A stretch of DNA of 64,000 nucleotides from Geopsychrobacter electrodiphilus DSM 16401 (GTDB taxonomy: Bacteria; Desulfobacterota; Desulfuromonadia; Desulfuromonadales; Geopsychrobacteraceae). A program made the translations under genes and the position numbers. Below, piece after piece: positions 1-64,000 of the stretch. Every line of letters starts with the position of its first letter. The stretch's first letter is position 1. The DNA is taken from the NCBI RefSeq assembly GCF_000384395.1, contig NZ_ARWE01000001.1:1886894-1950893 (forward strand). The letters are read 5' to 3'. The notes below the pieces were generated by a model. That model worked only from the letters and a program-made list of their open reading frames with translations. It was not told the DNA's origin and ran no database searches.

Positions 1-2
1 TG

Positions 3-53
3 CTCATCTTTTCGGCAGCCATTATCCTGGGGCTTATGGCCAGACCTTGTTGA
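3..53 (+). CDS. C-terminal end of a hydrophobic protein (partial)
   Basis: The third forward frame is open from the window edge to a TGA at 51-53 and reads as a hydrophobic run ending in MARPC, which would fit the last membrane segment of an upstream gene. Only 16 residues are visible. The choice of frame rests on hydrophobicity alone; frame 1 is also open here and runs into the next gene. No function can be assigned. Confidence 0.25.
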   Translation, partial: LIFSAAIILGLMARPC

Positions 54-75
54 CACCACCGGAGACTTCAATGAG

Positions 76-690
76 ATGAGTACGTCAAGATTTGATCCGC
101 TGAAAGTCTATCGTTATGACGCTGACAGCGGCCGCTATAATATCGACATAGATCTGGATTACTATCGCGAGCTCTACAGTGAGTGGGATTTTTCTCCCCA
201 GCATAATCGGGATCTGGACGGGAATCTGTTCAAATATCTGGTGGATTGCAGCGATGAAATCCCGGTGCGCTATCCGGTGGCGATCGCCATAAACCTGCCC
301 GCTAATGTCTATGATGCGACCAGAGAAGAACGCGCCACCCAAGGATTTCATAATTTCTTCACCTATCAGATCCGGCGCGAAAAGAATCGCTATCGATATT
401 ATTATTCCAAGATTATCAAGTACCTGTGTATCGGCGCTCTCCTGCTGATTGCGGCCTCGATGCTGGAGAATTTTTTCTCTGGACTCGACCACACCGATTT
501 GCTTGTGCAGGGGCTGGTCATTGGCGCCTGGGTATCTATCTGGGAAGTCTTTTCGGTGATATTTTTCAACCTGTCTGATCACCGCAAGAAAATCAGATCA
601 TTCAGGCGCCTGCTTGACGCAGAGATCGTTTATCGGTATCGACCCGATTCGGAATCGGCGAGTCCCAACCCTGATGAAGCAGATCTGTAG
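76..690 (+). CDS. Small inner-membrane protein of unknown function
   Basis: I do not recognise this 204-residue protein. The N-terminal ~115 residues are polar and rich in Tyr, Asp and Arg. Two hydrophobic segments follow, at about residues 116-132 and 141-165, then a basic stretch and an acidic tail, so a two-pass inner-membrane protein with both ends probably cytoplasmic is likely. The ATG at 76 has GGAG about 11 bases upstream. The upstream neighbour lies mostly outside the window and the next gene is convergent, so context gives no function. Confidence 0.65.
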   Translation: MSTSRFDPLKVYRYDADSGRYNIDIDLDYYRELYSEWDFSPQHNRDLDGNLFKYLVDCSDEIPVRYPVAIAINLPANVYDATREERATQGFHNFFTYQIRREKNRYRYYYSKIIKYLCIGALLLIAASMLENFFSGLDHTDLLVQGLVIGAWVSIWEVFSVIFFNLSDHRKKIRSFRRLLDAEIVYRYRPDSESASPNPDEADL

Positions 691-802
691 ATTTCAGAAA
701 AAACACTGAGTGCTATTTGCTGATGGTCGTTATCTGAAGGGCCAAATTTGAACCGCGATACCTGCGAAATTCTGACATCAACCGATACATATTTTCGGCT
801 AA

Positions 803-1516
803 TCAAACCCTGCCTCCCAGCTCAATCGACAAAAATTCTTCTTTCGCCATCATCGCCCACTGCAACCTCTCATCCAGGGGCTCAGACGAGATAAAACAGG
901 AGTCTTCAGCATAGGCTTTGTAGAGCGAGTAGTAGTCCGGTTCTTTGGTGAAATCACGATAGGCGAATAATTTTACGCCATCACTGAAGAGGCAATTCAG
1001 GGCCGAAAATTTATGCCTTTGCTGGATAACCGTCGCCGTATCAAGAAAATCCTGACCCAGCTCCCGCGCCTTGCCACTCATGACGTGATAAAAGAACACT
1101 TCCGTATCGCGGGCGTCTGCACCGAGTCCCGGCAGACTTATGTCGGGAATCAGCCCCTGATAGTCGTAGACCACGCCGTTGTGAAAAAATACGCTGTTGC
1201 CGAGATAAAAAGGGTGGGCGTGTCGGATGTTGGAGGTGTCGGTCCAGGCTGATTTTCGCAGGTGCAGGATCATCAGGGGTGAGGTCCGGGCGGTACTGAG
1301 GATGCCGATGACCTTGTCGGTCTCTTTGAGCAGGTTGACCCCGCTTTTATGGACGACCAGTTTCCCGTTCTGGTAGAAGGCTAATCCCCAGCCATCCTCA
1401 TGTCCGGGCGGGTCTTCGGCCATGACCTGGCCGCTGCGCGCGAGCTCGCAGAAACGGGCGACGATCTGCTCATGTTTTACATAATCAAAATGGGTGATCC
1501 CCAGAACCCTGCACAT
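803..1516 (-). CDS. Class II glutamine amidotransferase-like protein (YafJ/EgtC type)
   Basis: This is an N-terminal-nucleophile amidohydrolase of the Gn_AT_II family, which releases ammonia from glutamine or cleaves related amide bonds. I place the start at 1516, not at the longer frame's 1549, because this gives Met-Cys-Arg and puts the catalytic Cys at position 2 after Met removal; GAGAGG lies upstream. Visible family features are GHEDGWG, HLRKSA with NIRHAHPF, and FFHNGVV. There is no synthase or sugar-isomerase domain after the roughly 237-residue module, so it is a stand-alone YafJ-like protein of unknown substrate. It is the last minus-strand gene after spmB, about 45 bases downstream, and may share that transcript. 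Confidence 0.85.
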   Translation of the reverse strand: MCRVLGITHFDYVKHEQIVARFCELARSGQVMAEDPPGHEDGWGLAFYQNGKLVVHKSGVNLLKETDKVIGILSTARTSPLMILHLRKSAWTDTSNIRHAHPFYLGNSVFFHNGVVYDYQGLIPDISLPGLGADARDTEVFFYHVMSGKARELGQDFLDTATVIQQRHKFSALNCLFSDGVKLFAYRDFTKEPDYYSLYKAYAEDSCFISSEPLDERLQWAMMAKEEFLSIELGGRV

Positions 1517-1561
1517 AACTCTGCCTCTCAAATACCCTGATTTTTGCATGATTCTGCAATG

Positions 1562-2092
1562 TCAGAAAAACCACCTGGTCACCATAACTGCCACAAGGAT
1601 GCCGATAAAATCGGATATAAGACAGACCGGCACCAGATAACGGGTTTTCTTGATGCTGACGGCGCCCAGGTAAACGGCCAGCACGTAAAAGGTGGTCTCG
1701 GCGCTGCCCATGATGATGGCGGACATATGGGTGGCCATGGAGTCGGGCCCGGTGGTTTTGACGATGTCCACGAACAGTGCGGTCGAAGCGCTACCGGAGA
1801 GTGGCTTGATGATCGCCATGGAGACGGCTTCGATGGGGATATGCAGGAAGGAAAATACGCCGTAAAAGGCATCCCTGAGATAATCAAAAGCACCTGAGGC
1901 CTGGAAACCCTTAATCGCCACGAAGATGGTTAACAGATAGGGGAAAATTTTGAGAATAATCGCCGGCCCCTCTTTGGCTCCGGCGACAAAGGAGTCGTAG
2001 ACCCGGACTTTTTTGAGCGTTCCGTACAGCACAGTAAACAGAATAAATAGCGGGATTATCAGCAGCGAGATGTATTCAATCGACTTGATCAT
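1562..2092 (-). CDS. spmB: Spore maturation protein B-like membrane protein
   Basis: SpmB carries the nucleoside-recognition ('Gate') membrane domain. In Bacillus, SpmA and SpmB are needed for proper spore-core dehydration; many non-spore-forming bacteria carry them with unknown transport roles. This 176-residue protein has about five hydrophobic segments, and the KPLSGSAS and MGSAETTFYVLAVYLG stretches are typical of the family. It overlaps spmA by four bases (ATGA), so the two are translationally coupled. Placement behind an LD-carboxypeptidase gene suggests an envelope role here. The family call is strong; the biochemical function is not known. Confidence 0.88.
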   Translation of the reverse strand: MIKSIEYISLLIIPLFILFTVLYGTLKKVRVYDSFVAGAKEGPAIILKIFPYLLTIFVAIKGFQASGAFDYLRDAFYGVFSFLHIPIEAVSMAIIKPLSGSASTALFVDIVKTTGPDSMATHMSAIIMGSAETTFYVLAVYLGAVSIKKTRYLVPVCLISDFIGILVAVMVTRWFF

Positions 2093-2664
2093 CTGAAGAT
2101 CCTCCTGAAGGCAGCGAGGACCAGCAGCGCCGTCATGGTCGAAATCGCCGTAGCGATCAGCACCGGAAAGACGACGGCGGCCGGATTGTGGTTGCCGTAG
2201 GTAGCGAGGATGCCGATTACCGAAAATGGGATCAGCTGGATGCTGGCGGTGTTGATGACGATGAAGGTCATCATCTCGGGGGTAATGGTCCCCTTGTCCT
2301 GATTGAGCTCATCGAGATCCTGCATCGCCTGAATCCCCAGCGGGGTGGCGGCGTTGCCGAGTCCGAACAGGTTGGCCAGAACATTCAGGGTGATGGCGGT
2401 GATCGAGGGGTGATCGTCGGGGATGTTCTTGAACAAGCGGCAGATGAGCGGTTTGAAAAGGTGCGCGATGCGGTAGATCAGGCCGGAGTCTTCGAGGATT
2501 CTGGTGATTCCCATCCAGACCGAGACGATGCCTAAGAGATAAAGCGAGACCTCCACCGCAGCTTTGGCGCCGTCGAAGATAGACGTGGTAAACGCCTCGA
2601 GATGGCCGGTGAAGATCGCAAAAACGATACTGACGCAGAGCATGATCAGCCACAGGACGTTCAT
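2089..2664 (-). CDS. spmA: Spore maturation protein A-like membrane protein
   Basis: This 191-residue Gate-domain membrane protein is the partner of SpmB. Family signatures are the N-terminal hydrophobic segment, the KAAVEVSLYLLG and WMGITRILEDSGL stretches, and NLFGLGNAATPLGIQAM with the conserved GNAATPLG core. The start overlaps the end of ldcA by four bases (ATGA) and the end overlaps spmB, giving a tightly packed ldcA-spmA-spmB operon. SpmA and SpmB probably form a hetero-oligomer in the inner membrane; in some bacteria they occur as one fused protein. No sporulation genes are visible in this window. Confidence 0.88.
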   Translation of the reverse strand: MNVLWLIMLCVSIVFAIFTGHLEAFTTSIFDGAKAAVEVSLYLLGIVSVWMGITRILEDSGLIYRIAHLFKPLICRLFKNIPDDHPSITAITLNVLANLFGLGNAATPLGIQAMQDLDELNQDKGTITPEMMTFIVINTASIQLIPFSVIGILATYGNHNPAAVVFPVLIATAISTMTALLVLAAFRRIFR

Positions 2665-3527
2665 TTGTCGTCCCCGGGGAACGTCATGTTTTTGATCAAA
2701 AGCTGCTTGCGCTCCGTATTCAGTTCAACCTCAGCGCCGATCGGCAGGGTGAGTTTGTCGGTGACATGGCCGATGTTGGGGCAATGCACCACCGGGAAGT
2801 CGAGCATCATTTGTGAGGCCAGAATCTCATAGACCTTTTGGCTTCTGATCCCGCGGAAATCGCCGAGAATCAGCGCTTTGATCCCTTTGAATTTCCCGGC
2901 CAGAAGCCACTGGGTCAGGTAGCGATCGACCTGGTGCAGTTTTTCATCAACATCTTCGAAAAACAGGATGGAACCTTGGGTCTCAATCTCCCAGTCGGTC
3001 TTGAGCAGGGCGGTCAGGGTGATCAGATTGCCCCCCTTGAGAATTCCTGTGGCAGAACCGGGATGGTAGACCTTGAGACGGGCCCCTTTGAGTAGATTTT
3101 TTTCCGGATAGCCTTTGACGGCGTTGGTCAGCGACTTCAGCGTGAAGGCGGTTGGCCGGTCCAGGTTGATCAACATCGGGGCATGCAGGGTCACCAGTCC
3201 GGCGCGCTCGAAGATCGGATTAAGCAGGGCGCTCAGGTCGCTGAAGCCGGCGATGATTTTGGGGTGTCTTTTGATGAGGTCGAAATCGATGAACGGCAGT
3301 GCTTTCATTGCACTGTACCCGCCGCGCAAGGCAAGGATCATATCGACACCGGGATCTGCAAAGGCAGCATGGATTTGCTCGGCCTTCTCTTGAGGGGAGG
3401 GGAGCCGCTCGGGAAATTCCGGGTTGAGGACATTTAGCCCGAGCAGGGTGAGCTGTTTGACGCCACGGGTAAAGTCGCGCTTCTTCTTGATCAGATAACT
3501 GGGTGTGACAATAAAGACGTTATTCAA
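2661..3527 (-). CDS. ldcA: LD-carboxypeptidase (peptidase family S66)
   Basis: S66 serine peptidases such as LdcA cut the L-Lys(or DAP)-D-Ala bond of tetrapeptides during peptidoglycan recycling in the cytoplasm; MccF-type relatives hydrolyse microcin conjugates. The nucleophile motif GFSD (Ser about residue 96), FFEDVDE carrying the Glu, and GHVTDKLTLPIG carrying the His complete the Ser-Glu-His triad; ALRGGYSA is also typical. I choose the TTG at 3527, because GGAG lies at a proper distance and the mature N-terminus (NNVFIVTPSY) then fits the family; the longer frame to 3593 would add an unmatched extension. First gene of ldcA-spmA-spmB and divergent from a DUF1460 amidase. Confidence 0.87.
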   Translation of the reverse strand: MNNVFIVTPSYLIKKKRDFTRGVKQLTLLGLNVLNPEFPERLPSPQEKAEQIHAAFADPGVDMILALRGGYSAMKALPFIDFDLIKRHPKIIAGFSDLSALLNPIFERAGLVTLHAPMLINLDRPTAFTLKSLTNAVKGYPEKNLLKGARLKVYHPGSATGILKGGNLITLTALLKTDWEIETQGSILFFEDVDEKLHQVDRYLTQWLLAGKFKGIKALILGDFRGIRSQKVYEILASQMMLDFPVVHCPNIGHVTDKLTLPIGAEVELNTERKQLLIKNMTFPGDDK

Positions 3528-3637
3528 TGAAAATCTCCGCGATATCGAGCATTTAATTTGCTCCAATTTAGCTGTAATTAGATCCAAATACAACCGGATT
3601 GGCGACCGATGAGGATCATCTTCTCATCGCACAACTC

Positions 3638-3666
3638 TTGCCAAAAAGATCGCCCCCTTTTATAAC
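3638..3666 (+). promoter_or_regulatory. Predicted sigma-70 promoter of the DUF1460 gene
   Basis: TTGCCA at 3638-3643, a 17-base spacer and TATAAC at 3661-3666 form a good sigma-70 promoter. Transcription would begin near 3673, leaving only about a dozen bases before the ATG at 3686, which would explain why no Shine-Dalgarno sequence is seen there. Confidence 0.5.
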
Positions 3667-3685
3667 TTGACCATGGATACCGCTG

Positions 3686-4480
3686 ATGCTTTTTAAAATA
3701 TTGATATGGATACTTTTCTTCCTTGGTCTGAACTCCGGCGTAGCGCTGGGTGCGGATCAGAATTTGATCAACCTCGGTCACTGGAGCAACCCGGACCTCG
3801 CGCAGATCATCACCACCGCAGGCCAGATTAAGGCTCCGGGCGAGCGGATAGTTGCTCTCTCCAGTCACTTCCTTGGGACACCCTATGTCGCACATACCCT
3901 GAGCGGCGACCCGCAAACGGCGGAACAGCTGGTCATCAATCTGGCCGGGTTCGACTGCTTTACATATCTCGATGTGATCGAGGCCCTGCGCCGCTCCAGC
4001 GACCTCGATAATTTTCCTGACCAGTTGAGACAGGTCCGCTATCGCGGGGGCAAGGTTGCCTATACAAACCGCAGACACTTTTTCAGCGACTGGGTTGTGG
4101 GGAGTTCTGCCCGAATACATGATGTAACCACAGCCGTCGGGCAGGGCAGAGCTCAGGTTGTCAGCAAAAAGCTCAATCGAAAAAGTGCCGGGGCCTATTG
4201 GTTGCCGGGGATCCCTGTCACGCAGCGTGACATCGCCTACATTCCCAGCGACAAAATTGATCGGGAACTGTTGTCTGCTCTGCAGTCGGGAGATTATGTC
4301 GGTATTTATACAGATAACGCCGGTCTTGACGTCAGCCATGTCGGGCTGCTGGTTAAAGACCATGATCGTTTCATACTGCGTCATGCCTCATCGCGCAACA
4401 GTCTGAGACGGGTTGTTGACGTCGATTTGCTAAAATATATACAAGGCAAGCCAGGGCTGGTGGTCTATCGTGCCAGATAG
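3686..4480 (+). CDS. DUF1460 family cell-wall amidase-like protein, exported
   Basis: DUF1460 proteins are NlpC/P60-like cysteine hydrolases related to N-acetylmuramoyl-L-alanine amidases. A signal peptide spans residues 1-22, cleaved near VALGA. Conserved blocks are FLGTPYVAHTL, LVINLAGFDCFTYLD with the probable catalytic Cys at about residue 91, and DVSHVGLL with the probable His at about 217. The length of 264 is usual for the family. No Shine-Dalgarno precedes the ATG; a TTG at 3701 giving a shorter signal peptide is possible. It is divergent from ldcA, so periplasmic and cytoplasmic peptidoglycan-peptide enzymes sit back to back. Confidence 0.82.
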   Translation: MLFKILIWILFFLGLNSGVALGADQNLINLGHWSNPDLAQIITTAGQIKAPGERIVALSSHFLGTPYVAHTLSGDPQTAEQLVINLAGFDCFTYLDVIEALRRSSDLDNFPDQLRQVRYRGGKVAYTNRRHFFSDWVVGSSARIHDVTTAVGQGRAQVVSKKLNRKSAGAYWLPGIPVTQRDIAYIPSDKIDRELLSALQSGDYVGIYTDNAGLDVSHVGLLVKDHDRFILRHASSRNSLRRVVDVDLLKYIQGKPGLVVYRAR

Positions 4481-4697
4481 GATGATGACCAGTTAAGCGG
4501 TTAGCGCTGATCCTCATAAATTGGGCGAAGTGGAGCGAAGAAACTTGGGGAAACTGCGTTGTCCTCAGGGATGTCCTCGCCGCAATGACTGACAGGAACA
4601 CAGCTTCAGCTCAAATCATCACAGTCTATGGACTCAACGCCGGTTTGCGATAAAATACAAACAGGGACGCATGTTAGCCGACGAAAGGGGGTCTACT

Positions 4698-4865
4698 ATG
4701 AGGTTAGAACTGAGTCAAGCGGAAGAACAAATTTTGGCGGATACGCTGAAAACGAGTCTCAGCAGGCTGAGCGATGAAATCTCCCACACCGATTCGCACG
4801 ATTATCGAGAGTTTCTCAAAGGTCGCAAAGAGATTCTGGTCAAGTTGAGCGAGAGGCTGCACTAA
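4698..4865 (+). CDS. Small conserved-looking hypothetical protein (55 aa)
   Basis: This is a short, charged, probably helical cytoplasmic protein without Cys or membrane segments. The start at 4698 is preceded by AAAGGGGG at a good distance; the longer frame's start at 4671 has no ribosome site. It reads like small proteins often annotated as hypothetical in Desulfuromonadales, but I cannot name a family. It lies alone between the DUF1460 gene and a long non-coding stretch. Confidence 0.6.
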   Translation: MRLELSQAEEQILADTLKTSLSRLSDEISHTDSHDYREFLKGRKEILVKLSERLH

Positions 4866-5482
4866 GGGCTATCAGAATTTAGGTCGGCACCGGACAGCCT
4901 ATCCATTCCACATTACATAACACTTTATCGGGGCGGGGTTTAGCCAGCCCCCCCCGAGTTGCAGCCCCTGATTTTCCCCATCGTCTCACCCCCAGCAAGC
5001 TAATCCTCGCCAACAGATCTTGTTTTGTGGCGAGGACCAGCTTGCCTGTTCTGCACTGGCAGCCGAATGTTTTCCCATCTCCGTATACCCTGTACAACAA
5101 CAATATGCCTCTTATTGATAAGCTTTTTTTGTTGAACGAAGTGTTCATTATTATCAACAGAGATGTGAGGTTGTCTCTATAGTTGCATGCCTGTGACAGA
5201 CGGGGGGACCTGCTTCTTGCTGTAATTGAACATGATTTCAAGGACTTAGGAAGTAACGAGTGGTTGGTACAATAAATGCTGTAGGTAAAAGCGTGGCTAT
5301 CTTTTGTCCTAAACTCTGTCTTTGCCTTTAATGCCGGTGATTCCCATACAGTGCTTCTGGGCAAGTTCTGAAAGATAGTTGAAGGTCCACTGGTCATGAT
5401 TAATGGAGATCATGGTCAGGGCCTGATATGGGTGTTGTGAACCTGCGAGGGGAAGGTCAATCCAGTAAAAGAAAGCATGATA
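4866..5482. other. 617-base stretch without a convincing gene
   Basis: Minus-strand open frames at 4879-5397 and 5416-5643 cross this stretch, but their translations are low-quality (Ser/Arg/Lys-rich, no recognisable domain, no Shine-Dalgarno). The 4930-5000 portion is C-rich with a run of eight or more Cs. I see no RNA gene, terminator or repeat that I can defend. It may be a decayed gene or an untranslated region. Confidence 0.4.
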
Positions 5483-5707
5483 ATGAGCGAAACGTCATTT
5501 AAAACGGATACTCCCTGTATGGCGAAATTTATTGACCTTTTACTCCTCTGTCCTAAAGGGGGAAACCCAGAGAGCTGCCCCTTCTGTGAAATCCGCAAGC
5601 TGTCTTTTGAGGAAAAAGTCAGCTGGGTCATGTCGCAATCCAAAGAGGAAATCGCTGCTATATTGTCCTTCCATCAGAGCTGTCGGGATCAAGCTGTTCT
5701 GCGCTGA
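5483..5707 (+). CDS. Small Cys-containing hypothetical protein (74 aa)
   Basis: A short frame with a CPKGG and CPFCEIR arrangement (Cys pair spaced C-P-F-C plus two further Cys), suggesting a metal- or disulfide-binding site. The rest is helical and charged. An AAAGAAAG purine stretch precedes two possible ATGs at 5477 and 5483; I take the second. It is followed 73 bases later by the ABC exporter genes on the same strand. I do not recognise a family, and the gene could still be spurious. Confidence 0.5.
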   Translation: MSETSFKTDTPCMAKFIDLLLLCPKGGNPESCPFCEIRKLSFEEKVSWVMSQSKEEIAAILSFHQSCRDQAVLR

Positions 5708-5780
5708 ACAAGCCTTGGCAAAAAGAACAGCGCCAGAGTAATATCTGATCTTATTCCCCTCTTTTTCAAAAAGCTCTGCG

Positions 5781-6689
5781 ATGCCTATTTTACAGGTTAC
5801 CGATTTACATAAGCGTTATGGTGCGCTGAACGCGGTTGATGGCCTCTCTTTCTCCGTCGCAAAGGGGGAGTGCTTCGGTCTTCTCGGACCGAATGGGGCC
5901 GGAAAAACCACGACCATCCGCATGCTCTACGGTTATACGCCGCGCGACTCAGGTCTGCTGCGCATCTTCGGGCTGGATATCGACAGCCATCTGCGCGAGA
6001 TCAAGGCACGCCTCGGCATCTGCCCACAGGATGATTCCCTCGACCCTGATCTGAGCCTGCGTCAGAATCTGGTTGGATATGCGCGCTATTTCTCCATTTC
6101 CCGCGCCGAGGCCGTGGCGCGGGCTGATGAACTGCTGGACTTCTTCGCCCTTCAATCCCGGGCACAGGATAAGGCGCGCATCCTTTCGGGTGGCCTCAAA
6201 CGACGGCTGCTGCTGGCGCGTGCACTGGTCAATAACCCCGATCTGGTAATTCTCGATGAACCGACCACAGGCCTTGACCCGCAGAGCCGCCAATTGTTAT
6301 GGGAGAAGCTGGCCGAGTTGAAGACGCAGGGGATGAGCATCCTGTTGACCACCCACTATATGGATGAGGCGGCGCGGCTGTGCGACAGGCTGGTGATTGT
6401 CGATCAGGGCCATATTCTGGTGGATGGGAAGCCGGCGCAACTGGTGCGCGAACAGGTGGGGCATTCGGTGCTGGAGATCATCGAGCCTGACCAGGAGGTA
6501 CGCGATTTTCTGGCAGGGGAAGACTGCCGCGTCGAAGATCTTGGCAAGCGGCTACTGGTTTATCTGAGAGAGAGTGATGAGCTGTTTCTGCGTTTGACTC
6601 GCGAGGTGCGCACCGCAGGCTGCACCCTGCGCCCGGCATCGCTGGAGGACCTGTTTCTTAAGTTAACCGGCCGGGAGTTGCGCGAATGA
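5781..6689 (+). CDS. ABC-2 type exporter ATP-binding protein (NodI-like)
   Basis: This is the cytoplasmic ATPase of an ABC-2 exporter, close to the NodI type, which with NodJ exports lipo-oligosaccharides; members outside rhizobia have mostly unknown substrates. Walker A GPNGAGKT is at about 36-43, the signature LSGGLKRR at 135-142, Walker B LVILDEPTTGLDP near 155-167, and the H-loop TTHYMDEA has its His near 192. The 302-residue length is normal. The last four bases overlap the permease start (ATGA), indicating coupled translation. No biosynthetic gene beside it reveals a substrate. Confidence 0.88.
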   Translation: MPILQVTDLHKRYGALNAVDGLSFSVAKGECFGLLGPNGAGKTTTIRMLYGYTPRDSGLLRIFGLDIDSHLREIKARLGICPQDDSLDPDLSLRQNLVGYARYFSISRAEAVARADELLDFFALQSRAQDKARILSGGLKRRLLLARALVNNPDLVILDEPTTGLDPQSRQLLWEKLAELKTQGMSILLTTHYMDEAARLCDRLVIVDQGHILVDGKPAQLVREQVGHSVLEIIEPDQEVRDFLAGEDCRVEDLGKRLLVYLRESDELFLRLTREVRTAGCTLRPASLEDLFLKLTGRELRE

Positions 6690-7477
6690 GGTGGCCAAGA
6701 CCCAGCCAATTTAGCTACAGAGTACTTCATGTATGGACCCGTAACTATCAGCTCTATAGGCAGAATTGGAAAATATCTTTCATCCCTCCGTTGCTTGAAC
6801 CGCTGCTCTATATCCTGGCTTTCGGCGTGGGCCTTGCGGTGATGGTCGGTGAGTTTAAGTTTGGTGGTCGGCCGCTCAGCTATACCCAGTTTGTCGCTCC
6901 GGCGTTGATTGCGGTGGCGATCATGCAGAATGCGTTTTTCGAAACGACCTACAATTCTTTCGTCCGCATGTATTATCAGAAGACCTTTGATGCCCTGCTC
7001 GCCACCCCGCTGAATCTGGAAGAGATTATCCTGGGGGAGATGCTCTGGGCCGCCACCAAGTCACTGATCGCTACCTTACTGATGGGAGGCGTAATCTCTC
7101 TGTTCGGGCTGTTTGATTATCCAGGCGCGCTGCTGCTGTTACCGCTGGCGGTGCTGGGAGGGCTCTGCTTTGCCGCCCTGGGGATGATCTGCACCGCGCT
7201 GGTGCCAGGGATCGAGACCTTTAACCTGCCTATTTTTCTCGGAATCACGCCGATGTTTTTGTTCGGCGGGACCTTCTTCCCGCTGCAGAACCTGCCAGGC
7301 TGGGCACAGGGCGTGGCGCAATTTCTGCCGTTGACCCATCTGGTGATTCTGGTGCGATCCTGTGCACTGCAACTCTGGGATGGCGCAATGTGGTTGAGCC
7401 TGCTCTATCTGCTGCTCGCCACCCTCGTGCTGTTACCATTGGCTATTGCCCTGATGGTGCGGCGGATTGTTCATTGA
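6686..7477 (+). CDS. ABC-2 type exporter permease (NodJ-like)
   Basis: This 263-residue inner-membrane protein has six predicted membrane segments and the ABC-2 family signature region around GGTFFPLQNLPGW near residues 193-205. The N-terminal YRVLHVWTRNYQLYRQNWK stretch and SFIPPLLEPLLYILAFG match NodJ-type permeases. It starts inside the stop region of the ATPase gene, so the two make one transporter. The substrate cannot be read from sequence; the family includes polysaccharide, lipid and drug exporters. The next gene on the same strand, 164 bases on, encodes an acetyltransferase/kinase hybrid. Confidence 0.87.
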   Translation: MRWPRPSQFSYRVLHVWTRNYQLYRQNWKISFIPPLLEPLLYILAFGVGLAVMVGEFKFGGRPLSYTQFVAPALIAVAIMQNAFFETTYNSFVRMYYQKTFDALLATPLNLEEIILGEMLWAATKSLIATLLMGGVISLFGLFDYPGALLLLPLAVLGGLCFAALGMICTALVPGIETFNLPIFLGITPMFLFGGTFFPLQNLPGWAQGVAQFLPLTHLVILVRSCALQLWDGAMWLSLLYLLLATLVLLPLAIALMVRRIVH

Positions 7478-7641
7478 GACGAGGAGGCTGTCGGACTATC
7501 CATGAGCTGGCTGCAAATCCAACAGTTATGCCCGACTGACCGGGGTTTTTGATTGACAGTCTGTTGGCGGTTCCCATTACAATAATGCCCGGATGGGAAC
7601 TCATGATAATCCTCTTCATAAAGATAAGGGCGAGAGGCGCT

Positions 7642-9615
7642 ATGGAATGGAAGCCGAGTCAATTTCCGTACATAACCAACCTGACGCCTGAGTACGAAAA
7701 AGCGGTTCGGCAATCCCCGCTGCTTAACATCGATTCTCTCCTTATCCCTTCTCCCTATATCCGCGACAACAGCATCGACATCGATTACGAACACAGCTTC
7801 GTATGGGACGAAAAGGGTGAACTGCTCGGTTATCTGCTGGTCTATGCGACGCCCGACCGTAAAAATTTTCATATTTACAAGCTGGTGACCAATCCCTTCG
7901 GCCGGGGGAAGGGGATCGGCTCGGCCTTCCTGAACTATCTTGTTCACCAGGTGGATTCTGATTCACATATCTATCTTTATGTCTGGGACAAGCTCTTAAG
8001 CTCCATCGATTTTTTCCAGACCCGGGGCTTCAGCATCACCGAGCAGGTTGTCTACCGCAAGATGAAGTTCCACCTGATGTCGGTCACGGCTGCAACGCTC
8101 AGGCAAAAAGTGGCTTCAACCAAACGCCCGGACGTGTCGGTGGTCGAAGAGCTGAGCAAGGTGCGGCACGACGTCAAAAAATCGTTGAAGGTCCTCTTCG
8201 ACATGACCGCTATGCTGTCGGTTGATAACTTCAACAAGGTTGCCGAGGATATTAACCGCGAAACCACCGCGATGCTCAACACCCTGAATATGTATGAAGA
8301 CAATATCCATCAGTCACATAAAGTCTCGCTTAAAGATCTGATCACCGAACGCGTTATCCCTTTTATCGAAGCAGTGAACCCTTCATGTGTGGTGAAGCTG
8401 GTTCTGGGGGCGAAGATTGATCCGGTCAATGGCAGCTACGTCAGCACCAGCAGAGCCCTGATCAATGTTGTTTCCAACGCGCTGGATGCCATCAAGTCGG
8501 CCGGGCGCCCCGGCCTGATCGAATTCTCACTGGGCCAGCAGGGAGACAGCGTGACTCTGGCCATAACCGATAATGGCATCGGCATCGCCGAAGACAGCCT
8601 GAAAAAGGGGGCGGACCAGTTGCCGCTTTTTGTCGGCAAGTCCACTAAGGGGACACAACCCGGTAAAGGGGTCGGGACTCAGCAGACCTATGCGACCTTT
8701 GGTGCCGATCATATCGAGGTGACCAGCAAGCTTGGGGAATTTACCAGGTGGACCATCAGGCTGAAGCGCAGCACGACCAAAGATACGGAGTTGCTGGCCG
8801 AGCTGAGTACCCGTTATGTCAGGTTGATCAAAACAACACAGAAAACCAGAATCACCAAAGAGACCAGTCGAAACGATATGACCATCTTCATCTGGCAGCT
8901 CAGGCAGATGGAGCTGTTCAGCTATGACCTGATCTATCATTTCAGCCGCTACAACAATATCCGCGATATCTTCCAGAGTTTACTGCTCTATCGCTTCGGC
9001 GGTAAATCTTTCGATTTTCTGAAGGAAGAGCTGGGCAAGTGCCGCATCGACAACAGCGAGATCAGATCCTGGCTGCTGGGGATCAGCAGGCGCCTCAACA
9101 AGTACGATACCTGCATCATGAAGAACGTCCCGTTCCAGGAATACAAGGACGTCCTTTTTCAGAGTTATGGCCAGGCCACAGACCGCACCATGATCTTTAC
9201 CCTCGATCCCGACAGCGGTAATTTTTTCACGACAGATCGAAAGCTTGCCGAACACCTCGACTTTGTATCCTATCTGGGACGTGAAAAGGATGAGCTGTTG
9301 CGCGGGGAGCTGGTCGGAGATGTCCGGAACGTCAGCAGCCCTATTTACCTGGGAGTCTGGACAACAAAAAGCCTGGATGATCTGCAAGACAAAATGCGGT
9401 TGATTCAGCGCGGGGCGCAACAGCTGCTGCTGATGGGATTCGACAAAGAGAAACGCATCGCCTTCTATAACACCACCTACAATACCTGTGAGTGGGAGAT
9501 CGACACCCTGAAGACGGTCAGTCTCGGCGAGATGGCTACGCTGGATGCGGCGGATTTTGGTCGCTTTATCAGACCGGCAGACTCGGAGATGAGTGGTCTC
9601 ATGCCCTTTGGATAG
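7642..9615 (+). CDS. Hybrid GNAT acetyltransferase / histidine-kinase-like protein with unknown C-terminal domain
   Basis: Three parts are visible in 657 residues. Residues ~45-145 form a GNAT fold with the acetyl-CoA loop FGRGKGIGSAF at 86-96. Residues ~165-378 resemble a sensor kinase: an H-box-like VRHDVKKSLK with His at about 176, an N-box with Asn 279 (NVVSNALDAI), a G1 box DNGIGI at 310-315 and a G2 box GKGVGTQQTY at 341-350. Residues ~380-657 match nothing I know and have no membrane segment. I take the ATG at 7642, preceded by GAGAGG; the upstream TTG frame from 7549 lacks support. No response regulator lies nearby. The ATPase could serve a kinase or a GHKL-type role. Confidence 0.75.
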   Translation: MEWKPSQFPYITNLTPEYEKAVRQSPLLNIDSLLIPSPYIRDNSIDIDYEHSFVWDEKGELLGYLLVYATPDRKNFHIYKLVTNPFGRGKGIGSAFLNYLVHQVDSDSHIYLYVWDKLLSSIDFFQTRGFSITEQVVYRKMKFHLMSVTAATLRQKVASTKRPDVSVVEELSKVRHDVKKSLKVLFDMTAMLSVDNFNKVAEDINRETTAMLNTLNMYEDNIHQSHKVSLKDLITERVIPFIEAVNPSCVVKLVLGAKIDPVNGSYVSTSRALINVVSNALDAIKSAGRPGLIEFSLGQQGDSVTLAITDNGIGIAEDSLKKGADQLPLFVGKSTKGTQPGKGVGTQQTYATFGADHIEVTSKLGEFTRWTIRLKRSTTKDTELLAELSTRYVRLIKTTQKTRITKETSRNDMTIFIWQLRQMELFSYDLIYHFSRYNNIRDIFQSLLLYRFGGKSFDFLKEELGKCRIDNSEIRSWLLGISRRLNKYDTCIMKNVPFQEYKDVLFQSYGQATDRTMIFTLDPDSGNFFTTDRKLAEHLDFVSYLGREKDELLRGELVGDVRNVSSPIYLGVWTTKSLDDLQDKMRLIQRGAQQLLLMGFDKEKRIAFYNTTYNTCEWEIDTLKTVSLGEMATLDAADFGRFIRPADSEMSGLMPFG

Positions 9616-10113
9616 ACAGACTTCAGCCGGATACACGCCCTCAGGCGACAGACAGACGTAATCTCACCAACGAAGATTCGCTTGTAGATTTGCTCGACTG
9701 ATAGGCCGCGATTCCATTTAAAACGCCATCACCGAATAGTCGAATGATGTCATTTTAAAATCGCTGGCAAAATAACAAAACCTGCATACCTGAAAATGAA
9801 AGGCCCGCATTTGTCGCTGCGGGCCTTCGTTTAGTTATTCGTTATTTGCGCCCTTGTCACGGGCTTGGCCGGCGGCTTGTAACCGCAGGTGGGGTGTACG
9901 AACTGTGAGAAGAATCGGCGTCTGTTTCGATAGGCGACCTCCTTTGCTCGAGTGAAGTACATGTCAATATGTACTACGGTTTCATGATACCCCATTGGCA
10001 GAAAAAAAGCATCGGCGAGACTCAATTTTAATATTAGAAAAACACTGAACAGCGCAGGATTTGCGACTTATGCTATCTTGAAACGGTGGGATAAATCAGC
10101 AGAGGAGGAACTC
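9616..10113. other. 498-base intergenic region with a terminator and a doubtful minus-strand transcript
   Basis: It contains the hairpin at 9800-9833, a 20-base inverted repeat AGTACAT-N6-ATGTACT at 9956-9975, and a minus-strand open frame 9831-10025 that starts with TTG. Within that frame lies a perfect AAAGGAGGTC ribosome-like site with no start codon at a normal distance. No protein family is recognisable, so I do not call a gene. Confidence 0.4.
9800..9833 (+). terminator. Intrinsic terminator
   Basis: A perfect ten-base stem (AAGGCCCGCA paired with TGCGGGCCTT) with an eight-base loop, followed by a partly T-rich tail on both strands. It lies 185 bases past the acetyltransferase/kinase gene. 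Confidence 0.75.
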
Positions 10114-11103
10114 ATGGGACTTCTTATCGAAGGTCAATGGCGGGATCAATGGTACGACACGAAAAAAACCAGGGGTGAGTTCGTCCGTAAGGAGTCAAGT
10201 TTTCGAAACTGGGTAACGGTTGATGGTGCGGCCGGGCCGAGCGGGGAGGGTGGTTTTGCCGCTGCAGCCGGACGCTACCATCTCTATGTGTCTCTGGCTT
10301 GTCCCTGGGCACATCGGACTTTGATCTTTCACGTCCTCAAGGGGCTGCAGCCGTTAATCGGAGTCTCGGTGGTCGAACCCTTGATGTTGGAGTGCGGCTG
10401 GGAGTTGAGTGCCACAGCGGCGGCGACCAGTCCGACACCAAAGGTTGAGTATCTTTATCAGGTCTACCAGCAGGTCGATCCGCTCTATACCGGGCGCGTC
10501 ACTGTGCCGGTGCTGTGGGACAAAGAGCGGGAGATGATTGTCAGTAACGAGTCGAGCGAGATTATCCGCATGCTCAATACCGCCTTTAATGCTTTTACCT
10601 CAGTTGAGACCGATTATTACCCGGGAGAACTTCAGGTCGAAATCGATGACATTAATCAGCGAATTTACCAAGCGATCAACAATGGTGTTTATCGAGCCGG
10701 GTTTGCAACGAGCCAACAGGCTTACGAATCAGCCTTTGTTGAACTCTTTGCTGCTCTGGATTGGCTCGAGCTGCGCCTTGGGCGGCAGCGCTACCTGATT
10801 GGCAAGCATCTTACCGAAGCGGATTGGCGCTTGTTCACCACTTTAATTCGCTTCGATGCTGTCTATGTCGGTCACTTCAAGTGCAACCTGCGCAGAATAG
10901 AGGATTATCCTAACCTCTCCAATTATCTACGTGACCTATATCAGGTGCCCGGGGTGGCAGAGACGGTCAATTTTGAACAGATCAAGACCCACTACTATGG
11001 GAGTCACAGGATGATCAACCCCTCCGGGATTGTCCCCCTTGGGCCGCGGCTTCATTTCAGCAGAGAGCATGATCGGGGCAAGTTTGATTCCCGGGGCTCT
11101 TAA
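10114..11103 (+). CDS. yqjG: Glutathionyl-hydroquinone reductase (YqjG/ECM4 family)
   Basis: Xi-class glutathione S-transferase that reduces glutathionyl-hydroquinones using glutathione, in the cytoplasm. Residues closely follow E. coli YqjG along the whole length: RYHLYVSLACPWAHRT with catalytic Cys at position 63, GRVTVPVLWDK, IVSNESSEIIRM, NNGVYRAGFATSQ, HFKCNLRRI and INPSGI. The ATG at 10114 is preceded by AGAGGAGG, giving 329 residues, the usual size; the upstream TTG at 10078 is unnecessary. It stands alone. Its presence implies glutathione or a similar thiol is available, which is notable for an anaerobe-like genome and could reflect transfer. Confidence 0.93.
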   Translation: MGLLIEGQWRDQWYDTKKTRGEFVRKESSFRNWVTVDGAAGPSGEGGFAAAAGRYHLYVSLACPWAHRTLIFHVLKGLQPLIGVSVVEPLMLECGWELSATAAATSPTPKVEYLYQVYQQVDPLYTGRVTVPVLWDKEREMIVSNESSEIIRMLNTAFNAFTSVETDYYPGELQVEIDDINQRIYQAINNGVYRAGFATSQQAYESAFVELFAALDWLELRLGRQRYLIGKHLTEADWRLFTTLIRFDAVYVGHFKCNLRRIEDYPNLSNYLRDLYQVPGVAETVNFEQIKTHYYGSHRMINPSGIVPLGPRLHFSREHDRGKFDSRGS

Positions 11104-11104
11104 C

Positions 11105-11141
11105 ACAAAAAAGCCTGACTCAAAAGAGCCAGACTTTTTTT
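11105..11141 (+). terminator. Probable terminator after yqjG and tRNA-Leu
   Basis: An imperfect twelve-base stem (AAAGCCTGACTC against GAGCCAGACTTT, two mismatches) with an AAAA loop, flanked by A and T runs so that it could act on both strands. Confidence 0.5.
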
Positions 11142-11144
11142 AAC

Positions 11145-11230
11145 TGGTGCCGAAGGCGAGACTCGAACTCGCACGACCATAAGTCACACGCCCCTCAAGC
11201 GTGCGTGTCTACCAATTCCACCACTTCGGC
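11145..11230 (-). tRNA. tRNA-Leu (anticodon GAG)
   Basis: The reverse strand folds as a class II tRNA: acceptor GCCGAAG paired with CTTCGGC, anticodon stem CACGC/GCGTG around the loop TTGAGGG giving anticodon GAG, a long variable arm, the T-loop GTTCGAGTC, and an encoded CCA end. It lies 59 bases downstream of secG and may be cotranscribed with it. Confidence 0.95.
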
Positions 11231-11288
11231 GAAGGCCTGTATATATACGGAACGCTTTACAGGCTGTCAACTGAATTTTGTGCGGGTC

Positions 11289-11651
11289 TTATTTTTTCTT
11301 TTCTGCTGGTGCGGTAACCGGTGCGGCTGGTTCAGCCGGAGTGGCCGTTTTGCCAGCAAAACCACCATCTGCAGGTGCTGCAGGAGTATTTACGGAGGCC
11401 GGCATGATAGTTTTTGAAGCGGGACTTCCGTAAAAATAGGCTAGTGCCAGGCTGGTGAGCATGAAAATAACAGCGGCTCCAGCAGTCACTTTTCCCATGA
11501 AGCTTGCGCCGCCTGCGGCGCCGAAGATTGTCTGGCTGCCACCGGCGCCAAACGAAGCGCCGACCTCGGCACCTTTACCCATTTGCAGCAGAACAATAAT
11601 AATCAGGGCAAAACATACGACAACATGTAATCCGATGAGCAAATAAGTCAT
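11289..11651 (-). CDS. secG: Preprotein translocase subunit SecG
   Basis: SecG is the small two-pass subunit of the SecYEG channel and aids SecA-driven protein export. Membrane segments lie at about residues 3-23 and 54-74, joined by the family motif region with LLQMGKGAEVGASFGAG and SQTIFGAAGG. The C-terminal tail from about residue 78 is long, Ala/Pro-rich and of low complexity, which is common in this group. The 120-residue length is normal. An AGGAG sequence precedes the start. A tRNA-Leu follows on the same strand, an arrangement also seen in other proteobacteria. Confidence 0.93.
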   Translation of the reverse strand: MTYLLIGLHVVVCFALIIIVLLQMGKGAEVGASFGAGGSQTIFGAAGGASFMGKVTAGAAVIFMLTSLALAYFYGSPASKTIMPASVNTPAAPADGGFAGKTATPAEPAAPVTAPAEKKK

Positions 11652-11973
11652 CTGTGCAAATCTCCTTGTTTCTGATCAGTTTTAGAACCGGGGCAAATTA
11701 GCATAAATTCCACACAGATGAAAGCAGTTTTTAATAACAGCCCGGGTTATTCTCTTATGCTCTGCCTGTGGTTTATGCCGCGCGTATTTAAAGTCCGGAG
11801 AAAAGGGTCTGCCTATCTGTCTCTGCAGTGGGTTTCGTGACTAATCCCGGCCTAGTGAGAAAGGCATATCATGTAGGTTCCTGGTCGTCCGGTGATTTTC
11901 CGTTAAAAAAATGCTATAAAGGCCAAAATTTTAGAATTGAAAGTTTTGGTTCTTAACTTCATGGACACCTCTT
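11652..11973. other. 322-base divergent intergenic region between secG and exeA
   Basis: It carries the start signals for both genes. On the plus strand an extended -10 element, TGCTATAAA, lies at 11912-11920, 54 bases before the ExeA-like gene, without a clear -35. I see no riboswitch or coding sequence. Confidence 0.4.
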
Positions 11974-13641
11974 ATGTATTTGAAAATGTTCGGATTGAAA
12001 GAAAAACCGTTTCACATTACGCCAAATCCTCGATTTATTTTTTTGAGCAAACGGCATAAAGAAGCTTTTGCACATCTTCTGTACGGGGTGAGAGAACGTG
12101 TTGGCTTTTTATCCTTGATAGGCGAAGTTGGTACTGGCAAGACAACCGTCTTGAGAACATTACTGAGTCAGCTTGAAAAAGCCGATTATCAGGTTGCCCT
12201 GATCTTCAATCCCTGTATATCCGCTCTTGAGTTGCTGCAATCGATTCATCGTGAGTTTTCAATCCCTTATCAAGAAGGGAAGGGGAATCTGGCGAGCCTG
12301 CATGAAACCCTCAACCTTTTTCTTCTCGAGCAGCGAACATACGGCAAAACTGTAGTTTTAGTCGTGGACGAAGCACAAAACCTGAAACCCTCTGTTCTCG
12401 AGCAGATGCGGCTATTATCTAATCTTGAGACCGAAACCGACAAATTGCTCCAATTAATCATTGTAGGACAGCCTGAACTGGAAGAGGTTCTTGCCCAGCG
12501 TGAATTACGGCAACTCAAGCAGCGTCTGACCGTTCGTTATCGCCTGACCAGCATGGACGAAGAGGACACTGTGGCTTATATTGGACATCGTCTGAAAATT
12601 GCCGGGTTTACTGGTGGACAGCTTTTTACCGAAAAAGCCCTGAAAATGGTTTTTCGATTAACAGGGGGTTTACCGCGTTTAATCAATATCCTTTGCGATC
12701 GTGCATTACTGGTTGCCTATACTCACGAGAAAACCCAGGTTGATCACAAAATCATCGCCGAAGCTCAGGCGGAGCTTTCCGGAAGTGAACCTCTGAAGAA
12801 AAAAGGTTGGTCGTTGATTACTGTAATCGCTGGTATGGTCTGTCTCCTGGGCCTCTTGTTGTGGGCTCAGCCTTCATTCTTAGCGAGAATCTTCCCCACT
12901 GTCGTGCCGCAGGTCCCCGCGGTGGCGGCCGATTCCAAAGTTCTTCGCGTTGAGAAATCACAAACTCCACCGGTTCCGGAAATTGATACCGAAAAGCTGG
13001 AACAGATAAAGCAAAAAATTTCCACCTTTTCAGAAGAAAATTCCGCCATGCTGGCGACGTCCAGCGTTCTGAAGCTCTGGGGTCTGCCTCCGCTAAAAAG
13101 GCTCGACAATGATATATATCAAGCCCTGAGGGCCGCCGTACGAGTACAGGGCCTCGATCTGATTCGATTTCAAAATAACCCGGAAAAACTGATCCAGTTC
13201 AATTCGCCTGCTGTTCTTTCTCTTCTTTTACCCAGCCTGAAAGGAATCCGTTACCTGGGATTGCTTAAAGTCAAAGATGGGATGGTTCTTACTGCCCCAA
13301 AGCTTTCGGCTGACGGGTGGATTCCCGTCGGATACCTTGAACATATCTGGTTTGGTAAAGCCCTAATCCCCTGGAAGAATTATGAGAAACTCTCCTATGT
13401 TGATGATCCGGGGAAAGAGGGCGCAGAGATCAATAGAATCCAGGAACTTTTAATCCTGGCCGGCTACACCGCTCAAAAAGTGACAGGGGTTTATGATTCT
13501 CAAACTATTGATACTATCAGTAATCTGCAGCTCAAAACCGGACTGAATCCCGATGGCCGCATCGGAGCACAGACCCTGCTGCAACTTTATCGTCTCGCGG
13601 GGCTTGAAATGCCGACACTAAGCGAGGAGATCAAGCCATGA
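11974..13641 (+). CDS. exeA: ExeA/GspA-like AAA ATPase with membrane anchor and peptidoglycan-binding domain
   Basis: ExeA-type ATPases work with ExeB to place the type II secretin in the outer membrane by acting on peptidoglycan; related proteins occur in exopolysaccharide loci. The N-terminal MYLKMFGLKEKPFHITPNP is the family hallmark. Walker A GEVGTGKTT lies near residues 49-57, Walker B VVLVVDEAQNL near 128-138, a single membrane segment near 278-297, and a PG_binding_1 domain near 487-545. The gene runs into the ExeB-like gene with a four-base overlap. No other type II secretion gene is in the window, so the pair is an orphan here. Confidence 0.85.
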   Translation: MYLKMFGLKEKPFHITPNPRFIFLSKRHKEAFAHLLYGVRERVGFLSLIGEVGTGKTTVLRTLLSQLEKADYQVALIFNPCISALELLQSIHREFSIPYQEGKGNLASLHETLNLFLLEQRTYGKTVVLVVDEAQNLKPSVLEQMRLLSNLETETDKLLQLIIVGQPELEEVLAQRELRQLKQRLTVRYRLTSMDEEDTVAYIGHRLKIAGFTGGQLFTEKALKMVFRLTGGLPRLINILCDRALLVAYTHEKTQVDHKIIAEAQAELSGSEPLKKKGWSLITVIAGMVCLLGLLLWAQPSFLARIFPTVVPQVPAVAADSKVLRVEKSQTPPVPEIDTEKLEQIKQKISTFSEENSAMLATSSVLKLWGLPPLKRLDNDIYQALRAAVRVQGLDLIRFQNNPEKLIQFNSPAVLSLLLPSLKGIRYLGLLKVKDGMVLTAPKLSADGWIPVGYLEHIWFGKALIPWKNYEKLSYVDDPGKEGAEINRIQELLILAGYTAQKVTGVYDSQTIDTISNLQLKTGLNPDGRIGAQTLLQLYRLAGLEMPTLSEEIKP

Positions 13642-14252
13642 GTTCTATCCTTAAGGCACTGCGAAAGCTAGAAGAAGAGAAGGCGGCGCTGGGTGAGGGG
13701 GGCGTTGATATCGCACGTGATATTTTGAAGCGTTCGGGAACAAGCCCTTCCCGCAGCCTTTTTTGGCCTATATTGTCTGCGGTTCTGTTTTTCTTGCTCT
13801 TAGGAGGCGGGCTATTTGTTGGCATCATGGGTTATCGTGTCGAAACGACGGCAAAGCTACCGACAGAGAAGCGAATAGTAATAACAAATATGACCCCGAC
13901 GCCGGAACCCAAACGCGAGATTCCCTCCACCAAATCTGTTGAATCAGTTCCCTCCACTCCAGACCTCTCCCCAATTGCGCCCCCTCCCGTTGAAAGGGTT
14001 GCTGCTCAACCGAAACCAGCACTCAAAGCCCATGCTCAGCCAGAAGCGACCCGCTCGAACGGCATACCATTTTTGAAGGTGACTGCAATTGCCTATCGAG
14101 CCAATCCGACAGAACGGATTGCGATTATCAATGATCTCCCGGTTATGCAGGGCACGTCTATCGAAGGTGCTGAAATAATTTCAATTCTACCGGATAAAGT
14201 TATTTTGAGCTGGCAGGGAAAGCAGTTCGAGCAACAGGTTGAAGCCGAGTAG
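13638..14252 (+). CDS. ExeB/GspB-like general secretion pathway protein
   Basis: This inner-membrane, periplasm-facing protein is the usual partner of ExeA/GspA. The opening MSSILKALRKLEEEK is diagnostic of the GspB family. One membrane segment lies at about residues 34-58, then a Pro-rich linker from about 75 to 140, then a C-terminal T2SSB-like domain with IAYRANPTERIAIIND and IEGAEIISILPDKVIL. The start overlaps the ExeA stop by four bases. With ExeA it would link cytoplasmic ATP hydrolysis to the periplasm. Confidence 0.82.
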   Translation: MSSILKALRKLEEEKAALGEGGVDIARDILKRSGTSPSRSLFWPILSAVLFFLLLGGGLFVGIMGYRVETTAKLPTEKRIVITNMTPTPEPKREIPSTKSVESVPSTPDLSPIAPPPVERVAAQPKPALKAHAQPEATRSNGIPFLKVTAIAYRANPTERIAIINDLPVMQGTSIEGAEIISILPDKVILSWQGKQFEQQVEAE

Positions 14253-14642
14253 CCTCACCCGGTAATATCCAGTTTATCGGGGCTTTTATTTTCATGAGCC
14301 TTTCGTTCCCTGGTGAGTCTCACCCTCAATGTGGTTTTGTAGATTATTCTGCGGCTTGATGGTGGATATTCGACAAAACTTCCAATCTCCAGCTGTTATT
14401 CCCAGCTATTTACATTGATTAACCATATAATTTTAAGCATATAGCCAATTTTATGTGTTTGGCACAAATCCTGATATAAAAACAGAGCAACACTCTTTCA
14501 ATGGCTGAATCCAGTTTGGCAGGGTTACCCACAACGCTGAAAACTGTACCTGTTTCGACCGAGCTAATGTTCGCCGAGATGGTGCGGTCCCAATAGTTTA
14601 CAAGCCCGCAAAGCTTTATCTTGAGTCGGTTAGGAATAAAAT
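14253..14642. other. 390-base intergenic region
   Basis: AT-rich, with no open frame worth calling. A TTGGCAC element at 14459-14465 resembles a sigma-54 -24 box, but the matching -12 position reads GA instead of GC, so I do not call a promoter. No terminator or known RNA fold is obvious. Confidence 0.35.
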
Positions 14643-14900
14643 ATGATCTTCCTGCTTTTAATGATTATGGCGTTTTTGTTTCTTAAAATTCAGGATAACC
14701 TCAATGCCCCTGAGATCGTTGAGTCGGTGACGGCAGCCTGTCCCGGTTGTGCCAAAGAGGTGGAACTCGACTGGATGGTCTGTCCCCATTGTCTGCAACG
14801 TCTGCGCGAAAACTGTCCTCAATGTCACCAACGCAAAATGATTATTCATCTGTTCTGCCCTTCGTGTGGCAGTCGCGCGGTGGGGCAGGACAATGGGTAA
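14643..14900 (+). CDS. Membrane-anchored double zinc-ribbon protein
   Basis: An 85-residue protein with a hydrophobic N-terminus (about residues 2-15) and four Cys pairs: CPGC, CPHC, CPQC and CPSC. This is a double zinc ribbon of the DZANK type. Such domains bind zinc and mediate protein contacts. It overlaps the next zinc-ribbon gene by eight bases, suggesting a pair made together. No function is known to me. Confidence 0.7.
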   Translation: MIFLLLMIMAFLFLKIQDNLNAPEIVESVTAACPGCAKEVELDWMVCPHCLQRLRENCPQCHQRKMIIHLFCPSCGSRAVGQDNG

Positions 14901-15183
14901 ACGCTATTACCTGCTCTTTCTGGTTTCGGCAACCGGACTAAGTATCCTGTGCTATAACTACTGGAGTTTTTCCTGTGGACGCTGTGATGCGGAATCCTTG
15001 CTCACTGTCAGTCTGCCTGCCAAGATTCTGATCGGCATCAATCTGCTGGCAGTATTAATCTTGACCTATCTTACCAATCGCAGCCCCCGTTTGGATCATT
15101 CAAAATGTCCTTGTGGTGCTCGCCTTCACCCTGGCTGGTATTTCTGCCCCGAATGTGGACAGGCCAGGCCCGTGTCCCGCTGA
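14893..15183 (+). CDS. Two-pass membrane protein with C-terminal zinc ribbon
   Basis: The ATG at 14893 lies inside the end of the previous gene with GGGGCAGGA just upstream; the longer frame from 14866 adds an unlikely N-terminus. Two membrane segments at about residues 6-20 and 42-60 flank a short loop with CGRC. The C-terminus carries CPCG and CPECG pairs, a zinc ribbon. It is probably a partner of the preceding protein. I cannot assign a role. Confidence 0.68.
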   Translation: MGKRYYLLFLVSATGLSILCYNYWSFSCGRCDAESLLTVSLPAKILIGINLLAVLILTYLTNRSPRLDHSKCPCGARLHPGWYFCPECGQARPVSR

Positions 15184-15258
15184 AGAAAAGTTTGCATGTT
15201 TTTTCGGTCTGGGGAAGACTATAGTGCCATATTCACCAATTGATCCAGGAGCTATGTC

Positions 15259-15771
15259 ATGCGATTCTTCCTTCTCTTGCTTCTCATCATCTCCCCATTT
15301 AATTCTCTGGCGGCCAATCCTGTTGACAGTAGCAAATTGCCTCTTTCTGGAATGCTGCCAGACCTGAAATCCGCGACCGTTGATCTTGGAGTAGAGACCC
15401 GACGCGGTGTTAGTGCCCATGTACGTCTTGATCCCCAGCCGGCGCCTGAACTCAGTAAACCATTGGCTCCCGGATTTAAATACTTTTTGCTGAGCGTTGT
15501 ATTTTCGAAAGGACAAACGGGAACCTCGATCATGTCCGGGCAGGCTGCGGCCAGAACCTATAGCGATAATTCCCAGAAAACCAAGACTGTTCGGTTGGAG
15601 TCGGCAGGTGACAACTGGTCTGCTCTTCTGACTCTGAATACGAAAGGTGAGACCCTGATAAAGGTCGGCAGCAAACTCGAGGACGGAAAAAAACGGATTT
15701 TCCGTTTCTTTTTTAATATGCCTGACACTGAGCCGTCCGGTGGTGTGACAGGAAATATCCCGGCCAACTAG
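15259..15771 (+). CDS. Exported protein of unknown function
   Basis: A clear signal peptide (residues 1-18, cleavage after LAA or nearby) precedes about 150 residues that look beta-rich, with no Cys. AGGAG lies eight bases before the ATG at 15259. The protein is probably periplasmic. It follows the zinc-ribbon pair after 75 bases and is convergent with bioD, separated by a single base. No domain recognised. Confidence 0.7.
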   Translation: MRFFLLLLLIISPFNSLAANPVDSSKLPLSGMLPDLKSATVDLGVETRRGVSAHVRLDPQPAPELSKPLAPGFKYFLLSVVFSKGQTGTSIMSGQAAARTYSDNSQKTKTVRLESAGDNWSALLTLNTKGETLIKVGSKLEDGKKRIFRFFFNMPDTEPSGGVTGNIPAN

Positions 15772-15772
15772 G

Positions 15773-16504
15773 TCAAAGCGAAGAGGGCAGTATTTGTTTG
15801 AGGAGTCGCCAGCTCGGCAATGTCGGTAGCTTTGCGGCGATGCTTTCAATTATTTCTTCAAGCGTGCCGGACGTTTCGGGGATGACCGCCAATAATTCAT
15901 TGATTGTCAGAGACGCTAAATCGTGCGGGACAGATTTTTCGGCGATGTTGGGATTTTCCGGCATGCGATTCAGGATGTACCCTGCGACATCAATTTCAAG
16001 GTAGCGTGCAGCCAGCAGGGTCAATAGAAATTGGTTAATTGCGCCGAGTTGGACGCCGCCAATAACCAGTAAGGGGAGCCCAATATCTTTAGCAAGATCT
16101 GAAATGAGGAAGCCCCCGGCAATCGGGACCATCAATCCCCCGGCACCCTCAATCAGCGTAAAACTGTGCCGCGCGATCAGATCTCTGGAGTTTGCGACCA
16201 GGGCGGAGTAGTCAACTGGTTGCTTTTCAATCCGCGACGCTGTGCCCGGGGCCGCAGGAGTTTCAAACCGATAAGGGCTGGTAATCTCTATCGGTTCACC
16301 AGTTTCAGCGGCCCACCGCAATAACTTACTGTCATCACCGTCCTGGGTTGTGTCTGCAACGCCACTTTCAAGCGGTTTCATTACCGCGACATCAATCCCT
16401 TGCTGCCGCAAATAGCGCGCCAGGGCAGCGGTCAATACTGTTTTTCCGACCCCGGTACCCGTCCCTGTAACAAAAAGTCCCTTGCGCTCAGTTGTGGCAA
16501 GCAT
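15773..16504 (-). CDS. bioD: ATP-dependent dethiobiotin synthetase
   Basis: BioD closes the ureido ring: 7,8-diaminopelargonate plus CO2 and ATP give dethiobiotin, the step before biotin synthase. The P-loop is GTGTGVGKT at residues 14-22; KPLESG and the EGAGGLMVPI loop are further family motifs. The 243-residue length is usual. The gene begins 17 bases inside the end of bioB, with GAGG upstream within bioB, so translation is coupled. No bioA, bioF or bioC is present in the window. Confidence 0.93.
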   Translation of the reverse strand: MLATTERKGLFVTGTGTGVGKTVLTAALARYLRQQGIDVAVMKPLESGVADTTQDGDDSKLLRWAAETGEPIEITSPYRFETPAAPGTASRIEKQPVDYSALVANSRDLIARHSFTLIEGAGGLMVPIAGGFLISDLAKDIGLPLLVIGGVQLGAINQFLLTLLAARYLEIDVAGYILNRMPENPNIAEKSVPHDLASLTINELLAVIPETSGTLEEIIESIAAKLPTLPSWRLLKQILPSSL

Positions 16505-17477
16505 TGATCACGACCTCAGCATCTTTAATCATTTGCAGGTCATCTGCCTGATCCCGTCCGGTGGTGGTCAGATAATTCCCGACCATTGTGCCGCTGGCTC
16601 CAGCCATGAATATTGTTGACTGAAAATCGCGTAGATTCTTTTCTCGTCCGCCACAAACAGTAATCCGGGTCATCGGCAACAGGTATCGATACAGGCTGAT
16701 TATCCGTAAACAATCCATCGGAGAGAGTAAATTGTTATTAGCCAAGGGGGTCCCCGGGATGGGATTAAGAAAATTTAGAGGAACAGAGTCAACGTTCAGT
16801 TCTCTGAGGGTCAGACCCATCTCTACACGCTGCTCGAGGGATTCGCCCAGACCGAAGATTCCACCACAGCAAACCTGCATACCTGCCGCTTTCGCCAGCT
16901 GAACCGTCGCGACATCGTCTTCATAACTGTGGGTTGTGCAGATTTCAGGGAAGAAGGAACGTGCTGTTTCGAGGTTATGATGATAGGTCACACATCCAGC
17001 TTTCGCGAGAGCGGAGGCTGATTCGGCCGTAAGTATCCCGAGGGAGGCTGAAGGTTCGATGGTCGTTTCACTGGCGATTCGAGTAATCGCCTCAAGGATG
17101 GTATCAAACTCATCACCTGGGCTGACGCTCGTTCCACTAGTCACGATACCATAGCAGTGATTCCCTTCTTTCTCAGCCACAACGGCGCCGGCAACGATTT
17201 CATTACATGATTTCAATCCATAAACCGGGGCATTGGTCTGATGATGCGATGACTGCGCACAAAAGGAGCAGTTTTCGGCGCAACGCCCGGACTTGGCGTT
17301 TATGATGGAGCAGAGATCAATACGATTACCGAGGGATTGCTCTTTGATGTAATGAGCCCCTGCCATAAATTGGGTGTAGTCGCATCCTTGCGATTCAAGA
17401 ATTTTCAAACCCTCTTCAAGAGACAATAGATTGCCGGACAGTGCTTTTTCGACTAAGGCCGTAACGATTTGATTCAT
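16488..17477 (-). CDS. bioB: Biotin synthase
   Basis: Radical-SAM enzyme that inserts sulfur into dethiobiotin to make biotin, using a 4Fe-4S cluster and a sacrificial 2Fe-2S cluster. The SAM-cluster Cys triad is CAENCSFC (Cys 66, 70 and 73). The YHHNLETARSFFPEI and TVCGGREKN stretches are family marks. AAGGAG precedes the ATG. First gene of bioBD; a BirA-like operator overlaps its promoter, so repression by biotinyl-AMP-bound BirA is predicted. Confidence 0.95.
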   Translation of the reverse strand: MNQIVTALVEKALSGNLLSLEEGLKILESQGCDYTQFMAGAHYIKEQSLGNRIDLCSIINAKSGRCAENCSFCAQSSHHQTNAPVYGLKSCNEIVAGAVVAEKEGNHCYGIVTSGTSVSPGDEFDTILEAITRIASETTIEPSASLGILTAESASALAKAGCVTYHHNLETARSFFPEICTTHSYEDDVATVQLAKAAGMQVCCGGIFGLGESLEQRVEMGLTLRELNVDSVPLNFLNPIPGTPLANNNLLSPMDCLRIISLYRYLLPMTRITVCGGREKNLRDFQSTIFMAGASGTMVGNYLTTTGRDQADDLQMIKDAEVVINACHN

Positions 17478-17505
17478 TGAATTTTCTCCTTATTTATTGC
17501 TCGGC

Positions 17506-17534
17506 AGGTTAAAGGACCTTTTGATTGTTGTCAA
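17506..17534 (-). promoter_or_regulatory. Predicted sigma-70 promoter of bioBD
   Basis: On the minus strand, TTGACA (17534-17529), a 17-base spacer and TAACCT (17511-17506) sit about 30 bases before bioB. The -35 box lies inside the left half of the BirA-like operator, as expected for a repressed promoter. Confidence 0.6.
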
Positions 17535-17560
17535 CTCGGCGCAATAGGGCAGGTTTACAA
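17528..17560. promoter_or_regulatory. Predicted BirA operator
   Basis: TTGTCAACT, a 15-base spacer and GGTTTACAA form an inverted repeat that matches the described BirA site (TTGTAAACC, 15-16 bases, GGTTTACAA): nine of nine in the right half and seven of nine in the left. It covers the bioB -35 region. BirA with a DNA-binding domain is not in the window, so its existence in this genome is inferred. Confidence 0.7.
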
Positions 17561-17600
17561 AAAACCCTTACCATTTGTGTCTTTTTAATCTCATATAAGG

Positions 17601-17629
17601 TTGACAGAAAAGCGTCTAAGTGATAGAAC
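17601..17629 (+). promoter_or_regulatory. Predicted sigma-70 promoter of the first XRE-cupin gene
   Basis: TTGACA at 17601-17606, a 17-base spacer and TAGAAC at 17624-17629, divergent from the bioB promoter. Transcription would start near 17636, which supports the downstream ATG at 17662 over the GTG at 17620. Confidence 0.55.
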
Positions 17630-17661
17630 AGCTTTCTAAAATAGAGTGGGGTAGGGATTTC

Positions 17662-18222
17662 ATGGTAAAGAAACTTATTGGGAAAAAACTGAAAAGTTCT
17701 CGACTTAAGCGTGATAAAACCATTCAGCAACTCGCCGAAAAATCACGTGTTTCATCAAATATGATTTCTCGAATCGAACGCGGGCTAACGACCCCGTCTG
17801 TAGAAATTCTGATGAAACTGGCCGATGCAGTTGGAGTCAGTCTCAGCTATTTCGTCGAAGAGGCCGAAAAAGGGAGCACTGTAGTGTTTACCCCGTCTGG
17901 GCAGGGCGACCCGATATTTTTCTTCGAGAATAAACATCAGATCTTCAGTTTATCTCAAGGGCTAAGAGATCCCGGATTTTCGGCCTTTATCGATGTTCTG
18001 GAACCCCTCTGTGACAGCGGCGAAGGTGGCATGGTTCATACGGGGGAGGAATTTGCAATGGTCCTCGAAGGTTCCCTCGATTTCACTATCGATGCTGAAA
18101 AATATCACCTTGAGGTCGGAGATACGATCGCTTTCAAAGCGACGCTACCACACAGTTGGAAAAATAAGAGTGGGACACGGGTTAAGGTCCTGTGGATTGT
18201 CTCTCCGCCACCCAATGTATGA
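17662..18222 (+). CDS. XRE-family regulator with C-terminal cupin domain (copy 1)
   Basis: A HTH_3 DNA-binding domain occupies residues ~8-65 with the recognition region VSSNMISRIERG, followed by a cupin_2 sensor domain at ~115-183 carrying HTGEEF and LPHSW metal-ligand motifs. This architecture is typical of regulators of amine, amino-acid or stress genes (PuuR, SutR type). The ATG at 17662 is chosen because a promoter -10 overlaps the longer frame and a GGGGTAGGG purine run precedes it. It is divergent from bioBD and 53 bases ahead of a close paralogue. Confidence 0.83.
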   Translation: MVKKLIGKKLKSSRLKRDKTIQQLAEKSRVSSNMISRIERGLTTPSVEILMKLADAVGVSLSYFVEEAEKGSTVVFTPSGQGDPIFFFENKHQIFSLSQGLRDPGFSAFIDVLEPLCDSGEGGMVHTGEEFAMVLEGSLDFTIDAEKYHLEVGDTIAFKATLPHSWKNKSGTRVKVLWIVSPPPNV

Positions 18223-18275
18223 TGACATGAAAAATATATTAACCGGCCAGATGAAATGCTCGGGGAGGTCGCCGG

Positions 18276-18845
18276 ATGCAGATTAAGAAGATCGTTGGGA
18301 AAAAACTCAAGGAGATCCGCCTTAAGAGAGACCTTACTATACAGGTTCTTGCCGAGCGGTCTCACGTTTCATCGAACATGATTTCCCGCATAGAACGAGG
18401 CTTGACGATTCCTTCAGTTGATATTCTGATGCGCCTTGCAAATGTATTTGGCAAAAGTATCAACTATTTTGTCGAAGATGTTTCAACGTCACACGAAATA
18501 GTTGTTACCCGTCCAGGGAGACGAGACAAGACGGTCTATGATGATGAACAACACGTTATGCAGACAGAATCATTTACTTCGGGTCTAAGAGATCCTCAGT
18601 TCATGTCTTTCTTTTGTACGATAAAGCCTGGAGGGACCAGCGGTGAGGACAATATGTATCATCCTGGAGACGAACTGATCTATCTGGTTGAGGGGAGTCT
18701 ACGTATAGAAATAGTCAAAGAGGTCCATATTCTTGAGGCCGGGGATAGCATCAGCTTCAAATCACACTTGCCACACCGCTGGACAAATGTCGGGCCAGGG
18801 GAGGCCAAGGTCGTATGGACCCTTTCCCCTTTTACTATTATCTAA
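18276..18845 (+). CDS. XRE-family regulator with C-terminal cupin domain (copy 2)
   Basis: A 189-residue paralogue of the preceding gene. The HTH regions are nearly the same (shared VSSNMISRIERGLT and PSV-ILM blocks), while the cupin half has diverged but keeps HPGDEL and LPHRW. GGGGAGG precedes the ATG at a good distance. A tandem duplication is the simplest origin. The two may share a DNA site but answer to different ligands, or form heterodimers; that is inference. Confidence 0.83.
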   Translation: MQIKKIVGKKLKEIRLKRDLTIQVLAERSHVSSNMISRIERGLTIPSVDILMRLANVFGKSINYFVEDVSTSHEIVVTRPGRRDKTVYDDEQHVMQTESFTSGLRDPQFMSFFCTIKPGGTSGEDNMYHPGDELIYLVEGSLRIEIVKEVHILEAGDSISFKSHLPHRWTNVGPGEAKVVWTLSPFTII

Positions 18846-18880
18846 TTTATTCGCAACATATTGAAATCCATGGAGTCTTC

Positions 18881-18908
18881 TTGACAGGCAGTAAAATTCG
18901 GATATATT
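18881..18908 (+). promoter_or_regulatory. Predicted sigma-70 promoter of the HU/IHF gene
   Basis: TTGACA at 18881-18886, a 16-base spacer and TATATT at 18903-18908; the gene starts 48 bases later behind CCAGGAGG. Confidence 0.6.
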
Positions 18909-18955
18909 ATCCACTCACCTGAATCTAAAAATATTTTCTCCCTCCAGGAGGCTCC

Positions 18956-19240
18956 ATGAATAAGTCAGAACTGGTGGAAGCACTGTCGTTGCGCGAAAAT
19001 CTGACCTATAAAAAAGCCGAGCAAATAGTCAATCTTCTGTTTGACTCTATGTCTGAAGCTTTGATTGAAAATGATCGGATTGAAATTCGTGGTTTCGGCA
19101 GTTTTATGGTTAAAGACTATAAAGCTTATATGGGGCGAAATCCGAAGACCGGGGAGGTCATCGAAGTCAAGCCAAAAAAATTACCATTCTTTAAAGTTGG
19201 AAAAGAACTCCGTGAAAGAGTTAATAACGGAAATGAATAA
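18956..19240 (+). CDS. ihfB: HU/IHF-family DNA-bending protein (IHF beta-like)
   Basis: A 94-residue histone-like protein that bends DNA as a homo- or heterodimer. The beta-arm motif GRNPKTGE lies near residues 61-68, preceded by IEIRGFGSF and followed by the LPFFKVGKELRERVN end. The sequence leans to IHF beta, but HU and IHF types cannot be separated with certainty by eye. It has its own promoter and a strong terminator. Confidence 0.85.
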   Translation: MNKSELVEALSLRENLTYKKAEQIVNLLFDSMSEALIENDRIEIRGFGSFMVKDYKAYMGRNPKTGEVIEVKPKKLPFFKVGKELRERVNNGNE

Positions 19241-19260
19241 TTCTCATAAACTGATTTTAT

Positions 19261-19298
19261 AAAAAAGCCTGATTGTGCGTAACAATCAGGCTTTTTTA
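19261..19298 (+). terminator. Intrinsic terminator of the HU/IHF gene
   Basis: A perfect sixteen-base stem (AAAAAAGCCTGATTGT paired with ACAATCAGGCTTTTTT) around a short loop, ending in a T run. Confidence 0.9.
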
Positions 19299-19561
19299 TC
19301 GGTCAAAACCCGTCCCTCACCTGCGATTAAACGTAATTTACCTTTTCGTTTCAATTTAAAATGATATATGTTCCTGCTGTCTTCCCGGCCCAGCAAGGGT
19401 TGCTATAATGCTGAAGGTTGGATCCGTTTGGCATGTAAATTGATAAAAGTGGGGTGGGGGACCCAAGAATAATCACCTTGTCATCCCACAATTTAGTACC
19501 ATTTTTACACTTGATCAGCGTTTTTTTGTCGGGATCTGCCGACGTAGCTTTTGAGGGTCGC
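19299..19561. other. Leader region of the OmpA cluster
   Basis: An extended -10 element, TGCTATAAT, at 19401-19409 is the best promoter candidate. A short GTCGG/CCGAC hairpin lies about 15 bases before the Shine-Dalgarno of the first OmpA gene and might affect its translation. No coding sequence is supported. Confidence 0.4.
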
Positions 19562-21016
19562 ATGAAAAAAATAATCATCTTATGTTTTCTGCTTTCAATA
19601 ATCACGTCCGCTGAACTTGTTCAGGCGACACCATCACAATATGGGGTTACTGGTCTCATCACAGTTCCTACAGCAGATACGTTAGATTCAGGCAATATTG
19701 CTGTTGGACTTTGGGTTAACACCTCAAAGAACGGTAGGGACAAACCCACGGTAGTCCCAGTGAGTCTCACCCTGGGCCTCGGAACCTTTATGGAGGCATA
19801 TGGATCCTTTCCTAACCTCCTGTTTAATGATAATGAATTTGAAAGTGGCAGAGGTTTCGCAGATTTGGGAATAAAGGTTCGGGTCCTCGGGAAGAGATCT
19901 TCTTCTTTTCAGTTTTCACTCGATGCGCAGGCCAGGAGACACATTGATAAGCAGCTTTCAAGGGATGGTTTGACTGATCTGGTCGGACGAGGTATTGCCA
20001 GCGTCAAAACATCTAACTTTGGATTACATTTGAATGCGGGATATTTGCAAAATGATAATAAGAAAAATATCGACAACCAAATTGTGGGAGGGTTAGGCGC
20101 CGAGTTTTATCCGATGGCACGTTTGAGAATTCTCGCAGAGTTTGATGGTGCTACCAAGGCGCTTTCAACCTTAAAACCTCCTCTTGAGACCCTTTTTGGC
20201 TTTCAGTATTTCATATCACCTCACCTCACTTTCAATTCAAGTTATGGCGTAGGGTTGACCGATTCAGCCAATGATTGGCGAGTTATCGTTGGTCTTTCGA
20301 CCAGTCAAGGGATTGGTACATATACAAAACCAGTCCCTCGAATCATTGAGCCGCCGGTTGAAAAATCAAAATTGGAGCCCGTTAAAAAAGCGAAATTCAA
20401 AGCATTGACCCCTCTGGTGCCAAAGAAAAAGATTCTTGAAGCTGATCCTGTTGCGAAACTGGAGATTCCCGTTGACCCAGGGCTTGAGACAGTTATCGTT
20501 GATCCGTCTGACCTCCTGGTGGTTCCGGGCACTGCCGCTATCATGGGCGCCCCGGCTTCTCCAATTTCAACTCCAGTTCCTGCAACCCCGACCGTGACAG
20601 AGGTCCCTGCTGGACAAGCACCTGAATTTCAAACAAAAGGTCCGATTGAAACAGTTGTTTATCGAAAATTTCGTTTTGACGAATTGAATTATGGTTTTGA
20701 TCAATCATCATTGACGGAGAGTGGTAAGCGCGCTGTTGCACTGGTTGCAGATAAGCTACGTAAAGAAAGTAAAAAATTCATCCTGCTGGTCAATGGCCAT
20801 ACGGATTCAACAGGATCAGAGGATTACAACGAAAAGCTTAGCTATAAACGTGCCGTCAGTGTTGGAATCTGGCTTGTGTCCCATGAGGGATTTGACCCTT
20901 CGCGCATTTTTATAAAGGGAGTTGGGGAGGACGATCCGATCGCAGACAATTCAACTCCAGAGGGACGATCATTAAATCGACGCTCTGAAATCCTGGTACT
21001 GCTGCCAAAGAATTGA
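19562..21016 (+). CDS. Outer-membrane beta-barrel protein with C-terminal OmpA domain
   Basis: The ATG at 19562 follows GAGGG and begins a clear signal peptide (residues 1-22, ending LVQA). The longer frame from 19454 has no signal and is rejected. About 225 residues of alternating, glycine/aromatic-rich strands form a YjbH/OmpA-like barrel; a Pro/Val linker runs from ~250 to 355. The C-terminal OmpA domain (~365-484) has the peptidoglycan-binding core NGHTDSTGSEDYNEKLS and ends NRRSEILV. It would anchor the outer membrane to the cell wall. First of a compact four-gene run. Confidence 0.85.
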   Translation: MKKIIILCFLLSIITSAELVQATPSQYGVTGLITVPTADTLDSGNIAVGLWVNTSKNGRDKPTVVPVSLTLGLGTFMEAYGSFPNLLFNDNEFESGRGFADLGIKVRVLGKRSSSFQFSLDAQARRHIDKQLSRDGLTDLVGRGIASVKTSNFGLHLNAGYLQNDNKKNIDNQIVGGLGAEFYPMARLRILAEFDGATKALSTLKPPLETLFGFQYFISPHLTFNSSYGVGLTDSANDWRVIVGLSTSQGIGTYTKPVPRIIEPPVEKSKLEPVKKAKFKALTPLVPKKKILEADPVAKLEIPVDPGLETVIVDPSDLLVVPGTAAIMGAPASPISTPVPATPTVTEVPAGQAPEFQTKGPIETVVYRKFRFDELNYGFDQSSLTESGKRAVALVADKLRKESKKFILLVNGHTDSTGSEDYNEKLSYKRAVSVGIWLVSHEGFDPSRIFIKGVGEDDPIADNSTPEGRSLNRRSEILVLLPKN

Positions 21017-21017
21017 G

Positions 21018-21515
21018 ATGAGAAATATGCCACGCTTTATTTTGTTTCTACTTATTTTACTGGTTCCCACCACCTGCTTCGCTGAGAAGTCAAAGGACCC
21101 ACTAAAGGTATTTTTACAGAATCGACAAATTATTGCGCATATTTATTTTAATCCATCATCGACTAAATTAACCCCTGCCGCCAAAACCGCACTTGATTTG
21201 ATCGCGCCCGAATTAAGAAAATATAAATCAGAGAATTCTCTTTTGCGCCTGGAGGGTTTCTCCAACTCTGACAACTCCTCCGAGGATACTTTAACTTTTT
21301 CTATGAAAAGAGCCCTGGCTGCTCGTAATTATTTGAAAGACAATTATAATTTAACCTTTGATATCTATTTAACTGGTTTCGGTGGAGGTCCCGACCTTGC
21401 GGAAGAGCCCCCAGGGAAGATTAGACGAGTCGATATTGTAGTGTATAAAAGGTCTGGAGCAGCAGATGCCCTCTTTGATGATCAGGATACTGTTACTAAA
21501 TTCATGCCTAAGTGA
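21018..21515 (+). CDS. Exported OmpA-like domain protein without barrel
   Basis: A signal peptide (residues 1-22, ending CFA) precedes an OmpA-like domain of about 115 residues. The domain is recognisable from YFNPSSTKLTPAAKTALDLIA, the LEGFSNSD strand, the FSMKRALAARNYL helix and IRRVDIVVY. The usual GHTD is replaced by GFSNSD, so peptidoglycan binding may be altered. It starts one base after the previous stop. The protein is probably periplasmic. Confidence 0.75.
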   Translation: MRNMPRFILFLLILLVPTTCFAEKSKDPLKVFLQNRQIIAHIYFNPSSTKLTPAAKTALDLIAPELRKYKSENSLLRLEGFSNSDNSSEDTLTFSMKRALAARNYLKDNYNLTFDIYLTGFGGGPDLAEEPPGKIRRVDIVVYKRSGAADALFDDQDTVTKFMPK

Positions 21516-22000
21516 GTGGCACCAATATGAGCGTAGATTTTACTGGTTTGGATGATAGTCCCATTTTTACGGGTTTCTTGCCTGCTGAGATGACTACACT
21601 TTCTTCTGTTTTTACCCAAAAAGAGATGGGGGAGGGGAAGACTGTTTTTGTCGAAAATATGCAAGGGGAATCTCTTTACCTTATAAAGCATGGGACAATC
21701 CGCATTTCCAAAATGATGGCTGAAGGGGACGAAGAAGTGCTTGTGGTTCTGGGTCCTTCTGATGTTTTTGGAGAGATGGCCCTGTTTGATGGTGCCCATC
21801 GCAGCGCAACGGCAAGAGTTGCTGAGGCCGTAACTTTGCTCTGTCTTTCCAAGACAGATTTTGAAATTCTCAGTGCCAAGGATTCTGCCCTTTGTTTAAA
21901 ACTCGCATTAAATATTATTCGATTATTCAGTGGCAGAATCAGATCCTCCCAAGCCGCGCACCGAGACTTGCTGCTTGATGCGTTAGGTCGTAGCCATTGA
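21512..22000 (+). CDS. Cyclic nucleotide-binding domain protein without output domain
   Basis: A single cNMP-binding beta-barrel at about residues 18-135 with the phosphate-binding cassette FGEMALFDGAHRSATARV. No Crp-type helix-turn-helix follows; the remaining ~25 residues are helical. The protein therefore likely works through contacts with another protein. The GTG at 21512 overlaps the previous stop; the ATG at 21527 is an equally good start. Finding it among envelope genes suggests a link between a nucleotide signal and envelope function, which is inference. Confidence 0.8.
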   Translation: MSGTNMSVDFTGLDDSPIFTGFLPAEMTTLSSVFTQKEMGEGKTVFVENMQGESLYLIKHGTIRISKMMAEGDEEVLVVLGPSDVFGEMALFDGAHRSATARVAEAVTLLCLSKTDFEILSAKDSALCLKLALNIIRLFSGRIRSSQAAHRDLLLDALGRSH

Positions 22001-22041
22001 ATTTTCGCTGCTCTAGCAAACCCGGCTCGTGGAGGTAGATT

Positions 22042-22686
22042 ATGAAAAACCGGATACTCCCCATTTTCTTATTTGTTTGCATCCTTTCCGGGTGTGGCGG
22101 AGTGACAATTCTCCCGAGCCCTAAGGGCATGGGCAAGATCAATGCGCAAGACATGTCCATTTCTCAGACAAATGAGCAGGTTTCAGTCACCGCCAAAATT
22201 ATGGATATTGAAGTTCGACCGTACCAGATGCAGCAGAATATCTGTTCATTCAAGGTCTTGATCAGCAACAATCGGAATGAAGAGATCTCCCTGCCTGCCG
22301 ATAACTTTTTGCTCTCAGACAGCAAAGGAAATCAATTTCTCCCGGTTTCTCCCGCAAAAATCAAGGAGTTGGTCGCCGACCATGATCCTTACCTGATCCC
22401 ATACCCCTATGTTGGATATTATTACGAAGGGGATGCCGAGCGGGGAATGATCCGGAATGGATTTAATAGAGAAGTCACCTATTTCCCGACAAAAAATCCT
22501 CAAAATATCGTTTTGGATGCTCTGCCTGATGTCAAGATAGAGCCTGGGAAGCAGGTATCAGGTCTGATTTATTTTTTGACTGATTTGCGAGCCATGGATG
22601 GGTTTACACTTGAGGGGGCTGCAGTCCTCAGCAAAGGGGTAAAATCTTCAAAATTCATTTTCTCCTTTTCGGTTGTGAAGAAATAA
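22042..22686 (+). CDS. Putative lipoprotein
   Basis: The signal peptide ends with a lipobox LSGC, making Cys about residue 19 the lipidated N-terminus of the mature protein. The remaining ~195 residues look beta-rich and resemble DUF4352-like or FxLYD-like folds only vaguely. GTGGAGG precedes the ATG. The protein follows the cNMP gene by 41 bases and precedes a terminator. No function assigned. Confidence 0.75.
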   Translation: MKNRILPIFLFVCILSGCGGVTILPSPKGMGKINAQDMSISQTNEQVSVTAKIMDIEVRPYQMQQNICSFKVLISNNRNEEISLPADNFLLSDSKGNQFLPVSPAKIKELVADHDPYLIPYPYVGYYYEGDAERGMIRNGFNREVTYFPTKNPQNIVLDALPDVKIEPGKQVSGLIYFLTDLRAMDGFTLEGAAVLSKGVKSSKFIFSFSVVKK

Positions 22687-22714
22687 CAGACCTTATACAA
22701 TCAAAGTCTGCCTG

Positions 22715-22750
22715 CTGCGGCCCGCTAATCATGGTGGGTCGCAGTTTTTA
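22715..22750 (+). terminator. Intrinsic terminator of the OmpA/lipoprotein run
   Basis: CTGCGGCCC pairs with GGGTCGCAG with one mismatch, followed by TTTTT. It separates the envelope cluster from the Na/Pi transporter gene, which starts only about 24 bases later. Confidence 0.7.
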
Positions 22751-22773
22751 TTTGAATTTTGAAAGAGTCTAAA

Positions 22774-24465
22774 ATGCTGGTGATTGGAAGCCATAATGTA
22801 TTTTGGGGCCTTGTCGGAGGACTGGGTCTTTTCCTTTATGGTATGCGGACAATGTCTGACGCCCTGCAAAAAGTTGCAGGGGACAGAATGCGTAAAATTC
22901 TTACAGCTTTAACAAATAATCGGCTCATAGGGGCGTTTGTTGGCCTTGCTGTAACCGCCATTATCCAGTCATCCAGTGCGACAACAGTTATGGTGGTCGG
23001 GTTTGTCAATGCGGGGCTGCTCTCTTTGGTTCAGGCGATCGGCGTGGTTTTAGGGGCGAACGTCGGCACAACAATAACAGCCCAACTCATTTCTCTCAAT
23101 ATTACAGGGTTTGCTCTGCCTGCCGTTGCTATCGGAGGGGCTATTGCGATTTTTTCTCGCGATCGGCAAAAGTCATATTGGGGCGAAATTCTCTTTGGTT
23201 TTGGTCTGCTTTTCCTGGGCTTGTCGATCATGAAGCAGGGGGTCGATCCTCTAAAGCACTCAAAAGAAGTCATCCAGATATTTGAATTTGTGGGCCAATA
23301 TCACCTGATTGGAGTGATTATCGGAGCGCTTATGACGATAATTGTCCAGAGCAGTACTGCCACAATCGGTATAACCCTCGCCATGGCTAGTGCTGGGTTG
23401 ATCAATTTTGAAGCCAGTGTTGCCTTGATTCTGGGCGAAAATATCGGTACTACTTTTACTGCTAATTTTGCCGCTATCGGAACCAACCTTGCGGCGCGCA
23501 GAACGGCCTGTTGTCATTTTTTATTTAATACAATTGGCGTTGCATTCGTATTATTGCTCTTTCCGTATTTTATGAAAATAGTTGCCTATATCTCTCCAGG
23601 TAACGCAGATATGCTTGTTACCACCCAATCGCAAGCAAACCTGCTGGGAGCCATGATTGGGGATCGACCCTTTATCGCCCGCCATATTGCCAACGCACAT
23701 ACACTCTTCAATGTCATAAATGCCCTGATTTTTTTACCCTTTCTCGGACCGATGGCGCGTTTATCAACGTTTTTGATTCGCGGTCAGGACAGCATCGTAA
23801 AGATGCAAGCATTGTATATTGATATCCGGGTTTTAAATACACCACCCATTGCTCTGGGACAGGCTAAACGCGAAATTCAACGCATGGTAAATCTCACCTT
23901 GTCAATGCTGAAAGAAACTAACAAGTTTATTGAAACCGGCAATCTTAAAAATGTTAAACGTCTTGAAGAGTATGAAGAGTTGGTTGATTTTCTGCAGAAG
24001 GAGATTACTGATTTTCTGGTTGCACTTTCGCAAAAATCAGTGTCAGGACGAACATCTGAAGAACTTGCTACCCTAATGCATCTTGTAAATGACATTGAGC
24101 GCATCGGAGATCACTGTGTAAATCTATGGAAACTTGGTCAACGAAAAGTAGAAGCACGGATTGCTTTTTCTGAAATAGGGCTCAGTGAACTAGCTGATAT
24201 TTCAGGAAAAACGGAAGACTTTCTCACCTATGTCGTTGTCGGGCTCGAAAGTAATAATCCTGCTCTTTGTTCAGAGTCGATCAGGTTTGAAGATGAAATA
24301 GATGATTTAGAAAAAACTCTGCGCAATAATCACATCGACCGCTTGAACACTGGCGAATGCGCGGTCAAACCTGGAATGATTTTTATTGATATGTTGCATA
24401 ATTATGAAAAAATTGGAGACCATACCTATAATATTGCCGAGGCTATTTTGGAGAATCAGGGTTGA
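22774..24465 (+). CDS. Na+/phosphate cotransporter family protein with PhoU-like C-terminus
   Basis: An inner-membrane NptA/YjbB-type transporter that moves phosphate with sodium. Two inverted repeats carry the QSS signatures: QSSSATTVMVVGFVNAG and QSSTATIGITLAMASAG. About eight to nine membrane segments span residues ~8-340; the cytoplasmic end (~350-563) is a PhoU-like helical domain with IERIGDHCVN and YEKIGDHTYN. I take the ATG at 22774 (AAGAG upstream); a TTG at 22759 is possible. It overlaps the Ppx/GppA gene by four bases, joining phosphate transport to polyphosphate or (p)ppGpp metabolism. Confidence 0.87.
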   Translation: MLVIGSHNVFWGLVGGLGLFLYGMRTMSDALQKVAGDRMRKILTALTNNRLIGAFVGLAVTAIIQSSSATTVMVVGFVNAGLLSLVQAIGVVLGANVGTTITAQLISLNITGFALPAVAIGGAIAIFSRDRQKSYWGEILFGFGLLFLGLSIMKQGVDPLKHSKEVIQIFEFVGQYHLIGVIIGALMTIIVQSSTATIGITLAMASAGLINFEASVALILGENIGTTFTANFAAIGTNLAARRTACCHFLFNTIGVAFVLLLFPYFMKIVAYISPGNADMLVTTQSQANLLGAMIGDRPFIARHIANAHTLFNVINALIFLPFLGPMARLSTFLIRGQDSIVKMQALYIDIRVLNTPPIALGQAKREIQRMVNLTLSMLKETNKFIETGNLKNVKRLEEYEELVDFLQKEITDFLVALSQKSVSGRTSEELATLMHLVNDIERIGDHCVNLWKLGQRKVEARIAFSEIGLSELADISGKTEDFLTYVVVGLESNNPALCSESIRFEDEIDDLEKTLRNNHIDRLNTGECAVKPGMIFIDMLHNYEKIGDHTYNIAEAILENQG

Positions 24466-25361
24466 TTCGGGCAGCTATTGACATCGGAAGTAATACAGTT
24501 CGGATGCTGATCCCAGGCTCTGGCCCCATAGGGGTTTCCCATGAAAATTATTTTCGGCGCGTGACCCGCTTAGCTGGAGATTATGATCCTGTTGCCGGGT
24601 TGGCTTCGGCCAGCATGGAGCGGACCCTGATCGCCCTACGACAGTTTGCTGCCGAGTTGACCGGCTTTAAAGTGGATGAAATCTGCGCAGTGGGAACAGC
24701 GATTCTGCGCAATGCTGTCAATTCAAAAGAGTTCCTCGAAAAAGTCCACAACGAAATCGGGATTGATATTAGAGTAATTGATGGAAAAACTGAGGCAGAG
24801 CTCAGTTGCCGTGGCATTTTGACGGTTCTCTCCCCAACTCCCAAAAGAGCTGTTCTATTTGACATCGGTGGCGGTAGCACTGAAATAATCATGTATGAAA
24901 ATGGTAAGATCCTGCAGCGAGAAAGTCTTCCTCTTGGGGTTGTGCAATTAGCTGAAGGCCATGAAAGTTCCGGGGACTGCCTTCTCGCTGTGCAGGCAGG
25001 TCTTAAAAAGCTCATTGATTCGTCAATCTGGAAAAGCTGGAAACGAGACACATGTCCCCCAGAGTTAATTGGAACTGCCGGGACCGTGACGACTCTGGCG
25101 GCACTTAAACTAGAAATGCACCATTACGACGGAACAAAAGTCAACAATCTCGTTCTTAGCCGCGACTGGTTGAACTCTTTGTATTCAATGCTTCGCGCGT
25201 TGTCGCCTGAAAAACGCAGAGAACTGCCTGGCATGGAAGAGGGGAGAGCCGACCTCATTATCCCTGGACTGCAGATTGTCCTGGAGTTGCTAGATTGTGC
25301 TGGGGGTAACTCTCTACGTGCTGCGGATGCCGGTCTCCTCGAAGGCCTGCTTCTTGATTAA
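24462..25361 (+). CDS. ppx: Ppx/GppA family exopolyphosphatase or pppGpp phosphohydrolase
   Basis: ASKHA-fold phosphatase that removes end phosphates from polyphosphate or hydrolyses pppGpp. The N-terminal AAIDIGSNTVRMLI and the central FDIGGGSTEI are the phosphate-binding loops, and LIGTAGTVTTLAAL is the third. At 299 residues it is the short, two-domain form without the HD domain. It starts with TTG overlapping the transporter stop (TTGA), with GGAG upstream, so coupled translation is expected. Confidence 0.87.
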   Translation: MIRAAIDIGSNTVRMLIPGSGPIGVSHENYFRRVTRLAGDYDPVAGLASASMERTLIALRQFAAELTGFKVDEICAVGTAILRNAVNSKEFLEKVHNEIGIDIRVIDGKTEAELSCRGILTVLSPTPKRAVLFDIGGGSTEIIMYENGKILQRESLPLGVVQLAEGHESSGDCLLAVQAGLKKLIDSSIWKSWKRDTCPPELIGTAGTVTTLAALKLEMHHYDGTKVNNLVLSRDWLNSLYSMLRALSPEKRRELPGMEEGRADLIIPGLQIVLELLDCAGGNSLRAADAGLLEGLLLD

Positions 25362-25403
25362 TATTTAGATTGCATTAGGATTTTTTTCAATGGGAGGTGT
25401 CAG

Positions 25404-26705
25404 ATGTTCTGGAATAAGGAAGTTGAAACGTTACCACGAGAAGAGCTTGAAGCTCTTCAATTAGCAAGATTGCAGCAGGTCGTTGAACGGGTCTATTCAA
25501 CCGTCCCTTTTTATAAGAAAACTTTGGACGCTGCTGGAGTAACACCAGGCAGTATCCGTAACCTGGCGGACCTAAGGCGTATCCCTTTTACCCTTAAGCA
25601 AGACATGCGCGACAGTTATCCTTATGGGTTATTCTCCACCCCGCTCCAAGAAATCGTGCGTATTCATGCATCGAGCGGGACAACTGGCAAACCGACTGTC
25701 GTTGGTTACACCCACAGTGATATCGAAAACTGGTCTGAAATGATGGCTCGTTCTTTTGTCGCCGCAGGTGTTCACAAAGGCGACATTGTTCATAATGCCT
25801 ACGGGTACGGCCTCTTTACTGGTGGACTCGGCGCGCATTATGGCGCGGAAAAAGTGGGAGCTTCAGTTATTCCGATGTCAGGCGGAAATACACGTAAACA
25901 GTTGATGATTATGCAAGATTTTGGGTCAACGGTTTTGACCTGCACGCCATCATACAGCCTTTTTCTAGCAGAAGTTGCAGCAGAAGAGGGGATAGACTTC
26001 AAAAATCTCAAGTTGAGAGTCGGTATCTTCGGGGCAGAACCCTGGACTGAGGCCATGCGCCTTGAGATCGAAGAGAAACTCAATCTCAAGGCGATCGATA
26101 TTTACGGACTTTCCGAAATACTTGGTCCAGGCGTGGGAATCGAATGCATAGAAGCACAAAACGGGCTGCATACATGGGAAGATCAATTTATCCCCGAAAT
26201 TATCGATCCCGACACTTGCGAAGTCTTACCCTGCGGTGAAAGAGGGGAACTGGTGATTACAACCATCACCAAGGAGGGAATTCCGCTCTTGCGCTACCGG
26301 ACGCGTGATATTACACGCATCATCTCCGAACCCTGTATCTGCGGACGCACTCATCGACGCATTGAACGTCTGAGTGGTCGTAGTGACGACATGTTGATCA
26401 TTCGAGGAGTGAACGTTTTCCCCAGTCAGATCGAATCAGTGCTGTTTAATATCAAAGGCGTTGAGCCCCATTATCAATTAATTATTAATCGTGAAGGAAA
26501 TCTGGATACCCTTGAAGTGCAGGTTGAAGTAAATGAGCAGACCTTTTCTGACGAAATAAAAAATTTGCAGATTCTTTCGAATCGTATTCGTCATTCGATC
26601 AAGGAGATGCTTGGCGTTACCTGTCAGGTTCGCCTGGTGGAGCCTAAAACCATTGTCCGTTCAGAAGGCAAGGCCAAACGGGTCATCGACAACCGAAAAC
26701 CCTGA
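25404..26705 (+). CDS. paaK: Phenylacetate-CoA ligase (PaaK family)
   Basis: AMP-forming ligase converting phenylacetate (or another aryl acid) to its CoA thioester. The P-loop-like [15 protein letters not shown] lies near residues 90-104; YGLSE near 235-239 and RYRTRD near 299-304 are adenylate-forming motifs. The length of 433 is standard. In anaerobic deltaproteobacteria this gene often sits with an ACT protein and indolepyruvate oxidoreductase genes and takes part in aromatic amino-acid use; here only the ACT gene follows. GGGAGG precedes the ATG. Confidence 0.9.
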
Positions 26706-26726
26706 GCATCTGTAATTTGGGAGCAA

Positions 26727-27161
26727 ATGATGAAAGTTGAACAGATATCAATTTTTATAGAGAATAAGTCAGGTCGTTTGGCCGAAGTTGCTGAAATTCT
26801 AGCAAACGCTGGCATAAATATCCGCGCTTTGTCGCTAGCCGACACTTCCGATTTCGGTATCTTACGACTGATCGTGGATAATCCCGTAAAGGCACTGGAA
26901 ATGTTGCGGGATAACTCTTTTACAGTCAGTAAAACTGAAGTCGTTGGCATTGAAGTGCCAAATCAGCCAGGAGGCTTAGCATTGATCCTGTCGATTCTTG
27001 ACAAGAGTCAGATCAATGTTGAGTACATGTATGCGTTCGGTGAACGCCCGGGAGGGAATGCGATCATCATCTTTCGCTTCGATAATATCGATGAAGCCAT
27101 TAGCGTTCTCAAGAACAATGGCATACTGGTCATTGCTTGTGATGTTATTTCCGGAATATAA
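26727..27161 (+). CDS. Tandem ACT-domain amino-acid-binding protein
   Basis: Two ACT domains span residues ~4-70 and ~72-142, each starting with the ligand-loop pattern ([13 protein letters not shown] and [13 protein letters not shown]). No catalytic domain is present. Stand-alone double ACT proteins next to paaK are a recurring pair, probably sensing an aromatic amino acid. The gene starts 21 bases after paaK with GGGAG upstream. Confidence 0.87.
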
Positions 27162-27307
27162 TTATAATTCAAAGAGATGTTTTCCTGGACTTCATGTAAT
27201 CACTCAAGTTCTAGGTAGCTACTATAGGGCCTCAACAAGGGGTTGGCTAAGGGAGCTAATAACTAGCTAAAGTACCCGTTTTTACCATTTGTTTCTTTGA
27301 TTTCCGC

Positions 27308-27336
27308 TTGACAGTCCGTACCAATTCCTAGATAAT
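27308..27336 (+). promoter_or_regulatory. Promoter of tRNA-Pro
   Basis: TTGACA at 27308-27313, a 17-base spacer and GATAAT at 27331-27336, 18 bases before the mature tRNA. Confidence 0.75.
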
Positions 27337-27353
27337 CCGCGGACGTTAATTGA

Positions 27354-27430
27354 CGGGATGTGGCGCAGCCTGGTAGCGCACTTGACTGGGGGTCAAGGGG
27401 CCGGAAGTTCAAATCTTCTCATCCCGACCA
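27354..27430 (+). tRNA. tRNA-Pro (anticodon GGG)
   Basis: Cloverleaf with acceptor CGGGATG/CATCCCG, anticodon stem CTTGAC-side pairing around a loop TGGGGGT giving GGG, T-loop GTTCAAATC, and an encoded CCA. It has its own promoter and terminator. Confidence 0.95.
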
Positions 27431-27435
27431 AAAAT

Positions 27436-27476
27436 AAAAAGGGCCGATCTCCAGAACGGGAGAGCGGCCCTTTTTT
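27436..27476 (+). terminator. Intrinsic terminator of tRNA-Pro
   Basis: AAAAAGGGCCG pairs with CGGCCCTTTTTT, with an inner CTCC/GGAG helix, ending in a T run. Confidence 0.85.
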
Positions 27477-27548
27477 AATTTAATATCAATCCTACCGAAC
27501 GTCGCATAATGTATATTATGTAAACTAGAATATTATCAATTCGAATCC

Positions 27549-29693
27549 TTAGCCAATGGTGATGAGATCCAGACGACCACCCCAACGCCTTAATAGCTCT
27601 TGCTTCACCTCATTGGTTGCCGCATCGGCGAGATAATTGGTTGTTTGCGCAAATTCAAAAGCATCCTGACGTGCCATCTCAAGGATATCCCCATCCCTCA
27701 ATATACTCGCCACTCTAAAATCAGGGAGTCCCGACTGTCTGGTCCCCAGGAATTCTCCAGGCCCGCGAATCTCAAGGTCGGCTTCGGCAATGCGAAAGCC
27801 ATCACTGGTCTCAACCATTACGTCCAGTCTTTGGCGAGCTTCTTCACTGTAATGCCCGGATGAAAGTAAAAAACAAAAACTCTCATCTCCGCCTCGTCCT
27901 ACTCTGCCACGCAGCTGGTGCAATTGAGCAAGGCCAAATCGATCAGCATGTTCAATAATCATTATCGTCGCATTCGCAACATCGACCCCAACCTCAATCA
28001 CAGTCGTTGCAACCAGAATATCCAACTGATGAGATCTGAATTCCTGCATCACAAGATCTTTGTCGGCCTGTTTCATCCGACCGTGCAATAGTCCGATCCT
28101 GGCATCGGGGAAATGAGCAGCAAGCTGAACAGAAGCTTCTGTGGCAGCCAACAGATCAGAATTTTCGGTCTCCTCAACCAGAGGATAGACAATATAGGCC
28201 TGACGGCCCAGGGCCAGTTGCCGCCGCAAACCTTCATAAGCCAGATTGCGACGACCTTCTGGATAATGGTGGGTTTTTACCGGTATCCTGCCCGGGGGTA
28301 ACTCATCGATCACCGACAACGCAAGATCACCATAAAGGGTCATGGAAAGAGTGCGCGGGATCGGGGTCGCCGTCATCACTAAAATATCTGGATTTTCCCC
28401 TTTTTGTTTTAAAACACCGCGTTGTTTAACGCCGAACCGATGTTGTTCATCCACAATCCCCAAACCGAGCCGTTTAAATTGAACGCCCTCTTGTAACACC
28501 GCGTGAGTACCGACCAGAAGATGAAGATCCCCTGATTCAAGGTCTGCAAGTATTCGTTTTCTTTCAGATTGCGGGATACCACTGCGTAGCAACTCACAGC
28601 GAAGGCCTAAATGTGGCAGCCACTGGCTGAAGGTTGAAAAATGTTGCTCGGCGAGTATCTCGGTCGGAGCGAGCACTGCAACCTGGGTCTCATTCTCAAT
28701 CGCGATCAGCGCTGCCATCAAGGCCACAATCGTCTTACCGCTGCCGACATCCCCCTGCAAAAGGCGATGCATAGGTACATTCGACATCATATCCCGTTTA
28801 ATTTCACCTAAAACACGCCGTTGAGCCACTGTTAAACGAAAAGGCAACAGAGCGGATAGAGGCTTTGTATAAAGATGATCCACCTTAAAGGCGATCCCCT
28901 GCTCAATTTCAATACCGTGGCGTTTTAAGGCAAGGCCGAGTTCTAAAAAGAAGAACTCATCATAAACAACACTGCGCCGGGCTGGGTCTTGTCCGCTTTC
29001 CAGTTGAGACAGACTTTGATCAGACTCTGGCCAATGACAACGGAAGATGGCCTCTGAGAGAGGGAGAAAACCATGTTTTTGTGCAAGAGCTATCGGGAGT
29101 GGTGAGCGAACCAGCGGGGCGTATTTCTTGACGAGATCAAACCAGATTTTACGAATTTTATACTGAGACAAGCCTTCTGTAAGGGGATAAACCGGTAAGA
29201 TCCGGCCAAATTTAAGTGGGTCTTTGCTCAGGAGTTCTAATGGGTCAACCCCCTGCGGAATAATTTCGGTATCTGGGTGATGAATTTCGCGCTGAGCGCC
29301 AAAGCTGTGGATTTCTCCAATAAAAACAAACTGTTGACCGATAGAAAAGCGTTTTTGAAGCCAACTTTTGCGATAGTGAAACCATTTGAGCGAAATACGG
29401 CCGGTTTCATCTTCAGCAATCACTTCGAAGAGTAGACGTCTGCTGCGACTGGTTAGCGCTTCCCCTGCGGCAAGAACACGGGCACAAAAAACCTCTTGTC
29501 GACCGGTTTGTAACTGATTAATTTTACGGAGGTGACGTCGATCTTCGTAGCGGGATGGCAGGTGATAAAGAGCGTCTTCTATGGTGTTAAGCCCCAGCTT
29601 GTTCAACTGCGCGAGGAGTTTGGGGCCGACTCCCGTGGTCCGGTCAAGACCGATCTGATCCAGGGGCACAAAAACTGGGGAATTTGGGGGCAT
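27549..29693 (-). CDS. recG: ATP-dependent DNA helicase RecG
   Basis: RecG remodels stalled replication forks and branch-migrates Holliday junctions. An N-terminal wedge/OB region covers about residues 1-230. The helicase core begins with Walker A GDVGSGKT at 314-321, then DEQHRFG (motif II), TATPIPRTL (motif III) and the RGRVGRGG motif VI region. 714 residues is a normal length. It is followed on the same strand in upstream direction by a DUF1858 gene, only 14 bases away. Confidence 0.95.
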   Translation of the reverse strand: MPPNSPVFVPLDQIGLDRTTGVGPKLLAQLNKLGLNTIEDALYHLPSRYEDRRHLRKINQLQTGRQEVFCARVLAAGEALTSRSRRLLFEVIAEDETGRISLKWFHYRKSWLQKRFSIGQQFVFIGEIHSFGAQREIHHPDTEIIPQGVDPLELLSKDPLKFGRILPVYPLTEGLSQYKIRKIWFDLVKKYAPLVRSPLPIALAQKHGFLPLSEAIFRCHWPESDQSLSQLESGQDPARRSVVYDEFFFLELGLALKRHGIEIEQGIAFKVDHLYTKPLSALLPFRLTVAQRRVLGEIKRDMMSNVPMHRLLQGDVGSGKTIVALMAALIAIENETQVAVLAPTEILAEQHFSTFSQWLPHLGLRCELLRSGIPQSERKRILADLESGDLHLLVGTHAVLQEGVQFKRLGLGIVDEQHRFGVKQRGVLKQKGENPDILVMTATPIPRTLSMTLYGDLALSVIDELPPGRIPVKTHHYPEGRRNLAYEGLRRQLALGRQAYIVYPLVEETENSDLLAATEASVQLAAHFPDARIGLLHGRMKQADKDLVMQEFRSHQLDILVATTVIEVGVDVANATIMIIEHADRFGLAQLHQLRGRVGRGGDESFCFLLSSGHYSEEARQRLDVMVETSDGFRIAEADLEIRGPGEFLGTRQSGLPDFRVASILRDGDILEMARQDAFEFAQTTNYLADAATNEVKQELLRRWGGRLDLITIG

Positions 29694-29707
29694 CAGCCCT
29701 CCCCTTG

Positions 29708-29911
29708 TCAGGCGTCAAAAAGGTCGTTAAGGGCAACCAGAATTGCTTCGACATCAACCCCATGGGCCATGGCCCCCTGTTCGAGGGTTTCGTTCATCGC
29801 ACCCATGCAGCCTACACATCCGAGATTAAACTTTCCGAGAACACCAGCCACCCTGGGATCCATTTGAAGAATCTGGTGAAAGGTCATATTTCGTGTAATT
29901 TGTTGGCTCAT
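29708..29911 (-). CDS. DUF1858 domain protein (putative redox disulfide protein)
   Basis: A 67-residue protein consisting of one DUF1858 domain, a family described as hybrid-cluster-protein-associated redox disulfide domain. The diagnostic element is FNLGCVGCMGA with a CxxC pair near residues 32-35. It may act as a small thiol redox protein. GGAG precedes the ATG. It probably shares a transcript with recG, which starts 14 bases later. Confidence 0.85.
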   Translation of the reverse strand: MSQQITRNMTFHQILQMDPRVAGVLGKFNLGCVGCMGAMNETLEQGAMAHGVDVEAILVALNDLFDA

Positions 29912-29996
29912 TATTGACTCCGTTTGTTTGTATTTACTCTCTTGTAAATTCTCACAAAAAGACAGGGGAAATGCAAGGGAACCTTAACAGGCATGA

Positions 29997-30473
29997 TCAT
30001 GAATATTCAATGTTGGTTATTTCATAGACCCGAATGCCTGAAGGCACATTGATCCGCACTTCCTCATCAACTTCATGTCCAATCAAAGCACGTCCGACTG
30101 GAGAGGTGATGGAAATTTTACCATCTTTAATTTCGGCTTCTTCCTCACCAACGATCTGATAGGTGACTTCGATGTCGGTATCAACATCGATCAGGGTCAC
30201 CTTCGCTCCAAAAACGATTTTGTTGCTTATGATCGTAGCTGGGTTGATAACCTGGGCTCGGGCGATCTTGTCGTTCAGTTCTTTGATCCGCCCTTCGACA
30301 AAACCTTGACGATTTTTTGCCGCATCATACTCGGCATTTTCTGACAAATCACCATGGGCCCTGGCCTCTGCAATATCCTGAACAACCTTGGGCCTTTCCA
30401 CCCTGACCAGGTTCTTCAGTTCTTCCTGTAGGCGTGCATAGCCTTCCGTAGTCACAGGAATTGAGCTACTCAT
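29997..30473 (-). CDS. greA: Transcription elongation factor GreA
   Basis: GreA rescues backtracked RNA polymerase by stimulating transcript cleavage. The N-terminal coiled coil (residues ~8-75) includes the tip acidic residues in AHGDLSENAEYDAAK; the C-terminal FKBP-like domain ends with PSGIRVYEI. I take the ATG at 30473, preceded by AAGGAG, giving the usual 158 residues; the longer frame from 30563 would start inside carB. It is the last gene of the pyr-car cluster but separated from carB by a terminator. Confidence 0.93.
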   Translation of the reverse strand: MSSSIPVTTEGYARLQEELKNLVRVERPKVVQDIAEARAHGDLSENAEYDAAKNRQGFVEGRIKELNDKIARAQVINPATIISNKIVFGAKVTLIDVDTDIEVTYQIVGEEEAEIKDGKISITSPVGRALIGHEVDEEVRINVPSGIRVYEITNIEYS

Positions 30474-30485
30474 ATCTACTCCTTG

Positions 30486-30522
30486 AAAAAAAACGGCGGG
30501 CGGGGAAGATCCCGCCCGTCGT
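30486..30522 (-). terminator. Intrinsic terminator between carB and greA
   Basis: On the minus strand a twelve-base GC-rich stem (ACGACGGGCGGG with CCCGCCCGCCGT, one G-U-type mismatch) is followed by eight Ts. The T run ends only a few bases before the greA Shine-Dalgarno, so it either ends the carB transcript or meters read-through into greA. Confidence 0.85.
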
Positions 30523-30559
30523 TGAAATAATGTGAACCGTTTGTAAGGTTTTCTAATCC

Positions 30560-33500
30560 TCACGCCCTCGAATAATACTCCTGAAGGGGCGTCGCGTCAA
30601 GAGATTCTCTTTTCATCGCCAGTAAACCATCGGTTACGGCCTTGATTCCAGCAACAGTTGTAAAGTAAGCAACCTCATGCATCAGCGCCGAACGCCTGAT
30701 TGAATAGGAATCCGAAACCGACTGTGAACCGAGGGTCGTATTAAAGACCATGCAAATTTCTTTGCTTTTGATTGAATCCACGCAATGCGGACGGCCTTCC
30801 TTGACCTTATTGACGATTTCAGCTGCGATCCCCTGTTCTTGCAGAAAGGCAGCAGTCCCACGGGTAGCAACGAAACTGTAGCCAGCTGCAACCAGTTTTC
30901 TGGCTGGTTCAATAATTCTTTCTTTATCTTCATCCTTTACGCTGACGAATATTTTCCCGGAGGCAGGTAAGTTAACCCCTGCTCCGATCTGCGCTTTGGC
31001 AAAGGCCTTGCCAAAGTCGTAATCGATCCCCATGACTTCTCCGGTTGACTTCATTTCTGGACCAAGCAGGGTGTCAACCCCCGGAAATTTCACAAAAGGG
31101 AAAACCGCTTCTTTTACCGAGATATATTTCGGGATGATATCTCCTGAAACATTTTGCATCTTCAACGATTCGCCGGCCATCACTCTGGCCGCTATCTGCG
31201 CCAGTTGTCGTCCGGTCGCTTTTGAGACGAAGGGAACCGTCCGACTGGCTCGCGGATTAACCTCGATCAGATAGATTGTCTCTCCTTTGACGGCAAACTG
31301 AATATTCATCAGGCCGACAACCTGAAGTTCCAGCGCCAGCGCTATTGTTTGCCTGCGGATCTCGGCAACAACTGTCGCTGAGAGTGAATAAGGCGGTAAT
31401 ACGCAGGCTGAGTCACCAGAATGGATACCAGCTTCTTCGATATGTTGCATAATGCCACCGATAACAACGTCGGTGCCATCTGCCAGGGCATCGACATCAA
31501 CTTCGATCGCGTCCTGCAAAAACCGGTCGATCAACACCGGATGCTCTGGTGAGGCTTCAACCGCATATTTCATGTAATTTTGCAGACGTTCACTTTCGTA
31601 GACTATCTCCATCGCACGGCCGCCAAGGACGTATGACGGTCGGACGACGACCGGATAGCCGATCCGCTCAGCGATCTTTAACGCTTCATCGTAGGAACGA
31701 GCAATGCCGTTTTCCGGCTGGCGCAAATTCAGTTTATGAAGAAGGGTCTGAAAACGTTCACGATCTTCAGCGCGATCAATCGCATCCGGTGAGGTGCCAA
31801 TGATCGGGACCCCGGCTTTCTCCAGGGCGACGGCCAGTTTCAAAGGCGTTTGACCGCCGTACTGGACTATGACCCCTTCAGGTTTTTCTTTCTCTACAAT
31901 TTCAAGCACGTCTTCAAGAGTAAGGGGCTCAAAATAAAGTCGATCCGAGGTGTCATAATCGGTTGAAACGGTTTCCGGGTTACAGTTGACCATAATTGTC
32001 TCAAAACCGGCCTTGGCCAGGGCAAACAGGCCATGAACACAACAATAATCAAATTCAATCCCCTGCCCTATCCGGTTCGGACCACCACCCAGAATCATAA
32101 TCTTGCGTTTGTCCGTCGGTTCCGCTTCACACTCCTCTTCATAGGTCGAATAGAGGTATGGCGTATACGCAACGAATTCAGCGCCACAGGTATCGACCCG
32201 TTTAAAGACCGGACGAATACCAAATTTATGCCGCAATTGACGGACATCAGCTTCGGTGATATCCCAAAGACAGGCCAATCTGCGATCAGAAAATCCGTAT
32301 TTTTTAGCTTCGAGTAAAAGGTCTCGAAAGCTCTCATCGCCATTTGCAACTTGAGTCCTTTGGGTGACCAGCAGCGCTTCCATCTCAACAATTTGTTCAA
32401 TATTATGCAGGAACCAGGGATCAATCCCACTTAATTGGTAGATCTCATCAACGCTAAATCCAGCGCGCAGAGCATCTGCAAGATGCCAGATGCGATCAGC
32501 ACCGGGAACGCGAAGAGACTCGCGAAGACCGTCCAGCTCTGAGGTACTGAGGTGTCGTTGGTAATCGTTCGTTGATTCAAAAAGCAGACTTTCCAGGCCA
32601 TAAGAGCCTGTTTCCAGAGAACGCAACGCCTTCTGAAAGCTCTCCTTGAACGTACGCCCCATGGCCATCACCTCGCCAACCGATTTCATCTGGGTTGTGA
32701 GGCGTGCGTCAGCCTGGGGGAACTTCTCAAAGGTGAAACGCGGAATTTTGGTAACGACATAATCTATGGTCGGCTCAAAGGAGGCCAGGGTCTCACGCGT
32801 AATGTCGTTCGGGATTTCATCGAGTCGATATCCGACCGCCAGCTTGGCAGCAATCTTGGCTATCGGGAAGCCGGTCGCCTTGGAGGCCAGCGCCGAGGAA
32901 CGTGAAACCCGTGGGTTCATCTCGATGACCGCCAGGCGCCCGTCGCGCGGATTGATGCCAAACTGGATATTCGAACCGCCGGTATCCACCCCGATTTCAC
33001 GGATAATCTTCAGCGAGGCATCCCGTAAAATCTGATATTCCTTATCTGTAAGAGTCTGAGCCGGCGCAACCGTGATCGAATCCCCGGTGTGAACCCCCAT
33101 GGCATCAAAGTTTTCAATCGAACAGATGATGACGACGTTGTCGGCAGTGTCGCGCATCACCTCGAGTTCGTACTCTTTCCAGCCGATAATTGATTCTTCG
33201 ACCAGAATTTCATCAGTCGGGGATGCATCAATTCCAGAAATCGCCATCTCCCTGTATTCTTCCAGGTTATATGCGATACCTCCGCCCGTACCACCCAGAG
33301 TAAACGAGGGACGAATAATGACGGGGAAACCAATACTCTCGATCACCTCCATCGCTTCCTGATAATTGTGCGCCAGTCCCGACCGTGGAACGGCGATGTC
33401 GATGCGCGCCATCGCAGCTTTAAAGAGGGTCCGATCTTCTGCCATCTTAATTGCTTTGAGATTCGCGCCAATTAACTCAACCCCGTATTTTTCAAGGGTG

Positions 33501-33817
33501 CCATCTTCTGCAACAGCCACCGCTGTATTGAGGGCCGTCTGCCCGCCCAGGGTCGGCAATAAAGCGTCAGGGCGTTCTTTGGCGATAATCTTGGTCAGTG
33601 TCTCAGGGGTAACCGGTTCGATATAGGTCCGGTCGGCAAAATCAGGATCGGTCATGATGGTAGCGGGGTTTGAATTGAGCAGAACAACCTCATAGCCTTC
33701 TTCTTTCAAGGCCTTGCAGGCTTGAGTGCCGCTGTAATCAAATTCACAAGCCTGGCCGATGACGATCGGACCTGCCCCGATAATCAGGATTTTCTTAATG
33801 TCTGTACGTTTTGGCAT
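30560..33817 (-). CDS. carB: Carbamoyl-phosphate synthase large subunit
   Basis: Uses ammonia from CarA, bicarbonate and two ATP to make carbamoyl phosphate for pyrimidines and arginine. The two homologous ATP-grasp halves start at [17 protein letters not shown] and at [17 protein letters not shown] (about residue 560); the C-terminal allosteric MGS-like domain covers about 940-1070. The 1085 residues equal the usual length. It follows carA by 33 bases. Confidence 0.96.
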
Positions 33818-33850
33818 GGAACGTCCTTATTGAAGAATGACAATCAGAAA

Positions 33851-34984
33851 TTAGCGCTGATTCTTCTTAAATTGATTGATCATGTCGATAAAACGCGCAA
33901 AGAGATAATGTGAATCATGCGGCCCGGGTGAAGCTTCGGGATGATATTGAACCGAAAACGCCGGGTATGTTTTATGCCTGATCCCCTCGACCGTTTTATC
34001 GTTCAGGTTGATGTGGCTGATCTCCACATCATCACCCAGAGACAGAGGATCGACAGCAAAGCCGTGATTTTGTGAGGTGATTGCAACCCGGCCGGTAACA
34101 TAGTCCAGAACAGGCTGGTTTCCACCGCGATGACCGAACTTCAACTTGTAGGTTTTTCCGCCGAGGGCGATGGAGAGTAGTTGATGCCCGAGACAGATGC
34201 CGAATATCGGAACTTGGCCAAGCAGTTGCCGTATCGCCTCCTGCGCATAGGTAATCGGTTCCGGGTCACCAGGACCGTTACTTAAAAAGACACCATCCGG
34301 AGCCATTTTCATGATGGTTTCAGCCGAGGTTGTTGCCGGAACGACGGTCACCTGGCAGCCGGCGGATGTCAGGTTGCGCAGGATATTCTGTTTAATCCCA
34401 AAATCGAAGGCCACGACTTTGAGCGGGCGATCGATCTGTGTGCCGTCGGCATAGCCCGACTCCAGGTGCCATACACCCTGGTCCCAGGCATATTGCTGGG
34501 CACAACTCACCTCCTGAACCAGATCCAGCCCAACGATCGTCGGGGCTCTGCGCGCCTTCTCTATCAGGCTGGTCGGATCCAGGTCAACGCTCGAGACAAT
34601 CCCGGTTTGCGCACCATGATCCCGTATGTGACGTACCAGTGCACGGGTATCAATTCCCTCAATACCGACAATCCCTTGTGCTTTAAGGTAAGCGTCGAGG
34701 CTCATTGTGGAGCGCCAGTTACTCGGGAATGGACAGGATTCTTTCACCACAAAGGCCGACAGGAAGGGTTGGCGTGACTCGACATCTTCCGGGTTAATTC
34801 CGGAATTGCCGATTTGCGGATAAGTCATGGTGACAATCTCACCACGATACGAAGGATCAGTTAAAATCTCCTGATATCCGGCCAGGCTGGTGTTAAAAAC
34901 AACTTCACCATATACTTCTCCCGGTGCGCCCAGGGCGCGGCCGGTAAAGTAACGACCGTCAGCAAGTGCAAGAATAGCTTTCAT
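33851..34984 (-). CDS. carA: Carbamoyl-phosphate synthase small subunit
   Basis: Class I glutamine amidotransferase subunit that feeds ammonia to CarB through an internal tunnel. The N-terminal CarA-specific domain is followed by the amidotransferase domain with the nucleophile Cys in GICLGHQL (about residue 264) and the His-Glu pair in [10 protein letters not shown] near the C-terminus. GAGGAATCC precedes the ATG. It is part of the pyrR-pyrB-pyrC-carA-carB operon. Confidence 0.96.
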
Positions 34985-35046
34985 GGATTCCTCATGGTTA
35001 ATGCTTGTATCTAAAGACCTATAAGCAACGATCTGATTTAAAACGA

Positions 35047-36321
35047 TTATCTTTCAAAGACAACTTTTCCAGCCAGCAGGGTTTTTACCGCGCCACCCTT
35101 CATGATCCAGCCACCGAACGGAGTATTTTTGCTTTTTGAATGCAGCTTTTGTGGCACAACTTCCCAGGTCAGGGTTGGATCGATGATTACAACATCTGCA
35201 ACTGCGCCGGGGCTTAAAGTTCCGCGATCGATGCTGAGAACACGTGCTGGCTGGTAACTCATTAAGGCGATGGCACGATTCAGCTCTAGAACCTTGTCTT
35301 CAACGAGTTTCAGGGTCAATGGCAACATTGTCTCCAGTCCGACGATGCCATTCAGGGCGATAGCAAATTCAACGTTCTTTTCATCAAAATGATGCGGGGC
35401 ATGATCGGTTGCAATGGCATCAATGGTGCCATCAGCCAGTCCGGCGCGCACGGCGTCGACGTCAGCCTGGGAACGTAAGGGTGGATTCATTTTGGCATTG
35501 GTATTATAACCCCGTACCGCTTCGTCGGTCAGGGTAAAGTGGTGAGGTGCCGCTTCGCAGGTGACGCGAATGCCGCGTGCTTTGGCCTGACGCACCAGGT
35601 CAACGCTTCCCCTGGTCGATACGTGTGCCATGTGCATGTGCCCACCGGTCAACTCGGCGAGCATGATATCCCGTGCTGTCATCGCGTCTTCAGCGACCCA
35701 TGGGATGCCGCTCAGGCCCAGTTCGGTCGAGACCGCACCCTCATTCATTACGCCATTACCGACCAGCGAAAGATCTTCAGCATGCGAGATAATCGGCATA
35801 TCAAAAGTATGAGAATACTCGAGGGCGCGCCGCATCAGTTCACTGCTGGTGACGGGGAGACCGTCATCAGAAAAGGCGACACACCCGCCCTCTTTTAATT
35901 CCCCCATTTCTGAGAGAATTTCTCCTTTAAGACCTTGAGTAATACTGCCGATGGGGAAGACGTTAGCTGTCCCCTGCTCCTGTGCCTTGGTAATGATATA
36001 GCGGCAGACCGCCAGATTATCGAGGATTGGTCGCGTGTTCGGCATGCAGGCTAGCGAGGTGACACCGCCAGCTGCCGCTGCTGCCGTTCCGCTGATGATA
36101 TCTTCTTTGTATTCGAGACCGGGATCACGCAGGTGAACGTGCATGTCGATCAGCCCTGGAGTCACCAGCAAACCACTGGCGTCAATCACATCAGCGCCAC
36201 CGTCAGACAAATTATTGCCGAGTTCAGCTATTTTGCCGTTTTCGATGCGCAAGTCACAAATTTTATCGATATTATTTGCCGGGTCGATGACCCGACCGTT
36301 CTTGATAAGTATGCAGTTCAT
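35047..36321 (-). CDS. pyrC: Dihydroorotase
   Basis: Zinc amidohydrolase that cyclises carbamoyl-aspartate to dihydroorotate. It is of the long class I type (424 residues). Metal-binding motifs are [10 protein letters not shown] near residues 58-67, the metal-ligand region around SHAEDLSL, and ATDHAPHH near 303-310. GAGG precedes the ATG. The gene lies between pyrB and carA. Confidence 0.95.
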
Positions 36322-36354
36322 AAAATTTTCCTCTTCGGACTTAGTAGTAATAGC

Positions 36355-37290
36355 TCAGTTTTCAGCCAATTTTTCGCCGCCGGAGACCAGATATAGCAGG
36401 GCCATACGGACAGCAACGCCGTTTTCAACCTGATCCAGAATGACATTCTGAGGGCCATCGGCAACTACGGAAGAGATCTCCACACCGCGGTTCATCGGAC
36501 CGGGGTGCATGACAATCGCATCGGGTTTGGCCAGCTTGAGGTTTTTATCGTTCAACCCGAAGTAGCGCGAATATTCGCGCAAGGAAGGGATTAAGGTTTT
36601 ACCCTGGCGTTCATGCTGAATCCGTAACATCATTACCACGTCAGCCTCGGTCAGTGCTTCGGTGAGATTTGCTGCGACTTTGCAGCCCAGGCGTTCAATC
36701 CCCGGCGGAAGCATGGTCTTCGGCCCACTGATCCAGACTTCGGCCCCAAGTTTATTCAGGCAGTCGATATTTGAACGCACCACGCGACTATGGGTAATAT
36801 CTCCGACAATTGCCACCTTCAGCCCGGAAATTTTGCCCTTGTGCTGGCGGATGGTAAAAGCATCAAGCAATGCCTGGCTTGGATGCTCGTGGGTACCGTC
36901 TCCGGCATTAATCACCGAACAACCCATACGTTCGGCCAGATAGGCTGCGGCACCACTGGCGTTGTGTCGCATGACGATGATATTCGGATGCATGGCTTCA
37001 ATATTGCGGGCCGTATCCTCAAGCGTCTCCCCTTTGACGACGGATGAGGATGAGCCACTGATGTTGACCGTATCCGCCGAAAGTCGTTTTCCGGCGATTT
37101 CGAAAGAAGTACGGGTTCGGGTGCTCGCCTCGAAAAACAAGTTAATGATGGTTTTCCCGCGCAGCGTAGGAACCTTTTTGATGTCTCGAGTATTGATCTC
37201 CTTGAAGCTTGCCGACGTCTCAAGGATGAAGTTCAACTCTTCAGCACTAAACTGTTTGATGCCCAGAATATGGCGATGTTGAAATTGCAT
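36355..37290 (-). CDS. pyrB: Aspartate carbamoyltransferase catalytic subunit
   Basis: Joins carbamoyl phosphate and aspartate, the committed pyrimidine step. The carbamoyl-phosphate motif STRTRTSFE is near residues 56-64, and HPGPMNRG near the end is also conserved. At 311 residues it is full length. No pyrI regulatory gene is present, so allosteric control by CTP through PyrI is not expected; control by PyrR attenuation is. GGAGG precedes the ATG. Confidence 0.96.
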
Positions 37291-37304
37291 CAGATCCTCC
37301 AGGA

Positions 37305-37913
<609 letters not shown>

Positions 37914-37941
37914 TCATGAATGTTGACGATCATTAAGATTT

Positions 37942-37973
37942 CCCTTGCCGACCTCTCGGATCGACTTAAAGGG
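37942..37973 (-). promoter_or_regulatory. Predicted PyrR-binding RNA loop
   Basis: The minus-strand RNA forms a CCCTT/AAGGG lower stem and a GUCGA/UCGGC upper stem around the loop UCCGAGAGG. This resembles the PyrR anti-antiterminator (UCCNGNGAGG loop), with one base fewer. Binding would free the leader terminator to form. Confidence 0.7.
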
Positions 37974-37995
37974 TTAATTGTGTTTGAACAGGGGC

Positions 37996-38025
37996 AATCT
38001 AGCAACTGCAGGGCTGAAAAGTCAA
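37996..38025 (-). promoter_or_regulatory. Predicted promoter of the pyr operon
   Basis: TTGACT (38025-38020), an 18-base spacer and TAGATT (38001-37996) on the minus strand, upstream of the PyrR loop and just downstream of lepB. Confidence 0.55.
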
Positions 38026-38045
38026 CCTGATTTTTGAATGATAAA

Positions 38046-38714
38046 TCAGTTGATCGGGCGGCCGATTCGCCCAAACCGAATCTTATGCAGAAGGCTGCCA
38101 GCTGCATTCCACGACCAATATTTTATAAATGCCAATCCTTTTATATTATCTCGCGGGACAAAACCCCAAAACCGGCTGTCATAGGAGAAATCACGGTTGT
38201 CGCCCATGACAAAATACTTACCCGCCGGAACCTGAATCGGGCCGGTGAAATCGCGTGGACTGGCAAGTGCCGGGACAAGCTGCGGGTCTTTATGGGTTTC
38301 CTGCGGGGGGGCATAGAGTTCGTCATTGACATAGACTTTTTTCTCGCGGATTTCAACCTTGTCCCCCGGTTCACCAATGACCCGCTTGATGAAGTCACGA
38401 CGCTCAAAATAGGATTTGTCTTTGTCGCCAGGAAATTCAAAAACAATGACATCACCGCGTTTCGGGTTGCGTAGAGCGAGATAGCGCTGATCAGTAAAAG
38501 GGATCTCGGTCCCATAGATAAATTTGTTGACCAGCAGATGATCGCCGATCAACAAGGTGTCCAGCATTGAACCCGAAGGAATCTTGAATGCTTGAAAGAG
38601 GAAAGTACGAATGATCAGCGCCAGAACAACGGCAACGATCAGTGCCTCCGACCATTCGCGATACCATGGTTTCTTGACGATGGGCGTATTTTTTCTTTTG
38701 CGAGAGAATCCCAT
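38046..38714 (-). CDS. lepB: Signal peptidase I
   Basis: Inner-membrane serine protease that removes signal peptides from exported proteins. One membrane segment lies at about residues 22-42. The catalytic Ser is in IPSGSM (Ser 49) and the Lys in RDFIKRVIG (Lys 110); MGDNRDFSYDSRFWG is box E. The length of 222 is typical. It starts three bases after lepA, the classic lepA-lepB operon. Confidence 0.95.
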   Translation of the reverse strand: MGFSRKRKNTPIVKKPWYREWSEALIVAVVLALIIRTFLFQAFKIPSGSMLDTLLIGDHLLVNKFIYGTEIPFTDQRYLALRNPKRGDVIVFEFPGDKDKSYFERRDFIKRVIGEPGDKVEIREKKVYVNDELYAPPQETHKDPQLVPALASPRDFTGPIQVPAGKYFVMGDNRDFSYDSRFWGFVPRDNIKGLAFIKYWSWNAAGSLLHKIRFGRIGRPIN

Positions 38715-38717
38715 AAT

Positions 38718-40517
38718 TTAATCTTTGACCTTTAGAATAGCAAGAAATGCTTCCTGGGGCAGCTCGATGCTACCGACCCGTTTCATTCGTTTTTTTCCCT
38801 CTTTTTGTTTTTCCAGCAATTTACGCTTCCGTGTGATATCACCGCCATAGCATTTCGCGGTGACATCTTTGCGCAAAGCCTTTACCGTCTGCCGCGCGAT
38901 GACTTTGTTCCCGATCGCTGCCTGAATCGCGACTTCATACTGCTGACGAGGGATATATTCTTTCATTTTGGCAACCAGTTCATTGCCGCGGTACTGAGCC
39001 TTATCCCGATGAACAATCAGCGAAAGGGCATCAACTACGTCCCCGTTGATCAACACATTCAATCTGACCAATTCACTGATACGGTAATCAAGGGGCTCGT
39101 AATCCAGTGAGGCGTAACCGCGCGTAACAGATTTCAGGCGATCAAAGAAATCGAGAACAATTTCATTCAACGGCATTTCGTAAATAACGATCACACGGCT
39201 GGATGACAGATATTTCAATTCACGCTGAACACCGCGTTTCTCAATACACAGATTCAGCACCGCGCCTACATATTCGTTAGGCACATGTACTGAAGCGAGG
39301 ACAAAGGGTTCCTTAATGAAAGAAATCAACTGAACCGGCGGTAACATATTGGCGCTTTCAACCCTGAGGATCTCATCCTTAACCGTCGTCACTTCATAAA
39401 CAACCGTCGGTGCGGTGGTGATGAGATCAACGCCAAACTCACGTTCCAGTCGTTCCTGAATAATCTCCATATGCAGGAGGCCAAGAAAGCCGCACCGAAA
39501 ACCAAAACCGAGGGCCATCGAATTTTCAGGTTCAAAGGTAAAAGCCGCATCATTCAGACGGAGTTTTTCCAGCGCATCGCGGAAGTCGTCATAGTCGGCG
39601 GAATCGATGGGATAAAGCCCGGAAAAGACCATGGGCTGAATCTCCTTGAAGCCATCTAGTGCCTTGGCGGCCGGGGTGTGCAGGTGGGTAATAGTATCCC
39701 CGACCTTGGCATCATCGACAACCTTGATGTTGGCGATGACAAATCCGACCTCGCCTGGGCCCAATTCAGAGAGTGCAACCGGGTGTGGTGTATAGGCCCC
39801 AACCTTCTGCACCTCGTAGACCCCGCCAGTGATCATAAGTTTGATCTTGTCCCCCTTGCGCAATACACCGTCAATCACGCGGACGAGAACGATAACCCCC
39901 TGGTAGGAGTCGTACCAGGAATCAAAGGTCAGAGCCCTGAGCGGCGCATTCCGGTCCCCTGTCGGGGCCGGCACGCGCGCGACGATCGCCTCGAGGAGGT
40001 CATCAACTCCGAGACCCGATTTGGCGCTGACACAAATGGCGTTTGAGGTGTCGATACCGATAATCTCTTCGATCTCCTGCTTGACCTTTTCGGGTTCAGC
40101 GCTCGGCAGGTCGATCTTGTTTAACACCGGAATAATTTCCAGATCCTGATCGAGAGCCAAATAAACATTCGCCAGTGTTTGCGCCTCGACGCCCTGGGCC
40201 GCGTCGACGACAAGCAATGCGCCTTCACAAGCCGATAGGGATCGGCTGACCTCATAGGTGAAGTCAACATGTCCGGGGGTGTCAATCAGGTTGAGCAAAT
40301 ACTCCTTGCCATCACGCGCCTTGTAAGGGATGCGCACCGCCTGGGATTTAATTGTAATCCCACGCTCCTTTTCAAGATCCATTTTGTCGAGAAACTGGTC
40401 TGTTTTTTCTCGATCGGATAAAGCTCCAGTGACCTCCAACAGGCGATCGGCCAAAGTAGACTTACCATGATCGATATGAGCAATAATTGAAAAATTACGT
40501 ATCAGTTGCTGGTTCAT
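38718..40517 (-). CDS. lepA: Elongation factor 4 (LepA)
   Basis: Ribosomal GTPase that back-translocates or helps recycle stalled ribosomes. G1 is [14 protein letters not shown] near residues 15-28, with DTPGHVDF (G3) and NKIDLP (G4). The LepA-specific C-terminal domain ends with [19 protein letters not shown]. 599 residues is standard. The region upstream (40518-40735) holds no other gene. Confidence 0.96.
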
Positions 40518-40735
40518 GCGGTTATATATTTAATACCTATGCGAGGAACAAAGTCCTGGTTGCGTTATAAAACTAACCGCGAATAATAAACGTGTTAGTC
40601 CGCTGTTGTAAAGCAAGAAAAGGGATCTCAGCCAGGCTGTCCCTTATAAGGGTCGAACTTGAAATATTCTAGACAGCTCACAGGGACTATTCAGCGCTCA
40701 TGGGCTGCACGCACGTTTTTTTTTCGCTTGAGCGC

Positions 40736-41662
40736 TTAGTTCATCTTCAGGTCTGGTTCTACTCCTGACGACCGACGTCTTAACAGGGGCCAGGCTTCAG
40801 CGAAGATCATACCGCTAACGATCAGACCGCCACCAGCCCAGGCTAATGAAGACAATCTTTCATCTAAAAGCCAGACAGAAAAAATTGCGGCCCATACCGG
40901 CTCCAGGGTGTAGATAAGCGCTGCGCGGGTAGGCGTTGTCAGCCGCTGAAAGCGGGTCATGGCCCAAAATGCATAGGCCGTTGCCAGAATCGCAGTTATC
41001 AGGAATGCTGAAACCAGTGACAGCGGCCACTCCCGAGGCCAACTGACGGGCTCAAAGATCAAACTCCCGATACAGCCAAGCACCGCCATAGTGAAAATTT
41101 GAACAAAAGTCAAAGCGCGAGCGTCGTAGCCTGCCGTAAAACGATCCAGTCCTAAAATATGTAAAGCAACAAAGAACGAACAGGCCAATACCAGTAAGTC
41201 TCCGGGGTTAAGCGTCCAGGGAGTATGCCATGTCAGCAGGATGAGGCCTGAGAAGGCAATTATTACTCCAACTTTCGCCCCGAAAGCGGCAGGTTTCTTG
41301 AGTAACGGACCGGCTAAAAGGGGAACCCAGACAACGTTAAGCCCGGTTAGAAAACCTGCATTCGCGGAGCTGGTTTGCTCAAGGCCAAAGGTCTGAAAGA
41401 GATAGGAGAGAAAAAGGAGCGTGCCGAGGAGTATCCCATTACACCAGCCCCTGTAGTCGAGGGTGGCAAAGCCTCTGCGACCTGCCATAAATCCAAGAAG
41501 TAATGCCGCGAGGGCGAAACGAATCCATAAAAAAGCCATCACGGGCAAGAGCTCAATCGCCTCTTTGACAATCGGGAACGTGGCGCCCCAGAAAAGAGTG
41601 ACTGAGACAAGCATAATCTCGGCGAATGTTTGTTGACTGTTTTTGTTAGGGTACATAGGCAT
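40736..41662 (-). CDS. DMT superfamily (EamA) transporter
   Basis: A ten-helix inner-membrane exporter built from two EamA repeats of about five segments each (residues ~12-140 and ~150-290). The first repeat contains TLFWGATFPIVKEA and the end of the second contains AALIYTLEPVWAAIF, both typical. Family members export amino acids or metabolites; the substrate is unknown. It is divergent from a small zinc-ribbon gene. Confidence 0.87.
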   Translation of the reverse strand: MPMYPNKNSQQTFAEIMLVSVTLFWGATFPIVKEAIELLPVMAFLWIRFALAALLLGFMAGRRGFATLDYRGWCNGILLGTLLFLSYLFQTFGLEQTSSANAGFLTGLNVVWVPLLAGPLLKKPAAFGAKVGVIIAFSGLILLTWHTPWTLNPGDLLVLACSFFVALHILGLDRFTAGYDARALTFVQIFTMAVLGCIGSLIFEPVSWPREWPLSLVSAFLITAILATAYAFWAMTRFQRLTTPTRAALIYTLEPVWAAIFSVWLLDERLSSLAWAGGGLIVSGMIFAEAWPLLRRRSSGVEPDLKMN

Positions 41663-41779
41663 TGATCTTTTCTGATGTGGTAATCTACTTGTTCACCGCT
41701 GAGATGCTGTGATATAACGCTGTATTCGGTTTACTCAAATATTTATTTGGTAATAAATAGAGGAGCGCGAAAAAGTATC

Positions 41780-41935
41780 ATGGAACGTGGGAAAAAGGAA
41801 TCCGTTGAAGTCATCTGCCCCCGATGCAGGTACACTCAAATCATTATCCTGCCGGTGACGGATCTTCCCAGGTGTCCGGAATGCAATACGGTCATGCTGA
41901 TCTCGGAATTGTTAGATGAGGGGAAATCCTATTAA
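41780..41935 (+). CDS. Small zinc-ribbon protein (51 aa)
   Basis: A compact protein with CPRC and CPEC pairs, a zinc-ribbon fold. I choose the ATG at 41780; AGGAG at 41761 is a little distant, and the TTG at 41747 is an alternative in the same frame. It precedes the amino-acid transporter genes by about 80 bases. No function recognised. Confidence 0.65.
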   Translation: MERGKKESVEVICPRCRYTQIIILPVTDLPRCPECNTVMLISELLDEGKSY

Positions 41936-42013
41936 AATACCTTGGATAAAATAAACCACCTGCCGCGTTGCGGCACTTTCGGACAACTACACATCAATTA
42001 CACGGAGGTCCAG

Positions 42014-42817
42014 ATGAAGAGATTTACCCTGTTACTGAGTGCACTATTTCTACTATTGGCTACCCTGCCCTGCACGGTCATGGCTGATACCCTGAGCGAC
42101 ATCCAGGATGCAGGTGTTTTGCGCGTCGGCATGGAACCTGGTTATATGCCCTTTGAGATGACAGATCAAAAAGGGCAAATCATCGGGTTTGACGTTGACA
42201 TGGCAAAGCAGATCGCCAAAGCTATGGGCGTCAAGCTTGAACTTGTCAGCACCGCCTGGGATGGAATTATTCCGGCGCTGATGACCAAAAAATTCGATAT
42301 GATCATGAGCGGTATGACGATCACACCGCAACGTAATCTGAAAATTGCGTTTGCCAACCCGTACATTGTTGTTGGGCAGAGTATCCTCATCCAAAAAAAA
42401 TATGGTGATGAAGTTAAATCGTACAAGGATCTCAATAACAAAAAGTTTAAAGTCGGGTCCAAGCTGGGGACCACGGGTGAGCAAGCCACCAAGCGTATGA
42501 TTCCTGATGCCAAATATATTTCCTTTGAAACCGAGCAGGAAGGAGTCATGGACCTGGTCAACGGCAAAATAGATGCCTTTGTTTACGACCTGCCCTACAT
42601 GGCGATCGCCAATGCCCAAAAAAGCGAAGGCAAGCTGATCTTCCTCGACAAACCCTTTACCTATGAGCCTCTGGGCTGGGCCATCCGTCAGGGCAACCCT
42701 GATTTCCTCAACTGGCTGGACAATTTCCTTGCTCAGGTGAAAAATGACGGAACATACGATAAAATTTATAACAAGTGGTTCCTCAGCAATGACTGGGTCA
42801 AGAAACTTCAACAGTAA
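42014..42817 (+). CDS. Polar amino-acid ABC transporter substrate-binding protein
   Basis: Periplasmic SBP_bac_3 receptor. The signal peptide (residues 1-24, ending VMA) precedes DTLSDIQDAGVLRVGMEPGYMP, typical of the family, and the mid-protein GSKLGTTGEQ and DAFVYDLPYMA motifs. The ATG at 42014 follows GGAGG; the longer frame from 41942 has no signal. It is first of a receptor-permease-ATPase operon, likely for glutamine, histidine, arginine or a related amino acid. Confidence 0.9.
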   Translation: MKRFTLLLSALFLLLATLPCTVMADTLSDIQDAGVLRVGMEPGYMPFEMTDQKGQIIGFDVDMAKQIAKAMGVKLELVSTAWDGIIPALMTKKFDMIMSGMTITPQRNLKIAFANPYIVVGQSILIQKKYGDEVKSYKDLNNKKFKVGSKLGTTGEQATKRMIPDAKYISFETEQEGVMDLVNGKIDAFVYDLPYMAIANAQKSEGKLIFLDKPFTYEPLGWAIRQGNPDFLNWLDNFLAQVKNDGTYDKIYNKWFLSNDWVKKLQQ

Positions 42818-42834
42818 ATATTTAAATTAGATGC

Positions 42835-42878
42835 AGGTGGTATCGCTGGAACAAGTTCCTGCGATACCACCTCTTTTT
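42835..42878 (+). terminator. Hairpin between receptor and permease genes
   Basis: AGGTGGTATCGC pairs perfectly with GCGATACCACCT around a 14-base loop, followed by CTTTTT. It looks like a partial terminator or mRNA stabiliser that would raise receptor over permease expression. Confidence 0.75.
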
Positions 42879-42904
42879 ATGCCTGGCAACCAACGGTTGC
42901 CTAT

Positions 42905-43885
42905 ATGGAAACGAGAATCACGGTGAAAATACCATCCCCAAAAGTTTGGCCCTGGCATTTACTCACCCTGGCCATCCTCTTAATTCTCGCCGCATCCTTG
43001 TGGGCCGCTACCAACAAAATTGATTACACCTGGCGTTGGAACAGAGTTCCGCAATACTTCTTCTACAATGCGAAAACCTTAAAAAGCAGCCCCTTCGATG
43101 GCAGCGTAGTTTCGATCAAAAAGGACGGTGGGCTTTCAACTATCGAACTGAAGAGTGACTCAGGAAAAGTTAAAACGTTTAAGGTTGAGACTGACAGTCT
43201 AAATGTCACTGCAGGTGAGACCCTTTTCGAGGGTGACAGGATCGGCAGCACCAGTGAATGGAAGGCAGGACCACTGGTTCAGGGGATGTTAATGACTCTC
43301 TGGCTTTCTGCTGCAGCCAGTTTTTTTGGAATGCTGATCGGCCTCATAACCGGTTTATGCAGAATTTCAAAAAATCCGACCTTACGTGGATTAGCTAGCC
43401 TCTACATTGAGTTGATACGTGGAACCCCTCTTCTGGTTCAGATCTTTATTTTCTATTTTTTTCTTGGAACTGTTCTGGATATTGGTCGGGTTGTTTCGGG
43501 GATCAGCGCTCTGGCGATTTTTGCAGGAGCCTATGTTGCTGAAATCATCCGCGCCGGCATTCAGTCGATCTCCAAGGGTCAATCGGAAGCGGCCCGTTCC
43601 CTCGGCATGACCTCATTTCAAACCATGGTTTACATTGTCTTACCACAGGCATTTAAGCGGGTGTTGCCTCCGCTGGCAGGACAATTTATCAGCTTAATCA
43701 AAGATTCATCGCTGGTATCGGTCATTGCCATCACCGACCTGACAAAAAGTGGCCGCGAGGTTATTACCTCGACCTTTGCCACCTTTGAAATCTGGTTTAC
43801 GGTCGCCCTGCTCTATTTACTGCTGACTTCCGTGCTTTCGCAACTGATTGCATGGGTTGAACGGAGGCTTGCTGTCAGTGATTAA
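42905..43885 (+). CDS. Polar amino-acid ABC transporter permease with periplasmic insertion
   Basis: HisM/GlnP-type permease. The permease core begins with [14 protein letters not shown] near residue 120 and holds the EAA loop [22 protein letters not shown] near 235-256. Unusually, a first membrane segment at ~18-36 is separated from the core by an ~80-residue soluble, Lys/Ser/Thr-rich beta-like segment (about 40-118), likely periplasmic. Family members normally have about 220 residues; this has 326. The start at 42905 lacks a strong ribosome site. Confidence 0.87.
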
Positions 43886-44612
43886 AACCGTCGATTTAAA
43901 AAAAACCTTCACCGGCCGCGGGCAGACCGTTTATGCCGTTGATGGTGTTACGGCTCATATTCACTCTGGTGAAGTTGTCGTTATTATTGGTCCCTCCGGC
44001 TCCGGCAAGTCGACCTACCTGAGATGCCTGAACGGTCTTGAAACCTTTACCTCTGGGCATATCGTAATCGATGGTGTCGATCTAGCTGAGCGTAAGACCG
44101 ACATGAACAAAGTTCGCCGGGAAGTCGGTATGGTATTTCAACAATTCAACCTGTTCCCGCACAAGCCCGTCATTGAAAATATCGTGTTAGCCCAGATGCT
44201 CGTGCGTAAACGCAGTCGCAGAGAGGCTGAAGAGAAGGCGCGAATGCTTCTAAATAAAGTCGGTATCCCTGAAAAAGCCATGGAATATCCCAGTCGCCTC
44301 TCAGGAGGACAGCAACAAAGAGTCGCCATCGCCCGGGCCCTCGCCATGGACCCCAAGATCATGCTGTTTGATGAGCCGACCAGCGCTCTCGATCCCGAGA
44401 TGGTTGGGGAGGTGCTCGACGTCATGAAAAATCTCGCCCGTGAAGGGATGACCATGGTTGTTGTGACCCATGAAATGGGGTTTGCCCGTGAAGTTGCTGA
44501 CCGCGTGCTGTTTATGGACGCAGGCAAACTCGTTGAAGAAGGGACGCCGGAGCATTTTTTTACGGACCCTCAGGAAGAGCGCACCAAACTGTTTTTAAAG
44601 CAGGTACTCTAA
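43878..44612 (+). CDS. glnQ: Polar amino-acid ABC transporter ATP-binding protein
   Basis: GlnQ/HisP-type ATPase. Walker [10 protein letters not shown], signature [15 protein letters not shown], Walker [19 protein letters not shown] and H-loop [12 protein letters not shown] are all present. I choose the GTG at 43878, which overlaps the permease stop by eight bases and has GGAGG 11 bases upstream; this gives the usual MIKT-like N-terminus and 244 residues. Confidence 0.9.
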
Positions 44613-44629
44613 CCTTTTGCCAACGCTGT

Positions 44630-44667
44630 AAATAACAAAGGGCGCCCAATGGCGCCCTTTGTTATTT
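44630..44667 (+). terminator. Long palindrome after the ABC operon
   Basis: AAATAACAAAGGGCGCC pairs perfectly over 17 bases with its complement around a CAAT loop. Terminator-like, with A/T-rich ends rather than a pure T run; it would work on either strand. Confidence 0.75.
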
Positions 44668-44689
44668 GCACAACCTCGACACCGAATCC

Positions 44690-45400
44690 ATGGACCAAAC
44701 AGTTACTCCACCCCAGAAGACCCTGAGACAAGGTGCTGCCGCAGCATGGCCCATATGCCTGGGATACTTCCCCATTGGCCTGGCTCTGGGCGTGCTTGCA
44801 CAGCAGGCAGGACTCCCCTGGTGGGCGGTCCTGATGATGTCGGTGCTGGTTTTTGCCGGGAGTGCACAGTTTATCTGCGTTGCGATGCTGGTTGCAGGGG
44901 CATCGACCCCGGCAATCATCTTCACGACTTTTGTAGTAAATCTGCGGCATACCTTGATGAGCTCGGCGCTGGCCGTCTACCTCTCGGGTGTAAAGCGCTC
45001 ATTTCTGGCATTTTTCGCCTACGGTATCACCGATGAAAGCTTCGCCGTCAATATGACCCGTTTTCGTACAGGGAACTGGGATCGCAATCGCGCGCTGGTA
45101 ACAAATCAACTGGCGAATATAGTGTGGATTATTGCAACGGTAACGGGAGCACTTTTAGGACAGTTTGTGCCTCAGGGCGCCTTTGGTATCGACTTTGCGC
45201 TGACGGCCATGTTTATCTGTCTGCTGGTCTTCCAGCTTCGGGGCAGAATCTATCTTTTGACCGGGCTCCTGGCCGCCATCATCTCTGTGAGCTGGTATTT
45301 GCTTATCCCGGGCGATTCCTACATCGTTGGAGCTTCTATTTGTGCTGCGACCGGCGGGTACCTGTTGCAAGTCCGGAAACGGAGGGTCAATGACGTTTAA
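44690..45400 (+). CDS. azlC: AzlC family branched-chain amino-acid exporter, large subunit
   Basis: Inner-membrane subunit of the AzlCD exporter (YgaZ type). Family blocks include AAAAWPICLGYFPIGLALG, FAGSAQFICVAML, NLRHTLMSSAL and YGITDESFAV. I take the ATG at 44690; the TTG at 44666 lies in the upstream palindrome. No strong ribosome site is visible. It overlaps azlD by eleven bases. Confidence 0.9.
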   Translation: MDQTVTPPQKTLRQGAAAAWPICLGYFPIGLALGVLAQQAGLPWWAVLMMSVLVFAGSAQFICVAMLVAGASTPAIIFTTFVVNLRHTLMSSALAVYLSGVKRSFLAFFAYGITDESFAVNMTRFRTGNWDRNRALVTNQLANIVWIIATVTGALLGQFVPQGAFGIDFALTAMFICLLVFQLRGRIYLLTGLLAAIISVSWYLLIPGDSYIVGASICAATGGYLLQVRKRRVNDV

Positions 45401-45713
45401 CGATTACCTGCTGCTCTTCTGTGGCATGGGTGCGGTTACCTACCTGCCAAGGTCATTGCCGTTGCTTTATCTGGCGCACAAAAAGCTCCCCCAGGGCCTG
45501 GTTGATTGGCTGGGCCTGATCCCGGTGTCCATCCTGAGCGCACTCCTCGCCCCCCTGCTCTTTTGTGAGAACACACAGCGCAGCCTGCATTTTGGAAAAC
45601 CTGAATTTCTCGTCGCAATTCCGACCTTGGCGTTTGCGTTAAAAACCAGAAGTTTGGGCGGAACCGTTTTAGTCGGAATGTTGCTTTACTGGCTTGCCAG
45701 TTATGTTCTATAA
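45390..45713 (+). CDS. azlD: AzlD family branched-chain amino-acid exporter, small subunit
   Basis: Small four-segment partner of AzlC (YgaH type). The YLPRSLPLLYLAHKKLP motif near residues 20-36 and the terminal TVLVGMLLYWL fit the family. The ATG at 45390 follows GGAGGG and lies inside azlC, giving 107 residues; the longer frame is not needed. Confidence 0.9.
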   Translation: MTFNDYLLLFCGMGAVTYLPRSLPLLYLAHKKLPQGLVDWLGLIPVSILSALLAPLLFCENTQRSLHFGKPEFLVAIPTLAFALKTRSLGGTVLVGMLLYWLASYVL

Positions 45714-45878
45714 CCCACAAGCTATTTTTTACGGTAAGAGTCGGGCGACCGCGAACCGATTAGGGGCAAAGTTCAAAATCACCGTCTCGGAGTTACTTTG
45801 AATGACAGAGTCAAGATTTTCTCAGGGTCTCAGGGCTTAACTAATAAAGGCGTCACGATGTGGGCGCAGGAGCTGAAT

Positions 45879-46172
45879 ATGGAATTAACCGGCAAGCAAA
45901 AACGTCATTTACGCGGATTGGGACATCATTTAAAGCCAATCGTCATGGTCGGCAAGGACGAGGTTAATCAGACCGTTATTAACGCAACGGATGAAGCCCT
46001 TGAGATTCATGAGCTGATTAAAGTCAAGCTACAGGAAGGTTGTCTGAGTGACCGCAAAATGGTTGCAGCTGAGCTGTCTGAAAAAACCAGTTCGGGAATC
46101 GCCCAGATAATGGGACACACCATTTTGCTGTATCGTCAGGGAAAAGATCCGCAAATTAAAATTCCGGGTTGA
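45879..46172 (+). CDS. yhbY: Ribosome assembly RNA-binding protein YhbY (CRM domain)
   Basis: A 97-residue single CRM domain protein that associates with pre-50S ribosomes. MELTGKQKRHLRGLGHHLKP at the N-terminus and the GxxG loop region IVMVGKDEV are diagnostic; LLYRQGKD ends the fold. CAGGAG precedes the ATG at 45879, and the resulting length equals E. coli YhbY; longer frames from 45798 are rejected. Confidence 0.92.
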   Translation: MELTGKQKRHLRGLGHHLKPIVMVGKDEVNQTVINATDEALEIHELIKVKLQEGCLSDRKMVAAELSEKTSSGIAQIMGHTILLYRQGKDPQIKIPG

Positions 46173-46187
46173 TCAGAACCGCGGTCG

Positions 46188-47321
46188 TCAGGCGCGCTCA
46201 AAAGGTTCATAAAGCTTCTTGTATTCGTCCTGTGCAAACCGATCAGTCATGCTGGCGATGTAGTCACAGATCACACGTTCACGGCCATGCTCATCAAATT
46301 TCTCCTGGTGGGCACGTGGGAGCAGTGTCGGGTTTTTGATATAGCTTTCAAACAACAGGGTGAGAAAGTGTTCGGCCTTGACCCGCATTAACTCGACCTT
46401 GTGGTGGCGATAAAGATTATGGTAGAGAAATTTCTTCAATTCCCGGTTTTTCTGCTGCATTGTCACGCTGAAAGCGGCCATTTTCTGTGGTTGTCGTCGC
46501 AGATCATCCAGTGAGCGGATATTTGCGGCGGCCAGGTTGATATCTGTCGTCGCAACCAGATCATGGATCAGGTCGCCGATGAGGTAACTGATTGTCTGAA
46601 GAATCTGGCGTTTTTCATCTATGAGTGGAAATTTTGCGCTGACTTTACAAAAGGTTGTCTGCCATAAGTCGACTTGAGCCAAATCTTTCAACTTGATGTA
46701 ACCTGCTTTCAATCCATCATCAATATCATGATTGTTGTAAGCAATTTCATCGGCCAGGTCGATAATCTGCGCTTCCAGGGTCGCGCGTTCCGCTGGTTCA
46801 AATTCAGTGATAGCCGATGTCCCGGCTTTGTCGTAATCCGAAGAATGCTTGATAATCCCTTCCCGGGTTTCCCAACTCAGATTCAGGCCGTTAAAGTTTG
46901 GGTAACGTTCTTCAAGCAGATCGACAATACGCAGGGATTGTTGATTGTGCTCAAAGCCCCCGAACCCCTGCATGAGGCGATTCAGAACCTCTTCGCCGGT
47001 GTGACCGAAGGGGGTATGCCCCAGATCATGAGCCAGGGACAAAGCCTCTACCAGATCCAGGTTCAAATTGAGCGCCCGGGCTATTCCGCGAGCGATTTGC
47101 GCGACCTCGAGTGAATGGGTCAACCGGGTGCGATAATAATCACCCTCGTGATTAACGAAGACCTGGGTTTTGTATTCCAGACGGCGAAAAGCGGCACAAT
47201 GAATGATTCTGTCCCGATCACGTTCAAACATGAGACGATCATCCTTAAAGGGCTCAGGATGAACCCTTCCGCGACTCTTACTGCTTTGAGCTGCATAAGC
47301 TGCCAGTTTGACAGGATACAT
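46188..47321 (-). CDS. dgt: Deoxyguanosinetriphosphate triphosphohydrolase-like protein
   Basis: HD-domain dNTPase that releases triphosphate from dNTPs. The metal site is formed by RLTHSLEV and LAHDLGHTPFGHTGE, with EIAYNNHDIDDG further on. The 377-residue length fits the shorter dGTPase-like family. GGAG precedes the ATG. It is convergent with yhbY and divergent from rsmD. Confidence 0.92.
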   Translation of the reverse strand: MYPVKLAAYAAQSSKSRGRVHPEPFKDDRLMFERDRDRIIHCAAFRRLEYKTQVFVNHEGDYYRTRLTHSLEVAQIARGIARALNLNLDLVEALSLAHDLGHTPFGHTGEEVLNRLMQGFGGFEHNQQSLRIVDLLEERYPNFNGLNLSWETREGIIKHSSDYDKAGTSAITEFEPAERATLEAQIIDLADEIAYNNHDIDDGLKAGYIKLKDLAQVDLWQTTFCKVSAKFPLIDEKRQILQTISYLIGDLIHDLVATTDINLAAANIRSLDDLRRQPQKMAAFSVTMQQKNRELKKFLYHNLYRHHKVELMRVKAEHFLTLLFESYIKNPTLLPRAHQEKFDEHGRERVICDYIASMTDRFAQDEYKKLYEPFERA

Positions 47322-47439
47322 ACGATCTCCATTCAGCTATTATCAGGATTCCACTGGGACATGATTGAGTTTAACCTCACCAGCTCTTGTATGGATATCA
47401 TGGACCGAGGCTGTGACAAAATAAGACAAAAGGCAAAAC

Positions 47440-48000
47440 ATGAGAATAATCAGTGGCAGTGCCCGTGGTCGTAAACTCGCTGAATTTTCAGATAGCGGCA
47501 TCAGACCGACCCCCGACCGGGTACGTGAGGCGATCTTCAGCATTCTGTTGAGCCGCTTTAACAGTCTGCATCAATTCAAGGTGCTCGAACTCTTCGCCGG
47601 AACCGGCGCCATGAGCCTTGAGGCTTTAAGTCGTGGAGCCCAATCAGCGGTGCTTATTGACAATAACCCTCAGGCAGCACGCCTGATCACTGAAAATAGT
47701 CTGCGCTGCAGAATGACAGAGCGGGCAAGACTGATGGAGCTTCCAGCTTTCAATGCCCTCGCCCAGCTGGCCGGCAAACCTCCGTTTGAGCTTATTTTTA
47801 TGGACCCCCCATACAATCAAGGTTTAATCCCACCAGTCCTGGAACAGATCGCGGCCTTGCATCTGCTGGCGCAAAATGGAATAATCTGCGCCGAATCAGA
47901 AACAGGTGAGGACCCAGTCCTCCCTACAGGACTCGAGCTTATTGAAACGCGTCATTATGGCCGTGCGGAAGTCCATTTTATTAAATCCAAGGGTCAGTGA
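47440..48000 (+). CDS. rsmD: 16S rRNA (guanine-966-N2)-methyltransferase
   Basis: SAM-dependent methyltransferase acting on G966 of 16S rRNA. MRIISGSARGRKL opens the protein; the SAM motif LELFAGTGAMSLEALSRG and the catalytic DPPY motif (MDPPYNQG) follow. 186 residues. It is followed six bases later by coaD, a common pair. Confidence 0.94.
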   Translation: MRIISGSARGRKLAEFSDSGIRPTPDRVREAIFSILLSRFNSLHQFKVLELFAGTGAMSLEALSRGAQSAVLIDNNPQAARLITENSLRCRMTERARLMELPAFNALAQLAGKPPFELIFMDPPYNQGLIPPVLEQIAALHLLAQNGIICAESETGEDPVLPTGLELIETRHYGRAEVHFIKSKGQ

Positions 48001-48006
48001 GGCGAC

Positions 48007-48489
48007 ATGAACAATCAGATTGCAATCTATCCCGGGTCTTTCGATCCGATAACAAATGGCCACATGGACGTCATCCGCCGTGGGCTTGAAATCTTCGATC
48101 GGGTGATCATCGCTGTTGCGCGGAATTCAGAGAAAAACAGCCTCTTCACAGTTCAGGACCGGGTCGACCTGATCAATCGCCTGATCGATGGCAACCCACG
48201 CCTTGAAGTGGATACGTTTGATGGACTACTGGTCGATTATGTCGTTTCGCGTGAAGCGCGCATCATCTTGCGTGGATTAAGGGCGGTTTCCGACTTTGAA
48301 TATGAGTTTCAGCTGACTCAGATGAACCACTCGATCAGCCCACAGATCGAAACCCTGTTCATGATGACTTCAACCCGCTACGGTTACTTAAGTTCTTCGA
48401 TCGTGAAAGAGGTGGCTTCGCTGGGCGGTGATATATCCAAATTTGTGCCACCTCAGGTCGCCGAGGAGTTGCGCAAGAAATTTTCCTGA
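48007..48489 (+). CDS. coaD: Phosphopantetheine adenylyltransferase
   Basis: Adenylates 4'-phosphopantetheine to dephospho-CoA, the penultimate step of CoA synthesis. The nucleotidyltransferase motif YPGSFDPITNGHMD has the TNGH form of the TxGH signature; LRGLRAVSDFEYEFQ and SSSIVKEVASLGGD are further family blocks. 160 residues is standard. GAGGCGAC precedes the ATG. Confidence 0.96.
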   Translation: MNNQIAIYPGSFDPITNGHMDVIRRGLEIFDRVIIAVARNSEKNSLFTVQDRVDLINRLIDGNPRLEVDTFDGLLVDYVVSREARIILRGLRAVSDFEYEFQLTQMNHSISPQIETLFMMTSTRYGYLSSSIVKEVASLGGDISKFVPPQVAEELRKKFS

Positions 48490-48493
48490 TCTT

Positions 48494-49222
48494 TTAATCC
48501 CGCTCTACGAACTGCTCCAGTTGATCCACCAGTCGACCGAGTGCATCAACCACCAGTGATTCCAGAGCCGCACCTTTTTGGGCCGTCGCTTTAGAAGGGT
48601 CGCCCCAAACCCCGCCTGGCCAGTATTGTCTCTTGTTTCTGACCAGAATCCCCACTGGAAAATCAGGGAATTCGCGTGCCGCCACACCTTTGACCAGTTG
48701 GGGATGTGAATGCAGAATACGTGAGGTTTCAATCTCCCCGGCATGAGAGTCCCCTTCGGTCTCAATCAGATGCCGCCCTTCCCTCGCCGCCAGCATGTAT
48801 TCGGTCAAAACCGCGATCTTCAGATCAGAAAACTTCACCAATAATTTTTCACCGGCATCCGTCAAAGTCGCCATGTGAGTACCACCGGCATGTCCACTCA
48901 AAAAAACAAAGTTGCGCAACCCACTTTGATATAAGGACGTAACAATATCGAGGGTCAGGGACTTGAGCGTTTCGGTGGTAATTGAAACCGTACCAGGATG
49001 CTGAGAACTCGAACGGCAGACGCCATAGTGAATGGGCGCGGCAATGAAAATATCCCGCCTTAGGGCGAGCTTCTTTCCAACCTCCACAGCATGCAAGGTG
49101 TCCGTATCGAGCGGCAAATGAGACCCATGCTCCTCGGTCGAGCCGAAAGGGATCAGGACGGTCCGGGTTTTTTCCAGTCCGTCGCTAAATTCAGTCATGG
49201 TTATTTCGGGGATAAAAAGCAT
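48494..49222 (-). CDS. Creatininase family amidohydrolase
   Basis: Metal-dependent creatinine-amidohydrolase fold. Likely metal ligands sit in GSTEEHGSHLPLDTDT, FLSGHAGGTH and EGDSHAGEIETS. Relatives include ArfB (FAPy deformylase, F420/flavin synthesis) and MftE (mycofactocin peptidase), so a pterin/flavin-like or peptide substrate is possible. It starts at the ATG overlapping the queE stop (TGATG), behind AGGGG, and so belongs to the yacG-queD-queE operon. Its role in queuosine metabolism is unproven. Confidence 0.83.
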   Translation of the reverse strand: MLFIPEITMTEFSDGLEKTRTVLIPFGSTEEHGSHLPLDTDTLHAVEVGKKLALRRDIFIAAPIHYGVCRSSSQHPGTVSITTETLKSLTLDIVTSLYQSGLRNFVFLSGHAGGTHMATLTDAGEKLLVKFSDLKIAVLTEYMLAAREGRHLIETEGDSHAGEIETSRILHSHPQLVKGVAAREFPDFPVGILVRNKRQYWPGGVWGDPSKATAQKGAALESLVVDALGRLVDQLEQFVERD

Positions 49223-49980
49223 CAAAGAACCCCTAAAAAATTATGCGTCTGAGGGATAACCCGTGTTTTGGGATGATATGTAACGGCAACCTGCTGAGCC
49301 TTGAGCATTTGCCCGGTTGTTAATTTGATGCCGGAGGATTGGGTGCAGGGTTGAAGGATCAGATCGACATCAGGTGCTGTCTCTGCGACCAGACGAGCGG
49401 CTGTTTCAATTTCAGACAAGGGTGTTGTCTGGGCAAAAACCACCTTAACAAAGACCGTCTTCTGCCGTGCCAGACCCAAAAACTCACGATGCTCGTCCCA
49501 TAGCTCATGACCGGAGATGGAGGGGAGCTTGATATCCATGGAAATATAATCCAGCCAGGGAAGCAGAGACTTTAATTGGGCAGGAAGTGAACCATTGGTT
49601 TCCAGATAAATGGGCAAATAATTGCGCATCATCGGCAACCAATCCAGAAGGACGGGCACCTGCAATAAGGGTTCGCCACCGGTCAGACTGAGTGAATGGT
49701 GCAAATCAGGAGAACCACCGACCCAATCTTCAAGCAGGGTTTCGATGCTTTTATGGGATACCGGGTTTTTCAAGGAGCTAAATGATTCACTGCCCGGAGC
49801 GGTTTCGACCCGGCAAGCAGAAACCGGCGCAAACGGAGTATCGCAATAAGTACAGGAGAGGTTGCAGTGGGCAAAGCGGATAAAAAGTTGCCGATACCCG
49901 AGGTAGGGCCCTTCGCCCTGGATGGATGAAAATATTTCGATCAGATTGGCTTCAGTCACGGGTATAGGTCGCGCAGGCAT
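49222..49980 (-). CDS. queE: 7-carboxy-7-deazaguanine synthase
   Basis: Radical-SAM enzyme converting 6-carboxytetrahydropterin to 7-carboxy-7-deazaguanine in queuosine synthesis. The Cys triad is CNLSCTYCD (about residues 39-46), preceded by FSSIQGEGPYLGYRQLFIRF. SLTGGEPLLQ and YLETNGSL are further motifs. The ATG at 49980 lies 29 bases inside queD with GGGAG upstream. QueC and QueF genes are not in the window. Confidence 0.93.
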   Translation of the reverse strand: MPARPIPVTEANLIEIFSSIQGEGPYLGYRQLFIRFAHCNLSCTYCDTPFAPVSACRVETAPGSESFSSLKNPVSHKSIETLLEDWVGGSPDLHHSLSLTGGEPLLQVPVLLDWLPMMRNYLPIYLETNGSLPAQLKSLLPWLDYISMDIKLPSISGHELWDEHREFLGLARQKTVFVKVVFAQTTPLSEIETAARLVAETAPDVDLILQPCTQSSGIKLTTGQMLKAQQVAVTYHPKTRVIPQTHNFLGVL

Positions 49981-50323
49981 TGTCAGACTCCCAGACCGTC
50001 ACCTCTTTAAGCGTCACCCCGGGGACAACAAGAGAACTCTCAAGAGCCTCAAAAATATAGCGACTGATATGCTCGGAAGACGGGCTGATGTCTTTAAAAA
50101 AATCCAGGTCATTCAAATATTTATGGTCTAGACGGTCAAGTATTTCATTCGTGTGCTTCTTCAGGGATTTAAAGTCGATACCGAGCCCCGAAGCATCCAG
50201 ATCCCTGGTAGTGACCGTGACTTCAACCTTCCAGTTATGGCCATGCAGGTTTTCGCAATCACCGTGATAATGCAGGAGATTGTGGGCGGCGGCGAAATTA
50301 CTCAAAATTTTGAGCTGGTACAT
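49952..50323 (-). CDS. queD: 6-carboxytetrahydropterin synthase
   Basis: Makes 6-carboxytetrahydropterin from dihydroneopterin triphosphate, the step before QueE. The zinc and active-site residues are in FAAAHNLLHYHGDCENLHGHN. The 123-residue length is normal. AGGAG precedes the ATG. It overlaps queE. Confidence 0.94.
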   Translation of the reverse strand: MYQLKILSNFAAAHNLLHYHGDCENLHGHNWKVEVTVTTRDLDASGLGIDFKSLKKHTNEILDRLDHKYLNDLDFFKDISPSSEHISRYIFEALESSLVVPGVTLKEVTVWESDNACATYTRD

Positions 50324-50341
50324 ATGTTGATACTCCTGAAG

Positions 50342-50527
50342 CTAAAATTCTGGGTTATCTTCTTCTGGTTGAACCTCAGGACCGGGGATGGAATAATCCT
50401 CGTTGGCCCAGCGACCGAGATCAACCTCGCGGCATTTTTCCGAACAGAACGGCCTGTCCGGGTTGTTTTGCCAGACAGTCGATTTCCCACATCTTGGACA
50501 GCGGATAAGTTGAACGACCTTTTCCAT
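50342..50527 (-). CDS. yacG: DNA gyrase inhibitor YacG (zinc protein)
   Basis: Small zinc protein that binds GyrB in E. coli. The four Cys are arranged as CPRC and CSEKC; FCSEKCREVDLGRW is the hallmark. The start at 50527 gives 61 residues; the longer frame includes the tRNA-side sequence and is rejected. It heads the run yacG-queD-queE-creatininase. Confidence 0.92.
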   Translation of the reverse strand: MEKVVQLIRCPRCGKSTVWQNNPDRPFCSEKCREVDLGRWANEDYSIPGPEVQPEEDNPEF

Positions 50528-50593
50528 CTTAAACCCTATAGCCTGGAAATAAAAAGCCCCGGAGCCATATAGTGGTCCGGGGCAGATTTTTAT

Positions 50594-50668
50594 TGGAGCG
50601 GGAAACGAGATTCGAACTCGCGACCTCAACCTTGGGAAGGTTGCACTCTACCACTGAGTTATTCCCGC
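50594..50668 (-). tRNA. tRNA-Gly (anticodon CCC)
   Basis: Reverse-strand cloverleaf with acceptor GCGGGAA/TTCCCGC, anticodon stem CAACC/GGTTG around TTCCCAA giving CCC, T-loop GTTCGAATC, encoded CCA. It is nearly identical to tRNA-Gly(GCC) at 60614. Confidence 0.95.
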
Positions 50669-50706
50669 AAAGCGATGCGCAGTATATGAAGACCATTATC
50701 ATTTTG

Positions 50707-51993
50707 TCAATCGCAAAATCTCACCTTTAACCAATCAAGTGCGGTTTGCCTGTCAGTTATTTCTCCTGCAATTTCAGCGGACTTTATCCGGTCCTGCCAT
50801 AGTCCAATGCCCTGCCCCGGTTTCAAGCCGGTCAAGTCCATTATCGTTGTGCCATCGAGCAGATGCGCGATTTCCCCTCTGGTCTCATGTTCAAGATAAG
50901 CGGTGATATGTCCAGCGGCCAATGAATCAAGATCATCACAATCGCGGCGGGCCAGGGTAAACAGAAGGGCCTCAATACAACAAGGAGCCATTGCTTCAAC
51001 TTTAAGTGCGGCTGCGCGTGAAGATGTGTGATCACTAAACATGGCAGGAAGAAGCTCCGCTCCCAGGCATAAGCGGGTTAAGATAGCTCGACTACCATTT
51101 GAAAAACATAACCGTTTGAAAGTTTGAAGGATATCGCCAGGACCAGAAAGATGCTCTAACAGTGCAGCAAAAAACAGCAGGGCTCGACGTGGCACACAGT
51201 CTTCCATTTGTGCGTCGAGAAGGGTTTTCAACTCGGGGAAGACCTCCAATTGGAGAATGCGCGCGCCAAATGAATCTAATTTTCCGACCAAAGTGTCTTC
51301 TTTAAGGGTCGGGAAGAGTTGCCTGAGAACGCCATACTCGATTAACAAGCCCAGGGTAAAAACCACGCGTTCCGAATTGAGAATCCTCCCCAGTTCAGAT
51401 TTAATCCGTTCTCCTGCAACTCTTTCAAGGTCAGAGGCTGCGCGCACCATCTCCTGACCTGTGCGGGCTTCAATCTGCCAGCCATATTCGGCAAAATGGC
51501 GAAAGCCCTTCAGAATGCGCAGAGGGTCGTCAAAGAGCACTGTTGGCCCGCAACTGCGCAAGACCCCTTGTTCAAGATCTGCCCGCCCGCCCAAGGGGTC
51601 AATCAGTTCAGATTCTTCGCCCAAACAGAACGCGAGCGCATTGACCGTAAAATCCCTCAAACGAAGATCAGCGAAAATATCAGGGGCCCTCAGTCCCGAA
51701 AAATCAAACTGTAAGCCATATTGACTGAAGAGCACTCGACTTTGCAGGCGTTGCTGGTCAAGCCAGAACCAGCTCCCTCCGGCTTTACGCGCCCAGGTTT
51801 TTATTTGCGGAGTCAGGTCGGAAGAGAAGGCAAAATCAAAATCTCTGACCGACTCTCCTTGAAGCAGGTCGCGCACAGAGCCACCCACCAGCCAGATAGA
51901 GGCGTCCTCAGCCCTTGGAAGCGCCCGCAGCTGTTCGAGCAACAAGGTCGCGGCGGGGCTTAATGTTTTACTGAAGAGTTCATAAATATTCAT
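50707..51993 (-). CDS. CCA tRNA nucleotidyltransferase / poly(A) polymerase family protein
   Basis: Class II nucleotidyltransferase-superfamily enzyme that adds nucleotides to RNA 3' ends. The active site is LVGGSVRDLLQG with the metal-binding pair in RDFDFAF; RLRDFTVNA and DPLRILKGFRHFAEYGW follow. 428 residues. By sequence alone I cannot tell a full CCA-adding enzyme from an A-adding, CC-adding or poly(A) polymerase form, and several deltaproteobacteria split these jobs. No strong ribosome site. Confidence 0.85.
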   Translation of the reverse strand: MNIYELFSKTLSPAATLLLEQLRALPRAEDASIWLVGGSVRDLLQGESVRDFDFAFSSDLTPQIKTWARKAGGSWFWLDQQRLQSRVLFSQYGLQFDFSGLRAPDIFADLRLRDFTVNALAFCLGEESELIDPLGGRADLEQGVLRSCGPTVLFDDPLRILKGFRHFAEYGWQIEARTGQEMVRAASDLERVAGERIKSELGRILNSERVVFTLGLLIEYGVLRQLFPTLKEDTLVGKLDSFGARILQLEVFPELKTLLDAQMEDCVPRRALLFFAALLEHLSGPGDILQTFKRLCFSNGSRAILTRLCLGAELLPAMFSDHTSSRAAALKVEAMAPCCIEALLFTLARRDCDDLDSLAAGHITAYLEHETRGEIAHLLDGTTIMDLTGLKPGQGIGLWQDRIKSAEIAGEITDRQTALDWLKVRFCD

Positions 51994-52017
51994 GATGGTA
52001 AGAGCATATCAGGGAAT

Positions 52018-52053
52018 AAAAAAACGGCCTGCATTCGAAAAAGCAGGCCGTTT
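52018..52053 (-). terminator. Intrinsic terminator of the aminotransferase gene
   Basis: AAACGGCCTGC pairs with GCAGGCCGTTT over eleven bases; on the minus strand it is followed by seven Ts. It lies about 20 bases after the gene at 52075. Confidence 0.88.
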
Positions 52054-52074
52054 ATAGTTTTAAGGCAATCAGGG

Positions 52075-53379
52075 TCAGGCCAGATCGAGTTCAGCCTTGT
52101 AAATCAGCTCAAACAGTTCAGCGATATCTTTTTCATCAATACAGGAGAAGGCGATGCGCAGGTCGGTTTTCGTCACCGAGATCGCCCCGACACCATACTT
52201 GTCAAGCAGATGCACGCGCAAGGCTTCAGCGTCAACCCTTTTCAATTTCAGGCACATGAAATATCCGGAATTAAAAGGATAGTAACTCCAGGAATCAGTA
52301 AACCTGACATCGCTAAGGACCTCTTTCACCTTGAGCGCCCGTCCTTTTAAAATTTCCAGTTTCTGCTGCTTCTGGGCCACGAAATCGGGGGATTTAAGGG
52401 CTTCAATGACAAAGGTTTGAGAGGGGTGCGGACAGTTGGAGATGGTCCCGCGAATAATCCCGAGGGCCTTCTTCTCGATGGCGGTCAGGACAGCTTCGTT
52501 CTGCTCGCTTTTTCCATCAGCAAAGGTGATGAAGCCAGTGCGGAAGCCCCAGACAAACTCCTCTTTGGTGGCGCCGTCCAGTTTGATGCTGAAGATACGC
52601 GGATGCAGGTTGGCCAGTTTTCCGAACAGGGATTCCTGCATCGAGTCTTCGTAAAAGAGGCCAAAATAGGCGTCGTCGGTAACCGCAACAATATTGCAGC
52701 CCGCGTCTGCCTGTTCTTTCATAACGGCTACCAGCGCATCCCCTTCTGCGATGGTCGGGGTATAGCCGCTTGGGTTGTTAGGGAAGTTAAGAATCACAAC
52801 GGCCTTCCCTTTTTCAGCGGCGGTCTGTTTCAGACAGGCCCTGAAGGCCTCGACATCGAAGCCACCGGCTTCGGTGAAAGTATTGTATTTTTTGATGATC
52901 GCATTGCGTCGTGTACCAAAGGTCAGATTGTAATTCCCCCACAGCATGTCAGGCAGAATCAGATGGTCTCCGGCCTCAACAAACAGGTCAGCGATAATCG
53001 CGAGGCCATGAGTCAGCGCATTGGTGACAATCGGCATGCCAAAATGTTTGTTCTGCTGTGCCGGATTCTCCCGCAGCATCTTTTCCCGCCACAGTTGACG
53101 TAACTGGGGTTTCCCCGCCGGTGGTGCATAGGGGTAGATATCCGCAGGATTAAATGCTGACAGCTTATCCTGGATACACTGGAGATACATCGGCCCACCA
53201 TTTTCGGTTGCGGTTCCGATGGTGGCGTTGAATTTATGCGCCTTCTCTTTCGCTTCAGCAGATTGGCTGAGAATCCCCTTCGGGAAAAAGAGGTTGCGAC
53301 CAAGATCAGAAAGCATGGCCAGGACATGTGGGTTGTTCTTTTCGAGCAGGTCGTTAAGTTCTGCAGCAAGTGGGTTCAT
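52075..53379 (-). CDS. Class I/II PLP-dependent aminotransferase
   Basis: Fold-type I aminotransferase. NFPNNPSGY near residues 198-206 holds the conserved Asn; TDDAYFGLF holds the Asp-Ala-Tyr; the PLP lysine is probably in SIKLDGATKEEFVWGFR, which also carries the Arg. 434 residues. The family includes aromatic and branched aminotransferases; the substrate is open. Monocistronic: a terminator follows and the next gene upstream is 105 bases away. Confidence 0.88.
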   Translation of the reverse strand: MNPLAAELNDLLEKNNPHVLAMLSDLGRNLFFPKGILSQSAEAKEKAHKFNATIGTATENGGPMYLQCIQDKLSAFNPADIYPYAPPAGKPQLRQLWREKMLRENPAQQNKHFGMPIVTNALTHGLAIIADLFVEAGDHLILPDMLWGNYNLTFGTRRNAIIKKYNTFTEAGGFDVEAFRACLKQTAAEKGKAVVILNFPNNPSGYTPTIAEGDALVAVMKEQADAGCNIVAVTDDAYFGLFYEDSMQESLFGKLANLHPRIFSIKLDGATKEEFVWGFRTGFITFADGKSEQNEAVLTAIEKKALGIIRGTISNCPHPSQTFVIEALKSPDFVAQKQQKLEILKGRALKVKEVLSDVRFTDSWSYYPFNSGYFMCLKLKRVDAEALRVHLLDKYGVGAISVTKTDLRIAFSCIDEKDIAELFELIYKAELDLA

Positions 53380-53484
53380 GGTTCCTCCAGATTTGACCTT
53401 CGCGAGAGAAGGTGTGAATAGACCTTAAGTCGCCTCATATACTTCGATTTCCCCGGCAAGTCAATCGACAAAGAATTTTGCCTG

Positions 53485-54438
53485 TTAGCTGGGGAGAGTT
53501 GTTATTCCTTCAATGGCCTCGACTGAAGGCAAATGATCAGGATCGATGGCGAGAGCCTTGTGATAAGCCTCAAAAGCCGCAGCAATTTCACCGCATTTCT
53601 CCCTGCACAGGCCCAAAAAATAAAAAAATTCAGGGCTGGGTAATTCGGCAGGCAGAACCGCTTCTTCCTCCAGGCGATTCATGATCTCTGCTGCGGCCTC
53701 ATACTCCTGAACGACAAAATGCTCGGTAGCTATGCCGATCGCTTCGAGATCATTGATCAACGGTTGTTGCGGAGCCTGGCCATCAACAACGCGCGCAAGA
53801 CGTTGAACCAGTAATTGTCGCGCAGCACCATCAGGGATCAGATCAACAACCCCTTGCCAGTAGCGCTGCACACCCGGATAGTCGCCCATCAAATAACTGA
53901 TCTGACCCAGAACATTCAGGGTGGCTGTGTCCTGCGGGACGAAATTTAGAGAGCGCTGCAAAAACGAGATCGCGTGACTGAGTTCACGTCTGACGTTGAT
54001 CAACTCGACATAAATCATCCCGAGTTCAAAATAGGCGATTCCGACCTTTTGCAAAAGTTGAGGGTTTTCAGGGCTCAGCAGGACGAGAATTTTCAGATAG
54101 TTGATCTTACGCCGAATATAGGGTGCATCGACATCCTTGGCCTCTAGCATGATGATCTGAGAACCTATGTCGGTCAGGTAATAAGGAAAGGCCTGCTGTA
54201 AAATCTGAGCGTAGTCTGTACAACGAGGGCAATCAGGAAACCGACGCAAATAATTATACAGGCCAATTCCCACCTGTTTGTCAGAGGGGACTTCATTTGA
54301 GCAGGTCTCAAGGTAGAGCGGTAATGGGATCTGTGGAAGCTCAACGTGGTGTTCATCGGCGCCCGCAACAACAGAGCGTCCGACCGGAGGAAGATAAAAC
54401 ATGTATTCGGGCGAAAGAGGTTCCTCTATCATCGGCAT
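53485..54438 (-). CDS. Tetratricopeptide-repeat protein
   Basis: About 317 residues from the ATG at 54438, which follows GGAGACAT; the longer frame from 54540 runs over a terminator and is rejected. TPR-like helical pairs appear near residues 105-190 (KVGIAYFELG and LNVLGQISYLMGDYP) and at the end (YFLGLCREKCGEIAAAFEAYHKALAIDP). The N-terminus has CPRC near residue 70. No signal peptide; probably a cytoplasmic scaffold. Its partner is unknown. Confidence 0.75.
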   Translation of the reverse strand: MPMIEEPLSPEYMFYLPPVGRSVVAGADEHHVELPQIPLPLYLETCSNEVPSDKQVGIGLYNYLRRFPDCPRCTDYAQILQQAFPYYLTDIGSQIIMLEAKDVDAPYIRRKINYLKILVLLSPENPQLLQKVGIAYFELGMIYVELINVRRELSHAISFLQRSLNFVPQDTATLNVLGQISYLMGDYPGVQRYWQGVVDLIPDGAARQLLVQRLARVVDGQAPQQPLINDLEAIGIATEHFVVQEYEAAAEIMNRLEEEAVLPAELPSPEFFYFLGLCREKCGEIAAAFEAYHKALAIDPDHLPSVEAIEGITTLPS

Positions 54439-54506
54439 ATTATGTCTCCATGAATTTTTAGTGGTCTGAAATGTAGCCGAAACATTCATGAAGACGCAAA
54501 CAAAAG

Positions 54507-54535
54507 AAAAGGCCCCGTTGACCACGAGGCCTTTT
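54507..54535 (-). terminator. Intrinsic terminator of the HAMP/cytochrome operon
   Basis: AAAAGGCC pairs with GGCCTTTT around a loop with inner CG pairs; the minus strand then has TTTTCTTTTG. It lies 23 bases after the gene at 54558. Confidence 0.75.
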
Positions 54536-54557
54536 GCCATAGATTCCGTGCTGGCGA

Positions 54558-55127
54558 CTAGCCCTTTTCTGGCAATTGGATACGACTGATTGCCTGAGTC
54601 AAGCGACCGTGCAGGGCTTTGATCTGACCATGAGAAGATCCCGCTTTCACTGCGGCGTCAATCTCCTGGATGAGCTTCGACAGCTCAGCGGTCAAAGATC
54701 CGTAATCATCCTGGGTCTTGCGCACCAGATCAATCATTGCATTGATTTCTTCAAAGCGGCTCCCCGGTGGATCATAACTCTGATAATCACCATCAGCCAT
54801 TGCATGAAAGGCAAGATCCATTCGCGTAAAATGATGATTCAGGCGCTTAAACACGACGATGGAGAAAATCAGGATCAACAGGCTGACAGCCAGTATGGAA
54901 TAAAGGTTTGTTTGAATTAATGGCGTTAAAAACAGTTCGCCAGTGCGATGCACCTTCATATGTGAACTGTAGAGTTGTTCATCTACGATCTTATGCAGTA
55001 CTCGGTTCAACACCAGTGTCGTAATCCCCGAAAGGGCTAATACGCCAACTGCGTAAATTGCAATAAATTTACCCTGAAATTCTTTCTTAATAAAAAATTT
55101 ACGCCTTCTCAGGCTCAGACGTCCCAT
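54558..55127 (-). CDS. Two-pass membrane protein with HAMP-like domain (downstream)
   Basis: A 189-residue protein with membrane segments near residues 18-40 and 72-92, enclosing a short periplasmic loop. A HAMP-like region follows (MDLAFHAMADGDYQ near 101-114), then a coiled-coil helical tail. There is no kinase, cyclase or chemoreceptor output domain. It ends an operon with a seven-haem cytochrome and a second HAMP protein; a membrane redox complex or sensor is suggested by context only. Confidence 0.78.
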   Translation of the reverse strand: MGRLSLRRRKFFIKKEFQGKFIAIYAVGVLALSGITTLVLNRVLHKIVDEQLYSSHMKVHRTGELFLTPLIQTNLYSILAVSLLILIFSIVVFKRLNHHFTRMDLAFHAMADGDYQSYDPPGSRFEEINAMIDLVRKTQDDYGSLTAELSKLIQEIDAAVKAGSSHGQIKALHGRLTQAISRIQLPEKG

Positions 55128-55157
55128 TGAGAAACCCTCCCATCAAGAGGTTGTTTG

Positions 55158-55955
55158 CTATTTAATATGACACTCGAGGCACAGCGCACTGCCACGGTTG
55201 CTGAAAACCAGCATGTCCCCTTCATGAGAAAACTGGTTGTGGCAGGACGCGCAGCCGACTTTCCCTTCGTACAAGGAGATCAGTGGGGAGAGATCGTCCA
55301 GGCGCCGTAGTTCTTTATTCCGCGCGGCCGCCTGCCCATAATCGACGCCGATGGGGTGACTGAACCCTGGCCCCGTATAGGAGAGCCCCTGCCCACTTGA
55401 GCGCGAACCAATTTGAACTTCTGCAGCGGGGCCAACTGACCCTTCATGGCAAACCAGGCATTCAAGACTTACAGGGTCGAGAATTTGACCTATGGAGTCT
55501 GATGACGGCGGTGTCCAGTTTTTCGCATGAGCCATCCCAGAGGCCGCGACATGACGCCCTTGCAAGACCCCTCCTTTATGGCAGGTTTCACAAAAGCTAC
55601 GACCACGCGCGTCAGATCGAAGCATCATTTTGCTTTCCTTGTCATGAGGGTCATGACAGGTGGCGCAATTCACGCGACCTTGCCAATCAAGAAAGAAGTA
55701 TTCCGGCACGTTCATGCTCGGAATCATCTTGGTTGGATGCGAATTTTTTAACGCGAGGTCATGGCACTCAATACACAGGGTATCGATATCCATAGTAAAA
55801 AGATTCTTGCTCCCTTTATGTGGACTTGTCAGGTGGCAGGTTTCACATTTCCCCGAAAAATCATGGCCATCATTCGAACGCGCTGATAAAACGCCACTCA
55901 GTATCAGGCTACTGGCCGCAATCAGGGAAAGGATTATTGCGAGTCGCTTATTCAT
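55158..55955 (-). CDS. Seven-haem c-type cytochrome
   Basis: A signal peptide or N-terminal anchor (residues 1-25) precedes seven CXXCH haem motifs, at about 37, 61, 97, 122, 166, 235 and 259, several arranged as doubled-CXXCH-like pairs. Such cytochromes carry electrons in the periplasm. The start at 55955 follows GGGGAGGGG and overlaps the upstream HAMP gene by eight bases; the longer frame is rejected. 265 residues. It sits between two HAMP membrane genes. Confidence 0.9.
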   Translation of the reverse strand: MNKRLAIILSLIAASSLILSGVLSARSNDGHDFSGKCETCHLTSPHKGSKNLFTMDIDTLCIECHDLALKNSHPTKMIPSMNVPEYFFLDWQGRVNCATCHDPHDKESKMMLRSDARGRSFCETCHKGGVLQGRHVAASGMAHAKNWTPPSSDSIGQILDPVSLECLVCHEGSVGPAAEVQIGSRSSGQGLSYTGPGFSHPIGVDYGQAAARNKELRRLDDLSPLISLYEGKVGCASCHNQFSHEGDMLVFSNRGSALCLECHIK

Positions 55956-56520
55956 GCCCCCCCCTCCCCGATTCGGATTCAAAAGTCAGAACTTTAAACA
56001 TTTTCTGGACAGAATCTTTCAACTCGGAAGTTTCATTTGCGGTTGATGTATCAGAATGACTGAGATGCGAGATCATTTCGCGTTCCAGTTGATTGGCCTG
56101 AGTATAGATATTACGCAGCGAATTTTGCCAATTGTTCATACTGTCAATCATCGATTTCAGCTGATCGCCGTCGCGTGTACGCACATTAGTGCGCAGGTCC
56201 CCATCCAGAATCTTGGACAGGCTTTCTTCATAGCGAAAGATGGGGCCCGCAATTTTATGGCTGACAAAAAGGGTTAAACCGATGGTCAAAATAGAGATCA
56301 GAAAAAATTGCAGGCAGAAGGTGATCACGAGGGATGAAGTCAGAGCGGCTTCAACGGTCGAGAGGGTTACCAGGGCATCAAAATAATTTGTGCCCAGCCC
56401 CTGATCCAGATAAAGATAGATCGCAAGAGTTGATATCAGTGCTCCCAAAGCCATCGCGAGAATAAATTTGAGCTGAAATCCCGTGGTGAAATCGGTGCGT
56501 ATGGGCTGAGTTTTTCTCAT
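55948..56520 (-). CDS. Two-pass membrane protein with HAMP domain (upstream)
   Basis: A 190-residue protein with membrane segments near residues 16-38 and 60-88, then a HAMP domain (KIAGPIFRYEESLSKILDGDLRT near 90-112) and a helical tail to the C-terminus. The same layout as the gene at 54558 but only weakly similar in sequence. No output domain. It is translationally coupled to the cytochrome gene. Confidence 0.8.
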   Translation of the reverse strand: MRKTQPIRTDFTTGFQLKFILAMALGALISTLAIYLYLDQGLGTNYFDALVTLSTVEAALTSSLVITFCLQFFLISILTIGLTLFVSHKIAGPIFRYEESLSKILDGDLRTNVRTRDGDQLKSMIDSMNNWQNSLRNIYTQANQLEREMISHLSHSDTSTANETSELKDSVQKMFKVLTFESESGRGGHE

Positions 56521-56637
56521 CTGGGCCTCCCTATCCTAAATTACATTAGATATTTATTAGTAAACTACTAATAAAGTTTAGACAGATTATATCCTAACGC
56601 AACTGATTTTAGAGATTTTATTAATCTCTTTAGGCCA

Positions 56638-56673
56638 AAAAAAAATGGACGAAGAAAATCTTCATCCATTTTT
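56638..56673 (-). terminator. Hairpin after tRNA-Gln
   Basis: AAAAATGGA with GAAGA pairs with TCTTC and TCCATTTTT (one mismatch), with A and T runs on both sides, so usable on either strand. Confidence 0.75.
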
Positions 56674-56728
56674 CCACCATCCCTCGGGACAGTGCAGAAT
56701 ATCCATGAGCTTCAGCTCTTTTTTTTAA

Positions 56729-56803
56729 TGGCTGGGGCGCCAGGGATCGAACCTGGGAATGCCGGAATCAAAATCCGGTGCCTTACCGCTTGGCGACGCC
56801 CCA
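56729..56803 (-). tRNA. tRNA-Gln (anticodon TTG)
   Basis: Reverse-strand cloverleaf with acceptor TGGGGCG/CGCCCCA, anticodon stem CCGGA/TCCGG around TTTTGAT giving TTG, T-loop GTTCGATCC and encoded CCA. It lies downstream of gltX on the same strand. Confidence 0.95.
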
Positions 56804-57008
56804 AGAGCTCCGTTTTTTATCAAAGAACAATCAGTCGGTCAAGCAAAAAGAAAAAATATTTTCAATAGGTTGCCGCCGAATAAAGACTGGGCCCTGGCGA
56901 ATTTGTTAGTTGTTCTTCTGCCGAGAAGAACCAGCGTCTCTGCTGTCGGTTCAGCGCCATGATTTGTCCCTGTAGACGGCAAAACAGAAAGGTTTCGCGA
57001 ATCACCAA

Positions 57009-58406
57009 TTAGACTAACTTGCTCAATGCTCCATCGATCCGTTTGATCACGGTGTCCCGACCTAAAACTTCCAGCAGCTCATAAATACCCGGGCTCGGTG
57101 AGCCGCCAGTTAATGCGGCGCGAAGAGGCTGGGCGAGTTTACCAAATTTCAGACCCAGGTCTGCAAGCACCGTATACAATACGGGCTCAAGTGTCGACTG
57201 TTCGAAGGTATCACAGCGGACAAGCGCTGTTCTTAAAGTCAAAAACAGCTGACGGTTCTCTTCACGCAGAAACTGGGTACGGGTTTTATCATCAAATTCA
57301 GGCTGATCGGCAAAGTAGAAGGCTGCCCCTTCGGCCATCTGCACCAGGGTCGAAGAGCGCTCCTGAAGACCCTTGACCACCGCGACCAGATCGGGTCCAT
57401 GGCTAAAATCAATCCCCTGTTTCACCAGAAAGGGTTTCAGTAGTTCCACCAATTTCTGCGGATCCAGCGCCTTTATATAATGGCTGTTCAACCACAGGAG
57501 TTTCTCCGGATTAAAAACTCCGGCCGAGCGGCCGACGGCTTCGATGGTGAATTTTTCGATCAGATCAGCCATTGAAAAGATTTCTTCATCCCCGTGGGAC
57601 CATCCGAGTCGTACCAGATAGTTAATCATCGCCTCCGGCAAGAAACCCTGCTCCTGATAAGCCATGACCGAAGTTGCGCCATGACGTTTTGAGAGACGTT
57701 TCTTATCATCGCCGAGAATCATCGGCACGTGGGCGAACTCGGGGACCGCATAACCGAGGGCGCGGTACAGATGGATCTGACGCGGGGTATTGTTGATATG
57801 GTCATCCCCACGGATAACCAGAGTGATCCCCATCTCAGCATCATCAACGACAACCACAAAATTATAGGTCGGGGTCCCGTCGGTGCGCTGCAGAATCAGA
57901 TCATCCAACTCCTCATTGCGCACCGTGATAGGCCCTTTGATCCGATCGACAAAACAGACCTCACCATCCGGGTCAGGAAGCTTAAAACGCACGACGTAGG
58001 GCGCATCGGGTTGAGCGCTGCGTTCGCGGCAGGTCCCATCATATTTGGGTTTACGGCCCTCCTGAACAGCCAGCTCACGTTTGGCATCCAGCTCTTCAGT
58101 GGTGCAATAACAGCGGTAAGCCTTCCCGGTATCGAGAAGTTGCTGGATTTTGGATTTGTACAGCTCAAAACGGTCTGTCTGGTAAAACGGACCCTCGTCG
58201 CAACTGAGCCCCAGCCACTCCATGGCATTGAGAATGGCATCGACCGATTCCTGGGATGACCGCTCAATGTCAGTATCTTCAATCCGTAAGACATAAGTCC
58301 CCTGCTCTTTCTTGGCGAGCAGGTAATTAAACAGCGCAGTACGGGCACCTCCAATATGCAGATACCCGGTTGGGCTGGGGGCAAAACGAACACGTAAGTC
58401 AGACAT
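57009..58406 (-). CDS. gltX: Glutamyl-tRNA synthetase
   Basis: Class I synthetase charging tRNA-Glu, and in bacteria without GlnRS also mischarging tRNA-Gln for the GatCAB route. The HIGH-type motif is [13 protein letters not shown] and the KMSKS-type motif is KKRLSKRHG. The ATG at 58406 follows AAGGAG, giving 465 residues; the longer frame adds an unmatched extension. Confidence 0.95.
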
Positions 58407-58537
58407 GTCTTGAAGCTCCTTATTTTGAACAAAAGGGGATAATTCACCTGGATTGAGCACGCGGGAGGGATCCGTCAGTTAGTGAACCTGCTGTTTATAC
58501 AGCAGAATTTTTTACAGGATCAAGCATAATAACCATT

Positions 58538-59341
58538 TTATTGGATGATAAGTGAAGCATAGCCGACCACCGAGGTGAGATCACCATTGACCCTGCCCGA
58601 GTGATCATAGCAGAGCAGACGGCAGGTTGTCGCACCAAGTACCGCTGCTGCTTCAAGCACCACCAGCGCCGGGACTACACCGCACATACTGATGTTATGC
58701 GACCTGACCGTCTTGTACAGTCCCACCGGGTCGAATTTTTCCAGCTGGTCGAGGGCGAGCCGATCGATGCGCGGGGTGATGTCTGCCGGAGCAAAATGGT
58801 TCATATCACTACTGGCAATGAGCAGCACTTTGTGAGGGTAGCCGCTGAGACTTTCACCCAGCTGGCGACCTAACTGCAACCAGTCTTCAAGGGCGGCATG
58901 CCCCAGGGTGATCGGAACAATCTGCACGTCATTGCGCAACATCTGCAAAAAGGGGAGCTGAACTTCGAGAGAATGTTCGCCCTGATGGGCGAATTCATCG
59001 TCTCGGAGCAAATCACAGTCTGCGATCAACTGAGCGGCGAGCAGGGAGTTAATGGGGCTTTTGCCGAGCGGTGTCTGCCAGGATCCGTGAGCAAACACTG
59101 CGGCCGAGGATCCGACTCCCCGATGATTTGGACCGAGCATGACGACGGTCTCCGGAATGGCGACTTTTTTATAGGCGGCAGCGGCGATGCGTCCAGAATA
59201 AATATAGCCGGCATGCGGAACAATGAGAGCTGTAGACGGTTGCGCCTGCTCCCCTCCCGCCAGCAAAGTCGCTACCTCTTCACGCAACTGATCAGGACTT
59301 CCCGGGTAAAAGCTTCCAGCAACCACTGGTTTTCGAACCAT
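58538..59341 (-). CDS. MEMO family protein (AmmeMemoRadiSam system protein B)
   Basis: Fold related to class III extradiol dioxygenases. Motifs include VPHAGYIYSG, LGPNHRG, HSLEVQLPFLQ and SSDMNHF, with the His residues likely to bind metal. In bacteria this protein usually goes with an AMMECR1 domain and a radical-SAM protein, which are not beside it here. 267 residues. The function is unknown. Confidence 0.88.
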   Translation of the reverse strand: MVRKPVVAGSFYPGSPDQLREEVATLLAGGEQAQPSTALIVPHAGYIYSGRIAAAAYKKVAIPETVVMLGPNHRGVGSSAAVFAHGSWQTPLGKSPINSLLAAQLIADCDLLRDDEFAHQGEHSLEVQLPFLQMLRNDVQIVPITLGHAALEDWLQLGRQLGESLSGYPHKVLLIASSDMNHFAPADITPRIDRLALDQLEKFDPVGLYKTVRSHNISMCGVVPALVVLEAAAVLGATTCRLLCYDHSGRVNGDLTSVVGYASLIIQ

Positions 59342-59362
59342 AAGTAGCTCCTTTCACCCAAA

Positions 59363-60172
59363 TCAGAAAGTTAACTTCAGGCCGAGTAGAATCAGCAGAA
59401 CAGCGAAGACTCTAATCATTTTATCCTGACTGATGCTGGTTGCAAGGCGCACACCCAGTCGGGCGCTGACAATAGTAAGTGGTGCGACAACCGCCGCAAC
59501 CAACAGGTTCACATAGCCAATGGAAAACGGGATGCCTGCGGCTTCATGCATTCCATGAAACATGTAGCTGAGGGTGCCGGCGAGCGCTGAAATTACAATG
59601 ACGGCACTGGAATTACCCACCGCCAGATGAATCGGCAGCCGCAACACAATCAGCATCAGCGGTACCGAAATAACCCCACCGCCAACTCCGAAAAAAGCCG
59701 AGAAAAGGCCGCCGGTCGAACCGACCATCAATAATGAGCTCTTGCGCGGTGGTACCTGATGTTCAGGGGGCAGATAGGGATGATAAAAGAGTAATTTCAG
59801 ACCAACCAGAATCTCCATACAACCGAAGGCCTTATGCAGGATAGCCCCGGGGAGGAGCGCCGCCAGGCTTGAACCAAAAAGCGCGCCGAGCGCCGCGCCA
59901 CCCGCCAGGTAGAAAACCTGATGCCAGACCACGTTGCCGTGAAGACGATGCCCCAGCGCGCTGCTGATGGCGGTAGGGACGATGACACACAGGCTGGTGC
60001 CGAATGCCGTGTGCACAATCAGATGCTCTGGCATACCGGCGATATGAAACAGCCAGAGAAACAACGGAACCAGGATCACCCCACCACCGATGCCAAGGAG
60101 TCCAGCGAGAAATCCGGCCAACACCGAAAAGATTCCGGTCAGGGTCAGGAGTGGCAAGGTGAAAAAATCCAT
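59363..60172 (-). CDS. TSUP family permease (TauE/SafE)
   Basis: Eight-segment inner-membrane protein of the sulfite/organosulfonate exporter family. The paired repeat motifs are GLLGIGGGVILVPLF near residues 24-38 and FFGVGGGVISVPLML near 160-174. 269 residues. It shares its strand with the MEMO gene, 21 bases away, and may be in one operon. Substrate unknown, possibly a sulfur anion. Confidence 0.87.
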   Translation of the reverse strand: MDFFTLPLLTLTGIFSVLAGFLAGLLGIGGGVILVPLFLWLFHIAGMPEHLIVHTAFGTSLCVIVPTAISSALGHRLHGNVVWHQVFYLAGGAALGALFGSSLAALLPGAILHKAFGCMEILVGLKLLFYHPYLPPEHQVPPRKSSLLMVGSTGGLFSAFFGVGGGVISVPLMLIVLRLPIHLAVGNSSAVIVISALAGTLSYMFHGMHEAAGIPFSIGYVNLLVAAVVAPLTIVSARLGVRLATSISQDKMIRVFAVLLILLGLKLTF

Positions 60173-60251
60173 AGAAGAGCTCTCTGATGGGTTTCAGGAT
60201 GGCACGCATCATAAATCAGTAAGTTGATTCAGGCAAATCGGACCTTCAAAA

Positions 60252-60287
60252 CAAAAAAGCCAACCCTTGAGGAAGGCTGGCTTTTTA
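60252..60287 (-). terminator. Terminator after tRNA-Cys
   Basis: AAAAAGCCA with CCCTT pairs with GAAGG and TGGCTTTTT (one mismatch). Confidence 0.75.
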
Positions 60288-60292
60288 TATTA

Positions 60293-60366
60293 TGGAGGCC
60301 TCGACCAGATTCGAACTGGTGATGGAGCTTTTGCAGAGCTCTGCCTTACCACTTGGCGACGAGGCC
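60293..60366 (-). tRNA. tRNA-Cys (anticodon GCA)
   Basis: Reverse-strand cloverleaf with acceptor GGCCTCG/CGAGGCC, anticodon stem GAGCT/AGCTC around CTGCAAA giving GCA, T-loop GTTCGAATC and encoded CCA. A promoter-like TTGACA, 17 bases, TACTTC lies at 60422-60394. Confidence 0.95.
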
Positions 60367-60572
60367 GATATGTCGCTGTCCGGTGTGCGCATTGAAGTAC
60401 CAAATCGGGTATCGAGTGTCAAGGGCAAAATCTAATTTATCGATGCTGCTCAGCATATTCCCCGACACTTAAACGCTTCATTCCAGATTGAGAAAAATCA
60501 AAAGTTACCAGGGGTGCCACAGAGGCCGGTGCTTAATTAAAGAAGAGGAACGACAGGATAACCGCAACCACG

Positions 60573-60605
60573 AAAAACGGCCGTCTCCAGGAAGAGACGG
60601 CCGTT
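60573..60605 (-). terminator. Intrinsic terminator of tRNA-Gly(GCC)
   Basis: AACGGCCGTCTC pairs with GAGACGGCCGTT over twelve bases, with a T run on the minus strand. Confidence 0.88.
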
Positions 60606-60613
60606 AATTTTTA

Positions 60614-60688
<75 letters not shown>

Positions 60689-60720
60689 TCAAAAACGCCC
60701 GTTGTGTCGAGCGGCACAAC

Positions 60721-60749
60721 TTATAACAAAACGCTTAACGGGGTGTCAA
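60721..60749 (-). promoter_or_regulatory. Promoter of tRNA-Gly(GCC)
   Basis: TTGACA (60749-60744), a 17-base spacer and TTATAA (60726-60721) on the minus strand, about 33 bases before the tRNA. Confidence 0.7.
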
Positions 60750-60830
60750 TGAAAAATATTTCCAGTTTTTAAAAAAACCGCAGCTGATTTTGGCCCCGGA
60801 GTTCGACGCTGAGCGCCATGGCTGAGCAAC

Positions 60831-61385
60831 TTAATCAGTCTGGTCAGTAAACTGCTGATAATAGGCTTGATATTTTTTTACACGCAGAACGTAATTCTGG
60901 GTTTCATCGTAAGGAGGGATACCGCCATAACGTTGGACGACACTCGGCCCGGCGTTATAAGCGGCCAGTGCCTGATCGAGGTTACTATCGAAAGTATCAA
61001 GCATCTGCCGCATATAGCAGGTCCCGCCAAAGATATTCTGACCTGGATCAAAAGGATCAGAAACTCCAACTTCACGGGCAGTTGCCGGCATTAACTGCAT
61101 CAAACCCTGTGCGCCCTTCATTGAAACCACCCTGGGGTTGAAATCACTCTCGACCTTGATCATCGCCTTGACCAGGGCCGCGTCAAGATGAAAGCGCTGT
61201 GCGTAATACTTGATCAGTGAGGCGAGACCGACGGACTCCCCCTCGCCCCGGTAAAATTGAAAGGTTGTGTTGGTTGGCACATCGGTAAAATGGACGCGTC
61301 CGGAACTGTCGACATAGCGATAGATGTTCGCTTCACCCAGTGAAGCAAACAGGAGCAGTATGATTGTGGCAGTCAGCAGGCGCAT
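60831..61385 (-). CDS. Lytic transglycosylase (SLT domain) with DUF4124
   Basis: Periplasmic enzyme that cleaves peptidoglycan glycan strands. A signal peptide (residues 1-19, ending GEA) is followed by a DUF4124 segment (IYRYVDSSGRVHFTD), then the SLT domain with the catalytic Glu in MIKVESDFNPRVVSMKGAQGLMQLMPAT and the AAYNAGP motif. 184 residues. Confidence 0.92.
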   Translation of the reverse strand: MRLLTATIILLLFASLGEANIYRYVDSSGRVHFTDVPTNTTFQFYRGEGESVGLASLIKYYAQRFHLDAALVKAMIKVESDFNPRVVSMKGAQGLMQLMPATAREVGVSDPFDPGQNIFGGTCYMRQMLDTFDSNLDQALAAYNAGPSVVQRYGGIPPYDETQNYVLRVKKYQAYYQQFTDQTD

Positions 61386-61449
61386 GAGAATGTTTATAAA
61401 TGATTAATCTTTTTGAAACAACTCTAATTGGCTGACATCCCCCAAATTC

Positions 61450-61478
61450 TTGACATCCGACCACTGGACTTCAATAAT
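61450..61478 (+). promoter_or_regulatory. Predicted promoter of nadB
   Basis: TTGACA at 61450-61455, a 17-base spacer and AATAAT at 61473-61478, 54 bases before the ATG. Confidence 0.55.
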
Positions 61479-61531
61479 GATCGCCTTTGGCGAAGACATT
61501 GAGACATTAACCTCCTTAAGAGAACTTTAAA

Positions 61532-63148
61532 ATGAAACTTACCACTGATTTTCTGGTCATCGGCAGTGGAATTGCTGGCCTCAGTTATGCGTTAAAGGTT
61601 GCCGAGCAGGGGTCGGTCCTGCTGGTCACCAAACGCGACATCGACTTTACTGCCACCCGCCTTGCCCAGGGAGGGATCGCCGCCGTTTCAACCGAACAGG
61701 GTGACTTCTTTGCACACACCGAAGATACGATGGTGGCAGGAGTTGACCTGCCTCATCGCGATATTGTGGATCTGACCGTCCGCATGGGTCCGAAAGTCAT
61801 CGAAGATCTGATCAATTGGGGGGTCGAGTTCAGCCGTAACGAGCAGAACGAATATGATATGACCCGTGAAGGCGGACATAGTGAACGCCGTATCTTTCAC
61901 GCCAAAGACGCGACAGGACGTGAAATCGAGCGTGCCCTGGTCCTGGCCGTGCAGAACCATCCGGCCATCCAGGTGCTGGAGAACCACATCGCCATCGATC
62001 TGATCACCGCCGCCAAAAATCTGCATGAGCCCTGCGCTATAAACAGCTGTCTTGGTGCCCATGTTTTCGACATCGAGGGTCAGTCGGTTGTCACTATCGG
62101 CGCTCGCTTCACGGTCCTGGCGACGGGAGGAGCCGGCAAGGTTTATCTTTATACCTGCAACCCCGATGTCGCGACCGGTGATGGGGTCGCCATGGCCTGG
62201 CGTGCCGGAGCCGCGGTGGCAAATATGGAATTCATGCAGTTCCACCCGACCACGCTCTATCATCCCAACGCCAAATCGTTTCTAATTTCAGAAGCCGTGC
62301 GCGGTGAGGGGGCCATTTTGCGCCGCCGCGACGGCACGGCCTTTATGGCCGACCAGCATCCGCTCAAAGATCTCGCACCGCGCGATATTGTCGCCCGGGC
62401 GATCGATCATCAGATGAAACAGTACGGGGATGACTGCGTTTTTCTCGACATGACCCATAAGAGCGCCGACTATATCTGTGATCGATTTCCGATGATCTAT
62501 GAAACCTGTCTCGAATACGGGATCGATATGACAAAGGAGCCGATCCCGGTGGTCCCTGCGGCACATTATCTCTGCGGCGGAGTTCAGGTCGACAGTCATG
62601 GCGAAAGCGGCATCAGAAACCTGTTTGTCATCGGCGAAAGCGCCTGCACCGGACTGCATGGCGCCAATCGTCTCGCCAGCAACAGCCTGCTTGAGGGGGT
62701 AGTGTTCGCCCGTCGTGCGGCCGAAACCTCATTGCAACGTTTGGCCTCCTCCCCTGCTGAATTCCCAAGCATCGCGCCATGGGACTCAGGAAACGCGACC
62801 GACAGTGACGAAGAGGTCATTGTCGCGCACAACTGGGAAGAGATCAGACGCTGCATGTGGAGCTATGTCGGGATCGTTCGATCCAACAAGCGCCTGACCC
62901 GCGCCCTGATGCGGATTCAACTGATTCAACAGGAGATCATTGAATACTACTGGAACTTCCATTTGACCTCCGACCTCATCGAACTGCGCAACATCGCCAC
63001 CGTCGCAGAACTGATCGTTAAAAGCGCCCTGCAACGCAAAGAGAGTCGCGGGCTGCACTTCACCCTCGATTACCCGGAGCGGGATGACCAGAACTGGAAA
63101 AAGGACACCGTCATTCCCGGGGCAACATTCGAAAATCTGAGTCAGTAA
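61532..63148 (+). CDS. nadB: L-aspartate oxidase
   Basis: FAD enzyme converting L-aspartate to iminoaspartate, the first step of NAD synthesis with NadA. The Rossmann FAD site is IGSGIAGLSYALK near residues 10-22; RLAQGGIAAV, MEFMQFHPTTLY and GLHGANRLASNSLLEG are family blocks. 538 residues is normal. nadA and nadC are not in the window. Two aromatic-pathway genes follow on the same strand. Confidence 0.94.
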   Translation: MKLTTDFLVIGSGIAGLSYALKVAEQGSVLLVTKRDIDFTATRLAQGGIAAVSTEQGDFFAHTEDTMVAGVDLPHRDIVDLTVRMGPKVIEDLINWGVEFSRNEQNEYDMTREGGHSERRIFHAKDATGREIERALVLAVQNHPAIQVLENHIAIDLITAAKNLHEPCAINSCLGAHVFDIEGQSVVTIGARFTVLATGGAGKVYLYTCNPDVATGDGVAMAWRAGAAVANMEFMQFHPTTLYHPNAKSFLISEAVRGEGAILRRRDGTAFMADQHPLKDLAPRDIVARAIDHQMKQYGDDCVFLDMTHKSADYICDRFPMIYETCLEYGIDMTKEPIPVVPAAHYLCGGVQVDSHGESGIRNLFVIGESACTGLHGANRLASNSLLEGVVFARRAAETSLQRLASSPAEFPSIAPWDSGNATDSDEEVIVAHNWEEIRRCMWSYVGIVRSNKRLTRALMRIQLIQQEIIEYYWNFHLTSDLIELRNIATVAELIVKSALQRKESRGLHFTLDYPERDDQNWKKDTVIPGATFENLSQ

Positions 63149-63164
63149 GGACAGGACATTCTTT

Positions 63165-63440
63165 ATGGATATCGACGAGATCCGGATTGCGATCAATCGT
63201 ATTGACAACGATCTGCTGCGGCTGTTCAACGAACGCGCCGCCCTGGCCCTTGAGATCGGCCACATCAAAAGAGACCTCGACCTGCCGATCTACGATCCAC
63301 GCCGCGAGAAACTGATTTTTGAGAGGATGCGCCAGGAGAATCCCGGTCCGCTGGAGAGCGCCGCGGTCGTTCGTCTGTTTGAACGCGTCATTGACGAGAG
63401 CCGCAGCCTTGAGCGGTCCGAGAGCCGAAAGGGTAAATAG
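63165..63440 (+). CDS. Chorismate mutase (AroQ type)
   Basis: All-helical AroQ-class mutase converting chorismate to prephenate. IRIAINRIDNDLLRLFNERA forms the first long helix with the conserved Arg; HIKRD supplies the Lys/Arg and YDPRREKLIFERM the second Arg-containing block. 91 residues, one domain, no fused dehydratase. It is 16 bases after nadB and directly abuts the next gene. Confidence 0.9.
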   Translation: MDIDEIRIAINRIDNDLLRLFNERAALALEIGHIKRDLDLPIYDPRREKLIFERMRQENPGPLESAAVVRLFERVIDESRSLERSESRKGK

Positions 63441-63650
63441 ATGCTGGTAGTCATGAAGAAACGGGCAAGCGAAGAGGAGTTGGAACAGGTCAAGGAATTT
63501 CTGGTCGAGCTCGATTGTGATTTCCACCAGTCCACCGGCAGTGAACGGGTTATCCTGGGAGTCGTTGGCGATACCCATGCGATCTCGGAGGAGCAGTTAC
63601 GAGCCAGGCCAGGCGTCCTTGAGGTGTTTCGGATCCCGGCAGAGGACTAG
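63441..63650 (+). CDS. Stand-alone DAHP-synthase ferredoxin-like (FXD) domain protein
   Basis: Its 69 residues look like the N-terminal regulatory domain of type I-beta DAHP synthases (AroF, about 340 residues): MLVVMKKRASEEELEQV at the start and ERVILGVVGDTHAI followed by the LRARPGVLEVFRI end. The catalytic barrel does not follow in any frame. In the full enzymes this domain binds feedback amino acids. The ATG follows the chorismate mutase stop with no gap, so the two are cotranslated. It may regulate the mutase or a DAHP synthase in trans. Confidence 0.75.
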   Translation: MLVVMKKRASEEELEQVKEFLVELDCDFHQSTGSERVILGVVGDTHAISEEQLRARPGVLEVFRIPAED

Positions 63651-63693
63651 CTTGCCGCAGCGCTGCACGCCCTATGAGACCTTAAAAAAGCAT

Positions 63694-63725
63694 AAGCAGG
63701 GCCGACTGATTTGTCGACCCTGCTT
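63694..63725 (+). terminator. Hairpin after the chorismate mutase/FXD genes
   Basis: AAGCAGGG with CGAC pairs with GTCG and CCCTGCTT (one mismatch); no clear T run follows, so termination is uncertain. It lies between convergent genes. Confidence 0.5.
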
Positions 63726-63801
63726 AGAGTATGACGTTAAATATATATGTCTATTTAATTGATAAATAAAGTTTTTATATTTTTAATCATATTTCTCGGA
63801 T

Positions 63802-64000
63802 CTATTTCCCGACAATTTCAGTCCGGGTGAAGACCGAGCGCAAGACCTGCCCGGCGCCTTCGATATTTTCACGCGCGCCCTCTTCACGATCTACCAGAGT
63901 GACGATCCCGAGAACCACGAGACCTTCCTCCTGTGCGCGTTCAACGGCCTGCATGGAAGATCCTCCGGTCGTCGTGACATCTTCGACGATGACAACCCGC
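63802..64000 (-). CDS. pyrE: Orotate phosphoribosyltransferase, C-terminal part
   Basis: The visible 66 residues open with VVIVEDVTTTGGS, the PRPP-binding motif of OPRTase, and continue through the C-terminal VTLVDREEGARENIE. The enzyme adds orotate to PRPP to form OMP. The N-terminal part lies beyond the window edge. It is about 26 kb from the pyrRBC-carAB operon. Confidence 0.88.
   Translation of the reverse strand, partial: RVVIVEDVTTTGGSSMQAVERAQEEGLVVLGIVTLVDREEGARENIEGAGQVLRSVFTRTEIVGK

Follow-up and report, generated by a model that had tools for sequence, protein, structure and literature searches.

A family of predicted soluble proteins joining a GNAT-like domain, a histidine-kinase-like core and a C-terminal domain without known relative in Desulfuromonadia

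We analysed a 64,000-nucleotide stretch of the genome of Geopsychrobacter electrodiphilus DSM 16401 (contig NZ_ARWE01000001.1, positions 1,886,894 to 1,950,893; referred to as the window in the rest of the text), in which positions 7642..9615 of the plus strand form a single open frame coding for 657 amino acids plus a stop. A mechanical list of open reading frames starts this gene at an upstream TTG (position 7549); homologues align from the ATG at 7642, which was therefore preferred. Twenty-four homologues could be aligned over the whole length, with 53-88% identity to the window protein, thereby ruling out a chance frame; the reading frame is real, and its existence and layout are confirmed. 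Pfam analyses and alignments divide its product into a GNAT-like domain, DHp-like helices, a CA (ATPase) domain and an orphan C-terminal domain. The initial annotation had proposed a three-part order of GNAT, kinase-like module and new-looking C-terminal domain, an order that proved common to the homologous family. This architecture is new, being made of known parts and one domain without known relative, and searches of open papers brought up no account of a GNAT fused to a histidine kinase. Residue counts given below refer to 46 intact members and omit L067 (at 376 aa shorter than the required 500), L037 (which repeats the window) and the incomplete rows L051, L061, L072 and L088. Membrane-type stretches (19-residue mean hydropathy >1.6) were absent from all 46, no 19-residue segment reaching 1.6, which suggests that the protein is soluble.

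Upstream of the gene, a promoter-like block (TTGACA - 19 bases - TACAAT; 7553..7583, plus strand) recurs 5′ of near relatives that have different upstream genes. By eye, TTGACA was recognised in 6 and TANAAT in 7 of 10 aligned upstream regions of near relatives; a consensus promoter scan allowing spacers of 16-18 bases returned no promoter-like site in the stretch, compared to 2.6 expected. The constancy of the block while upstream genes differ suggests that the gene is probably transcribed on its own. We also considered a sigma-54 promoter and rejected it, as a loose pattern gave scattered matches in only 5 of 43 upstream regions. Downstream of the gene lies a terminator-like stem-loop (9800..9827, plus strand), which is a consensus match only, of a kind found 4 times compared to 2.7 expected in shuffles.

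The GNAT-like domain (residues 45-130; 7774..8031, plus strand) matched the Pfam family Acetyltransf_1 with 43.5 bits (curated cut-off 20.7), and part of it aligned to a chain of NAA50 (profile match, E = 0.0015). Its P-loop, R88-G-K-G-I-G93 (7903..7920, plus strand), corresponds to the acyl-CoA pyrophosphate motif Q/R-x-x-G-x-G/A, the GNAT consensus given in the available text of PMC4964394. Position 88 is Arg in 44 and Lys in 2 of the 46 members, G91 and G93 are invariant, and 22 of 100 GNAT columns do not vary. Both the Pfam match and the P-loop agree with the GNAT assignment of the initial annotation. In the full-length structure model (pLDDT 66.5) this part was poor, with block-mean pLDDT values of 33-72 over residues 41-150.

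Of the 46 members, 45 have Phe and one has Tyr at residue 125, where NAA50 has the Tyr of its FYxxxGF motif; the window protein has FF for the FY of NAA50 before the xxxGF turn. According to the available text of PMC4964394, a conserved Tyr acts as general acid in 62% of characterised GNATs; many GNATs therefore lack it, and Phe125 is no proof of lost catalysis. Judged from the alignment, loss of the Tyr is a hint, not proof, that the GNAT domain may be non-catalytic. This bears on an alternative in which the GNAT domain would be a catalytic output acting on a protein or a small molecule, with the kinase and C-terminal module as its switch. The retained P-loop and the proportion of invariant GNAT columns are consistent with such a regulated acetyltransferase, and an unusual active site might be built from the invariant Y79, W115 and K117. 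However, the common general acid is replaced by Phe in nearly all members and no conserved adjoining substrate gene was seen at the examined loci, and we consider this alternative unlikely. Compared with GNAT N-acetyltransferases, among which NAA50 is the nearest profile match, the likeness lies in the Acetyltransf_1 match and the acyl-CoA P-loop, whereas the fusion to a kinase core sets the window protein apart. The amino-acid-regulated ACT-GNAT acetyltransferases of actinobacteria, as presented in the available text of PMC6434083 and PMC8007912, likewise fuse a GNAT to a regulatory module, but their GNAT is controlled by a domain that binds amino acids, whereas that of the window protein is joined to a kinase core.

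The kinase core begins with predicted DHp-like helices (residues 167-224; 8140..8313, plus strand), placed with low confidence at about residues 167-190, with a break at 175, and at 194-224, in a region where the model has pLDDT <50 (161-225). Within it lies His176 (codon 8167..8169, plus strand), the candidate phospho-acceptor of an RHDVKK motif. The CA domain follows (residues 226-379; 8317..8778, plus strand), with a Pfam HATPase_c match at residues 271-376 (37.6 bits, cut-off 26.4). H176, D177, K180, N275, N279 and F330, the G1 box D310-N311-G312-x-G314 and the G2 box G341/G343/G345 were found in all 46 members, and among 51 aligned rows the His is missing only in L072, the N-terminal part of which is a different protein. 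The H-box-like HDVKK helix and the N, G1 and G2 ATP-binding boxes that had been read from the letters of the window protein are therefore conserved throughout the family.

Comparison of folds placed the CA part near the sensor histidine kinases ZraS (Z = 17.6, rmsd 2.7 over 145 residues) and HK853 (Foldseek E = 2.4×10−10). Chains of DivL and of pyruvate dehydrogenase kinase (PDK), which we take not to be ordinary histidine kinases, ranked close behind (Z = 15.6-16.8), so the fold alone is no proof of a histidine kinase. Their rank lends some weight to an alternative in which the protein would be a GHKL-type ATPase or a DivL- or PDK-like pseudokinase that leaves His176 unused and works as an ATP-driven conformational switch or through another phospho-residue. 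The His region points the same way when scanned alone in 19 members: none of the 19 matched a HisKA-type or histidine-kinase dimerisation model, and weak matches to unrelated families only were obtained (best E = 0.0011 and 0.0021). The same alternative could also account for the lack of a conserved partner regulator among the loci. Yet H176 and D177 are invariant, as expected of a phospho-acceptor, and the whole-kinase models of EnvZ (from residue 174, model position 239, E = 1.1×10−5) and DpiB (from residue 167, E = 9×10−4) both span His176, and we regard an ATPase or pseudokinase as quite improbable. The phage-protein family phrog_10912, labelled 'kinase', also covers His176 (residues 171-321, E = 9.6×10−7). 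When a profile alignment was made to seven kinases of the same genome, the CA domains aligned and His176 was not paired with their H-boxes. In sum of likenesses, the window protein shares with ZraS and HK853 the CA fold, the N, G1 and G2 boxes and a conserved His before the CA domain, whereas it differs from them in having no membrane-type stretch, no Pfam match to PAS or HAMP and a GNAT-like N-terminal part, in carrying a further domain at its C terminus, and in a His region that fits no DHp model when taken by itself. Histidine kinase activity is, in our judgement, probable.

The C-terminal domain gave no convincing match in any search. Residues 381-657 of 21 members scanned against Pfam yielded a best E of 0.073, to an unrelated family and in 5 of the 21, and the best E against solved structures was 0.94. 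Modelled alone with 42 aligned sequences, the domain reached a pLDDT of 88.9 and a pTM of 0.83, and consists of a bundle of six helices (helical half, residues 381-510; 8782..9171, plus strand) followed by an alpha/beta unit (residues 516-645; 9187..9576, plus strand). Foldseek searches with this model found nothing under E = 0.2 in the PDB, and nothing under E = 0.3 was found in a viral structure library. The impression that residues 380-657 form a new-looking domain is accordingly strengthened by a confident model without convincing relative in Pfam or the PDB. Three candidate folds were considered and not adopted. For the alpha/beta half, the Stay-Green Mg-dechelatase fold (7y5y, Z = 6.0, rmsd 4.4 over 122 residues) fell below the trust level of the tool and the ADF-H/cofilin fold gave weak rows only (Foldseek E = 0.61 for the Stay-Green/ADF-H candidate, a weak row); both show a weak structural likeness to this half and no sequence match in Pfam or among solved structures. 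For the helical half, the best row, a GAT domain (Z = 10.1 over 88 residues), was below the tool's trust level for helical bundles. Conservation in the 46 members amounts to 19 invariant residues in 381-510 and 28 in the 130 columns of 511-640, and the invariant charged residues R533, E537, H538, D540, R554, E556 and D560 suggest a ligand pocket or a partner surface. A profile of the C-terminal domain was also run against the genome sets described below (395 of the phylum, 136 and 141 of two orders, 277 of the class): the frames listed measure 658-752 aa from stop to stop, except for contig-cut pieces of 44, 73, 383 and 590 aa and a TIR-joined frame of 508 aa.

The gene is present in one copy in its own genome, where 11 further matches align only within residues 219-382 and look like ordinary kinases. 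Among 60 close genomes, 9 contain relatives, a count that includes the window's own genome and one fragment, and a single-sequence query, which reaches close relatives only, gave 19 loci in the species genome collection. In the window's order, 25 of 136 genomes carry the gene; in a second order of the class, inferred from named relatives to be Geobacterales, 26 of 141 do. For the class Desulfuromonadia the count is 51 of 277 genomes, by number the same as the two orders (136 + 141), with a few cut or broken copies included. In a sample of 395 genomes of the phylum the only two carriers were G084, which belongs to the same class, and the window's own genome, and outside the family the GNAT and DHp half was not detected at E = 1×10−6 in 297 phylum genomes beyond these two. 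Named relatives are mostly Desulfuromonadales and Geobacter-type bacteria; two in the tree are labelled Deltaproteobacteria only. In a quick tree (46 rows, SH-aLRT support only) the two orders did not separate, and family f4 of the window's order fell among rows of the second order; this mixing makes transfer, or an old duplication followed by loss, likely. One locus holds a remnant (L016, G037:C9:3021-3173) that covers residues 2-59 only, with 76% identity, in a genome that has a completeness rating of 100%.

This patchy spread raises a further alternative, in which the gene would be a single-gene conflict or defence element with domains that sense and answer infection. Besides the 51 of 277 class genomes, the gene is carried by 4 of the 9 genomes of the window's own genus, not all of which are complete; some loci adjoin a resolvase, an integrase or an AbiEii-type gene; and one locus joins the second half of the family to a ThsB-like TIR domain. 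At that locus (L072:820-2334, in G626), a frame of 504 aa carries the TIR domain (PADLOC PDC-S66, E = 9.4×10−52) in frame with family residues 301-654, and a search of the rest of the assembly did not reveal residues 1-300 of the family. The join could reflect a true fusion, breakage of the gene or a chimeric assembly; as it falls inside the CA domain, it looks like a breakage product, which speaks against defence. So do the PADLOC searches, in which the window protein had no match up to E = 0.1 and the relative L017 had three weak matches, the best of which (E = 0.0016) was to a type I specificity subunit, and the failure to find the C-terminal domain in plasmids and phages (queried with the window sequence) or in viral contigs (queried with an alignment). 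We therefore regard a defence element as highly unlikely.

Flanking genes vary between the 20 loci compared and are shared mainly by near relatives, such as L017 and L018. According to Pfam, 20 same-strand neighbours include GST, DUF1499, HEAT, resolvase, PNPOx, IMPDH, acetate-kinase-family, rubrerythrin, AbiEii, GreA and integrase proteins. In the window, an ABC pair at 5781-7477 gave good scores against NodI and NodJ models, below their cut-offs, and had been suggested as the client of the protein. A homologue of its permease (E up to 1×10−50) was found in 49 of the 136 genomes of the window's order, namely in 12 of 25 carriers of the gene and 37 of 111 non-carriers (Fisher's test, P = 0.18); in the second order the figures were 1 of 26 carriers and 10 of 115 non-carriers (P = 0.69). 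In G017 and G463 the permease shares a contig with the gene at a distance of about 0.6-0.7 Mb; in G454, G458, G464, G493 and G503 it is on a different contig, with no linkage visible. In a single distant genus (four genomes, G506-G509) it lies close, at about 0.06-2.7 kb, and the two genes are convergent rather than in tandem as in the window; the ATPase and permease of two of these loci (L111 and L112, in G507 and G509) are 57-63% identical to those of the window. The exporter is thus close to the gene in the window and in that one other genus, and as a dedicated client it was rejected as a general rule, though it may be one in these two lineages; two independent linkages are curious and do not make a rule.

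Receiver-domain genes were sought as possible partners of a kinase. None of the 20 same-strand neighbours scanned with Pfam contains a receiver domain, the neighbour in L019 being outside that set. Within 1 kb, 9 of the 46 members have a receiver-domain gene (L019, L034, L077, L081, L082, L084, L085, L086 and L087), which is a lower bound since flanks are short in some members. In four, the gene immediately upstream, in the same orientation, encodes the receiver protein: a PAS hybrid kinase in L081 and L087, and a REC-PAS-GGDEF-EAL protein in L085 and L019. In all, the nearby receivers comprise two REC-PAS-GGDEF-EAL proteins, two PAS hybrid kinases, two stand-alone kinds (two loci each) and one REC-ANTAR protein; a single conserved partner regulator was not found. 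Within about 0.4 kb, 8 members have a receiver compared to about 2.5 expected (Poisson, P = 0.004), or 6 groups when counted by descent (P = 0.04); the expectation takes two neighbours per gene and a receiver share of about 2.8%, based on 109 receiver matches in the genome of the window, for which 3,900 genes were assumed. This excess is post hoc and was seen among several kinds of neighbour, and it points weakly towards two-component signalling. The REC-PAS-GGDEF-EAL proteins at L106:4213-6531 and L019:3275-5578, encoded next upstream of the gene on the same strand in two distant members, are 39% identical over 735 residues.

We tentatively propose, as a reading with just short of an even chance, that the protein is a soluble orphan sensor histidine kinase with a GNAT-like acyl-CoA sensor and a new C-terminal module. 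The GNAT-like domain would bind acetyl-CoA or another acyl-CoA, mainly for sensing; that it binds CoA is fairly likely, and we lean slightly towards a mainly sensory role. Its state would be relayed by the linker to the DHp-like helical pair, and the CA domain, as its family and fold suggest, would bind ATP and phosphorylate His176, a step to which the invariance and position of this residue point. The phosphoryl group would then pass to a receiver protein, usually encoded elsewhere, and the C-terminal domain may act as a second input or a docking module. Histidine kinases usually have Thr or Asn four residues after the His; the Lys found there suggests that the kinase works one way, with little activity as a phosphatase. 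That acetyl-CoA sensing or protein acetylation is coupled to phosphorylation, as the initial annotation put forward, stays an inference. A bolder version, which we hold to be doubtful, is an acyl-CoA-gated histidine kinase in which a GNAT turned CoA-thioester sensor would control phosphotransfer directly, with the new-fold C-terminal domain as co-sensor. Much of the energy metabolism of Desulfuromonadia runs through acetyl-CoA, so that such a kinase, if real, would report acetyl-CoA status directly. The protein may let some sediment bacteria tie a metabolic signal to protein phosphorylation. If the GNAT gates the kinase, the family would provide a compact soluble system for testing whether acetyl-CoA level and phosphotransfer are linked, and the C-terminal domain is well suited to a first structure determination.

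Several neighbouring genes deserve mention in their own right. At one locus only, an acetate-kinase-family protein (L033:4809-5978, PF00871, 65 bits) ends 22 bases 5′ of the homologue on the same strand, which is in line with the acyl-CoA theme. A glutathione S-transferase-type protein is encoded downstream of the gene in the window (10078-11103), and another GST-type gene lies upstream of the L017 homologue. Further upstream in the window, genes for an AmiA-like amidase (3686-4480, PF07313) and an LD-carboxypeptidase (S66; 2661-3593) adjoin each other in opposite directions and are possibly a cell-wall recycling pair.
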